From contig NC_064657.1 in NCBI RefSeq assembly GCF_001723175.1, positions 372,001 through 436,000 on the forward strand: a DNA stretch of 64,000 nucleotides. Reading direction: 5' to 3'. The position numbers and the translations under genes are program-made. The notes below the pieces were generated by a model. That model was not told the origin of the DNA and ran no database searches. It saw only the letters and a list, made by a program, of their open reading frames with translations. This document shows positions 1-64,000 of this stretch, piece by piece (position 1 is the stretch's first letter; each line of letters begins with the position of its first letter). The stretch comes from Penicillium oxalicum (lineage: Eukaryota; Ascomycota; Eurotiomycetes; Eurotiales; Aspergillaceae).

Positions 1-3000
1 ACTTTCTTCACCGACAGCTGGGGCCTCGAGTGGTGCAAGTGAGGGTTTAGAGCTCGACAAGGTGGTCTTTAAAGAAGAATGAGAGAATCCCTTGACGTAT
101 AGATTTACAACTCCAAACAAGGATCCTCCGGCACAGGTATTGACACAATCTTCTCGATGAGTCTTCTAGTCGAAGGAGACTCTTCGGTTCTACGGATTTG
201 CTAAGGTGTCTACCTTACAGGTAAAACAGTTGAGCCAGCTTACATGTAAAGCTGCTCTGTTGAAAATTTGAGTCATCACACTTTTACAAATTTTGACAAA
301 AGACCGTGACTTACAGGTCTGGTCACCGCAAAGTGGTCGACAGAAACTTCAGGGCGTGAATCCTTGCTATCTGGCAAGTCATGGAAGCATATTCTCAGGG
401 TCTCAGGGAAGGGAACGCATCTACCAGAGAATTGACAGACCAGTCCTTATTCGTTCGGTAGATGAGCCGTGGCAGTCAGGGAGAAATTTTGCTAAGGTTT
501 TCTCCCAGTGAACCTCCTGGAAGCTCGTTCCGACGAAGGCAGTTATGCGAAGGGTACATCTCCGCATGCAATTTTCCCATATTAATGGGCTCCTTAAGGA
601 TTTCCATCTGTGGTTACAAGTCTTTCATTTCTTGAGAAACGGTGCCGGTGCCCTACAAAAGTATGCTGGTACGGTTTTAGATTGTCATGTGCGTGGCGAT
701 TCAATTTTTCTTTCGCTGGCCCAGGAGTCTCCGGTCTTCCTGGAGACGACAGCGAACAAATTACCCATCCACAACACCTCGTAGAGGTCGAACGTTTTAT
801 CAGGTAGATGAGTGTCTCTCAAATCAAATATTCAATAAGAGGACAGCATGGACCGAATAATCCTTGTTGGTGGGGGTTTGCCTCACTCAAGGTTACTCCG
901 TGGGTAGAACTAGCCTGCGCACATCAAGCTTTAGAAAAACGCAGCTAGAAATTTGACTGAGATGGGCATTTTTCTATAGCATAGATATTGTAGTCTGGTT
1001 TTCTTAGACAGTTTCAATCAGTCAATGGCCAAAAGAGGCATAAGATATGCACCTAGGTTGCGGTCATTTCACACGTCACTCAAGAAGCAAGGGCGAGCGA
1101 TGAAGAAACACTGCTAAGGAGCTTCTGATGTTCAGACGTTGTTATACAGCTACAAGTGGCACAAATATTGCCATCCATGCCATCAAAAGCCATCATGAAA
1201 CATGGGCCTATATCCAACGAAGAGCCCGGAACAGGAACAAGGAACACACCGATTCACCACAAGAGGTTCCCGGTCTTTGTGGTCCCGTCCGACCCGAGGG
1301 TCGGCCGATGAAATTGTGGAAGACTAGAAGCAATCTTCATCACGATTGGCTGCGCGACGATGTCGTGGCTCTCCGCGATTGAGATGTGCCAAGGTTCGGA
1401 CCCTCACACATCAAGAAAAACTTTGATACAACTCTAACTTGAACCTGCTTCGGAAATCGTTCCATCAAAGCGATTATTTGGGGACTGTACTGCCCGCGCA
1501 CGGTTCACCGTATGCATGAATCGCCAAGTTGCCGAGATACTTGAGGAAAGATACAGATCTGGCCAGCGGATTTGATTTGCATTGCCCTTTAAAAATCTAC
1601 ACGGGTAATTTTGGTCAAAACTGGGCAGACTCGGAACTGGACCAGCTTGGAATCGGAAATCTCGAGAAAGGTTTATCCATGTAGAAGGAAGAACAAGGCT
1701 ATGGCTTTTTTTTTCATTACGTCTGAGTGCCCTAGAGAATAAATTATTGCTGAAGGAAGGGCTGGGCCGACCGCGGCTATGTACCGGTTTTCGGTATAAA
1801 ACCACCCAGGGCTCTCGTGTACAAGATTGCGCTCGGTCTGCGCCCTCGGAGCATGAAGCTCAGATGCAGGTTTGTCTCAAGAATTCGGAGAACGTTTACT
1901 GATATGACAGAATAGGAGAGAAATTCTCCCTTTTCGTTTTAAAAGCCACCATGACCCGAGAGTGGTCGTCTTGCGCAGGTTTTAACTCGAAAGCTACACA
2001 AAGGTGCTGATGATTGTCCCCTGTACATTATCAGGCAGGCTCGACTCGTCCAGCTAGGCCTTGAGACTGTGGAGAATGCTCGAAACTCACTTTTTATCCC
2101 ATGCTGAGAAAGTCTGCTAGGTGGTCCATTGCCACGACCCTCGACTCTTAATCTCTTACATTCTTCGCGATAAGTGGACAGGTAAGGAATGCGAAGGACG
2201 TTATGGAGGAATGACTCATCACAACATGAACCACCCTAGATCATCTATGGCATGATTGCTCAAACACTGAAGATCTCATGATAGGATTAGACAATTTGAT
2301 CGTAGCGCAGGGGGGGTACAGAGCAACGTACCAAAGGATGGTGGATTTTTCGCGCACCGTTGACACTTTCAAAAGAATGCATCAATTGTGCACAAGGATG
2401 TTCGATCGATACTTGCAGTGAACTAACAGAGGCTTTGCACTCGATCGGTCGACCTCGTGCGTAAATGATGCAAAGTCGCCGCCCATCGCTCCAGACGGGT
2501 TCAAAATGAGAGTGGAGAAGGATAGGCAGGCCCAAGACCATCGAGCGATGCAGGTCTGGCCCCGCTTAGCGACCTGAAACAAGTTTACATCGTGGGAGGG
2601 CCAGGATTCAGAGTTACATACATACCAGGTTACGGTATACTGTATGCCAGCGGTAAGGTATGATTGAAACAGTGTCAAATTTCACACAGCCGGTAAATTT
2701 CAGATCCCGCAACATAACCGATGGTCTAAAAATGCTTAACAACAGTACAACGTATCCCAATGCGCAACGAGAGACAGCCTCAAAAGGTTTGGATATCGTG
2801 ATAATCACTTCAGACGCGAGCGTCTAATATTACATGTTCATCCAAATAAATGACAGCAAAGCAATTCATATCTATCAGGACAAGTCACTTTTTCGGGCAT
2901 CAGTGATCATCTTCATTTGCACCAATGTATCCTCTTCAAGATCACTATCCTCGAGTCCCATCCAATCACAATACGTACACGTGGGTCCGATCTCATGGCG

Positions 3001-6000
3001 GTCTTGACGTCTCTTGATTATCATTGAGTCGAAGCATTCCGGATGTCAAGGAAAAGCAAATCTTCAGAATAAATCTGGTAGACTTGCAAGCCGGATCTAA
3101 GTTGAAATGGGGCAAAAGTAGCGGTGTTGGCTTCCATCTAATTGCCCGCATGACTGAGGGAGGGTGCACACTACACTCCTGCAGATTGATCTGATCTCGA
3201 ATAAAGCGTGTACTTGCATGCGACCCTACAGAGGTTCATGCATTAGAGTATCCTAGTGGCTGGAATCCGCTTCTCGAGGTTTCGTTACCATGAACCTGGT
3301 ATCATGATCAACTGGTTTCGACATCGAAAGAATTTCATAAAGCTCACCACAGTTGAAATAGAGTTCCTCTGAGACGGTCTAAGTCAGGTATGGTATATGA
3401 GAAGCTTTCTGTTACAGTTTTCTTATGTATGGATGCCCGAGTTGATTCATGGGTTGGGCTTGTAGACGTATATGTTTGGACAAAAGCCTTGAGTAAAAAA
3501 TTTTGGCAGCGTGACTTAGGCGTGTGGCTACATAAACAGGTAGGTGGTGCTGAACTTTCAAGCCAGGCGCAATATAGGTTGTACTAAAGGTATCTAGGAG
3601 TCCAGGTAATAAATAGTTCCCGGTAGGAGATGGAGCTATGGAACAAGTTGCTGTTGGAAGTTGTACGCTTTGCCTGGATATCAACAGGCCGCGCATATAT
3701 ATTTCTAGGTGGAGTCACCACCAGGTAGTTTCTCCATCACTCGCCCGGGTACAGCTCAAAAGGCAGGCTTGATGCATGATTGACAGAAACTCGTCCATTT
3801 TATTGAAAGCGATTAAAATACATCACATTGAAATTAACCTAACCTTTCCACTTCCCCACACGTTGATACATAAAAAGGTTGAAGACTTAAGGATACAGAT
3901 TGCTTGGAGGGTAGAAGTGTCAGGTTCTCTGGTACCTGATGGAGCACACAAGGGCAGTGGAGTCGAATATGAGATGATCAATATGGATAACTGCATGACC
4001 GAGAGTTCTACCCACTCGACATAAGCGATCGAGCTGGAACCTACTCAGTTAATCCTCAGCCACCCTAGAGAAGCTATATATCTAAGGATGCATTGGACAA
4101 CCATGATCATCATGAGATTGACTTGGAAACGCAGAACCACTCATGGATGCGAACCCCTGATCGCCCTACCTAAGCTTACGACCCGTGCAGGAGGTAAGCC
4201 ATCGGTATGGTTCCTAAAGCTTATGCTGCGCCTTGACAAGTATGTACCTAAGTATTGGACACCGATACAAACCGCCGAGGTCAGTGATGGCCGGTCGGCA
4301 ATTCGTAGTTTACATGATACAGTACTTTTGGGGCCTGCATGTGAGCTTTCCTCGTCTTTACCACCCGGAGTATTGTACAGTAGCTTCGAGTCGGAACAAA
4401 ACGGCCCATGATAAGACAAATAAATGGCACCGTCAAACAACCCGAAGTACCTACATTCAGGGAGTTTTGCTAGACATTAACAATCAATCACCACCTCATG
4501 TTAGCCCCTATCTATAGGGGAATCCCTAGGGGGAATGGTCGATCGGAAGTTGCAAGAATTCAAGCCTTCCTTTGGACCCGCTGTGCCCCCTACGCTAACG
4601 ATGGATGGGTCCGGTATGAGCGATCACCTACTGATTGGCACGCCGGGATGATGTTCACTAGACCTGTAGCACAGACAAGACGCTGTACGACAATGACGCT
4701 TTTATCGCGGTCGTAGGGCTAATTTTTTTTTTTTCATTGACACATAACATCTCCCATGACTATTGAGAAAAATATTGGATATTGCTCTAGCTTCCTATAA
4801 GAACTTAGAGCGCAGGTACTGCAAGCACCAATTTTCAGCAGAAATTGATAGGTGAGAGATTAGGCAATGTTGACGTCTGGCATCCACATAAGCTGATGTC
4901 CCCTAAGCAACACGAAACGCTACGACGCGTTTGAGCTAACCTGTTTAACACTAGAGCTGCCATTATGGAAGACGATAGCGCATAGTGGCAAAATGCGATC
5001 TTCACAATGTAATTACGGGCGAATGGGCACGGGCCTACCGTGGATTCATGAATGCGTACTTTGCGAGGGACAGGTATTTAATGCAGACTCTTTACAAAAC
5101 TTCAACACGACACAACTCCTCGCACGTCGCACGTTTATCGGAGACCCGTGCAGAACGCTCATGTAGCAATGGCCAATCTCGAGTCAACTCTCATTGCTCC
5201 AGAATTGACTTGTGCTGTAGTATGTAGCAAGGACCAGCTTTGTACTCAGTTGTGCTGAGCTTAGATATTCTAGCTTGGTAGAAGAAGATTTTCGGTTTCT
5301 CTTCTGAATACTCGTATTTTGCCTAGGAGCTGCAGTGTTCGAAAGCGAATTACTGGGAAGAGAGCTGTTTGTGGATTGTTGCCCGTCCGCTGCAGGTGGG
5401 TGTCATACTGCGAGTGATCTCAAGATCACAGTTTCTACCTTGATCTTCACATTCGTCCTTTCTCATATCAGCATTTCTACCATCTGCAATGCACACGGTC
5501 CGTAGCCCGTGAGTTCTAGAATCCTATCTCAATCTGGAGCTGGACTGTGTCCGATCAATGACGAGTAGAGTCACCCACAACTAGCAGCACTAGCGTCCAC
5601 CAAAAATAATACTGTATTGTTCAATTAACAAAACAGGTCCCAAACCAATCAGGTCGAGGTGTATTATACCAAGGAAAGTAGCCATGGAGCGGTCGCGGCA
5701 GGACAAGCACGTGTGGAGCCAAACTCTGAGAGGAGCCGGCAATGAGGTGGCTCCGAAATTGTCGATTTTCACCACAGGTATTTGATACCAGTTGATGATC
5801 AAGACTCCCCTTGTGTGAGAGCAACTATGCCCTTCATTGCAAATGAAGAAAAGGGGAGGTCCTGCTCCACTTGAAAGAACTCAATCATTGGTCTCAGGGT
5901 GCGGAAGCAATACAGATCTCCACTTGTGGGTGCCAGGGCCATCGAAAAAGCAGGAAATGGATAGGCACCACGATCCAACTTTTGTAAAGTATGGTGGCAT

Positions 6001-7020
6001 GAGTCAGTACGGTTTTGTACCTGTTCTCGATGTAACTTTGCTAAATGGAGCACTTTAGCTTTACAGCTGCTGAGCAGCACAGTTGAGAACCCCGAATATC
6101 CTGAGATAGGATTTAGAAGAGAAGCTCTTCCTCATATGAAACCCAATCCCATATCTGAAGCTACGGTGTGCGAGATGATATCAATTCTTTGCACGTACGT
6201 TCGAAACAAATGAGTTCTCGAGCAGCGAAATATTTTTTTGTGACGGAATTGAGCGAGATCATCCCGATGATGGGGCTGTGAGGCGTCTAGCTCAGTATGT
6301 TTTTTTACGAGCTGTGGGTGGTAATGTAATTACTTCGAGGCTTCTCTGACCTACTGTATGTTACTGTTCCTGGCCTTCCCCGTTGGTAGTCTGTTCCTGG
6401 ATCCCCCACCACCCTCACAATGCTGAACAATTGATGGAGCGCTTCAATGTCTAAGCAGCTTGCCTTGATTGTTGACCATACTGCTTATGGGAATGTGTGT
6501 GCTCATCACAAGACAGAGGATGATAGCACTGTAGTAGGCTGAATCAATCCGAGCGTCGGTTATCTTCGATGCCGATGATGATTGCAATCCAATACCAGTT
6601 GTAATTTTGCTCATCTTGCTCAGGTACCCTCGGCCAGTCCCGCCACCCAGCCAATAATACAATCGCCATGCCAAAAATACCAACCAAATATCCCAAAAAT
6701 AACCAGCCGAGAGAGACCTGAGCCCGAAAAGGGGAAAGGAAAATGTAAATAACCAAACAACCAGAAACACAGCGGGAATTCTCCACAAGCATACAGCGCC
6801 TCCGGTCCTTACAGGCTAACGCCCTCCCTGACCTTCCCTCGCCCCCCCTCCCCAAACTTCTTATTCCTTCCCTTTTCTCCCCCCAAACCCGTCCACTCGT
6901 TCTTTCCTTGCGAGCTGCCTTTTTACCCATTCTACCTGTACCTCCCCTTCGCTGAGGAGACTTTTTAATCTTCCATCCACTCGTTCTCCCTCTTCACCCT
7001 CAACGCTTCTATCCTTCCCC
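1..7020. other. Left-end stretch without a supportable gene
   Basis: All open frames here are short, lack recognisable motifs, and cannot be joined through good splice sites into a longer protein. A 31-codon open stretch on the minus strand near 85-180, preceded by a TTAG acceptor-like site, could be a terminal exon, but nothing upstream supports it. The last 200 nt (about 6820-7020) is strongly C/T-rich on the plus strand. That is typical of a filamentous-fungal core promoter and probably belongs to ecm33. Otherwise I see nothing definite. Confidence 0.6.
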
Positions 7021-7024
7021 CCAA
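6820..7024 (+). promoter_or_regulatory. Pyrimidine-rich promoter/leader of ecm33
   Basis: About 200 nt dominated by C and T, with runs such as CCCCCCCTCCCC and CTTCCCTTTTCTCCCCCC, ends roughly 200 nt before the ecm33 start codon. CT-rich tracts just upstream of transcription starts are characteristic of strongly expressed genes in filamentous ascomycetes. The exact transcription start cannot be read from sequence. Confidence 0.5.
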
Positions 7025-7027
7025 TTG

Positions 7028-7177
7028 GTATGTCAACGAGTTGTGTTCTATTCTATTCGAACGCGTCAGCCCACGGACCTATATCCGTCCGTGGGCTCTC
7101 CCCTGGAAAATTTCCTCTTAATGGTCTTGGATTGCCGCAATAACCCGAACAACTCGCTAACAAGTCGAGTGAATCAG
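7028..7177 (+). other. Predicted 5' UTR intron of ecm33
   Basis: A textbook fungal donor, GTATGT, begins at 7028. A branch-site match, CGCTAAC, lies at about 7155-7161, and a CAG acceptor ends at 7177 (an alternative CAG ends at 7180). The donor, branch and acceptor spacing is right for a spliceosomal intron of about 150 nt. It lies wholly upstream of the ecm33 ATG at 7230. Removing it would also remove a small upstream frame starting at the ATG at 7030. It contains the perfect hairpin at 7068-7097. This is inferred from splice signals only. Confidence 0.5.
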
Positions 7178-7229
7178 CAGAGGATATCTTCAAAATCCAC
7201 CACAACGCATATCAGCACATTCAAACACA

Positions 7230-8598
7230 ATGGCCTTCATCAAGTACCTGCTGCCCGCGCTGGCTGCCAGCCAAATCGCCTTCGCTGCTTCTTCCGATGA
7301 CAAGTGTAAGTCATATCTTGACGAAACAGTCGTGGCACTAAATTTTTCAATCTTGAGGGCTAACTTGAATGTCTCACATAGGCGGCGATGCTGAGATTCA
7401 GAACCAGGGCGATGCGGATGCCCTCGCTAGCTGCAAGACGATCAAGGGTGACATCAAGATTGTTAAGGGCTACACCGGTTCCCTCGCCTTCAGCGGTTTT
7501 GAGCGTGTCACTGGTTCCATTACCTGCCAAGGTGGTGAGAACGTGACCGATATCACCGCCGACAAGCTCGCCGAAATTGGCGACTCTTTCAGCCTGGAGG
7601 GTCTGACCCGCCTGACCACTCTTGCTTTCGGTGGCCTGAACTCCGTCGGCTCTATCAAGTGGAATGCCCTTCCCAAGCTCCAGTCTTTGAACTTCAACTC
7701 CGGAGTCACCAAGGCTGGTGACGTTGTCATCCAGAACACTGGTCTGACCTCCCTTGACGGTATCTCCTTGAAGACCGTTGGCATGTTCCAGATTGAGAAC
7801 AACCGCGACCTCATGAAGATCAACATCAACAACCTCCAGAACGCCTCCGATCTGATCAACTTCTCTGGTAACTACGACCAGCTCGTGATTGACCTGCCGA
7901 ACCTCGGTACCGGTACCAACATGACTTTCCGCAACATCTCCAGCATCTCGCTGCCCTCTCTGGAGAAGCTGACCGGCCAGCTCGGCTTCTGGGGCACTGA
8001 ATTCAAGACCTTCTCTGCCCCTAACCTGACCAGCACTGGTGACGTTGTCTTCATGGACAACTCCAAGCTGACCAATGTCTCCATGCCCCTCCTGGACAAG
8101 GTCAACGGTGGCTTCAACATCGCTCGTAACGACAAGCTCGCCACCATCGACTTGCCCAAGTTGAGCAAGGTCACCGGTGCTATTGACTTCTCTGGAAAGT
8201 TCAACACGTAAGGCTCCCCATTCCCTCCCCCCGCTCTTCTATGTTTCTTTTATGCCCGCCTTGATCAGGAAGTGCTAACAAATGAACATCTCAGTGTTGA
8301 CCTGAACGACCTGAACGATGTTGAGGGTGGCTTCAACCTCCAGAGCACCGACGGTAACTTCAGCTGCAGCCACTTCGACAATCTCCGCAGCAACGTCATC
8401 AAGGGTAAATACGACTGCGACGCCAAGACCGACCACCCCACCACCTCCACTGGTAAATCCGGCACTTCTTCCAGCTCCGGCTCCAGCAGCTCTGGTGCTT
8501 CCACCAGCACTAGCTCTGGTGCTGCTGTTGCCAACGGTGCCAGCGTTGCTGTCACTGGTGTTGCCGCTTTCTTCTACGCTCTTTCTCAGCTCCTGTAA
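7230..8598 (+). CDS. ecm33: GPI-anchored cell-wall protein, ECM33 family
   Basis: The exons are 7230-7305, 7382-8207 and 8295-8598, giving 401 aa, the usual size for Aspergillus/Penicillium Ecm33. Exon 1 encodes a signal peptide (MAFIKYLLPALAASQIAFA) and ends inside the first Cys codon. Intron 2 has a clean GCTAACA branch site. The body is a series of short Leu/Ile/Asn-rich beta repeats of the receptor-L-domain type. Near the end is a cysteine region, then a Ser/Thr/Gly-rich stalk and a hydrophobic C-terminal tail after small residues, which is a GPI-attachment signal. The family sits at the plasma membrane and wall and is needed for normal wall structure and morphology; its biochemical activity is unknown. 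The start is fixed by the signal peptide. Confidence 0.95.
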
Positions 8599-10751
8599 GG
8601 GGTTGATGTACTTGTCCCGTTCGAGAGGTGTGCTTTTTGAGTTTTTTTTGCGGTGTTTGTTGCGAAGATTGTAGATGCCAAAGTTCCGTCCAGCAATGAT
8701 TTCATATCCTTGTCTTACACTGCTATCCCTCATGATAATAATCTCGTCTTCCTTCTGAGCAGAAATTACGCTCCCCCACTTTTCCCGCGCGCGCGACCGT
8801 GCTCGTCTTCGTGCCCACCAACGAGGAGTATTCCCCCCGCTTCAGTCTGTCCTTTTACACTCCTTTGCGCTTTTACTTGTCTCGATATGTGGCTTAGCCG
8901 TGAGCATCCGCCATGTGCAAAATGTATTTGATTCTCAACCCTCTGGGGCCTTGTAGACGTATCTTGTAGTGTGCGGGAGGCCGTCTGTTGGCCACGTGGT
9001 TGGCTTGAGCCTTGATCTTGTCCAGCACCCGTTCATGTTGCCTTTATCGCATCCTACCACAGGCTGGGATTTCCTACATCCGTAGCGATGGTGCATTCAC
9101 GAGTTTACCTTGTGTCCATCCATGTCTCATCGTTTTGGCAGATCATGGTTGCGGCCTGGCGGCCTTGACCTCTGCAGCGCGGTACTTTGAGCAAGGAACA
9201 TTCGGGTTTACTTGCCTTGAGTCAGGGTTGTTAGATCCAGATGCGGTAATTCCAGTGTATCGGTAGAGGTGCGGTGACATGAAGAATGGCGGAAGCTCTC
9301 TACCAGCAATGTTCCCTTCTTGGAAGGAGTACGTTCTACCAGTATTTTGTGTTGTAGTCTCGTGAACCTGTGGTTGAACTTGATCAGATTCTACGCAATT
9401 ATATGTCGACCAGCCGGAATAGAGCCATCTACCCTACCACCCTGTCATGCTGACTCCTCTCAAACATCTATATGGCTTTCCATGGATACCTAGGTACATC
9501 CCTATCATCATCGTATCCCGTCACCCATCTCAATTTTCGTGGAGTCTGGGGTGGACTTATCGATGGAACGGAAATCTGCACCTAAGGTAGGTCCTGGGCT
9601 ATGCCATCATTCAAGTATTTCCCCCCTATGCTTAGGTGTACATATGAATTCCAACCATCTTCTCGAGTAGCTACGTATATGACGGGAGTACCTAGGTCGA
9701 GTAGCCTGCTAAAACCTAATCGAGGTCAGGTTCATGTCTATCCATCTATATTCAACAGTGAACCCGAACAGGCAGCTCTATATAGGTCCGTCTAGAGGGT
9801 ATCATGAAAAATCATCTCGTCAGTATTGGAGCTTTTGATGTGATTATGGTTGAAATCTCAGGGGACCATCTATGGATGGTCAAATTGAAGATATTCATTT
9901 AGATGGAAGGGAAATATAATACGGCCACACATAGGTGTCCCATGATATCCCTGCATCGACGATTGCCCATGTTTACAACTCACCAGCCATTACCACCCCG
10001 ACATGATATGGACGTTTTTTCTCCCATCATTGTGTCGGTATGCTACGCCACCGTCCCACACAAGATCTACCTGAGAAAAGAAATGAGTTCGATGTATATC
10101 AAGGGGCGCCAATTCCAAAGATTGTATGCTTTATAACCTCGTGATCTTCGACCAATTCGACACCCAGCAGGCCACGACCTACAGGGTTCGTAGTTGAGTT
10201 GTCATGCTCATTATCCCAAAGCCCACCTGCTCCATGCACGAGAATGGGATGATTTCCCCGACGCTCGACTCATAACGCCTTTCCCCCCTCATCAATGTTT
10301 GAGTCACGACGCTGCATGAGATGCATCCGCAGGCAAACTGAGCGACCACTATGTCTGTCCGCCGGGAGGTCCACTGTATCTATGCATGGATACAAACATC
10401 CACCTGATAGTATCGGTCTTTTTTTCCCTTTCAGTTTTCTTTTTCTCTTTTCATTTTTTTTTCGTCCTCGAGATCTGCAGATTCTATGAAGCCGAGGATG
10501 GGACGGATGGAAATACAATACTCCTCCAGTTAAGAAAGGACGTACGGACCACAGCCACAGACCCATCGTATGAAGCGGGTTTGTTGTGAATCCACAGCAT
10601 CGCCGACGGGTGATGGAAGGGGTGTTGATCTACGCATGCTCGGACGAATTTTTCTCTCGACCCTCGTTATCCAGGTACTCGGGACTGGAAGCGCCTAGTT
10701 GAGACGAGACGATTGCTCTTGAAGAACTTACGGACTACTACTGTCTGCGCC

Positions 10752-10771
10752 GGGGGGGGGGGGGGGGGGGG
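10752..10771. repeat. Poly-G run of 20
   Basis: Twenty consecutive G residues on the plus strand. This is a homopolymer long enough to be unstable or to form intramolecular G-quadruplexes, and its true length may be misread by sequencing. Confidence 0.85.
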
Positions 10772-11720
10772 TCCACATTGACGGTCGAAGCGAAGGCGAC
10801 GATGCGATGCGACCACGGAAGAGTGACTTATAGTACGTACTTTGGATGAATATGGGACAGGCAATGTGAAAGGATTGGACACTGTACGACTTCTGGGGCT
10901 CATTGTACATATTTCGTAACTGGTTCTATTCCGACCCGCGTTAGACTGTGATCTATTTCTGCGGCTAGCATTTAGTGCTAGGTGTGGGGGGTGTTTTGCT
11001 GACGACTGCTGAAGGTGAAATTTGTCCCCGCTGTCGGAAGAGTTCCATTTTGCATCGTCTGCAGTGCAGACTATGCGCTGGACGGGAGTCACGGAGTCGA
11101 ATCGATTGATTTGCGTTTGGGGAAAGGTCTAATTGACCGGTGAATATCTTGAGATGGTTCACTTTTGAAATTTAGATCTGGTAGTGGGTGATTTGCTCTC
11201 GCATGGGCGGGACCTTGGCGGGTTATGTGCACTATGGATAGGGTAGAGATTCGTAATTTTGAAAGGTGATTTCATGGTCTATTGACACGTGTTAAGTGGT
11301 GTACTGTATGAATTTATTTCTCTCGCTGTGTATGTATATCATATTGTATGCATTAAAAGGATGGATTTTCTGCCACTCGGGCTAGGCAAGTCCGAGATAG
11401 TGAAAAGCCAGATTAGCCTTCCGTCTCGAGAACCAGGTCTAAGATCTAGACGTCATCAATGAACTATTACAGTCTATAATCACCACCACTATCACCTCAA
11501 GTATTATCTCCCTCCTTACTCAGTACTTTGGTGATCCCCGAGAACCAAAGCGAACTAGCAAAGTATAGCCCGATGCTCTTGAAGTCCAGAAAAAGAGCGG
11601 CAAAGTAGACCCCGAGCCCGACAAGCGGGTACGAACACCAGCCTCCGAAAGTTTAACGTGCAGGCTGGTAGAGTTGGATTGAGACTCGCTGCGGGGTCAG
11701 ATTCTTCGCGAGAGGCTTTT

Positions 11721-11737
11721 GGGGGGGGGGGGGGGGG
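11721..11737. repeat. Poly-G run of 17
   Basis: Seventeen consecutive G residues on the plus strand, about 950 bp from the 20-G run in the same gene-poor region. No gene overlaps it. Confidence 0.85.
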
Positions 11738-13521
11738 TGGTTTAGGGTCTCTAGATTCACTAGGCTTGACTCGTGCCTGGATTTTGACAGTTGAGGGAGA
11801 AATCATGATTCACCTCATTTGGAGGGAGGAAGAAAGAATTAGCTCAAAAAGAATGGGGATATCACTTCAACAGACGCCCTGCTCAATTAATATCAATCTG
11901 GTCGCCATACGTGTTTAAACCTGGTCTAGTCTTTACATTTTACGCAGTACGTACTGCTCTACTCCATGTGTCTTAATGTGCAAACACGAAGGAAAAGCGT
12001 GAACGATTGAAAAGGGGAGGAAAGACCAAAAGAATCCATAATAAAGTAGATGATCATCCAAAGAGCGCAAAGGTCGTCCCAAAAGACCACTCTGAGAGGA
12101 AAGAGGAGACAGAGCCTACTTGATGCTTGTCAATGTGGCCAGCGCAGTGTACACTGGGACACAACGTACTTTTGTAGTGGCTGACCTCGGCACAGATGCA
12201 GATTCTACAGATATGCTCGATCAGCAGTTCGAGGGTCGAGAACCTTTGACTAGGCTAGTACGCGCCGGATAGCATCGGCCGCTCAAGCGCACCCATCGTC
12301 GTTCCTCGATCAAAATGCGATTCTTTTGACCCAAGTGCGTCTCATGTTTGATCTCTATGCAGCGAGAAAGGCACAGGTTGAAAGCGCAATCCCAGACGAA
12401 CAATGACCAATAGGAAGTCATTGCGGGATACACCAGTGTCATCGACTCGTAGATCTGAGCTTTTCTGAATGGCATGCTAGCGGATGTGTCAAGTTAACTG
12501 AATTTGAGTTTTTGGTCCGACTTTGACCTAGATTGAGAGATCCTATTCGATGATCAGCGGGCATCTGGTGACGCGTGGAAGGTAGATTGGCCGTGCTTTT
12601 GTCCAGTGCATTCGTATACGAGGACTGAGCCTCGACCCGAACTGACAGGGTGTCGCAGTGGCTTTGACATGCTCCCAGGTGAGGACACTTCTGTGATTTG
12701 TGTGGTCAGGTACGCAAGCAAATACCTCCTGACGTGGTCCCTGGATCTATGGATCAACCATTGATAAATCAGAAAATCAAAGGGATTGGAGAGGGACACC
12801 CATCTATGACTTGATCGGGGGTACTCGCCCATGCAATGGAGCGGGGAGGTGGCGAGGCTGGAGGGATGTGGCTCGTGCGAAACTTTGCGAACCCGCTATA
12901 CTTTCGCTCCGGTGGAAAGGAGTCATCCAGTCATCTGCACCAAAGCTTGAGCACGTAACAGGAGGATTTGAATTTTCGTGCTGAGAAATTGGCCCAGAGA
13001 CTACTTTCATCCCTACAGTAGAGTAGATGTCTTGTCGATCGCTTTTCGTACTTTATGTTTCAGCAGGTAGCTCGCTTTGCAGATGAAGAAGCCGCCTGGA
13101 CGAGTCTCAAACTACATCTGGGTATCTTCTCGCATAGAGCAGGTTTTTCATTTTCTCTTTTCTCCAGACGCAGAGACACATGATCGGACGGCCAAAGACT
13201 GGAGTCAATAGCTGGAGTCAATAATGACGATGTCAGCTTAAGCATTAGAAAGCAGGACCTCTGTTCGCAAATGATCTTATCTTGCATGATGGCAGGTGCG
13301 AAAATCAGGAACACGCGACGAAATCAAGGAACAGAGACTTTGGAGATGCAAGACAAACGAACGATGGTGACCTCGTGCTCCAAGTTTCAGAATGTGCAAC
13401 GAACACGTCCCGTCGCGCATGGCGGATGCCCCACGCTCCACGCCACACGCTTTGCCATGTGAAGTGGTGAACTGTCGATAGGTCAAGGCTTGGCATTTCG
13501 GGCTAGACGGGGTCTATTTGA

Positions 13522-13546
13522 GGAGAGAGCGAGAGAGAGAGAGAAA
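13522..13546. repeat. GA-rich simple repeat
   Basis: A short purine stretch, essentially (GA)n with one interruption, in the gene-poor region. No function is evident. Confidence 0.6.
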
Positions 13547-16500
13547 GCCAGTCAATCAGGAGCTGGGCGATAGGGAAATCTCACTCCCAAATTGTGCAGT
13601 CCGAGGATCGTGAACAATTATGGCATTGTTTCTTATCGGAACAAACTGGACGTTCCAACTGCACCACTGATTTTTTTTTGTTTTGTTCTCAAGTCCCAAG
13701 TCAAAAGTTTCATACAAACGATAAATCTTGCCTCACTCAGGAACCGAGCATGAAACTCGCTCAACTGTCCCTGCGGGCTAAACGAGCTGCCCGCGCATGG
13801 ACCGCGCAGTCCCCACGCGCAGGTTAGCTTCCTGCACGAGTCAAGGGTATTCCCAGGGACAAACCCTAAGCGACTCGAGAGCGACAGATCCAATCTGCAT
13901 TCGTCCTGAAATTGATAGTCAACAAAGTTTTTGCCCCCTCCTGTCCCCCACGGTCGGGTCATCTGGGAATCGAACCTTTGGTAGGTCGAGCGTGTAAAGA
14001 TGAGTGTACACGTTCCAGGGTCTCACATATTAACATGACGACAGGACGCAGATCGTGCGACAGGGACCCTAGATCCTGACATCAATTCTGACTCGTGAGA
14101 AAACCCTATTCATGAAGAACAAGGATTCAGGAAAATTCGAGAGAAAAACATGCTGGCCATGTGGTCATACAGGTATCCCGGGGGAAGGAAAACCTCTCTT
14201 CCACGATTCGACCGTAGAAGACGGTGCTGTCATTCTGCCATTTGAGCAGTTCGCACTAAACGCTGTTTCCCGTTTGGGTCTCATGCCTGCACATGCGGTG
14301 ATCTACCGGGTCATCGGTGCCCTTCAGCTCAGGGAGTCGGTTCGCCACGTAGGTCATTGATGGTACCTCCGCGGAACTAGGCCGGATGATCGTCTGGGAC
14401 TAATCGCGATGATCAGAAAGGTAAACCATGGTTCATGAGTGAGGCAGAAAGGTCATTGTGCTTGATAGGCTTGTTCTGAGACAAGGATCTGATAGACTTT
14501 GTTCTCGTGACGGAGAACAATCCCGAGCCGTTGATCCAAGATAATGTGCGAGCAAGACTCGAATGGTCTGCGGTTGCTGTTCTCATTGACGGTCGATGTT
14601 GAAAAGTACGAAAGTGTAAAATATTCTGCGGGATTGATGAGCTCACTAGGTCGAATTAATGGAAGCTGCCTGAAGTTTGACGGGAGTAGTGAGAGAGAGG
14701 CATGGGCAAGGTTTCCTTGACGCAGACGCAGGGCTCACCTCGTCCACGAGTATCAAAACTGGAACAGAAAGCTTTGGTCACGAGCATAACTCCATCGTCA
14801 CTGTCAGGTGCAAAGAGAATCTATTCTCAGTCTCAGGAAAAAAAAACCGTCCCTATACTGACGCTGCAAATGAATTTGGCTTTGGACTCGACACGTAACT
14901 AGTAGCTTTTTCCATGGGGAGAAGGACAAAATAGGATCCGCCTACTGTAGGCCACAAGATAACAGTATATACTTTGAAAACCGATGAATGACCTTCCACC
15001 CTGCAACCTTGCATTGGAGGCTACTGAAGATCCGAGTACGTAAGACTCCTATTTCATCTCAAGCGGCAATATTGATCAGGCAACAAAGATCCCCCGAGGG
15101 AAGACCTACCCTCGAGAGGGGAGGGGGGTGGAGGCGACCGTCAATTCAGTATTTGCATGGGCTCGTTTCTACAGCCCTCGAGGCATGCAGTATAGTGTGT
15201 CATGTAGGTACCCTTCAATCTTCTGGAGAGACCAACGTGAGTCTCCCAAGCTCGAGGACTGTTACACTTCAGCCTCGAGTCGGCGGCGTGGCTTGCATGA
15301 ATCGGTACCTTGGGAAACAGACGTGTCAGATGCGGCGAATTTGAGTTTGGAGTTATTGTACCTCCCTACGCACGGTGCTATGTGGAAACCGACACGCTAC
15401 TAGATCAACTGAGAATCGGATCTACGATCCTTGCAGAACTTGGTAGTAGTCGACCACTTCCATTTGGTCAGTCGGGGAATTAGGTTTGTTTGAGATCTAG
15501 CCCGTTGATGTGGTGGTGTGTGTAGGAGACCCCTTCGAGTGCATATCCATTTGTACTACGTTGAGAACATTGCTGGGGCTGATTCGTTCAAAGAAGTGCA
15601 TGGAAACCCTCGAAAAGTATTTTTGAAGACTCGGTGGCCTTAATGTATTGTTCAAATTGTTACGATATTCTTTCTCGGTTTATTCGGGTTCTCTCCGACT
15701 GAGGATCCGCCACGCTTGGACTGGCGGTCTTTCTTCATGATTAGTCTTTTTCTTTGTGATCTTTGCGTCTACACTGATCCACGGAAGGCAACATCGGGGC
15801 TGAATTATCCCAAACGATATCATGGATCTAAAATGGAGAATTATTTCGAATGATTCTCAAAGGAGCGGGGCTCTCTGTAGTCCACTGCAAAAAACAATAC
15901 TGTAGCACCTTTGTACAAACCGCAAGATAATCAACAATTTCGGTTCTGTTTTGTTTTCCAAAGCAGCCCCCCATGCTGAAAAGTAGCTAACATCATGAGT
16001 CTGCATAGTGCACGCCGTGCCTTGCTATAGATGATCGTGCTGACCCAAGATCAGGGTCTACGGCTTCCAGACACATAGTTACGGCGAGGGGGATCGTGGA
16101 TGGGCAGCACGTATAAAATTACACTGCAGAACTGCACGATAACATCAACTTACTTGGACTTTGTATAATCCGCACGATAAACAATGCACGGAGAGAAGCA
16201 GCTCAGCTTGCCGAGGAGGCTGGCCTGTTGAGGCTAGAGCATTGTGACAAGCTCCCATTGCAGATCGTACTAAAAACGCATGAATACGATTGCTTTTTGG
16301 GAAATGCTTCCTCCTTGGGGAACTGGCTCTCTTAGTGTCAGTCAGATGTAACAAAAGAGGCAACGGCATGTGAATGGAAACAAATTAAAGCCATCATCGT
16401 GTGAAGCAATTTGAAAAATTTTCTAAAACGAATACATTTCGTAGATGGTTACTTGAGTCGAGCGACTGAGGTCAAAAATGTCGCAGGAAGTGGAGACCCT

Positions 16501-19500
16501 TTGAGCACTGAACATCTTTTCAGTACAACCTCAAGCTTGCGGGCAGATTCACTTAGCTTAGTGTCCAAGATCCGAGCAGTCGAGAGTGGATCAGATCGTT
16601 AGCTACACTAGTGCGAAGGGAACTCGAATCCACTACCGGGACGATCATGGCCCTTACACACACTCCACTTGGTGATCAGCAACAGTGTCGACGGGCGTGA
16701 CTTGCTCTTTTGCTCTGAGATCGAGTTGGTTGAGACTTGTATACATACTGGTGAGTATCGGATTCCATTATGAAGATGTTCAGAAAGTCCCAGCTTGGCC
16801 GGTTGCAAGAGGGTACGTATCATTTGAGAACTCGTGAGTTGTCAAGCTATTATTGGGGACATCAAGAAGGCCATTGCGCAGAAAGCATCTCCAGCCGCGT
16901 CAATGATCCCTTGCTCTGTGAGTTGTTCTAACCGGAGAGTACGGTGAAGTTCTGGGCCTGTGAAACGCAAGCGCTCGAGAGGTGCAGGGGAGAAGGCTGA
17001 GCCCTTGCACCGGGATATGCGCAGCGCATGGGTCAAGGCGCACGCTGTACAAATTCTATATTGGCGAGAGGTTGGCCTTCAAAGAATAATAATCGCAAAT
17101 CATCTATGCGGTTCAGAACAGCGAGATTGACAAAAAATCAATGCACCTATGCTCATTCGAGTCATGGGCGTCCTGTTTTGGATGAGCCGGTTAGGCTTTG
17201 ACCTATGAACATGTACGACTTACGAGCAAGAATAGAAAATTGTTTAATCGCATCCCACAGATGAAGATAGACTTACTCTAAATGTATCGATATTCAATGC
17301 CACAATTGGAAGTTAAGGTCCACTAGCCGATCCGTCAGGTCCCTGCTGAGATATGTCGAACAGTAGTAACTCTGATATTAGGTTTCCACCCCTCTGGACT
17401 ATATGCTAACCAAAGGACCGGCGTAGAGACTCATAGATCTGAATTGAACCATGGACCTGATTCCTGAGACGCGTTTTCATTACTATCAATAAAACTTAAA
17501 ATCCTAATCTGAGTAAAACTATTCGTCGGGTCCTTTCTTTCACGGTCTGTCCTCTCCCATGCGCTAATGGAAGGGGTCAGCCTTGGGCTAATGGAAAACA
17601 CCTGGGATAAATAGAGAGAAAGTCTTTGAATTCGCCATCATCACTGATTAACTTTTTTTGGAAAAGGCACAGAACTGAAAGCAGCCACGGAGGAGAGACT
17701 GGGATTAGGTTTGACTGGGGAGCGGTACGAACACCTAGCCTTTGCCTTGTGTCTGATTCATTGAACTCCCAGGAGATGGATACAACCCATGTGCAGCGAG
17801 CTGGGCTCAACACTACTGCAGAGAGGCGGTCCGTTGCTGGCTGATTGCGTTCTCGTCAAGGGTGTGAGCGCACTGAGGCGATATCTCCACTCGAAGGCTG
17901 GTCGAAATTGTTGCAGAAATGGATCATTTGGGTGGCGATTGAGGTCGCACGAGGAATCGAGAATTGGAGAGAGACTCGTGTACTTTTCCATCAAAATTTC
18001 AATCATAAACCACGTCAAGATTGTTTCTACCGTGAATACTCCCACGAAATGATGCCAGAATGTTCCAAATTTCCTCATGACATAGTGGACTCCCCAGAGG
18101 CACTTTTCCTGATTCAAATCTTTGGGCAAGTTTATACTAATTTTTCCCTTCTCCTTTGGCAATTGATGCAAAGAAAACGAGGGATAAATAATTTCGAGTA
18201 AGCCAAAGTGCTTCGCTCTACCTCGGGCGATGGCCCCCGCGGGGCTAAAGTAGTGGAAATATGATAGCTCATATCCTCCTCTTGACCCATTGCGGTTAAT
18301 CGTGGCGAGTTTTTTCCGCACATTGCGTGCAAGTGTGCAGAAACAATAACAATGACAAAATCGTTACCAGTGTCAATTTGGCGTTACCGTATAATCTCGT
18401 TGAGGATTCTTTAATCGAACGGATCTGTTATCTTGATATTATATTCCTTTCTGGAAACCGGTTAGCCGTTCAAAACGGTTCGACACTGTTTAAGAACGTA
18501 ACCCCCCACACCCCATACACGATAATTTACGGTAGTAGTCTGCTTTGGGAGTTATTTAGTCCTCTGGGGTTCCATGACTCGTTCACAGGGGCTGATCTCA
18601 CGAACGCCAACCGTCCGTGTGTCATAATACTCTCGTCGATTCCAAATCTCCTTCTTTGCTCTCATTTGACCGCTGACAGGCATCGAAACCCGGTCGCTGG
18701 ATCTCGGGGCGTCCCAATTGAATGGGTTTACCAGGCGACAATCATCATGATCCGGGACTTTTTGCCTAACTAACGAGGAATACGACGCTATTTTTCATCA
18801 GCTGTTTTGGCTCGTTTCAGCACAGTACGCCCCGCGTTAATACCATCCAATTTTCATTATTCAAACTCCACATGAACCAACTGTCATTTGTTTTGGCTCT
18901 GAAGACCCGAGCTCGGGGAACTCCGAGTAGAGAGCAGTACAAAAATAAAGTGTACATTTTTCTTATTGGCCTGAAGCGTTACCCATTGTGGAACAAATGA
19001 ATATTGCCTGAGAGCTGTGCTATCCTAATTAGATGAGGGAGGCTTGCCCGTACTGCCGCACCTCAGAGTTGGACTTCCGAAAGGGGAAAAAGGCTAGAAG
19101 CCATCCATAGCTGTTCCGCGAATTACACAGGATCGTTTAGAATTTGATTCAACCAATACATGGAGTCTATAGTAAGAATGCCATGCCATGTCCTGAGTGG
19201 CCTCCCTCGCATCGTTTCAAAGTGAAAATCTCCGAAAGTCCTTGCCTTACTATCTTTAATTATCAGGACCAAGAGCTCGGTCAATGGCTGTGCTTCCTTG
19301 AGCTTCCAGAAGTCATAATGGCTATTTCATAGATCAAATTTGGAATCTCTCGCCCTGTCACTCCATCTCGGGACGACTCTTCGAGAACGTGGTGGACCTC
19401 CTATGATAATCCATGCACGCGATCAATTAGCTCGTTATCCCTAGGCTGGTGCAAATTCAGGTGTTTGGCATCAAGTACGACGCATATGTACAATGGCTGT

Positions 19501-21423
19501 GAAGACAATGTTTGAAAATGGTGTCTGACCTATCAAGATATTGAAGCGGTGCCACTGCTCATTTGCCATCGGCGGCGAACCTCTTCCCGATTAATCTTAC
19601 ATCACTGTATGTGCGCCATTTCAAATGCAAAGGGTTGCCACGAGTGTTTCAAGAAGCACTTGCTACAATTCCAAACATAATTTGAACCTAGTCTCCCAAA
19701 TTGGCGAATTAGTAAATTCAAAGAAGCAGACTTTATCAATGAGCCAGAAAAAAAATAAACGCAAATGGAGGAGAAATTAAAATCGCTGCTTCCAATTATT
19801 ATCCCCTAATGAACTTTGAGGAATTGAAATACCTCGGAGGGAATATTGACATGGATACTTTATCTCGAATAGGGGATCAAGAAGATTGCAGAAAGCACAG
19901 AGTAGGGAAGAGTGATCCTGCCATTTGATCAATTGCGCCAGGAGTTACATTGAAAATTTCCGACCAACTAAGATACACCTCTCTTATGGCACATCGAGCA
20001 GTACAGGAAGATCATCCAAGCATGTCCTCGCCGTTAGAGCCATGTTCGATATTCACGAGCTCTCAGCTTCCTGCTTAGGCCATTGCTACCTATTCGTAGT
20101 CTTTAACGATCTCGTATCGTACCAGTCTGGGCGGTCGTCACGCGCTAATGTTTCCTCTTCTTTGTGTATATAGGCACTGAGCTCGACCATCTTACCACTC
20201 GACCAAGTTTCTTACTGGTAGGAAGATTTGTCTCTCACTAGTCCCGGACAGGAGGTCGCTATTTGGTAGCCTCTACCAATAGTAGAAAATGATGGTGACC
20301 ACGGTTAAGCTCTGTTGACTATTGATGCAAGGGCCAGCTCGGTGGTAGAGAGTCATAATAATAATAGAAATTTTGGTGCGTTGTGTTTTCTTCGTCCAGA
20401 AAGTTCACCCCAGTAGATTTACTCTCTGCGGAGACTCCTTCCGAGCGCCAGCAGTGCGGGTGACAAATCACGAGTTGATGCCCTCACGCCCCCGGAAACC
20501 ACCTCCTCGGGCACCATCTGCCCATCGCGAACTTCTCATTCGCCGATCTCATAGAACTCGCGGTAGCCCCGTCGTCTGTGCAGAATGTGACAGATACGCT
20601 TGCTCAAAGTCTTCCAGTCCCCGGGAGCGGTGGCACAGGCAATAGAATGCAGCCTATTTCGATCGACCATCTCGCGTCTCGTCTCGGTGGGCCCAGATCC
20701 TGAGTTCCGGCTGGTCTGCGAGGCTTCCCCGGCGTGATCGTGGGTCTCGCCGTAGTCTCCTATGCGCCATGCGCTCCACGCCATGCGCCGTACAACATGC
20801 TCAATATCGAGCTGTATGACATCCCACGCTCTTTCGCGCTAGATAGTGGATGCGGTGATCGGCCCTGATCGTTCCCCTCTCCTGGGTCCCGCCCACCACA
20901 GGTCCTGAGCTCTGCGTTCGCATGATTCACCATGGCGTTTCGTGATATGCATGGACTCTCCGAGATGAGCCAAAAGTACGCTCAACTCGAGGCCAATCCC
21001 CTTTCCCCTTTCAAGACGTTCCTCGTCATCAACATATAAACATCTTGCCCAGCCCCCGTGCCTTGTTTGTCTTGCATTCTGTATCCATCGAGCAATCGCC
21101 TTTCGCCACTCCACTTTGACTATACCAAATCGTGACTCTTCATCTAGCACGCTTTACCTCTCTATCGACCTCGTTTCTTGTCTAAGAGCTCGCTCGTGCA
21201 CATACAGTTCAAAGTCGCTCCATTCGGTTTCACAATCTGCCCCAAAAGAGGCATTTTTGTGTTTGGTTATTGCTGCACCAGTCGTCTCTACCATCAGCCG
21301 CCAAAAGTCTCAAGGCAGATCGACCACCCATCTTCTACAGCCTTATAGCAGGCTATTCCACTAGACTCAAGATCCCGCTTTCTCGACTCACAGCTCCTTA
21401 TCATCACCTGACGATCATCAACA

Positions 21424-21582
21424 ATGTATGAAGAAATGCGTTCCGTGGCTGACGACACTACGCGGCGCTGCTCGCTTCCGTGAGTAATATCAAGGCGTTG
21501 AATTCCCCATCGAGGCCTTTTCCTAACAGGACATCAGCTCAATGAAAGCATCTACTTCCAATGTGAGCAGCAGCGCCAACAA

Positions 21583-21624
<42 letters not shown>

Positions 21625-22723
21625 CGCTTTGGGAGAAGGGCGCCGCCTGCCGCCTCTTCCACGTATGGATCCTCTTCCTCGTGGCCCCTTCAACCCCTTC
21701 AACAAGGACGTTCTCGGACCGCTTACACCGGGAGTCCACGACTCATTCCAGCTCAAGTCCCCATGGTCGGGCAACGAGCAGATCAACGCACCCCCCTCAC
21801 CTGCAAACTCCGCTGAAAGCTCCTGGCAGGAGTCCTTTGCCGCTCAGCGAGCTGGATCCACTGAATGGCCTACCGATCTGACCCAAACCGAAATCATGGC
21901 ACTCGTTGCACCCCAAAATATTAACCGCAAAGCACCTCTTCAACAGCTTTGCGGACGCAAGCGAAAAGGTAGCCCTGTGTCACCAGATCCCGAAGATCAG
22001 CGGGAGAAGCATCGCATCGCGGAGGGGAACCGTCGCAAGAACCTCAGCCAACTCCACCGGGAGCTCGACAGTCGAATTCACGACTTCTTCCTCGAGCGGG
22101 CGGGCTGGAATCCCTCCAAGAGCTTGCCCCAATCGAAAGAGCACATTGTGCAGGGTGCTGTGTATCTCATCGATTTTATGCTGGCAATTATTGTTCACCT
22201 AATTCGACAAGAACAGGTGACCCCGCAGCTCTCTGAGAAATTGCAGCCGCAGGTCCGCTGCATGCAGCTGCAGCAACTAGTGAATTCACTCCAGCAACAG
22301 AACCAAACATCCCAGCAGCAATTGCGCTCCGTGAAGGCTGAGAATGAGATGTTGGCCGACCGCAACCGGGCGCTAGAATTCCAACTCAAGTCCTACGAAC
22401 AGATGTTTCGCTCACCCAAGCCTGAATCTACGAGTCCTTCCATGATGGAAGTTCCGGAACACAAGCGCCTGAAGAAGGCGTTGCCCGGCATGCGCGCTTT
22501 CTGCGATGAGATCGGGGCCTCTATAGGACCTGAATCTGGTGCAATGCAGCCTGTCCACTTCCATGAACCTTTGCCCAGCACCACAGCTCAGTCATTCGGT
22601 ATCTCGTACCTGAACTCCACGCCCCCCGTTACTGGCCCTTCATCCCCCGCATTTCCTCCATCGCTTCACTCCTCATTCAGCCATCCATCATCGAGAGTGC
22701 CATCTATGCGGGGCTCCCCTTGA
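21424..22723 (+). CDS. Basic helix-loop-helix transcription factor-like protein
   Basis: The exons are 21424-21479 and 21538-22723, giving 413 aa. The first exon (ATG TAT GAA...) ends CC|GTGAGT and joins at ATCAG|CTCAATG to keep frame, adding 20 residues to the obvious open frame. Residues about 30-47 are a Ser/Asn run encoded by AGC/AAC triplets. At about 173-243 lies a bHLH: its basic region carries HRIAEGNRR, the H-x3-E-x2-R-R pattern (H177, E181, R184, R185) of E-box (CANNTG) binders. Helix 1 contains NLSQLHREL; after a loop with WNPSKSLPQS comes a long hydrophobic helix 2. A Gln-rich coiled coil (about 260-310) likely drives dimerisation. The C-terminus is Pro/Ser-rich. It is probably a nuclear regulator. 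Its targets are unknown, and the gene lies beside very large intergenic regions. Confidence 0.85.
21581..21626 (+). repeat. AAC/AGC triplet repeat in the bHLH coding region
   Basis: A pure trinucleotide tract (AAC units, then a run of AGC units, then AAC units) encodes Asn and Ser homopolymers near the N-terminus of the bHLH protein. It is in frame and probably length-variable between strains. Confidence 0.85.
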
Positions 22724-25288
22724 AAAAAGCTCGTGGACCAAAGTGGCCTAGTGACTTATGATATATGAGAGCTCCATGCCTGCACAGACTGCATAAAGCT
22801 ACTTCTTTCTTTGCCGAACCGTTGTCCTATCTTGCGGGCTTTCCACCTTCTCCGCCTCAAACTCCTTGCAGGCGGCGATCCGTATAGCGCTGAGGTCCCC
22901 ACTTTGTTGCGTCTCCCTCTGGGCAACGATTCACGCTACTGGTTGCTACAAACCTTGAAGCTCAAATGCTCGGCTCACCAAGCTACCTTTGACCAAAACC
23001 TTCAGCACAGACACTTGTGGTGATCACTCTTGCCTCTGCTGTGTATCAATATTTTACACTTTTTCTTTATTTCTCTGCCCATACTTGCCCTCTCCCTCGA
23101 TATTTTTGGGGGGGGTAATACATCCGGCATGCGGGCTCAACAAATTCATCTACACTGCCTGTATTTTGGCTAGTACTTCTTGTGCTAGTTGAAATGATTG
23201 CGAAATGCGCAGTCTTCGCATTGTTTAATCTTTTTCTTTTTCCTTTTTACCTATTTTCTTTTGTTCATCTCGAATTTTTCCTATGTCTCTCCATGGCGCT
23301 ATGATGATCCAGACTCAGGTTTTTTGAGAATAACTTTTTCTTTGTCTATTTTTTGGGTTACTTCTATTTCTTTTGTGGATATCCGGTCTATGATATAAAT
23401 ATAAATGAACATGACGAATTTGAAACAATAAATCCCTTCAAACTTACCACGGGTAGTACTGAAAATGGGTCCACGAGATCCTAAAAAAATATTACTAGAG
23501 ATGATTGTCAATTTTGCTAGACTACGCGCTCACTTCCCATTACTAGGTAGGAGAGTCATCAAAGCTGAGTGAAGAAATGTGAGGAACAAACATATTCTAA
23601 GCTCTAGTGAGAGAATCACATTTATTGTTAGCTCAGTGGACAGGGGAGGCTCTGCAATCGAGGAGAATAGACATATGTTAGTGCATTCAATTCGAATATG
23701 TGAGCAATTACATGCTTCATCATCAACATGAGGCACCGGATAGTCGACTTCTTTTCAACAGGCTGTGCTGGACCTTGAAAATCTACAAACTAGCCACCAA
23801 GGCTTGGTGAATCGCTACATGTGACGGCCTCCATATCCAAGTCACCGACCATTCCGCCCGGTCTTCGCGGGAAAAGCATGACTCAAAGCGGAATGTTCTC
23901 TGAATAACTATATCTAGCAAGACTCTACTAGTGTAGTATAGCTGATGGCAAATGGTTGTCATGAATGCCTGTACAGGAAAGCTATAACAAGAAACACACG
24001 CAGTAAGCTCACGCCTTGGTCAATTTGGATTGCTTCATGGTCAACAAGTTGTAAAATTATCTGGAGGGCTGTTTTTCCGCTTGTCCGCTCGGACAGTTTC
24101 CTGAATTTCCACATGGTAAGATACAATGTGACCGTATGCCACGTGCCTGGACACGTGATATCAAACTCGATATCACTCTCGCGTCCGACGTTCACTCTCC
24201 GATGTCAGTCAGTAACCAGGCTCTAGTTCTTCTCTGGCTTTGTGCTCCCCAATTGCACTCGGACTGAGGTCTAGTGACCAAACACGAATATTTTGATGCT
24301 GAGGCTATGTAATCGCTCAAGTTGAGCCCAAGAGGATCTCTGGCAGTCATGTTCCCCGGCCTCGGCTGGTATTTGCAAGAGGGGTGCCGGTAAGTAAGTT
24401 TCTCAGAGCAAGACTAAATGACGAAAACTGACAAGCTATTGCAGAGATCTGATTGAAGCAATAATCAAAGTATTCAGGGCTGATTTGAAAGTCCATGGGT
24501 TTCCTTATGACCGGATGCTTTTTGAACACCCACTGAGGTCAGACATACTTTCCTCATTGTGCCGATAGGTGGTGACATCTCATCCTCAGCTTGGAGGCCG
24601 CTCTTTGAAGAGCAAAAGCCAGGTTTGCCGTGATGGGGGGTTGTGGTCTTACTGGAAGATCGCAAGGCCGGATGCCTGTTGAGGCAAGAAATGTTTTTCG
24701 CGCTACGTGGAGAGGCAGCGAGATCTTGGCCCGGATCCCGATGCCTTCTATCCCAAAGAGAGCACTTTGGAATATCGGGTTGATGTTTTTGAGTCGCTGC
24801 TGGCTGACTGAGCCTTGGGTATCATAAGAGCTTATGCGAAATGCACAAGTGCAGCCTGGAGCAAGGCGGTCGGCTTCCTTGCAAACGTTCCTTGTGGGAT
24901 TTTCTTCGTTGACACAAGCCTAAATTGGTGATAGAGGCTTCTGGTACTCGCTGAGCCGGCGATACTCGAATTGAGAAGAAAACAGTGCCAAAGGCTCGAT
25001 TTCCTTGCGATGCCTAGCAGCTCTTTGCTGTTCTGTTGGCCTAGCGTGTTTGTCCACAACAACTCTAGTGGATATAAAAGACCATCAGTCCTCTTTCCAC
25101 TTCTGACCTTCACCTCACTCGTTGGTTTAGTCTTATATCCAACATCAACATCACGACGCAACGAAGGAATTCCCACCTGAAATTCAAATTCCGCACTTCA
25201 TCATCATCGCTCAACTCTTCTTCTCTTCTCAACCCTCCACGTTCGTCATCTTTTTTCCACCTCGCTCTCTACAGCCCCCGTGGGAAAA
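22724..25288. other. Intergenic region downstream of the bHLH gene
   Basis: This 2.5-kb interval starts with the bHLH 3' UTR. No frame is coding-like. The last 100-150 nt is C/T-rich (for example CTCAACTCTTCTTCTCTTCTC near 25209-25229) and is the likely leader of the next gene. Confidence 0.55.
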
Positions 25289-26227
25289 ATGATGCCTTCC
25301 GCCAGCCGGGACATGACTTCTCAGGAGATTGACCAAGTCCTCGGTCTCTCTGGCAATCGCACTGCTCAGGCACAACTTCGGGTCCTCCTTGACAACCTGA
25401 AGGACGAGAACAACATTTCGTCGTTCACAGGATCTGAACGGGATCGTTTCCGCCAAATTCTACATGATGTCCTGAGTGCTGAGATTCTCGGCCAGTCGTC
25501 GCGTTTCCACCAGAGTATCTTGTCTGCCTTCAGACGCGGTCCTGAGAAGTGTATCGATGCGCTTTACTCCCGGGCCAAGTTAAATCGGAAGGCAAAACAA
25601 TGCCGCGAGGAACGTTACCCTCGCAAGAAGAATGAAGATTCCATCGCCTCCGGTTCTAGAAAACCTGCTCCCGCGGTACCTAGATCTCCTGCCCAGCCCG
25701 CTGATTCCCCTGCGGCTGTAGCCGCCACACCACTCGCTGCCACTCCTGCCGTGAGAGACCAAACTCCGACTCGGGCCTCAACTTCGTCGGCAATATCCTC
25801 CCCATCTTCGGTATCAAACGCGTCCACGGCACTGGCATGGCCTCACGAGCTTCCTGTGATCGAAGATATTCCCGGTCTGCCACTCCCCGACCTCGACCTT
25901 CGGTTCAGCTTTGTCAACGCCGAGGGACAGCTCCAGTCATTGGAGCGAACCCTCACTGAGCTCATGCAGGGAGGACGCCTTGACGCAGAGGCTCGTCGAA
26001 ATATTGTTTTTGTCGACGTGGAGACCGACTTGTCGCTCGATGACGTTGCCCAAGTGCTCGCTGACTCGTGGCACTTGAGTCTCGAGAGAGTCGCCCGCCT
26101 TCCTATACAGCTGTCAGCCCGTCAAGGATACTGGCACGAGCTTGCAGGGGGCAACGGCAGATTCGCAAGCCTCCGGGTTTGCTGGCAAGCGTTCTTGCGA
26201 TGGGCAGAGGGGACATTCTCAGTTTAG
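25289..26227 (+). CDS. Hypothetical protein, 312 aa, family not recognised
   Basis: A single-exon frame with start ATG ATG CCT at 25289, just after a pyrimidine-rich leader. I do not recognise the family. Residues 1-90 are predicted helical, with alternating charged and hydrophobic positions. A basic cluster follows at about 95-112 (KLNRKAKQ... then YPRKKNED), a possible nuclear-localisation signal. Residues about 115-180 are a low-complexity Pro/Ala/Ser/Thr linker. The C-terminal 130 residues look folded (WPHELPVIEDIPGLPLPDLD, then FVDVETDLSLDDVAQVLADS, ending WQAFLRWAEGTFSV). Codon use, with many C-ending codons, resembles the neighbouring real genes. A chromatin or transcription-associated role would fit the architecture but is only a guess. 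Confidence 0.75.
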   Translation: MMPSASRDMTSQEIDQVLGLSGNRTAQAQLRVLLDNLKDENNISSFTGSERDRFRQILHDVLSAEILGQSSRFHQSILSAFRRGPEKCIDALYSRAKLNRKAKQCREERYPRKKNEDSIASGSRKPAPAVPRSPAQPADSPAAVAATPLAATPAVRDQTPTRASTSSAISSPSSVSNASTALAWPHELPVIEDIPGLPLPDLDLRFSFVNAEGQLQSLERTLTELMQGGRLDAEARRNIVFVDVETDLSLDDVAQVLADSWHLSLERVARLPIQLSARQGYWHELAGGNGRFASLRVCWQAFLRWAEGTFSV

Positions 26228-26383
26228 GGTGTCCTGGGCAATGCGGCTTTTTGCGGGGGGCTGATGACCTAGCCTGTGGCGTCATCAGAGTGGGAATGAT
26301 AATCTTGGGGCGAGATTGGGGGTTCTCTCCTGAAGTGAAGGACCCTAGTTGGACTGATCATGATGCTGGAGTCGGGTTCGTTT

Positions 26384-26634
26384 CGTCGGATATCGCATCC
26401 GTCCTCTCGGATGTGATCCTCGTTGCTTTTGATATTTTGGCTTGCTGGCTTTTGGACACCATCTTTTTCTTTCGTCGGATATTATCTTGCTTTCGTCGGA
26501 TACTATCGGATACGCTCCTAGTATTCGGTAATTCTTTTTTTGCGTCGGATACCACAATGCCTATAATTAAGTCTATTTTTCTTTCGTCGGATGCTACACG
26601 CGTTATGATGATGATTCACTTCTTTCCGTCGGAT
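26384..26634 (+). repeat. Six-copy CGTCGGAT motif tract
   Basis: The octamer CGTCGGAT occurs at 26384, 26473, 26494, 26543, 26585 and 26627, with TCTCGGAT at 26405 and TATCGGAT at 26504. Nearly every exact copy follows a short pyrimidine stretch. Successive spacings are 89, 21, 49, 42 and 42 nt. It begins about 160 nt after the stop codon of the 312-aa gene, so it may be in that gene's 3' UTR. Confidence 0.75.
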
Positions 26635-28615
26635 CGTTTTCCTCTTGAAAGACATCTATGCCTGCTTCTTACTCAGTGGTCCTTTACTGCTCTTCTTTCC
26701 AATTTTTTGTGTCAGGCGCTTCTAGGTTGTCCCGTTGTATTGAATCTTTCAATTCGCAGGTCCCCCATTTCATCATTCGTGTTTCTGAAGACAACCTATC
26801 CCCATGTTGATGAATATCCCCTTTTTGCCCCACTCTATCTACCTGCCATACGTTAAGCCTATCTCTGCCTTGAAGCAGGTTTTGAATTCCTCGTCTCTTT
26901 TTCTCCGGGTTATTGATTATTTCTTTTCTTTTTTTTTTAAAAAAAAAAAGCTTTCTTATCTTTCGCTTTTGATGCTTCCAGGCTATACGGTATTTAAGGG
27001 AAGGCGCCTCCATTTTATTTCTAGATATACTCGTAATACTCATTATTCTTCAATATCAACTTTTCTTTACGCTCGGCTCGCTCTCACTGAGAAACCATTT
27101 TCACTCCCCATTCACTGCAGCCTTGCCCTCCTCTCATAGGCTATTTGTACAGAGATCAACGGTCATTCACTGGAGGTAGAGAGGTATGCTAACTTAGAAA
27201 TCACAAAATCCTGGTTCTATTTACCACCCTAGTGATAGGTAAGTGTTGAATAAAGCAAGGTCTAGTACTCAGAGTCACAAAGTCTCTTTACTTTGAATGG
27301 ATGAACTGTTCAGATTGTGCAGACTACCAAGAATTATTACCCGCTAAGCGACGAGTACCATGGAATTTACAGGGCGTAAGTCCAGTGATCCCGCACTAAG
27401 CTCTCTAGTTGTGTTCGATCACTTACTCCTATAATAGTCAGAAGGCTGGAATTCTCGATTCCTTGTAGACCATTTAATGACATAATTGAAGTGCGCCGGC
27501 TGTTCTTTAAAATGATTTGAAGCTTGAGGACTAGTAATGGGACAACGCCAAGTAATTGACGCAGGTCCCTATTGAGCCGCCTGCGTAGACGCTATGATAG
27601 CGTAGTAATAAAACCCCGACTTCGTTTACTGTTGCGCTCAGGTCGTGCACTAGTATAGACGGTGGGACAGTAATCCAATTTACTGGCCAAACGAGAGATA
27701 CTAACAGTTTGGAAAGGGGCATACTGCGAAAAGGACATGAGACACACGTGCAGTGTTTCTTTTTGCCCACCTTCATAACTACTACAAGTCATCACTAATG
27801 GCGTTATGCAATTTTTGTGCTCCTCAAATTCTACGACCATAGAACTATCCTATCCAATATTGTGTGTTGTGGCTGTAGCTTGCTCGCGGAAGTGGAACAG
27901 TGGCACAGAATACTAAAAATAACGTGACCGTTGCCTTGAAATCCGATTGACAAGTGCCTGAGAACTCAGGAATTACTCCTGTCACTGGAACCCCATCCCG
28001 TCAAGGGGAACCGGTGCCGGTAGATGTACATGTACCCACGGGGAATCACAGTATAACAGCACATACTTTGCAAGCGAAAGATAAGAGGATGTGGATTAGT
28101 AGCAGTCGAGCATATTAAACGGACGATAAACAGAATACCTCACTTTGAACTCTTCCGGTAATCATAGATCAATCATGGAGTTTCAGGCCTGAAGTTCCGA
28201 GAGAAACGGTGTTCTGGCCCGTTCTGCTCGTTCGAGCCTCTTTTCACGCTTGGCACTCCGGCCAATTTCCCCCCGACGATCCCGTCACGCTCTCTCCTCT
28301 TTTCTTTCTTGTGCACGACCTCACTCCGTCTCCGCCCTCCCCTTCTCCCTCTTGACAGCCGTGATCTCTAGTCTTCAGCAATCTTCCTTCAGAGACCGGT
28401 GGTTTGCGCGAGCTCTGAGACCTCATTCGTTCGGTCATTAAGGGGCTTTCGATGGGTGTGCCCTCTCCTTGATCCCTCGAACCCAAAAAAACAACATCTC
28501 AACCCAGAAGATAGTTTCACCGGGCTTCTGACAGCCGGAATCGTCCCCTTCTGTCGAGTCGCCTCTCGACGTTTATCACTCCTTACACCTAATTCGCACC
28601 TCTCCCTCTCCCAAT
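26635..28615. other. Intergenic region before the mannosyltransferase gene
   Basis: No supportable gene. At about 26926-26949 a T-rich run is followed directly by an A run, a near-palindromic T/A block. From about 28290 to 28360 the plus strand is strongly C/T-rich (CCCTCCCCTTCTCCCTCTTG), the likely promoter or leader of the mannosyltransferase gene starting at 28616. Confidence 0.55.
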
Positions 28616-30150
28616 ATGTTGTTGCCAAAAGGTGGAGTGAATTGGAAGTCCGCCAGAGCGGGCTTGCCCCCATGGAGGGCCGTCCTCGTTCTCCTGACGC
28701 GGACTCGCTTTTTGGTCTCGATCGCCGTCACAGGTCTTATTATTCTGCTGTGGCGCGGTGTCAGCAAGTCTGCCTCTGAGATGCAAAAGTATGTTACTTT
28801 GCCCTCTTATCATTTGGTCTAGCTGGTCGCTCGTTCTTGCCACTAACCCTTTCACCTCCTGCAATAGTTTCTACTGCTACGGTTCCTCCAAGTCACCCAT
28901 GGAGATGAGTCTCAATGAGATGGTGGCATGGAATGCTCACGCTCAAACACCTGTCCTCTTCAATCACCACGAACCTCTCGAAGTCAACAGCACTTCCATC
29001 TCGGAAGTCGACTTGAACCCCATTAAATCCACCAACAAGGCCTTCTTCAACCGCGAGCGCGTTCTCATTCTGACCCCTCTGCGCGACGCTGCCCCCTACC
29101 TCGAGCAATACTTCAACCTTCTCTACAAGTTGACCTACCCTCACGAATTGATTGATCTGGCCTTCCTTGTCGGCGACTCCAAGGATGAGACTCTCGCCAC
29201 TCTTGCCGCCGAACTCGACCGCATTCAAAACCACGCCGATGAAAAAGTCCGCTTCCGCAGTGCCACCGTCATCAAGAAGGACTTTGGTGCCGAGACTGAG
29301 ATGACCGTGGAGGAGCGACACTCTTTTGCTGCCCAGGGCCCTCGTCGCAAGGCTATCGGCCGTGCCCGCAATTATCTTCTTTACTCGGCCTTGAAGCCTG
29401 ATCACTCATGGGTCTACTGGCGCGACGTCGATATTACCGATTGCCCCGAGCGCATTCTGGAGGATTTTATGGCCCACGATAAGGATATTTTGGTGCCCAG
29501 TACGTTTCATTGCTGAGCGATGGCTCACGACGAGAAGAATAAGTGCTGATGATAATTCGCAGACATTTGGTTCCACCGCTACCGCGATGGTCACGATATT
29601 GAGGGTCGCTGTAGGTGAACCCCTCTGAGAGAGAAATGAAAAAAAAACCTCCCGGATTTGATCTCTTTGGCGATTCTGTTGCTAACTTGAATTCGTTCAG
29701 TCGACTACAACTCCTGGATCGAATCCGACAAGGCCCGCCGCCTGCGTCAAACTCTCGACCCCGACACTATCCTTGCCGAGGGTTACAAGGAGTACGACAC
29801 TGGTCGAACCTACTTGGTCAGCATGGGCGATTGGAGAAAGAACAAGGATGAGGAGGTTGAGCTTGATGGTATTGGTGGTGTCAACATTCTCGTCAAGGCC
29901 GATGTTCACCGCTCCGGTAAGTCACCCATCTCAAGTTAGGCACTCTCTTATGACGGCTCTCTAATCCGTCTCTGCTCCCTTAGGTATCAATTTCCCTGCA
30001 TATTCATTCGAGAACCAAGCCGAGACGGAAGGCTTCGCCAAGATGGCCAAGCGTGCTGGCTACCAGGTCATTGGTCTCCCCAACTACGTGGTCTGGCACA
30101 TCGACACCGACGAGAAGCCCGGCAACTTGGGAGATCGCAAGGCGTACTAG
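28616..30150 (+). CDS. Anp1/Mnn9/Van1-family alpha-1,6-mannosyltransferase subunit (mannan polymerase)
   Basis: Five exons (28616-28788, 28868-29499, 29563-29610, 29701-29916, 29984-30150) give 411 aa. The protein is type II: a short basic cytoplasmic end, a membrane anchor at about residues 31-48 (FLVSIAVTGLIILLW), then a lumenal GT62 domain. Family hallmarks include ILTPLRDAAPYLEQYF, LIDLAFLVGDS, AQGPRRKAIGRARN, the D-x-D motif within YWRDVDIT (RDVD at 243-246) and ELDGIGGVNILVKADVHRSG. Members form Golgi complexes that build the alpha-1,6-mannan backbone on N-glycans and wall mannan. The short C-terminus ending soon after GLPNYVVWHID is closer to Mnn9 or Van1 than to Anp1, which has a long tail, but I cannot fix which paralogue this is. 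Confidence 0.93.
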
Positions 30151-31502
30151 ACGCGATACTCATGCGTTTGCATTTATAAACTTATCCATGCTTAGCGCTC
30201 CGCGAGTCACCAAGTTGATCTTCGTCTCGCGCGATCTTTTCTCCGAATCATTTCGTGACTTTGTCACCTCGATGGGATGCTCACCCGTAAGGGGGCCCAC
30301 CCCGATTCCCGCCTTGCTTCGGTCATCATGTCCCCAGACTAAGCGGGCCACCCTTGTGTGATTTGATTCCGATATACGCCGTCAATGGTGGGAGTCACCG
30401 TCCCCACCAGCTGGTGTCTTTGCATTGTTTCCCGAGGAGGGACGTTTTCACTCGCCATGGAGGCATAATGATCTCTCATAATTCCACCTGTTCTTCCTTT
30501 CTTTTTCTCTCGTCATGTGTTGTCTTAGGAACGACATTTGTTGTGTGTTTTTGAGTACGTCCTCGTGTGGATGGGTCTTGTACGTTGAATGTGTGCTTGT
30601 TTTGTTCTCGGCGCTTTTGGAGAAAATGTTACTCGACCGGATCACAGGAGGTGGCAGGGGGGGGGGCCTTATAGAAAGTGCCGGTTCTTGAGACCTATCC
30701 ACTACTTTTTCTTTTTTTTTCTTCTTCTTCTACTCTTAGTACTATACACATCCTTCCTTCGTCTTTCTTGATGGTCCCCTCTGCCATCCTTTTTCTTCTT
30801 ATCCTGCTTGTTTCTGGTCATTTTATGGTCCTGCTTCATACATAGCCCAGATGATGAAACTACGATCTGAATCGTGATTTATATTCCGCCTCCCGTCCTG
30901 TTATCTTCCTTCATCCGATCCAGCAAAATCTGCCCGCCAATGGATGGAACTCAGGCGCGAGACTAAGGCCTCGAGTGCCAATGGCCATCACCCATGTGTC
31001 TGAAAGTGATGATCCATGCGCCTCAGAGAAGTCATGTCCTTTTAAAAATTTCCCCAGCAAATCCGCCATCATCCATTTAATAGGATCAAGGTCGGTAGCT
31101 TCTACGCCTTTGTACCTACTTTGTTTTCCCCCTTCCAAGACGGGCTTTTGAATACTCACGCCACCAACTAGGTAGAGATGTAGAGGGTGGGTAGGAGGTC
31201 CGGAAGTATGGACCTAGTATGTACGTCTCGCGGGGATTCATTGATAAATCTCCCCCTTCCACTTTTGATTGTTCAGTTTTGATGTCCAGTAATGGTCAGT
31301 TCAGTGTCCTTTTTTTTCCCCTGTTTTTTATTGAAGTAAAAACGGAGGAGTAGGGGACTATTTTGCTTTTTACAAAGTAATCATGTAGTAAAACTTGCAC
31401 GGGAAAAAGTAAATTCCGGCTGGAGGGTCTATAGACGAAATAATTGATTTGGGGAGGGGGTTTTCTGTTCTCACTCAGTCTTCGCACTTGGAGATAATCG
31501 AA
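30151..31502. other. Convergent intergenic region
   Basis: This is the 3' region of the mannosyltransferase gene (+) facing the 3' end of the YCII-domain gene (-). It contains a G run at about 30657-30667 and T-rich stretches at 30703-30720. No coding frame is convincing. Confidence 0.6.
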
Positions 31503-32757
31503 TCACAGCTCTTTCCGCACGGCGGATTTGAACTAGAATGTTTCACACAAAGTCGGGGATTAGCAAAGTGCGTCCGCCAAATAAGCACTTGTCTTGGTTT
31601 CGAAGATCGGGGTTCGACAATACTTGACTAGAATCATGGTACGAAGGAAGGGAAAGGGAAAAAAAAGAAGATAGGAGAGAGGGGGGAGAGGTGAAAGCTC
31701 CATGACCTACCGGGATGATCTGCGCATTCGCCAAATCCCATACTCCAGAGCGGGAGTAGATATCCTTCTCGAGGAGAGCGCGCACTTCGGCTTCACTTTC
31801 AGCCACGGCAAGCATCATGCTTCCCTTGAAATTTGGAACTTCTCCCTCGGCGGGATGAGACTCGAGCATGGCGCCTGTAGGGGGGGGGGTTCCAAAAAAA
31901 AAAGTAAGTCAGCGCGCTAAATTGGATTGATTTGGGAAAGGAAAGAGCTTGTCTTCTAAATGCCTGCGACTTCGTTGACAGTGCATTATAGCCAAAGGGA
32001 AAGAAAAGAGGTAGATCATTATGCGTGATGGGTGTTTTTCCATCTCACATAGTAGGTGGCAGGGTAGGGAATCGGAGCAAATGTTGAAGTTGGGATAGTT
32101 TGTCACGCATGATACATACCTCCGGCAACGATTTCACCCGATGCAACGAGGGGCTTGACACCTTCTAGATGCGCACTGTACGGCAATGGAGTATGTCAGC
32201 CAAACATGCAGTCCAAAAGATTTGTTCCCATTTCCCTGTCCTCCTAAATCAAGTTGCTATGCGGATCTTGGACGAGTCTATCTGTTTAGTCTTGTTCGTG
32301 TACCTCTGCCTCCTACCTGCGCTTTCACCGAGGGTATAACAGCAGATTGATATTCCCACAGTAGTAATTTGAGTACTTACGGACGAACTTCCAACCGCTT
32401 CGCCTGGGCACCGGGAAAATCGGGCAGAATGCAGAGAAACTCCTTCTTCGCGGGGGCGGACGACATGATGCTTCGGACGGGGAAAGAGTGGGGAGCAAAG
32501 TGGTGGCGCGGGAAGGGAGACGGAGAGGATCCGATGAAAGAAGCAGGTCTCGAATGAGGAATTGAGTTGCGAGGGGTTCTTTCCGGAGAGATTGCCGAGT
32601 ATGATCGAGCAGAGGAGGAATAGGAGAGAGAAGGAGGAGAGTAGACTCGAAGAGATGAAGTGATTCTGGACGAGCTGCGGATGAAGACGTGCCGACGGAG
32701 CGAGTGGGGGGCGGCGGCCGCAGAAGACGAAGCGGGGAGAAGGTGGTGGGGAAGCAT
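31503..32757 (-). CDS. YCII-domain (YciI-like) protein with a probable mitochondrial presequence
   Basis: The exons, in transcript order, are 32757-32381, 32175-32120, 31874-31711 and 31532-31503, giving 208 aa. The YCII domain starts at KKEFLCILPDFPGAQAKRL and includes HLEGVKPLVASGEIVAGG, a conserved KDIYSRSGVWD and the end IIPFKSAVRKEL, which needs the tiny 30-nt last exon. YciI-like proteins are small alpha/beta folds with a putative His/Asp active site; their substrate is unknown. The first 97 residues are rich in Arg and Ser and almost free of acid, with many HSLRR/RSSSR-type patches, as in a mitochondrial targeting sequence. An internal Met at 32466 would give a cytosolic form of about 111 aa. 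The third intron's acceptor lies just after T10 and C10 runs. Confidence 0.85.
31880..31889. repeat. G10/C10 tract at an intron acceptor of the YCII gene
   Basis: Ten G on the plus strand (C10 in the transcript) directly precede the TACAG acceptor of the second intron of the YCII-domain gene, with an A10 (transcript T10) run at 31894-31903. Together they form an extreme polypyrimidine tract. Confidence 0.75.
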
Positions 32758-33528
32758 TTTGGGTTGGCTTTGGATGAATTTAATCTGAGGGGTTCCAATG
32801 AGGAATTGATCACTGGAGCTGGGGGCCGATGGACGAGGAGGTCGGAGAGTAGTGGAGGAAACAATGTTTACGGACTCGATTGACTCTGTGAGGGGTGAGA
32901 TGGGGGAGCAAAGAAAGGGGGGGGGATAAGCTTGCGAGGGATGCAAACGGAGGAGTTGGAGTTTTGAGAAAGACCGCGCGGAGCCGTTGGGGAAAGGGTA
33001 CCGGTCAACTGGTCAATGGACAAGTTATTAAGTTGTCACCCAAGTCCCACCGAGGAGGCGAAGGAGATTGGGAGAACTTTGATAGATGGTGAATTTGGTT
33101 CATCAAGGGCAAATTTGTAGAGGTACAAAGAAGGTACCCAGGATGGGTGGAGAGAAGTAGGCAACTTGGGGGGAAATTGGCCTTGTATTGCATCTTTCGT
33201 CATGAGGAAAAACCGACAGTTTGAAGCGTACGCCTGGAATTTGTCCCCAGGCTGAAACGCAGACTGAGAGTTTAGAGGTTGAAGGAAAAGATCACCTGGT
33301 CTCCGAGAAAGGTATTTACGCCGCTCAGAAACCAGCTGGGTCTCATCATCCGGGCCTGTCACTTTGAAGACTATAGGTTTCCAGGTTCAAATCAAAGGTG
33401 TGTCTTGGTCCAATCTCTCGATTCCGCGACTGAATCGGACAGACCTGAACGTTTGTCTGGGGGGCTAGTTTTGGGTCGTACACAGGGCATTTTGTATTGG
33501 CAAACTAAATCATGCATCATTCCCAGCC
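32758..33528. other. Intergenic region between map2 and the YCII gene
   Basis: Both flanking genes are on the minus strand, so this holds the map2 3' UTR and the YCII promoter. On the minus strand the part nearest the YCII start is C/T-rich (for example CCCCCCCCTTTCTTTGCTC around 32910-32930), consistent with a fungal core promoter. No gene is seen. Confidence 0.6.
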
Positions 33529-35365
<1,837 letters not shown>

Positions 35366-37071
35366 TGTATGGTAGCAGATAAGCTAGCAGATGAGTGGAG
35401 GAAGAGAAATCGGGGTTGCTTTGAAGGCGTCGGGGAAAGATTTTCTCGCGCGATAAGATCCGCCCAGCCCCGCTTAATGACGGACCTCCATTTGCGGAAC
35501 GAATGTGACCTCTGTCAGATGATCGTCAATTTGTCCGGCACTCCTTTCGCAATCTTTCCACCTTGTGAGTGTGTTTATGAAATACTTTGTGGGTACTATA
35601 TCCCAGTGGCAGAAGGGGGGATGAAGATCGACACCTGCTACAATGAAGAAGCTTCAGGACCTCCCTCAATTGAGATCTTCAGTTCAGCGTGGCAAGGATA
35701 GGTAATCAGCACCACCTAGTGGCCAGCGCTGGTTGGCAATTGAATATGAATGCACTCATTTCTTCGTGCTCCGAGCAGGACTTTTTTTTGGTCCGGTAAC
35801 CAGGCCCCTGCTATTCTCGATAGCCATTCTCGAAGAGCACCGCAACGTTTCTACTATGGTTGTCTTCAGGTACATAAAAGATTCAATCACTTCAAAACAC
35901 CGTTCATTTGTCACAGATACAGAGAAAGAAGAAGAGAAAAGACAAAAAGTAGAGATCTTTTTCCAGGTCCAGGTCCTGGTCCCAATTGGAGGCATGCTTA
36001 TTTAGCAGGGCATTGAGAGATGTCCGGGATTTGAACTCTATCTGTTTCCGCGTATCATGTCTTGATGACAGCAGCCAACGACCTTGAGAATTCAGAATTT
36101 CTATAGGTCAAAGATGAGAATTGTAGTTTCTCAGCGGCCTGTTCGGGACGCAGCTGAGATAGAATCAGAAAGGAGATGGTAGAATAAAGGTATGGAACTA
36201 GAGCATTCAAGAATAGAGAGACTCCATGCTTGTAGGACCACCGGCACATGGCTCTGATTAAATATTGTCCAGAGCCACACCAGCAAGCTTGTTTGAGTAA
36301 CGACTACCCCGAGACCAGTCCCCCGTCAGTTCCAACACTAAGGACTGAGCGAACAAGGGTATTCAGGCTTCTCCGGCTCCCGTCTGTAATTGTATAAAGA
36401 CCAACCCGACAGTAAAGACGACTCCAGTGCGCTCTGGTTGCATTCGACGAGACTCCCGATCTTGTTACCGACAAGTTTCGAGATGATGAAAATGACACTT
36501 CACTATGGACCACAAAAGTAGGTATCATTGCAATATCTGTCCCATGCACAACATTTACTCTTTAGTATATAGCAATGAGTTGCACCAGAGTCAATCGTTC
36601 CATCTAATCTGATCATCTTTACCCGACCGCCCAACTCGAGTGTGCCCTGCGGCAACGGTCCAGTGGGACGTAACAAAAGGCCCGTGAAAAGTAGTAAGCA
36701 AAGGGACCTGACGAAGATGTACAGCTTGAAATGACATTGTGGAAATTGAAGCATATTCTCAAGATTTTCCTTGACACTGACATGGTCGATGACATTCCCC
36801 AACCCTGTACAAATAGGAACTCGTGCGCTACTACAATACTCACTGTCAGTATCGAGAGGCACACATTATCCACCGATGACGCACGACCGCCGATCGATCG
36901 ATTGGCTCCGGCGGAAGTACGACTGCAACTCCGCGATCTCCCTCACTTTCCCCTGCAAACAACACGACTCTGGGACTCACCTACTAACCATCACGCCTGA
37001 CGCCTCACAGTGTCTTTCAAGTGACCTTGCCTTCGTCGCCGGTTCAGTCGGGGTATTCAGAATACAAGGCA
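35366..37071. other. Divergent intergenic region, map2 / DnaJ gene
   Basis: This is 1.7 kb between two divergently transcribed genes, so it holds both promoters. The open frames here (for example plus 35102-35701, which overlaps map2 exon 2) have no domain and are treated as chance frames. No RNA gene or repeat was recognised. Confidence 0.55.
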
Positions 37072-38320
37072 ATGCCTCCACTTCGCACAACGTCTCTACG
37101 AGCCCCGTCAATACCAACAGCCAGGTTGGGACCGCGCGCAACGCATAGCAACCGCCATCAGAATCACATCCGGTGTCAGAGCACATCCACACGACCAAGT
37201 CGATCTGCAGATTCTTTTCGACAATTTCCCTCATCCTCCTTCTCTTCCTACTACTACTATTGCATCTACGCAAGATATCCTCCTCCACAAATCCAAACCC
37301 AACGTCACTCCTTCTCTACCAGCGCCAGATCTCCCCGAGACCAAAATTACTATGAAATCCTCGACCTCCCCGTGACAGCCTCGCCCGTCGAGATCAAAAA
37401 GTACGCACAAATACACACACTCTCTCTCTCACACACACACATACATATCCCGTCCCCATACCTCAATACACCAACCTGCCTCCACAAATCCTACTAAAAC
37501 AACCCCCCTCAATTCTCCTCCCCTCCATCTAACACCATCCATTTCAACTCCCAGAAAATTCTACGCCCTCTCCCTCCGCCACCACCCAGACCGCAACCGT
37601 GACGATCCCAACGCCAGTCAACGATTCGCCAAAATCTCCTCCGCCTACTCCGTCCTCTCCAACACCCATAAACGCGCCACCTACGATCGAGATCACGGCT
37701 TCCACCATGCCCACGGCCACGCTCACGCCCACGGCCGAGCACATCCATCCGGCTCTCACAGCAGCCACTCCGCTAACGTCCACAAAGGCGGAGGCGGATA
37801 CGCCGGGTCTCGCCCAGCAAGCGGACTGAGCAATCGCCGAGGTACATTCCGAGGTCCCCCGCCTAGTTTCTACGCCCAGGGTGGATACGGTGCAACGGGA
37901 AGAACGACAGAGGGCTATGCGGCCGGGAAAGCAGGAACTGGATATGGATCCGCGGCGAGCACAGCAGGCGCGGGCGCAGACGCCAGCGCCGCGGGGAAAA
38001 AATACGATCCAGAAGAGGACCCGCTGGGCTTTATCGAGCGAAATCCGCTTCACCATTTCAATGCGCGCGGCCACTTTCGCACACAGAAAGCGGAGGATGA
38101 GCGCCGACGACAACGTGTGACGAGGGCTCGAATGGCGGCGCGCGAAAAGGCGGACATGTCGTCGGAAGCGGGTGGGGATTTCGGCTTGGTGCGGTTTATC
38201 GTCGTGTGTGGGATTTTGGTATTGGCCGGGGCGATGACGGGGTTCTGGCAGTGGTCGGCGGGAGGGGAGGATTCAAAGACGGGGAAGAAGAGGAAGGATG
38301 TCTTGTCTGTTTCGTCTTGA
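37072..38320 (+). CDS. J-domain (DnaJ) membrane protein, probably mitochondrial
   Basis: Two exons (37072-37400 and 37555-38320) give 364 aa. The 154-nt intron splits the J domain and contains CA/CT dinucleotide repeats. The first 90 residues are basic and rich in Ser/Thr/Arg ([19 protein letters not shown]), like a mitochondrial presequence. The J domain spans about residues 95-160: [15 protein letters not shown] in helix [17 protein letters not shown] with the HPD tripeptide that stimulates Hsp70 ATPase, then [18 protein letters not shown] His/Gly/Ala-rich linker follows ([13 protein letters not shown]). A single membrane span near the C-terminus ([20 protein letters not shown]) precedes a short basic tail. 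It is a likely Hsp70 co-chaperone anchored in a mitochondrial membrane. The start is chosen as the first ATG in frame. Confidence 0.85.
37417..37447. repeat. CA/CT dinucleotide repeat in the DnaJ-gene intron
   Basis: Alternating CA and CT units within the single intron of the J-domain gene form a simple-sequence stretch with possible length polymorphism. Confidence 0.75.
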
Positions 38321-38994
38321 AACGTGTCGGGTTTCAGGTGTGAGGATCGGGGGCGAGGAGAGGAATCAGATGCGATGCATGTGGGTACATAGTGTGCGAT
38401 ATACGAGATGAGTGTTGGGGTCTCTTGAACGCCATGCTCTGGTAGCTGGCTCAAGATGGCGGATGAGTTATGCTCTCGGAGCTCATATCGTTCTACCGAT
38501 CCCTCATTTACACAAAGTCATGTGGTAGCTAATCGAATAGAAAGATGGCCGGTGAACTTATTAGAAAGACATCTTGAAATGGGTGAGCACAACCCTCACG
38601 TGAAGGCTTATACTAAGGCCAAGATGGAACGTGGCTTGTGATCAGAATTGGTCTCAAAATATGGGGGTTACGCTGTGCCCAGGGACTTTCGACATTGCCG
38701 ATGATAGATGGGAAAATACCACAAGCATCACAAATAGGAAAAGTGGTCAAACAAAGGAGAAAAGTCTTTAGATTTGATATACAACGCGCGCAAAAGGTAC
38801 ATAGACATATACCACGCACAGAATTATCGGCTTAATGGAGCGCGGATCAATCTTTACGTCGAACATCCTTCTGTTCAAAGACATGCGGAATTTTTTTCAT
38901 ACAATAAAGACCCAACCACTTCTCCGGGGAGACCATTACCAAGGCGCTTCTACAGCCGCATGGTGAAGTCCAAAGGGGGGGGAGGAGAGTGCAC
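38321..38994. other. Convergent intergenic region, DnaJ gene / porin gene
   Basis: The 3' flanks of two converging genes. No coding frame or RNA gene is supported. Confidence 0.6.
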
Positions 38995-40404
38995 TTAAGC
39001 CTCGAAGGTGAAGCTGGCGCCAACCTTGTGGGCGGCCTGGTTCAGGTTCTGGGTATCGAAAGAGGCACCCAGGCCGAGGGTGACACCAGGGCGAAGGAGA
39101 ACGTTGTAGGCCAGAGCGGCGATACCACGGTCGTTGATCTTGGCCTATGGGAGAGAAAAGAAGAAGAAATCACATCGTCAGCAATCTCTTCGCGTATATT
39201 TACATTTAAATCTTCCACGAGAGAGATGAAACATACCTTGGCGAAGGAAGAGGGGTCCAGGCGGTACTTGCTGGCAACCTCGAGGCCGACAGTGTTGCCG
39301 GAGGTGGAGTCCCAGGAAGCCTTGGCACCGGCCTCAACCTGAGCGTTGACGCGGTGGTAGTAAGAGGCGGAGAAGAGGGACAGGTTGTTGCTGGCAGTGA
39401 TGGCAGCAGAGTACTGGGGAACGGAGTAACCGACGGCAGCAGAGTACTTGGTGATGGCAGCCTTGTTGACGTCGTAGCCACCCTCAGCACCGACGAGGAA
39501 GCCCTCGTGGCCGAGGACAGCGTCGAGGTTGGCGGTGGGGCCGTTCAACAGGTCGAAGAAGGCACGGGCGTGCAGGTTGGGCTGCTTGAAGTACAGGTTG
39601 AGCTTGGCACCCTTGGACTGCTTAGCGGGCTGGTACTGAGTGAGGATCTCAGCCTTGAGGCCCTTGGCGATGTTGTTGTTGAGCTCGAGCTTGGTGTCGA
39701 GGGCGTTGGCGGTGGTCCAAGCCTGGGTCAGGGTAAGACCTGGCACGGGGGAGGAGCATTAGCTTGAAAACATGTCATAGGTTACCCGACGCGACACAAA
39801 AGGATCGACACGACAGAGAAAGTGTCGTTGGCCGAACCTTGGACGCGCCGGGATTGGGAGGTTTCATCTCTATTGGGGGGGGGGGGGGGGCCTTACCGGT
39901 GGGCGCATCAACGTACTTGGCCTCGAGCTGCAGTGGACAAGTTTTCTCAGTCAGTGAATGATCTAAAACGTATCGCCTCTCAATGCGTCGTGTCGCGCGT
40001 GAAATATCGCCGGGCTCAGCCTCGGGAGCGGGAGGGGGAAATAGAAAGAGCGAGAGAGAAGGGGGAAAAACCACTGACCTGACCAGCAATGGCACCCTCG
40101 TGAGAGGACTTGCCCTTAACGGTGAAGGTGACACCGTTGGGGGCCTTGGACTTGACCTCAAGGGAAGCTAAAGACTAATTAGCAATGACTACAACCGATC
40201 TGGGGAAGTTCAACGTACCCGGGCTGGCGTGGTAGAAGTCCTTGTTCAGGAGCTGTCGCAAGCCATCAGCTTCAAAGAATTCCTTTCTTATTTTTTTTCT
40301 CTCAACCAGAAAAAGCCGAGTAGCATCTAGCTAGCTTCGGGTTGGCTGATACGCACATCATTGGCCGCCTTGGCGATGTCGGAGAAAGCAGCAGGAGCAG
40401 ACAT
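38995..40404 (-). CDS. por1: Mitochondrial outer-membrane porin (VDAC)
   Basis: Six exons in transcript order (40404-40357, 40252-40219, 40167-40079, 39927-39897, 39739-39237, 39144-38995) give 284 aa, the standard VDAC length. The N-terminal helix MSAPAAFSDIAKAANDLLN is followed by FYHASPASLEVKSKAPNG, the start of the 19-strand beta barrel. KLNLYFKQPNLHARAFFD, LVGAEGGYDVNKAAITKYS and the C-terminal GVTLGLGASFDTQ and KVGASFTFEA match fungal porins. It forms the voltage-gated metabolite pore for ATP/ADP and small anions. Early exons are tiny (48, 34, 89 and 31 nt). The fourth intron starts GTAAGG followed immediately by 16 C residues. A CCAAT box lies about 130 nt upstream. Confidence 0.97.
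39875..39890. repeat. G16/C16 tract right after a porin splice donor
   Basis: Sixteen G on the plus strand read as C16 in the porin transcript, directly following the GTAAGG donor of intron 4. U1 pairing covers the first six intron bases, so the run begins exactly where that pairing ends. Confidence 0.8.
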
Positions 40405-41013
40405 TTTGAGGATTTGGAGACTGAAAGAATCGGTATGATTGAGGAAGAGGAAAGAAAGGGAAGGAGTGTGATGATGTTGGGGGGGGACAGGTGGGAAGGG
40501 GCCCCAGTCCACGGGCTGATTGTTACCGCGTGATTGGCCATTGCCCGGTTGCCGGGAAAGCCCGCCGAGGATGGATGAGGTGGAAGGAAAACAAATTAGG
40601 TAAGCACCGGTTGTCCGCCGGGTACCTGCTGGACGGTACCTAGCTGAGTGCTCTACGTAGGTACCAGTAATGGACCAAGCTACAAGACTCCAGACTGCGA
40701 GGGCGCTGATAGAGAGTCAGGTGATCCTGGCCCCTGGTTTGACCTGCGGCTCGGCTGGGATCGCGTGAACCATGAACGCACAGGTGATCAGACAACATGA
40801 TGGGGTCTACAGCCTCGAACGAGGAGGTGGTCTTTGCAATATATGCAAAATCGGGCAAAGACATTTACACAAGTAGAGGAGAAAGAACGTCTTGAGAGTA
40901 ATCGACTTGGGTATCTGCATGTCTTGTATTTCCCCCGTATCTCTGTCTATGTCAAGCAAGAAACAATTTAAACATCAAACATCCTCGCAGACTTTTATCG
41001 TCACAGATCTTTT
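40405..41013. other. Intergenic region between asn2 and porin
   Basis: This holds the porin promoter (minus strand, CCAAT at 40533-40537) and the 3' UTR of the asparagine synthetase gene. On the plus strand a GGGGGGGG run lies near 40481. No gene is seen. Confidence 0.6.
40533..40537 (-). promoter_or_regulatory. CCAAT box upstream of porin
   Basis: CCAAT on the minus strand (ATTGG on plus), about 130 nt upstream of the porin ATG, at a typical distance for the fungal HAP (HapB/C/E) complex that drives respiratory and mitochondrial genes. It is a single short match. Confidence 0.4.
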
Positions 41014-43438
41014 TTAGGCGGAATCGTACTTGGCGTTGTGGATCGCAATGGCACTGTGAAAGAGTTAGTCAGATTCGTCCGCACAGAGAGAAAAGCACGC
41101 GAAGCATCATCGCGTTCGTCAAGGGGGGGGAAGAGAAGGGACCACGTACCGGCCACTGGGATCACTCTGCTTGGACCATGTGGGGGTCCAGCGCTCGACG
41201 GTGCCAGCGCAAGTGGGAGGGAAGTGCTCGTCGAACATGCAGCGGTACCAGTAACTAAGAGAAAAAGAAAAGAAAAGAGTTAATGATGGCGCTTTGCACA
41301 AGGAGAGAAGGAAAGGGGGAGACATACGCCTCCTTGGTATCTGGGATGTCGGTGCCCCATTCGGGCTTGGGGTTCTTCATTTGCTCGTCGCTAATGTGCT
41401 TCTCGGCGTACTCCTTCAGCCCATCGATCCAGCTGTAGCCGACACCATCACTGAACTGCTCCTTCTGGCGCCACAGAATCTTATCGGGGAGGTAAGGGGT
41501 GGTGTCGGGCTCGTCGCTGGTGTCGAAGGCCTTGCGAATGATGTATTTCTCAATGCGGTCTTTGGTGATCATCTTCTCCTGGGGATCGACGGCCATGGAG
41601 ATCTCAAGGAACTCCTTGTCCAAGAAAGGAACACGAGCCTCCAGACCCCAGGCGGAAGTGGACTTGTTGGCGCGCAGGCAATCCGCCAAGTGCAGGTTCT
41701 TCACACGACGGACAGTCTCCTTGTGGAACTCCTCCTTGTTGGGGGCAGCGTGGAAGTAAAGGTAACCACCAAAGATCTCGTCGCTACCCTCACCGCTCAG
41801 AACCATCTTGACACCCATGGCCTTGATCTTGCGGGAGAGCAGGTACATGGGGGTCGAGGCACGGATGGTGGTCACATCGTATGTCTCCAGGTGGAAAATG
41901 ACATCTGAGAGAGCGTTCAGGCCGTCCTCGACGGTGAAAGTGAAGGCGTGGTGCTTGGTGCCCAGGAACTTGGCGACCTCCTTGGCCGCCTCAGTGTCGG
42001 GAGCACCGGGCAGACCGATAGAGAAGGAGTGAAGCTGCTGGAACGTGGTCACGGTGGACAAATCGTTCTCATCATCAATACCGACCAGTTCGTTGCCATC
42101 GGTGGCATTCTGGGCAGCCGTGCGAGCAGCCTCCTGCATGCGGAGGGTCTCCCGCTGGGCAATGGAGGCCACCAGACTAGAGTCCAGACCGCCGGACAGG
42201 AGCACACCGTAGGGAACTTCAGCCATGAGACGCTTGCGAACAGACTTCTCCAGGGAGTGACGGAGGAGCTTGTAGTCAACAGGGGTGGAGGGCACCTGCG
42301 CAGGGTCCCACCACTTGGGCTCAAAGTACCGGGTCAACTTGTCGGTCTTGGAGTCGTAGACGTGTCCGGGGGGGAAGGCGATAATGTCGTCGCAGACAGG
42401 GTGCAGCGACTTCAGTTCAGAGGCGAAGTAGACGGCACCGGGCGTCTCAGAAGAACGACCGAGGTAGAAACTGGTGATACCGATAGGATCACGAGCAGCC
42501 ACAACGCGGTCCTGCTTCTTATCCCAGAGGACCCAGGAGAACATGCCGTCCAAGTGCTTGGGGGCATCGAGGCCGTGCTCCATGTACTTTCCAGCGGCGG
42601 AGACCGTCAGTAAACCCCATCCCAAGAGAATGAAGAAAAAGAAAGGCAAATTATTGGACTTTGGTCGGGCCACATACGAGAGGAATGATGACCTCACAAT
42701 CAGAGTGGGTCTTGAAGTTGTAGCCGGTCTTGAGGGTCTTGCGCAGGATGCGGTGGTTGTAGATTTCGCCATTGACGGCGAGGGCGAGGGACTCATCATC
42801 GTTGACAAGAGGCTGGGCGCCGGAGTCTTTCACGGCAGTCCTCGTTAGTCCAGAGTACGGAGAGGCAGAGTCAATTGATTTTTCAAACAGGACGACATAC
42901 CGACGCCGACAATGCACAGACGCTCGTGGGTCAGGACTGGAAGAGGACACGGGTCAGTGGACGAGGTATGCAACAATCCTAGGGCTTGATTAAGCTTACT
43001 CGTCGAATCACCAATGAAGTTTCCGCCTGTACAGAGGGAAAAATTCGACACGTTAGTGCACTTTCTCTTGGCTCAGCCTGCATTTGGGGGCCATTGATCT
43101 CCCGTTGTATGACTCACTCCAATCGGGGCCACGGTGACGGATGCTATGAGCAGACGAAGTTAGCATAGGGATTCCGCCATTGCAGAGAAAGCAATTGCAT
43201 TCCAGAAGAGAAGGAGACTTACGCCTTGGCCATGCGCAGAGCCGTGGTCTTGAACTTCTGCACATCGGGATGGCTGTTGCGGGAGAGGGTTCAGGTTAGC
43301 ACTGAGTCAGGAGTCGCCTGGCCGAGCATGGACGCTCCCGTATTCGCGAGAACACAGGTGGATATGTAGATCTCGCGGGGCAAAGGGACAGGGGCCATCG
43401 GGTGCAGCATACTGGTGACACGCGAAGATTCCACACAT
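41014..43438 (-). CDS. asn2: Asparagine synthetase (glutamine-hydrolysing)
   Basis: Nine exons in transcript order (43438-43413, 43273-43223, 43143-43118, 43026-43000, 42936-42901, 42826-42678, 42586-41328, 41254-41150, 41053-41014) give 572 aa. The mature N-terminus is MCGIFACH, with Cys2 as the glutaminase nucleophile. The class II amidotransferase domain continues through [20 protein letters not shown] and [10 protein letters not shown]. The synthetase domain carries the ATP-pyrophosphatase P-loop [10 protein letters not shown] (SGGLDS 236-241), [18 protein letters not shown] and [11 protein letters not shown]. It converts aspartate, glutamine and ATP to asparagine, glutamate, AMP and PPi. 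The first five exons are only 26-51 nt. Three TGACTC-type sites lie upstream, implying general amino-acid control. Confidence 0.97.
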
Positions 43439-44296
43439 GATGGGTGTGAGGCGATTCAGAAATCGAGTTGATCAGAAACAATTGAAGAAGATGAAAGTAT
43501 GAAAAACAAATCACTCGAGAAGAAGAGATGACTGAATGATCGCTGGTTCCGGAGGAGGGGCCACCTTTTTTTCCACGGCGGGGCGGGGGGCGATGTCGGT
43601 ATTCCGGGACAAGTCTTTGAGTCACCGATAATGACTCGGCTCGATAAGAGGGAAACCCACTGGCCCGCGAGACTGCCTGAGTAGTCATTCCCATTAGTCG
43701 AGCGAGTCATCGCTGGGTTTCGTCCGCGGTTTAGTCATCGACCTGGCCGAGACTGTGGACTCGGGAGTGGGAGAAATTGCCAAGCAATCTTCACCATCGT
43801 GGGTGTGCATAAGACTGGCCATTTTGTCGGCGTATACATTCACGTGGTCTACCCACCTCGGTGACATGCCGACGGCTTTCCGGTCAGCAGGTATGCAGGC
43901 GATGAAACGGTCTCTTGACTCTCGGTCTCATTCCGGAGTCGCAAACGGACACCTGCACCAAAAGTAGAATCTATGCCATCGTGAATGGACCGAGGATCCG
44001 CAATAAACAACAGTCTTCACTTCATCAGGAAACGCCTTCCGATTTCATTTCAAATAACGCCGCGCTTGTGATCGGCCGCCAACTAGTGCTGACTGAAGCT
44101 TGCTTCACCGAGAAAAGAGAATCCATGCAATCGAGTCTTTCTCTCGCCCACCCAATGTCAATGTGAAAAAGAAAAAAAATTAAAGCGAGAAAGAAAATAG
44201 CAGAGGAAGGAGAAAATTGACCAGGTAAATGTAGTAAACGTGTCGCCGTGATTCTTTCATGCTGTTTTTCCGAGGGAGGATGGTGGCCTCCCCGGC
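43439..44296. other. Intergenic region between ubc9 and asn2
   Basis: This contains the asn2 promoter with the GCN4/CPC1-like cluster, and farther right the ubc9 3' UTR. No coding frame is convincing. Confidence 0.6.
43618..43709 (-). promoter_or_regulatory. Cluster of GCN4/CPC1-type sites upstream of asn2
   Basis: A full TGAGTCA at 43618-43624, TGACTC at 43632-43637 and GAGTCA (TGACTC on the other strand) at 43704-43709 lie 180-275 nt upstream of the asparagine synthetase ATG. This heptamer is the binding site of the bZIP activators Gcn4/CPC1/CpcA, which induce amino-acid biosynthesis on starvation. Asparagine synthetase is a known target class in fungi. Confidence 0.65.
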
Positions 44297-45071
44297 TTAC
44301 ATCTTGGGATTCTCCTTCACAACCTGCTTCACCCGACGTTCATACGCGGGACGATCCTTCTTGTAAAGATTGTAGGCCTCGGCCTGAGCAGGCGATTCCG
44401 GGTTGGGGTCATTAAGTAGATCCTGAATTCCGAGCAGGATCTGCTTGATGGTGATGGCAGGTCTCCACGCCTCCTCCTCATTCAAGATGGACAGACAGAC
44501 GGTGCCAGATGGGTACACATTCGGGTGGAAGAGCGGAGGTGTGAATTTGCCTGCATAGTCAAGAGGCAGCACGTCAGTATGTATTTTGACAAAAAGGCAA
44601 CAGAAAGCGAGTTGCCCGGGGAAAGATGGAACTCCAGCCTCAAAAATCGAACGAGGTTGAAGGTCAACATAAGTGAGACGATATGTCTGGATGCGGAGAT
44701 TTCTCACGTACACTTGGGAGGCTTTGTAGGATATTCTGAACGCGACACAAAACATTCACGGTCAGTAAACACACATTGGCCTAGATGGAAGGGAGAAAGC
44801 AAAAGCCTACCATCGGGGAAGATCAATTCAAGCTTGAACAGTCCATCAGCCCAGAGAGTGCCCGTCTTTCCAGGAATGGCGCATTCCCATCGCTTCAAAT
44901 CCAAGGTGGCTTGCTGAGTGCGCATGGGCTTTGCGACGAAGCCGAACGGGTGGTCACGACGCCACTGTTTCCTGTAGGGACATCTTAGTCTCAGCATACA
45001 TTACACGAGAAGCTTCATACAGCGTCGATCCCATACCGTTCTTCCTGGAGACGATTCAAGCAGAGAGACAT
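44297..45071 (-). CDS. ubc9: SUMO-conjugating enzyme UBC9
   Basis: Four exons in transcript order (45071-45037, 44971-44811, 44735-44712, 44550-44297) give 157 aa. The E2 fold is complete: [20 protein letters not shown], the UBC9-specific [26 protein letters not shown], and the HPN-containing [19 protein letters not shown] with the active-site Cys at 92. The C-terminal part reads [20 protein letters not shown] and ends KENPKM. It accepts SUMO from the Aos1/Uba2 E1 and passes it to lysines, often within psi-K-x-E motifs. Exon 3 is a 24-nt microexon. UBC9 rather than another E2 is supported by the basic N-terminal helix and the HPFGFVA segment. Confidence 0.97.
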
Positions 45072-45737
45072 GAGGGCGGGTTTCAGGTGCGGAGAGGCTC
45101 AATAGGGCTAGAGGAACCGAACTTCGGCCGAGGTAAGGAGGGAAAGTTTATGATGTTGAATGGGATTGATTAGATTTCTGAGAAAAGCCAATTTCCCAAG
45201 AGTCAGGTACGCAATCAAACAGCGTTATATGTCTAAACAAAGAACAAATCACGTCGCTGTCGCATCGATCGATTGAGAGATCATCTGCCAGGCGGCCCCG
45301 CCAGGTAGCTTAGGTAATCAATGTACGATGGGCCTGGCACATGCATGGATCTGATGGACCTACGAACCTAAAATAGGCAATTCCCCCAATCCATCCATAT
45401 CCATTTCGCAGCTAAACGAATGGAATCGGTGGATCTATTACCTCCTCGCCATGGATCAACTCACAGCGTTACTCTGCCATGTCAGATACACCGAAGTCTT
45501 TCTTCTTGTACTTTCCTTCTCGCCTCGATGTCGCGGAATCAGTCCAGGCAAGTACCCCAAGGACATGAATCCATCAATCGATGCACTGTAAATACGGATT
45601 TGGAAGTGCAGTAGCAGGACGAAATGATCGGAACAATGGGTCTTCAGTCATTTGACTTGGTGTGTTGTTCAAAGCTTGGATCCTTACTCGGATAAAATAA
45701 ACAACACCACTTCCATGTTCGGGAAGAAGAAACGATT
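45072..45737. other. Intergenic region between the SPF45-like gene and ubc9
   Basis: This holds the ubc9 promoter and the 3' UTR of the SPF45-like gene, both minus strand. Nothing else is recognised. Confidence 0.6.
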
Positions 45738-47613
45738 TCAGTCAACATATATCCCCTGTTCAAACTTCTCGGGATCGAAAAATCGGGCGGATATTGCGTT
45801 TCCATTGAAAATTCGTCCCTCCAGGGCATTCACGGCCTTGAAACCAGGCAATTGTCAATATAATGTTCGAAGGGTTCACATGTACACAGCGATCACCGAG
45901 AAAGGAAAACTCACCCGTAAAGCAGAGAGCTCGTTCGTAAACTTGACAAAGACAGGCATGGGTGGACCACTGTCGCGGGCGATATAGACGCGCTCCACTC
46001 GACCGTACTGAATATTGGTCAAAAACTTGACTTCTCTTGATCATCAGGAATGTCTCGTACCTTTTCATTGCACTCCTCGCCAATCTCCTGCATCAAACCA
46101 CCCCCCTCGCGGTTCAACTCTTCATCTAGATCCATGCCATCCAGCATCCCGTGAAGAACGACAACAGGGCTCATCTGTCCAAACTTGCCCCCGTCGTCAT
46201 CCTTCGTCTTCCTGCCTCCAATGATCTTGCCACGTCCCCCAGGTCCTGCAAAACCTCCCCCTTCGGAATCCGGTCGCTTTTTTCTCTTTTCGACCTTCAC
46301 TTGAAGGGGGTTGACAATGCCGGAGCCTGTCGCACCTAGGCCTGAGCCCTTGGTCCAACCATATTTGGCCAATTGACGCTCTGCAAAGCCCTTTTGGCCC
46401 GGACGCTTGGACCGAGGTGCATCCTCACTGTCTTCTGCTTCAGGTGGTTCCTCGCTCGCAAGCATTTGCTCCAGTTCCGCTTCAGAGGCTGGTATATCTT
46501 CGGGAGGTGGGGGGAGGCTATATCGGACTGGAGCACGGGAAATGGTTGCTGAACTCGGCTGGAAAGCATCGAGTGGTCGAGCTGCAGGCAGAGTTGGCGT
46601 GGAACCCGACGTCGGTGGGTTTGAGGGTTGCTGTGGCAGGGGACTGTCCCCAGGCGGAGGAGGGGGAGAGTCTTCTGTAGCCTGGGGCGGAGGGGGAATC
46701 TCGACATGGGCTGAAGGGTCCGATGCACCAGTCGCCGCTTGACTCATGCGTGCGCGGCGTGCGAATGCATCCTCTCCGGTAGGATCGTCAGGGAGATCGG
46801 CTGCAGGCGGTGGAGGTGGTGGAATATCGTTGAGATTCGGTGGTGGCGCAAAGCTTGCTGGAGGAGCAAAAGAGCCTAAATAAACTCTGTCAGCTTTTCC
46901 TATCATTCCTTTGCAAAGGGTTCAGATGGGATGAGCCTACGATTCACCGGTCTTTCATCATCGCTGTCTGAGTCTGGCGTTGGCGAGCGCTTCATGCGAT
47001 GCGCATACAGACGATCCTTCCATTCCCGGATCTCGAGGACTTTTTCATCACTGTGCCGATACTCCTCGTAATTGTTGGGTCGGGATGGGTCATATATGTC
47101 ATCCCAATTCTGCATGACCATCTGTAGTTCACGATTCTTCTTGCGTTTTTTCCTTCCCCCTCGTTGTCTCTTCTCACCCACGTAGTAGTCAAAATCGTCC
47201 TCTTCCGTGGCAGCCCAGTCTTCCAATTTGCTTTTCGCCGGTGCTGTGGCAGAAGTCCCTGCTTGGGTTGTGTGAGATGATAGTCCTGTCTTCGGAAGTG
47301 TCGGCTTCGGCTTAGGTTTCTGGTTTAGCTGCGGCCGCTTAGTGGGCTGAAATCGCAGGAAAGCTGCTCCATAGAAATCCTGTGAGCGACTATCATTTCG
47401 AGACCGTCATGGGGAAGCTTTTCACAAAGTACCGGGATTGAGCTGCTGTTTCTTTGCAGCAGATTCGTCGGTTTCCGTATCGGCCTCGGAGCTCTGCTTG
47501 AAAACAACTGGCGCACGGGAGATTGACCCTGGAGTCGATTCCGCCGAGGGATCGAGTAAATTTGCATAGAGCGACAACTTCCCCCCCTTTGAAGGCGGAA
47601 CATCTGGAGCCAT
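45738..47613 (-). CDS. SPF45-like splicing factor with G-patch and UHM-type RRM
   Basis: Five exons in transcript order (47613-47433, 47363-46941, 46875-46061, 46007-45915, 45836-45738) give 536 aa. The N-terminal half is charged and disordered, with a basic KRQRGGRKKRKKN patch and NWDDIYDPSRPNNYEEY, a motif typical of SPF45/RBM17 relatives. A Pro-rich region follows. The G-patch is at about 363-402 (KGFAERQLAKYGWTKGSGLG), and the C-terminal RRM runs from about 438 (VVVLHGMLDGMDLDEEL) to FVKFTNELSALRAV and ISARFFDPEKF. The R-F-F at 522-524 is the R-x-F signature of a U2AF-homology motif, which binds Trp-containing ligand motifs of SF1, U2AF and SF3B1. The likely role is 3' splice-site selection in the nucleus. 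Exon 2 starts after GGAGCAG; the nearer CACAG would break frame. Confidence 0.9.
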
Positions 47614-48441
47614 ACTGAGAGCGTATCAGGGCGATTGTAAAGGACAATCCTTGAATTCCATCCGAGAAAGCGGCAATGGCGATGATGTCCTACGATGATA
47701 AGAAGCTGATGTTTGACTTGTTTGCACTCCAGGCCCGCGGCGATAAAACGGTCGGAGACAGGATTCTTATCGCAGATACCCGGGGGGGGGGTGCTTAGTA
47801 TCGAATGTACCCGACGCAGTTGACGCATGAGAAGTTAGCAAATGCAGAGCTTCAGCCACCAGGGAATACACCTTCACTCGAGACAATAGCCTTCAGCCCC
47901 TTGGCTATGATTTGTATCTCGCGCGCATGAGCAGCTCACCGAACGAGCGAGTTCCACTGCCTGGTGTCCCAGTCAAAGTCTCCGGGTACATAACTGAACA
48001 GCCGACCAGCCCATGTGGTTCGCCAGCGGTTGCTTTATTCTATGGGAGGAAAAAAGACAACGAACGGTACGATTTCAATCGAATATCTCTCAAAATATCA
48101 AGTCATAGTACGATGTTCTTTTTCGCACTCTTACACACGTACATTGAGAATCGGCTCCTGTAACAATACTACAGTTGCATGCCTGGATGTATTGTACGGT
48201 AGCTCTGTTCTTACCAGTTGGTACGCACAGGACTCTCCCGTAGATTTAAGCATGCCGATGGATCTCCCCCTGGCTCAGACCACTCCAGTCTCCAATGGTC
48301 CTGTCCCGTGTCGCCCCACGTGGAGAATGTCTCCCACCTCGTTCACTCCAGGCATGATTATTATTTCCTCCGTGGTGAGACCTCTTCACCACCACAACTT
48401 TCCTTGACACACATTCTTTTTTTTTCGTTTGAGGGGAGATC
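47614..48441. other. Divergent promoter region, SPF45-like gene / desaturase gene
   Basis: About 830 nt between divergent genes. It contains a G10 run at 47782-47791 and a T-rich stretch at 48417-48426 just before the desaturase start. No gene is seen. Confidence 0.6.
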
Positions 48442-49960
48442 ATGCCTTCAGTCGTTGAAACACAGGCCCCCCACCTTCGGGTGTCGGCTACGAAAGCAGA
48501 ATCATCGGGAGTTACAGAAAATCTCTCGACGAGAATTACACCCCCCGAGACCTCCTCGGTCGACGATCACTTTTTCTGGACCTACACAGAGGAACCACAC
48601 CGGTCAAGGCGGCAAGCAATCATCAAGGCTCATCCAGAGGTATGTGCTGAAAAGCTGCTTCAGATGTCGGTGTTCCGGCTCAGAGCTCAGAATAGCCCTT
48701 TGAATCCTTGAGCGGCAAAATAACAACACCATTCCCCGGTACACTGCCAATGTCAGTGAAACCCCTTTGCTAATTCCGTATTTTGAGCTTCTAGGTGACC
48801 AAGCTCTGTGGTCCTGAGCCATTGACCAAATGGACCGTTCTTCTTGTGGTCTCCATCCAGTTGACCTGTGCCTACCTTCTCCGAAACACCTCAATCCTCG
48901 ACTGGCGATTCCTCGCCACAGCGTACGTGGTGGGAGCAACAGCAAACCAAAACCTCTTCCTTGCGATCCATGAAATCTCCCATAATCTGGCCTTCCGGTC
49001 TCCCATAGCCAATCGTCTGCTGGCCATCTTTGCAAACTTGCCAATTGGACTGCCATACAGCGCCGCGTTCCGGGTGAGTCCCCTTTAGCATCAACGATCT
49101 CAATCAGAACATCTCGAAGACATAGCAAGACTAATTTTCCATCTCATCTGCAGCCTTACCACCTCACTCACCACAAATCTCTCGGTGTCAATGGTCTGGA
49201 CACCGATCTTCCCACTGCACTAGAAGCATTCTTGCTTGACTCCATCCTCGGCAAAACGTTCTTTTGCACGTTCCAAATCCTCTTCTACGCCGTGCGGCCT
49301 ATGTTCATCTACAGCCCTCCGTTCACTTCCATCCATCTCCTCAACCTGATCGTTCAGCTGTCCTTCGATTACGCCCTCACGAAGTCCACCAACTCTCTCC
49401 AACCCTTCTACTATTTCATTGCCAGCTCCTTCCTGGCAGGCTCTCTGCACCCGTGTGCCGGCCACTTCATCGCTGAACACTACTTCTTCTCCAACGTGGC
49501 CTCTGGCGGCACTGAGTCCATTGCTCAGCTCAAGCAGAAGCCCGGCACAGAAGTGGACGCTTCCCACCCGCTCAGCTCCCTTGCTCCGCCAGAGACTTAC
49601 TCCTACTACGGTCCATTGAACATCCTGACCTACAACGTGGGCTTGCACAACGAGCACCACGACTTTCCAGCCATCCCCTGGACCAGACTACACAAGTTAC
49701 ACTCGATCGCGAAGGAATTTTACGAGCCGCTGCCCTGCCATCGCAGCTGGGTGTGGGTGATCTGGACCTTCATTTTGGACAAGAACGTCGGCCTCTGGTG
49801 CCGAGTGAAGCGTGCGGACGGCGGTCGTATCGTTGGCGGTGGTAGTGGGACTTCTGGCAAGAAGTCCACAGGGCGCAGTGGAGAAGGTATCTCGGCCGAG
49901 TCGGCGGGCCCGGCTGGCGAAGAGGGTGATGGGTGGAAAGAAAGTGAACTTCAGCTGTAG
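48442..49960 (+). CDS. des1: Sphingolipid (dihydroceramide) delta-4 desaturase
   Basis: Three exons (48442-48639, 48795-49073, 49154-49960) give 427 aa. The N-terminal lipid-desaturase segment includes DHFFWTYTEEPHRSRR and AIIKAHPEVTKLCGPEP. Membrane spans flank three histidine clusters that bind the di-iron centre: HEISHN (125-130), HLTHH (162-166) and HNEHHDF (from 324). It introduces the 4,5-trans double bond into dihydroceramide in the ER, using cytochrome b5 electrons, and in filamentous fungi it feeds the glucosylceramide branch. The C-terminal 60 residues are Gly/Ser/Glu-rich and poorly conserved. The family call is secure: these histidine spacings with the long LPTALEAFLLDS-LGK segment match DES1/DEGS proteins. 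Confidence 0.95.
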
Positions 49961-50610
49961 ACTATGCGTCTGTCCTGTTTCTGCTCTGTATATCCTGCAT
50001 CCCTTTCAAGACGCCTGATTCGAGAATTGGACCATTCCTTTTGCGCTTAGTCTAGAGAATCTTGAAGAGCAGGCTTTCATGCGAACCACTGTCGGGAAAA
50101 TCAACTCTCTCCAATCGGTGTACTTTCTTGTGAAAAGCAAGAGGATCGATCTGATACTGCAGAGCGAAGCTTTGGGCGTGTAAACAATTACTCTATCATT
50201 GCGGATTTCAATGAGGAGGAAATGCAAGACAGGTGCTTAGTCCGTTCATCATAAAATATTAGACACACAAATAAGGACATTGTAGGGAATAAGGGGGTGG
50301 GGGAGAACCGAATGGGACGAGGATACTTCGACAAGATCGAGAATTCCACATGGGGCCGGGTAGTAAGATAGAGGAGTATGAAAGGCAGGAGGAAGGAAAA
50401 TTGAGCAAGGAAAAATATGGGGTGACAGATTCAGCAGGAGGCTGATGCTGAAATCAAAACGACAGGCTCTTCGAACAAGAGGGAGGGGTCAGGGCTAGAC
50501 ATGAGGCGGATGATGCGAAGCCGGAGCAGGATAGAGGAAACGTTGAGATCGTAAAAGAAGAGGACTAGCCAGATCCGATGAGGCGGAACCGGTCCATCCA
50601 CGCAGCAGGT
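49961..50610. other. Convergent intergenic region, desaturase / VAP gene
   Basis: The 3' flanks of two converging genes. The plus strand from 50280 to 50520 is purine-rich. No gene is seen. Confidence 0.6.
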
Positions 50611-51870
50611 CTAAAAGAAGAAATATGCGATCAGGAAGCTCAGCAGGCACAGGCCGGCAACGACCTGCACAGAGACACCTCCCTCGGCCGACCCGTGTGT
50701 CTGTTGAATCATCGCAGGGGCAGCGGGCGCCTCACCACCGGTCTTGCGCTGCCGCAAGCCCTGGTCGGCCAGACGTTCCTTAAGCCGCTGGATCTGAGCA
50801 TTGGCATCGGCGAGTTGGGACTTCAGGTCTTCTCCGGAAGGCAAAGCGTTGACCACGGCTTCTTTGGCATTTGCGAAGGGAGAGCCGGATTCAGCGGGGG
50901 GCGATGGCTCGGACCTGATGGACTTTTCGGAGAAATCGGGCGCAGGAATGGGCGAGGACTGTTCGACGTGGCTCTTCTTTGCGAGACCAACAGCAGGGGT
51001 TTCGAAGTTACCGCCGGGGGAGTTGTACGCAGGAGGCTCATCCTCGAACTTCTTCACCACAATAGATCAGTCAATGCTCCTCGGGCGGCTATTTGATTTT
51101 CTCTCTCTTTCGTTTCCGCACAACTTACAGGTTGAGAGGCGGGGGGCTGGGGAGGGGACTGGGCTGCATCAGCTTGCAGCCAATTCACGCGGATCTTGCG
51201 CTCGTTGATCGAGGCCTTGGAAGCTTTCTCGAACTGTTTTGTTGCGCATGTTTAGTTCACATCTTCTGTCGCGATTCTTCGAAAGGCCACATACAACGGC
51301 AGTGACATTAGACTGGTCCAGATCCGCGTCGGCGACTGCAACAGACTGCACAAGAAACTTGTCCTTGCACTTTTGTTCCAGTGGAGGCTCTTCCTTCATG
51401 GCCTGCAGGAGAACTGTGTATTGAATCGAGTCAGCCTCACGTGGTCCAGGCGCTAATCGGGGATGGATTCCGAACCCTGGACATCGACTTGCTGGCCGGG
51501 CTCAATCCGACCGGAGTTGGGGCGAACACAATAGCTAGCGCATATTAGTGACTGGTTTCATAGGCGTCAAAGTTGTCAAAGTTGTCAGCTCAGGGGATGC
51601 GTACTGCTTGGGCGCAGTAGTTTTGACCTGTTGTTCACAAACCGAGGCCCACGTTAGCTGCATGTCCCGAATATCACACACTTTGAAGGAAAGTCGAGAC
51701 GCACCTTGAAGACTACCGGGGTCTGGGTTGGATTTTGCAAGTGAAGAACCTCGCAAACTTCTTGAGTGAAGGGTCCTGCAATTCCATCAGCTTCTGCCCA
51801 CAAACACAGCATGGCCAGCTCCGCACTCACGCTTGAAGCCAAGCTCGGGGGGATCCAGTTCAAGTGACAT
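50611..51870 (-). CDS. scs2: VAP family ER membrane protein (Scs2-like, MSP domain)
   Basis: Seven exons in transcript order (51870-51831, 51775-51705, 51627-51605, 51534-51476, 51413-51295, 51233-51129, 51051-50611) give 285 aa. The MSP domain covers residues 1-125: MSLELDPPELGFKRPFTQEV, LHLQNPTQTPVVFKVKTTAPK, the VAP signature YCVRPNSGRIEPG, then KDKFLVQSV. A Pro/Ser-rich linker, a coiled coil (LADANAQIQRLKERLADQGL) and a C-terminal tail anchor (VQVVAGLCLLSFLIAYFFF) follow. VAPs hold FFAT-motif proteins at ER contact sites and support lipid transfer and inositol control. Intron 4 uses the unusual donor GTTCGG. The last acceptor (GTGAAG|AAG) is weak, so up to two residues there are uncertain. 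Confidence 0.94.
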
Positions 51871-53492
51871 CACAGCGGTGGCGTGAGTAAGAACAAGTAG
51901 GTTCGGTAATTAATCAAAAAAGTGCACAGTGTACAAGCGCACTGCGAGGAGTTCAAGTTTTGCTTTTTGGAATTACGTGTAAATGTTTATCTGGCCAAGG
52001 GAGCCTGAGCCTCAGGAGATGATGATTGTCCTGAGTTCCCGCCGGGGTGTTGATGATGAGTCAGCAGTCAGGTGATGTCATTGTACGCCCATTTTCAAAG
52101 GGGAACGTGAAGGTCCGTCACAGGTAATAGTCCAATCTGGTGGTGAGTACTTGATATGATCAACCAAAATTTTTATTCATGATATTTACTTGAAAATTGA
52201 GATGCCTATTCTCTTTTCTCATCGAGATCTGTTTAGACCTAGGGAGGAGTCTTCGAATGACTTGGTGGAGTATGAATTTCAGAATTGTGGGTCGTGGTTC
52301 TAGAGCCAGGGTACCAGGATACACTTGGTCGCGTTGCGACTCCAGCTACATTGAAACGCTTCAACCGAACCACAGCCCCGGGACTCCAGCTTCCATACGT
52401 ATGGTTTTGATGAAGGGTGGAACTCAGAGCCGCATCAAATCCTCATCTTTCATGGTTTCTTTTCCATGTGTAGGTCGGGTAATGCCACCTCCATAGGTAG
52501 GTTAGGTCTCCATTGATTCTAATAGCCATCTCAACAAAAGATCTGCATGGTGTTCTTCTGTACGGGATAAGATAATTTGGTGAATTACCTGTTGAATATA
52601 CCAGAAGCTTAGTCCATGGATGAATCTATTGGACTGCCATTAGATTTGCCTTTATCTCTCATGTTCTTGGCGTCTGTTGTAGGTAGAGAGCTTCAAGGAC
52701 GAACGATCGGCATGTCCCTCGAGGTAAGGTTCTAATCTGCACGTTGACATCGGTTTGCTGCGTCAAGCCATATGCCTTGCACGAGGTTCCAGCGATGTAA
52801 ATATTTAAACTGGCAGCCTCTTTGGAATGACACATGCCACTTGGATCCCAGCCCGGTCCAGGTGGGCGTTGCACACCATCTCTTGAAAACTCGGACATTC
52901 AGTAGTGAGTCCGAAGCACTCCCTCTTGAATCGCACGTGTAAGCGTCAACTGGTCAACGTCATCGAAAGGAGCTAGTAAGACAAAAATTGAGAGACAATT
53001 CCTTGAGACATAACTCAAAGATATGAATAAAGACTACCTCCAATGTTCTCATTGCTCTGGATTTAAACTTGGGGGTGGATCGTTGGTTGGAATCATCGAA
53101 CGAAGCTACTGCGTCTTTTTGTTTACCTCGTAGCTTGGTAGTACCACGCCCGTGTAATCAATAAAAGCACGACCGCATTGCCACATAGATCATTGATGCT
53201 CATCAGGTCCAGGGCCGGTGCTGTGTATACAAGTGGAGCTCCCCGCGTCAATCCTGCCGGACAGATCGCACTTATCGCTCGCCGCCTTTACGATACATCA
53301 CCCATCATCTCCACCAGCTCTCACTTCACCTTTTGTCCCCATCCGACGCTTGATTACAAGTCTAAGTGCTTCCCTTACGAGACTTCAAAATACAAACTTA
53401 CTGTCATTTCTTTTCCATCTAAGGAAACATCTTCTCCATAAATTAACACGGCATCCTCTCAGTCCGACCTTCTTCCACCACAAGTCAGCACC
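51871..53492. other. Divergent promoter region, VAP gene / UBX gene
   Basis: 1.6 kb between divergent genes. The open frames (for example 52197-52496 plus) lack motifs. No gene is seen. Confidence 0.6.
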
Positions 53493-54545
53493 ATGGCCTC
53501 AGACCTTGAGCAGCTCATTGAGATGGGCTTTGAGAAGGAGAGAGCGGAAATTGCAGTTCAAAAGACTGGCAATTGTAAGTTGACCAGACAGTCCGACGCT
53601 TTTTACGCCATCCATGACTGATTAGCCCTATGAACAGTGCAAGGAGCGCTTGAGTGGCTCGAGGTGAACCAGGACAAGACTTTGGAGGAGATCAAAGCAT
53701 CGCAAAGCGAAGAGGCCGACAATGACGAAGCCCCCGCACTCCAGCCTGGCGAAGAAGCCCGCAGTCTGGTCTGCAATGAATGTGGCAAGAAGTTCCGAAG
53801 CCAAGCACAGGCAGAATTCCACGCCTCCAAGACCGAACACACCGATTTCTCCGAATCCACGGAGGAACTTGCGCCCCTCACTGAAGAGCAGAAGAAAGAG
53901 CGGTTGGAGGAATTGAGACAGAAACTGGCTGCCAAGCGGGCGGCTCAGGCCGAACAGGATAAGATCGAGCAGCGGAAGAACGAGGTAGGCTTGAAAAGAC
54001 CCCTCGTGCAAAGACTATGCTGACGTGTATGACAGAACATCCGCCGTAAGAACACACAAGAGAACCAGGAGGCAAAGGAGGCGTTGGAGAAGAAGCAAAG
54101 ACAGAAAGAGGAAGCAAAGAAACGTCAGGAAAAGCTAGACGACAAGGCGCATCTCGCTCGTGTCAAGGCGCAAATCGCGGCCGATAAAGAGGAACGCCGC
54201 CTCAGGGCCGAGCGAGAGCGCGCTGAGCGAGCTGGTGTGGCTGCTCCTCAAGCTGCTACCGCGTCTATTCCCGGTCCAACGACGTCCGGACCTGTTGCAT
54301 CTAAACCTGCCTCTGCGTACACTGAGACCCGTCTTCGCTTGCAGACTTCAAATGGCAACATCATGAAGACCGTACCGGTGACGACTACCTTATTTGAGGT
54401 GGCAGAGTCCCTCAAGCAGGAGAATGGCCTCGATGTCCACAGCTTCACTCAGACTTTTCCTAAGAAAGTCTTTGATAATGAGTTCTTCGGAGAATCGCTG
54501 AAGGATCTCGGCCTCGTGCCAAGCGCCAGCCTTATCGTGCAATGA
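53493..54545 (+). CDS. UBA-C2H2-UBX domain protein (UBXN1/SAKS1-like p97/Cdc48 cofactor)
   Basis: Three exons (53493-53574, 53638-53984, 54036-54545) give 312 aa. Residues 1-37 are a UBA domain (LEQLIEMGFEKERAEIAVQK, then LQGALEWL) that binds ubiquitin. A C2H2 finger follows with C73-x2-C76-x12-H89-x5-H95 (VCNECGKKFRSQAQAEFH). A long charged coiled coil runs from about 110 to 205. The C-terminal UBX domain (about 230-312: TETRLRLQTSNG, VPVTTTLFEVAESL, the FPKKVF loop, LKDLGLVPSASLIV) binds the Cdc48/p97 N-domain. The layout is that of UBXN1/SAKS1, which links ubiquitylated substrates to Cdc48. Its stop is about 300 nt before the RAD52 start codon. Confidence 0.93.
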
Positions 54546-54842
54546 TCCCCCGGATTTACGTCGAGAGGGTCTCTACCTTCGGCACCCGCAATTCTCTAGT
54601 TTAGGCAAAACGAATGATGACCACATCCGTAGAATCTTCCAAATTCGAGCTAGGCGAGAAAGATCCGAGTTTCATTTACTTATTAACTCCGTATTCAGCA
54701 CATCTAATCCAGCATCTTACGGCCTGGTTGGAGTGGTTCAGATCTTATCAGCACGTGACTTCGCGATCGTGCGCGTATGAAGTGAGACGCGCTCAACAAG
54801 CATGTACAATCAACTTGCGACCAACAAATAAGGTCGCCTATT

Positions 54843-56880
54843 ATGCCAGCGTACGTGAATATCTCTGGAGAAAGTCCCGTGTATGGAGAAACGCAGGCCA
54901 GGCTGACTTTTCCGCCAGCGTCGGTGACCAACATCGTGGCGGACCAACAGCTGTGAGAATGCCGAACGCACCTAACCCAGTCAACGCGAATCCGTTCGAG
55001 GAACCGGAACGCCGAATGAGCGAGTACACTGCGATGCAGGTGGCAACTTTGCAGGCTCGTCTCGATCGAAAGCTTGGACCTGAATACATTTCATCCCGAC
55101 CGGGTGCTGCGGGGCAAAAAGTGCACTATCTTTCGGCAGACAAGTGTATCAATCTGGCGAATGAAGTTTTCGGGTTCAATGGCTGGTCCAGCTCGATACA
55201 GAGGGTGGATATCGATTTTGTAGGTCAATATGAATGATTTGGGATGGCTCTCTCTAACAGTCACATCTGGAATAGGTCGAGGAGAATGAGAACACGGGCA
55301 AGGTCAGCCTTGGACTATCAGTGATCGTGCGGGTCACGCTAAAAGATGGAACATTTCACGAGGTGAGACAAGTAAATTCTCAAGAGTTGCGGTCAACAGA
55401 TTGAGACGAGACTGACTTCTGCTGGACTAGGACATCGGTTACGGGCACATAGAGAACTGCAAAGGCAAAGCGGCTGCTTTCGAGAAATCTAAGAAGGAGG
55501 GAACAACAGATGCTCTGAAACGTACCTTGAGGAACTTTGGAAATGTGCTGGGCAACTGCGTCTATGACAAGGACTATTTGTCAAAAGTTACCAAAATTAG
55601 GACCACTCCCGTGAGTGCTTCTTCTCTCCATGCTCACGGTATCCTTACTGACTATCCCTGCAGGCGAGATGGGATGTCAACGAGCTTCACCGTCATCCAG
55701 ACTTTGCTCCGATGAAAAAAGAATCTGCGCCAAAAAGCAGATTATCAGAAGACGATGATCTTCCTCTACCACGCCCAACCGAGCCAGCACGAGGCGCCAT
55801 CCCCAGTCACGCTGCTGTGTTCGACGGTGACGGGGAGTTTGGAAGTGAGTGTCGTCAATTTTATCGCTGATTGAATGGTTCAACTAACAAGTGAAAGGTG
55901 ACGTTTTCGACGAGGCTGATTTTGTCGTAACCAATACTGGTAATCCCGACGAGATTGTAATAGAACCAGAGCAGCCGCAGCTTCCCCCCACGCCCTTAAA
56001 CCGTTCATATCCCCAGGCCGTGCCCGCGCGAGGCCGATTCGATTCGAATGCTGTGACGCCTTCCAAGCCCGAAAGGTGGAGTGGAACGAATGCCACAGGT
56101 GCAAGACAGATGGTGCCTCCTCATGCTCGGCAGCAACCCCCCTCTCTCTCCGACCAGCAGCGCGGGATGCATGCGCCAGGGCCTGGAAGCAACGTGCCAA
56201 ACGGCAAACTGAACGGTCCTCCCCCTATGGCCAACAACAACAACCCACCACCCCAAATTAAACGCGAGCCTGTAGCTGTACCAGCCCAGGATAGTTCGAA
56301 CCAACCAACACCCACTGTGGGGTTCTTTTCCGCGAGGGCTGCTGATCAGCTGCGAGATAATCCTAATGCTGCACCCATCCCAGGATCACAGTTTGATCCA
56401 CATGCAGAAAGCCCATCGATTCGGAAAACCGCTGGCATAGACCACTCGAAGACTGTGGCGGTAGTCAGAAGTGGTAACGGGGTCTCTCCAGCCCCGGACA
56501 AGGGACGCACGCGCGACGCAATCAACCCAGCAACGAATCTCCAGTCTCGGGTGGGCGGTGGCGCACCTCCCACAGGGGGCTTCGGGAGTCCATTGTCTAG
56601 AGGTCAATCGGTCTCATCTTATAGGCCTCTCACTCGACCGAGCGTTGATTCCAGGAACGCAACAAACGGGGGGGCAGGCAATCGAGCAGGAAGCGCTCCT
56701 CCACAAAATGTGAACGGGAAGCGCCCACCCCTAAGCGACGTGACTAATGCCGACGGGGTATCAGGTCCAGGCTCGAACAATCCGCAGGCTCCGGCTAGCT
56801 CGAACGAAATCAAACGACCCCGAATGGCCGAGAGTGTGCCTGGTCAGCCACAGCAGAAGCTGCCTCGGCCCCCTCAGTAA
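54843..56880 (+). CDS. rad52: RAD52 homologous-recombination protein
   Basis: Six coding exons (54843-54850, 54919-55219, 55276-55362, 55431-55610, 55664-55844, 55898-56880) give 579 aa. Exon 1 is only 8 nt: ATGCCAGC, then GTACGT, a GCTGAC branch site and a GCCAG acceptor, giving [11 protein letters not shown], the start expected for fungal Rad52. The conserved N-terminal annealing domain spans about 25-200 ([35 protein letters not shown], the [20 protein letters not shown] region, [20 protein letters not shown]). The rest is a long Pro/Asn/Ser-rich disordered region that in yeast holds RPA- and Rad51-binding motifs. It anneals RPA-coated single strands and loads Rad51 during double-strand-break repair. 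The A. nidulans counterpart is called radC. Confidence 0.96.
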
Positions 56881-57975
56881 TGAAAGCTCATGGACTTGAG
56901 ATTCCGAAATATTAGCTTTAGCCTTGCGCACTTAGCGGGTGTTCTGATGTCCATTGTTTATTACGAATGTTATTGTTCCTGTGGTCCGGTATTCCTCATT
57001 CTCATCTTTGAATTATTATCAATTTCTTCATTCACGGGGTAAGCAAAAGCCAACTTGGTCGATCCTAATGTTGTGTCGAGACTCAGATTGTTAGCAAGCT
57101 CCTGGTATGACAAAAAATTGCTTCGCAACTCATGTTGAAGCTCCTTTCGGTGGAGAGCCCAATCTAGGATTTCCTACGGGCACTAGATCGGACCATCAGG
57201 CGTGCCGTTATCCAGTATTCCAAAGACGAGATATCCCGTGCGCCCTTGGTAATTGTCCCTAAAGTCTGTGTGCACACGGTCTGCTGGGCGGAGCCTCGAT
57301 TTTGAGGTGCTCATATGATCGAGAAGGATCATTGAGCCAATCATGCTCCCAGGTGTATACGAAGCTTTCCTCGAGACTGTCATACTCAAAAAGCTGGGCA
57401 AGCTTAAGCGACTTCTATCTTCCGTCTGTCTCTTCAGGGTCAGTGTTCTGGTATCAACTGATCCAGTATGTAGTTTGATGGGTCAAGCCCAGACAGGTAA
57501 TTCGGCAGGGCTTCTTTTCAGCCTCGTGTTGAGGGTTCAAGCTTGATTGGAACTTTGCTCATTGCACCCCTTAGACTTTCTTGACTCTCCCCAATTTTCT
57601 CTTTTTTTTTTCCTAGCTCGCTCTCGATCACGCTGCTTTGTGGAACTCGGTAAATGCCTCTCACAGCCCATCTGCACCTAACAAGGCTGACTGGGCGAAG
57701 CGCCGCGTGACAGAAACCAACACAACAACCCTGCGGGAGGCTGATGTGTCTCACTGTGGTTCCAACCCTTGCGAGACACCTGCACATGGCCGGGATTTGG
57801 ACCCAGTGCCAACCTACCACCTGCGCAAAGGCGCGTATGTAATCGAGTAGACGTGCGGGGTAATCTTTTCAGCCTCATTCACAGTCTACTATCTTCTACT
57901 TTTATATCGAGAGTTTGTCAATTGAGAAGATGTGAGTTTGTGGGTTAAAATTTGTCTTTTTCGAACTTCATAAGA
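56881..57975. other. Intergenic region after rad52
   Basis: The rad52 3' UTR and the promoter of the next gene. Minus-strand sequence at about 57183-57400 has two overlapping open frames of coding-like composition, one preceded by a CCCAG acceptor-like site, but I could not assemble a gene from them. It may be a decayed fragment. Confidence 0.5.
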
Positions 57976-59404
57976 ATGGGTGAGCTGGCGGTGCCAAAAG
58001 TCGCTGTGTTGAGGCCCGGCTCGCAGACTACTGATTCTCGTGAGGATGAATCAAGTTTCGATCTCCATCCTGAACTTGACGTGCCACACGGTATACCCCG
58101 CCGGCTAAGTGCGTTGCTCCTTGGACACTCGTTGACGCCCGCTCTTGGATCTTCTTCTCTGCCTTTTACCAACATACCTGGAACTCGTCCTCCTCCACCT
58201 CGGTCAAATACCCCCTTGAAGCCCCGGGGAAGGAATTCAAGAAGACGCCGCTCGGGCCAGCTGGATCCTGCACCGGATTCTGCACCTCGTTATGCATCTG
58301 GTTCTTCTTCAAAGCAGGAACATGGCGAGCAGGATTCTCAATCTAGCTTCAGCAATGGTAAGGTCGACGGCGCTGAGGAATCCGACATCGGACCCCATGG
58401 GCAACGTATGAGTGCCTTGGAAACCCACTTGGGGTCTATTTTACGGGACGGCATGAATCCGATTATTTTCGTCTGCTGGGGCAAATCATCCGACTGCACA
58501 ATTGTACCAGTCCCGCTTACTAACTATGAAGATGAGGCTGCGGTATGGACAGAGATCAGAAGGGCTTGGCTGTCTCGGCTGGGGTGGAAGAAATACGTTC
58601 CCTGGTACAACGTGAAGCGAGTGGACTTGGTTGAGGTGAGCAGCTCTCTTGAGCACAGGCGTATTCTGCTGGTTGATTTGATTAAAATGTGATATCAGTT
58701 GTCTCTTGCAGGTGTCAAGCCCAACGTGTCCGGAGAGTCTGCTCAGTTCATGGGCATGTATCGAAGTCGAAACTTGAAGTCTCAAGAAGCTCATTTCCAA
58801 AAAATTGTCGATGATTACCAGGAGATGCGGGAATACCCATGTGGATATGATGTCTCCACAGGAAAGGCGTTGTGCATGTGCACTCTGACCAACTGTGCAT
58901 CGGGTATTGGCGACGAGGAGTGCCCAACAGAAATTATCGTTCAGGCCATGAGGAGTCTCAGAGCCACTCAGACTCATGATTTGATGACGACGATATTTTT
59001 CCATCCCGAGTTGGCATCCGTAAATGGATTCCTGCAGGCTGAAACAGTGATTTATGGACACTCGTGAGCTCCCCTTGTAACCACAATCCCGGTGTGAAAG
59101 AGTGCCCTGCTGATAATAAGGGTAAAGTAACCTTCTTTCCAGGATATTATACTCCTGGCATTGTCCAGAACTCCGCGAACTAGAATTTCAAGCGGTGCTC
59201 CTCGACGATAATTGGGATGACATTTTGCGATGGCTTGCTGGTCCCTTGACTATCTTGGTGCCGTTGATGACCGTCCTCATTGCCCAGTACATCTTTGGCG
59301 ACTGGGGGACGGCATGGAACGTCGGATGTTTCTTCGTTGCCTTCACTGTGGCGTCTCCGTTCTTGAATATGGGATGGCATACGACCCCACGTCCGGAGCA
59401 TTGA
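57976..59404 (+). CDS. Fungal membrane protein of unknown function, 428 aa
   Basis: Three exons (57976-58635, 58699-59063, 59143-59404) keep frame. I do not recognise a named domain. Residues 1-150 are disordered, with Pro and Arg/Ser-rich patches (RPPPPRSNTP, RGRNSRRRR). A folded middle region follows (MNPIIFVCWGKSSDCTIVPV, WLSRLGWKKYVPWYNVKRVD), containing a Cys-rich loop (KALCMCTLTNCASGIGDEEC). A segment with SILYSWHCPELRELEFQAVL precedes two C-terminal membrane spans (LTILVPLMTVLIAQYIF and VGCFFVAFTVASPFL). The second exon uses the acceptor at 58698; the CAG 12 nt... nearer the long frame would break phase. A membrane-anchored protein with its bulk on one side is likely, but its role is unknown. 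Confidence 0.8.
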
Positions 59405-59910
59405 TGGAGGCATTTTATCTCTTTCCATGAGACGTGTTTTCTATTTTGGATGGTAATAAAGTCTCTCCTATATGAAAGTATACTTATTGGGCCTCGGCCA
59501 CGGCATGAATGAGGTCAGCCAGCCTGACTGGATCCAGGTTATACCTCGCAACAGCGGCATAGCCACGGATCGGAACTGTAAACAGGACACACCAAATATA
59601 TCTCCAGTCCAGCAAGGTGTAGGCTGGTCGATCTGATCGAAGTAGAGGAAAGGAATTCTCATAGCCCAATTCATTTGCAATTCAATGTAGCTGCGCTCTG
59701 TTTAATTTGCGAGAGAGAGTGTGTGGCAAAGGATACATGGATTAGCCAGTCCAGTTCAATGAGAATCGTTGAATGGCCTGATCCTTTCCTGCTTCTGATC
59801 CTCCAAACTGATGTTCCACCCGGGATTTGTCAAAAAGTGTTATAAGATCAAAAACAACCAGGTTATCATCAGCCAGCACCAAGTGGTCGAGCAGTAACTC
59901 GATCATCGCA
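59405..59910. other. Intergenic region before the tRNA gene
   Basis: The 3' flank of the membrane-protein gene and the 5' flank of the tRNA gene. No coding frame is supported. Confidence 0.6.
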
Positions 59911-59996
59911 TCTTCCTTGGTCTAGTGGTCATGATTTCCGCTTGTCATTAACACCGATAAGCGCGGGAGACCGGGGTTCGATTCCCCGAGGGAGAG
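59911..59996 (+). tRNA. tRNA-Asp (anticodon GTC) with a 14-nt intron
   Basis: An 86-nt gene folds as a tRNA. The acceptor TCTTCCT pairs with AGGGAGA, with one G-T pair. The anticodon stem TCCGC pairs with GCGGG, the T arm is CGGGG-TTCGATT-CCCCG, and the discriminator base is G, as expected for Asp. The anticodon GTC is at 59944-59946. A 14-nt intron (59948-59961) sits after position 37, the canonical place for nuclear tRNA introns. Six T residues at 60001-60006 make a Pol III terminator. The D stem (GTCT/TGAT) is weakly paired, so a decayed copy is a minor alternative. Confidence 0.88.
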
Positions 59997-60000
59997 ATTC

Positions 60001-60006
60001 TTTTTT
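60001..60006 (+). terminator. Pol III T-run terminator
   Basis: Six consecutive T residues five bases after the tRNA-Asp discriminator base. Four or more T on the coding strand stop RNA polymerase III. Confidence 0.8.
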
Positions 60007-61073
60007 GGACCCACTCGAGGTGGCTCATGCTATTCCTTGTTTTTATCACGTGGAGTGGAGATCCAAGGCTCTCCAGATCCACTGGACCTGGATGATATCC
60101 ATGCAGTTGCTCTTGCTGATCTTTGAAAGCTTAAATCCTTCCGCTGATTGTACTTGCGCCCCCTCTCACCATCCCCATTAGACTGGGGCAAGTGTACCAT
60201 GAAGATGTCACCAAAGCACTGGATAGAAAATAGCAGCAAGGAAAGCACTAAGCGTCGAAGCGGAGAGTTAACTGACAGAAAAGGGAAGGATGTACTGTAC
60301 TTTCGCACTTTCACCTGGCCTGGATTGTGACGAGCGGCTATCATTGCGATGACTACTTATTTCTTGATTGACGATGGTCAGGGTAGGGCTGCGAAGCCGA
60401 TGATGGTAATGGATTCGACCCTGAAGTATCCCCGCTGTTTCTATGACGGAGCTGACCTTGCGGCTAGTTTACGGGGTGCGAAATCAACATTTCTTGCTCG
60501 GGTTTTACTGCTAAAGTGATTGATCAACATGAGTTTTTATTTTACTAGAGAGATCCTAGGTAAATTAGGAAGAGAGAACGAGCGAGCGCTGTAGAGAAGA
60601 TTAGATTCTGTGAGAGTTGAAGGACGGTAGAGTCGGTTGAGGTGGACCAATAAGGGGACAATTACTACACTACGAATAGGTAGATAGGGGCTTGACAGTG
60701 TGTGCGTCTGCTACTGATTCGCATGTCATTCCTCACCATACTACTACTAGCCGAGGCACAGCCTACGAGAAACGGATGCATGTAAAGTCTAACAATCGTA
60801 GGCTGTCACGTCTTCATGAAGTAGACGGCTCCTAGAAAATAAGAATGTGACCATATCAGACATAAAGAATTGGATGCGATGTCAGGTAATAAAGGTATAA
60901 AATCAGCAGCAAGTGGAAGACAACTTCAAAAAGCTCATTGATTGTGTATATGGCGGGAGGGTCAAGTACCGCCACCCAAATTGGGTCTGCTGTTCATTCC
61001 GATCAACAAAAAGTCCCAGGAAATGAGTTCAACCCCCCCTGAGGGACAAAGTTGCCCATGAAAGGACAATGTA
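60007..61073. other. Intergenic region between the tRNA and terpene synthase genes
   Basis: About 1.1 kb with no coding-like frame. The right end is the terpene synthase 3' flank. Confidence 0.6.
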
Positions 61074-62761
61074 CTAAGCTTTCGAGGCGAAGGGAGGGAC
61101 GTGATTGGACATAGAAAACATTTCCGCCTTCGAAAGTTGCAAGCCTTGGTCTTGCTCGTCAAAAGACTTGACGGTGCAATTTCCTCGGCAGCGTTTCTGA
61201 ATCGTATAAGAGATGACGTCCTCATTGCCCCGATCGCAGTCTTTCAAGTATCGTGCACCGCAGTAACTTCCGGTATGTCAGCGTGGACTGCAAATCTGGT
61301 CGTTTCGCAGTTTACACTTACCTCCAATGCGCTAGCCCCATAGCTATGTCGTAGCAGCCTTGAATGAATGCGGCGGAAATATTGGCAGGTACTTCTTTGC
61401 TACTATTTGTCAAGAGAGCCCGAGAGTGACGGAGTCCTTCAACTTCATGACGAAGTAACTCGTAGCTCTCTTGCATCGCAACATTGCAGCTGAGATTGTT
61501 GTTGAGCATCAAGATAGGGATCAGGTTCTCGAATTGGTCGTCCATCTGTTTCGAGTCAGACTGAAAGCTTGTGCAATCATCACGAGAGCTTTCACGTACC
61601 ATTTCCTTGCGGAAGGAGAACATGTCGTTTGATCTGCTCCCATGTCAAAAAATATCCCATGAAGGGCTCCCAGGGGGTTCATCCTCACATGTGTACAAAT
61701 GAAGAGCAGTGTTTCCAAAGTTTGCGCATGACAAGACCGTCACAAACTGACTTCTCCACGTCCATTCCGTAAACGAATCTATTTTCAAGGCCTCAGTTCA
61801 ATTGTCTGGTAGACCAAGGGAGAGCCTCCTACGTACGGAATGGTGGCCACCACGCACAGAGCAGCTGCGGTGGCTTCACGCCTCTCCCAATATTGCTCAA
61901 CGGACGGCAACTTATTGTCTTTGAAAATGATGTCGACATTGTTCAGACTCTGGACGTATCGAAGCATCTCCGTGCAAAGCACTTCACGAGTCGCTGTCAA
62001 GCAGTCAGAATTGGTCTTTGCCGTTAGGGCATGCGTCAAATGTTTTGTAAGGCGAACCTTGGGAACAATTTCCTCGAATATGATCGCCAACTTCATCCCA
62101 GCAATGCAATGCATTTTGAAGCTGGAGATCAAAGGAGGATAGGTCCGGCATTATTCCTTGCCCGAGTAGGGTGAAACGGAAGTAATCCAGGCTCGCATCT
62201 CGGTAGCGCTGGGCCCCAAGCTGGTTATACTTTAAGGATCCGCAGTCGAAGACTAATTCAAATCAGCCATTAGAGTTGATGACGGAAAGCCATAAAATTG
62301 AGGGACATACTGTCGTCAAATACAAAGTACTGCGCTTGGTCAGCTCAGTCTATGATTATCCTCAGATAGTCAAAGAAAGGGAAGCAAAATCATACCCAGG
62401 CAAAGTATTTTGAAGCAGAGCAGAGGATCTCATATGGTCGATGATTAGGGACCCATACTGCAGCAAAACGACCAAAATCGGCCGCACAGAGAGCTCGTGC
62501 TGTATCTTTGTCTACCACCCATCTTTAGGCGGAAAGGTTATTCAGCACGAAAAGGTGCTAGAAACAGGCCAAAAAAGTTGCATTCTCTTACCTTCTGATC
62601 CACGGGTCGAGAGATTCTTCCCGCGCAAGCTTATATTTCTCGTGAAGAGTTGGCTTCCATTCCGGTACCAATTTGTAGATACTTGGGATGATCACTCTCT
62701 GGCCTTCCAAAGAATTTTTAAATTGAGCATCGATGATTGGGGGCGCAGCTTCCGACATCAT
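61074..62761 (-). CDS. Class I terpene synthase (probable sesquiterpene cyclase)
   Basis: Nine exons in transcript order (62761-62592, 62522-62396, 62329-62311, 62252-62058, 61993-61837, 61778-61689, 61633-61600, 61545-61322, 61266-61074) give 402 aa with no internal stop. The class I alpha domain has the Asp-rich DDIFD (104-108, within FVFDDIFD), WDEVGDHI, LPSVEQYWERRE, the NSE triad NDMFSFRKE (N255, S259, E263) and the late WSYCGARY, with the Arg-Tyr pair (344-345) that contacts diphosphate. Three Mg ions held by these motifs ionise a prenyl diphosphate, probably farnesyl diphosphate, to start cyclisation. Exon 3 is 19 nt. Intron 4 has a GTTCGC donor but a good CTGAC branch and CAG acceptor. 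A second ATG three bases on is equally possible. The product cannot be predicted. Confidence 0.9.
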
Positions 62762-64000
62762 GGATTCAAAAGAGTTGAATCGACTCGATCACAAGTCTTG
62801 AGTGCCCCGGAGATATTCTTACCGCAGGATTATGAAGCTGAATTGAAAGAATGAGTAAATCGCAAGGTCTTCTAGAGATCTCCAAGTTTATGATAATTTT
62901 GATTAGGGAGCAGTCATATGCCGCTTTATATGAGTAAGTCAAACCAACTAAACTGACGGAAAAATCTGCCATCAGAGCCAATGTGTGAGATAGGCTGCTA
63001 ATTCTCCATCACTCCGCAACAGACTTATAGCGCTTTGACCGAGCCAATGAGGGTCTCTATCTAGCAGGCACAAATAGTGACACGAGATTATTGTTTTGTA
63101 AATCATGCTGATTAAAGTTTTGTAGGTACGCGACATTCTCCGGTGAAAAATGCGTACACGAGCCATCTTCCCTAGCAAGCTGAAATTCAGCTAAGCCGAG
63201 ATAGATATTTTTATATCTTGTCAGCAGCCAGGCCTTAGAATGGACAACTGCAATCCAGTATCATTAGCAGAGAACTTAGGTGATCCTGTTAGGTCCATAA
63301 TTTATCATGAGGTATCCATGTTCGGACACTGCATGTTCAAGTCGGTGTGGTTTCTGTGGCGGGCTGAAAATCCGTATTCGTCAAACCATTCAGAGGAGCA
63401 ATCATTGCACATGACTGCTCCACAATTATTCGTTTAAATGTCTCCTGCATAATACACCACTTATACCCGCCTATTGCTTTGCTGAGAATTTTGAAAGAGG
63501 ACTTTCACACCATATCAATGTCGCTCACTTCTCGGGGCATTTGAACTCTGATTACGAAAGCGAGCTAGTGCCTTGAGATAACCGTATTGACCTCCGCTAT
63601 TTGCAGATGTCCCATGTGCAAAGCGAGCGGAACGTACTCTCAGAAATCAGCATCAAATTAACACACTTCCCGATGGCCCCGCAGTAATTTAGCGCTCGCT
63701 CATTGCCCGCGAGAATCATCTGGAAGCTCTCAGATGAATCGCTCATCGATTTGAGTTGAGAGATTGATATCATATGTGCAGTGCGAGTGGTGTGAGGCTC
63801 CCTCTTGTACTTGTCTTTCGGTGAGTGTGTAGTCTGATGGTGTACGCATATTTCGGGTGAAGATTATGAAAACCTCTCCCCTCACGCAGAGTGATGGGAC
63901 TAATGCGGCCCGCTTCGGTCACATCTTGACAGGATTAGTTGCTTGAAGCCAAGTGGATAGTGGCGAATATCGACGTGCATTAGTGCTGCAGGTCGCAAAT
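62762..64000. other. Right-end stretch without a supportable gene
   Basis: This includes the terpene synthase promoter. Open frames are short, and no P450, transporter or regulator that would mark a biosynthetic cluster is visible before the window ends. Confidence 0.55.

What the first reader, a model, noticed from the sequence alone, without database searches (positions are those of the whole stretch)
61074..62761. Intact, apparently solitary terpene synthase split into nine exons
Naive six-frame reading shows only fragments, but splicing restores one 402-aa protein with DDIFD, NSE and the WSY-RY motifs, with all phases closing. No tailoring enzyme, transporter or regulator is visible within about 1.2 kb on the right or in the 1.1 kb on the left. 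It may be a lone cryptic terpenoid gene or the edge of a cluster outside the window. The product is unknown.
Basis: partly seen in the sequence, partly recalled or inferred. Interest (0 to 1): 0.75.

Follow-up and report, generated by a model that had tools for sequence, protein, structure and literature searches.

The report
Intact Penicillium terpene-making enzyme gene
This is an ordinary, intact and already catalogued terpene-making enzyme gene of the mould Penicillium oxalicum; its product is unknown, but nothing about it looks unusual in kind.

Summary

The setting needs two corrections. The next gene found right of the window is a short-chain dehydrogenase, divergent, 1,456 bp away. The two genes have consecutive locus tags in P. 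diatomitis, but relatives of this dehydrogenase also occur in Penicillia where my searches showed no synthase, so it may be a bystander. And 'cryptic' is too strong: PDE_06154 was seen by RNA-seq on starch (PMC9158223). The nearest P450 that the search found on this contig is about 405 kb away (92 of 105 candidates scored), whereas a second family member in this genome lies beside a P450. New member of a known kind; modest interest.

The parts
62592..62761 (-). exon 1, start codon ATG at 62761 (a second ATG follows at 62758, the start used for PDE_06154)
62396..62522 (-). exon 2
62311..62329 (-). exon 3 (19 nt): encodes YFVFDD, the first half of the aspartate-rich motif DDIFD (residues 104-108)
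62058..62252 (-). exon 4: rest of DDIFD
61837..61993 (-). exon 5: contains R209, proposed diphosphate-sensor arginine (role recalled), R in 53 of 56 relatives
61689..61778 (-). exon 6
61600..61633 (-). exon 7 (34 nt): NSE metal-binding motif NDMFSFRKE (residues 255-263)
61546..61599 (-). intron 7 (54 nt): in frame and without stop, so its removal rests on homology
61322..61545 (-). exon 8, ends inside the WSY codon triplet
61074..61266 (-). exon 9: rest of WSY, the RY pair (R344, Y345), low-confidence C-terminal tail and stop codon
62762..64000 (.). window part of the 1,456-bp gap between the divergent start codons of this gene and of the short-chain dehydrogenase that begins 218 bases beyond the window (L002:218)

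Best explanation
The gene is an intact, expressed class I terpene synthase of Penicillium oxalicum, most likely a sesquiterpene synthase. By established knowledge of the family, DDIFD and NDMFSFRKE bind three Mg2+ ions that hold farnesyl diphosphate; R209 and the R344-Y345 pair hold and sense the diphosphate; its loss gives a carbocation that cyclises in an apolar pocket. As a PF19086-type fungal enzyme it most likely closes the first ring at C1-C10 or C1-C11. Shown here: sequence, splice model, motifs, conservation, predicted fold, orthologue in 114-2. From the literature: transcription of the orthologue. Inferred: substrate, ring closure, activity. It does not lie in a recognisable P450 cluster; the product may be released as a hydrocarbon or alcohol, or be oxidised by the adjacent dehydrogenase or by enzymes encoded elsewhere.
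Against: Identity to any enzyme of solved structure is only about 15-23% in the structural rows, too low to name a product, and a related enzyme could use geranylgeranyl diphosphate: diterpene synthases (VenA; 9m25) share the fold. No assay is known for this enzyme or, as far as these searches show, for a close relative. One protein deposited as an inactive guaia-6,10(14)-diene synthase (9wf7) is also a sequence match, so homology alone does not prove activity. The C-terminal 36 residues are modelled with pLDDT under 50.
Confidence: 0.85

Rival explanations
1. The synthase and the divergent short-chain dehydrogenase form a small two-gene pathway: the synthase makes a terpene alcohol and the dehydrogenase oxidises it to a ketone or aldehyde.
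For: Next gene found on the right, divergent, 1,456 bp between start codons. In P. diatomitis the closest relatives are N7539_008048 (synthase, 69%) and N7539_008049 (dehydrogenase, 69%), consecutive tags. In P. ucsense the listed contig for both relatives has 387,232 bases. TaTC6 and BcBOT2, the nearest structures, are named after alcohol products.
Against: In P. verhagenii (N7466_001062 and N7466_003798) and P. angulare (N7456_001308 and N7456_003076) the listed synthase and dehydrogenase relatives are not neighbours, and dehydrogenase relatives at 54-58% identity occur in P. chrysogenum, P. camemberti, P. digitatum and others for which neither synthase search lists a protein. PDE_06155 and PDE_06153 are not in the table of 36 co-lowered genes that holds PDE_06154 (that the tags are neighbours of this gene is assumed from numbering).
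Confidence: 0.2
2. A pseudogene or a non-catalytic relative.
For: Some relatives are recorded as short or motif-less proteins (for example P0023, P0030), and the C-terminal tail is variable.
Against: Full frame, all catalytic motifs, 101 of 110 conserved columns kept, only three substitutions against PDE_06154, and transcription of the orthologue.
Confidence: 0.04
3. A diterpene or sesterterpene synthase using a longer substrate.
Confidence: 0.12

Closest known systems
PDE_06154 / EPS31199, Penicillium oxalicum 114-2 (listed under UniRef as 'Terpene synthase')
   Same: The same gene in another strain: 99% identical over the whole length.
   Different: Three substitutions (window residues G166, E315, G352); annotated start one codon later. 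Called 'hypothetical protein' in PMC9158223.
Trichobrasilenol synthase TaTC6 (PDB 7w5f to 7w5j)
   Different: About 18% identity in the structural alignment; product and ring closure of our enzyme untested.
Presilphiperfolan-8-beta-ol synthase BcBOT2 (PDB 8h6q, 8h6u)
   Different: 21-23% identity in the structural rows; the botrydial-type cluster around BcBOT2 (recalled) has no counterpart seen here, and no P450 was found near.
Protein named (+)-germacrene D synthase, Aspergillus udagawae (P0091)
   Same: Member of the same protein family by profile search, 45% identity over 88% of the query.
   Different: The name is a deposited label, not a test that I saw; only weak product guidance.

Membership tests
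Fungal class I terpene synthase, PF19086 type | Terpene_syn_C_2 domain over the curated cut-off | tested here: met
   95.4 bits, cut-off 23.7, residues 95-299
Fungal class I terpene synthase, PF19086 type | aspartate-rich motif DDxxD | tested here: met
   DDIFD at residues 104-108; the three D are D in 52, 54 and 52 of 56 relatives
Fungal class I terpene synthase, PF19086 type | NSE triad (N,D)Dxx(S,T)xxxE | tested here: met
   NDMFSFRKE at 255-263; N, D, S in 55 and E in 54 of 56 relatives
Fungal class I terpene synthase, PF19086 type | diphosphate-sensor arginine and C-terminal RY pair (roles recalled) | tested here: met
   R209 (53 of 56), R344 (46 of 56, 9 gaps), Y345 (45 of 56, 9 gaps)
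Fungal class I terpene synthase, PF19086 type | all-helical class I fold | tested here: met
Fungal class I terpene synthase, PF19086 type | cyclises a prenyl diphosphate | not testable with these tools
   needs an enzyme assay
Trichodiene synthase-like sesquiterpene synthases (PF06330) | PF06330 domain | tested here: not met
   Pfam scan at E up to 1e-3 reports only PF19086 and PF03936
Terpenoid gene cluster with P450 | cytochrome P450 gene close by | tested here: not met
   Nearest P450 place found on contig C8 is 839860-840894, about 405 kb away; 92 of 105 candidates were scored, so a weak one could be missed
Terpenoid gene cluster with P450 | Zn2Cys6 regulator close by | tested here: inconclusive
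   Nearest match C8:507285, about 72 kb away; 150 of 201 candidates scored
Terpenoid gene cluster with P450 | some oxidoreductase next to the synthase | tested here: met
   short-chain dehydrogenase at L002:218-1181 (Pfam hit on the L002:295-780 frame, 66.3 bits); role in the pathway untested
NCBIfam terpene synthase equivalogs (bacterial) | score over the curated cut-off of one equivalog | tested here: not met
   PDE_06154: best 34.7 bits for isoafricanol synthase, cut-off 500

The most novel reading that the evidence does not exclude
The synthase and its divergent dehydrogenase are a conserved minimal two-gene terpenoid pathway of P. oxalicum and its near relatives (P. diatomitis, perhaps P. 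ucsense), making an oxidised sesquiterpenoid without any clustered P450 under starch-linked regulation; related synthases in other Eurotiales carry hydrophobic C-terminal tails that could anchor them to membranes, which this lineage lacks.
Probability: 0.1. Interest if true: 0.45.

Novelty: new member of a known kind. Interest (0 to 1): 0.25.

Why it matters
It adds a transcribed, catalytically complete synthase with unknown product in a fungus studied for enzyme production, in a Eurotiales and dermatophyte family for which I found no tested member in the searches made. If assayed it would give a product to a family of some 75 listed proteins, the window's own orthologue included. The kind of enzyme and the fact that the gene exists are already on record.

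Tried and rejected
Exon-wise Pfam scans of six reading frames gave only two sub-threshold PF19086 matches and the own-genome PF19086 search did not ring at this locus at all, because of the introns; PF03936 gave no match. The spliced protein removed the problem.

Pseudogene reading: rejected.

P450 cluster beyond the right edge: I fetched 40 kb right of the window and scanned 10 chosen large frames from about its first 16 kb: dehydrogenase, invertase-type GH32 (two frames), MCRA-type hydratase (two frames) and a JmjC protein; 6 of 10 frames hit. On the left, 10 chosen frames from 46.0-58.7 kb gave G-patch, desaturase, UBX and Rad52 domains; 4 of 10 hit; two further frames at 58.7-59.4 kb gave nothing. 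These are the larger frames, not every frame, and the remaining 24 kb or so of the fetched right flank was not scanned against Pfam. Transporters were not searched genome-wide.

Synteny could be judged only from locus tags and listed contig lengths in protein records, since no other fungal genome is held. The 114-2 copy of the dehydrogenase was not among the 48 hits; I do not know why.

Product prediction from NCBIfam failed: all scores far below cut-off. Literature: PDE_06154 in one paper; six further tags or accessions only in that same paper; searches gave no assay of this family in what I saw (listings only, apart from passages of PMC5942377 and PMC11122449). PMC5942377 says that two Aspergillus kawachii synthases are close to fungal germacrene D synthases; whether they belong to this family was not tested. 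For PMC9158223 I read section 10 only.

Rfam gathering scan of 57-64 kb gave no match, so the tRNA-like call of ARAGORN is unconfirmed.

Full report
What is there. The window is C8:372001-436000 of a 30.77-Mb genome in 17 contigs. On its minus strand, 62761-61074, a nine-exon gene with eight GT-AG introns of 54-69 nt encodes 402 residues. The protein is 99% identical over its whole length to PDE_06154 of Penicillium oxalicum 114-2, so the window is taken to be from P. oxalicum (inference from one protein). The deposited protein starts one codon later and differs at three residues.

Is the model sound? PDE_06154 gives the same splices, and P0002, P0003 and P0005 from other species run gap-free through the eight junctions. 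P0006, P0008, P0010 and P0012 depart at or near one or two junctions; P0012 carries an insert at the place of intron 7, as if that intron had been kept. Intron 7 is the only one of the eight that could be retained without a stop. Two small exons matter: exon 3 (19 nt) carries the DD of DDIFD, exon 7 (34 nt) the NSE motif, which explains why naive frames and the own-genome domain search missed the gene.

What does it make? By fold and motif it is a class I synthase. In PMC11122449 (passages), 123 reported fungal sesquiterpene synthases fall into a PF19086 clade (96) with germacrene (C1-C10) or humulene (C1-C11) cations and a PF06330 clade (27). This protein has the first domain and PF06330 was not reported for it. 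The nearest solved enzymes make trichobrasilenol and presilphiperfolan-8-beta-ol (C1-C11 closure recalled), while one family member is labelled (+)-germacrene D synthase (P0091; C1-C10 closure, PMC5942377). These hints disagree, so no product is named. Diterpene and sesterterpene synthases share the fold, so the substrate is inferred.

Family. The first search lists 36 proteins including PDE_06154; the 35 with a named organism are from Penicillium and Aspergillus and one is unnamed. The profile search lists 72 and adds Microsporum, Trichophyton and Elaphomyces; together 75 distinct ids. I found no assayed member, within an open-licence library only.

Setting. The next gene found to the right lies just outside the window: a short-chain dehydrogenase on the plus strand, start codon at L002:218, 1,456 bp from the synthase start codon. 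Then come a GH32 enzyme, an MCRA-type hydratase and a JmjC protein. To the left are Rad52 and UBX domains and a desaturase further out. No P450 place was found nearer than about 405 kb on this contig and no Zn2Cys6 place nearer than about 72 kb, both with partly scored candidate lists. By contrast the same family has a second member at C3:3233609-3235027 (38-51% identical stretchwise to PDE_06154), closest to an Aspergillus parasiticus protein, with a P450 about 1.3 kb away. So the genome holds one family member beside a P450 and one without.

Is the dehydrogenase a partner? For: consecutive tags N7539_008048 and N7539_008049 in P. diatomitis, and an equal listed contig length in P. ucsense. 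Against: not consecutive in P. verhagenii and P. angulare, and dehydrogenase relatives occur in Penicillia for which neither synthase search lists a protein. The best reading is a conserved neighbour of unproven role.

Expression. PMC9158223 (section 10) lists PDE_06154 among 36 genes lowered at least twofold in four engineered strains of 114-2 against wild type after 21 h on rice starch. The gene is therefore transcribed in wild type under that condition; the paper calls it a hypothetical protein and draws no link to terpenes in that section.

Verdict. Interest 0.25.

Noticed in passing
relatives P0003, P0004, P0006, P0008, P0022, P0024, P0028, P0086, P0089: Nine of the 50 family members whose C-terminal tail could be measured (of 75) have a 19-residue tail stretch with mean hydropathy of 1.6 or more (three above 2.0), a possible tail anchor; P0004, P0005, P0006, P0008 and P0028 share an FSPLIM-like motif there. 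The soluble cores themselves reach up to 2.33, so the score alone proves nothing. P. oxalicum and P. diatomitis lack it (0.08 and 0.33) (one literature search gave nothing on point).
   Followed up: partly
L016:5481-7054 (G000:C3:3233481-3235054): A second member of the same synthase family in this genome, about 1.3 kb from a P450: a candidate terpenoid cluster.
   Followed up: partly
L001 / L019 (G000:C7:1262350-1262499): Another PF19086 match over the family cut-off (26.6 bits) only weakly similar to this family; three large frames nearby gave no Pfam hit.
   Followed up: partly
window 59911-59996: ARAGORN reports a tRNA-like gene with undetermined anticodon, possibly intron-containing; Rfam at gathering threshold does not confirm it.
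   Followed up: partly
window 61546-61599: Intron 7 is a multiple of three and free of stops; retention would add 18 residues right behind the NSE motif, and the P. canescens record P0012 carries an insert at that place.
   Followed up: partly
L002:218-1181: The dehydrogenase of this strain found no near-identical protein: its best hit is 69% (P. diatomitis), although the synthase itself found its 114-2 orthologue. Perhaps a missing or different gene model in 114-2.
   Followed up: no
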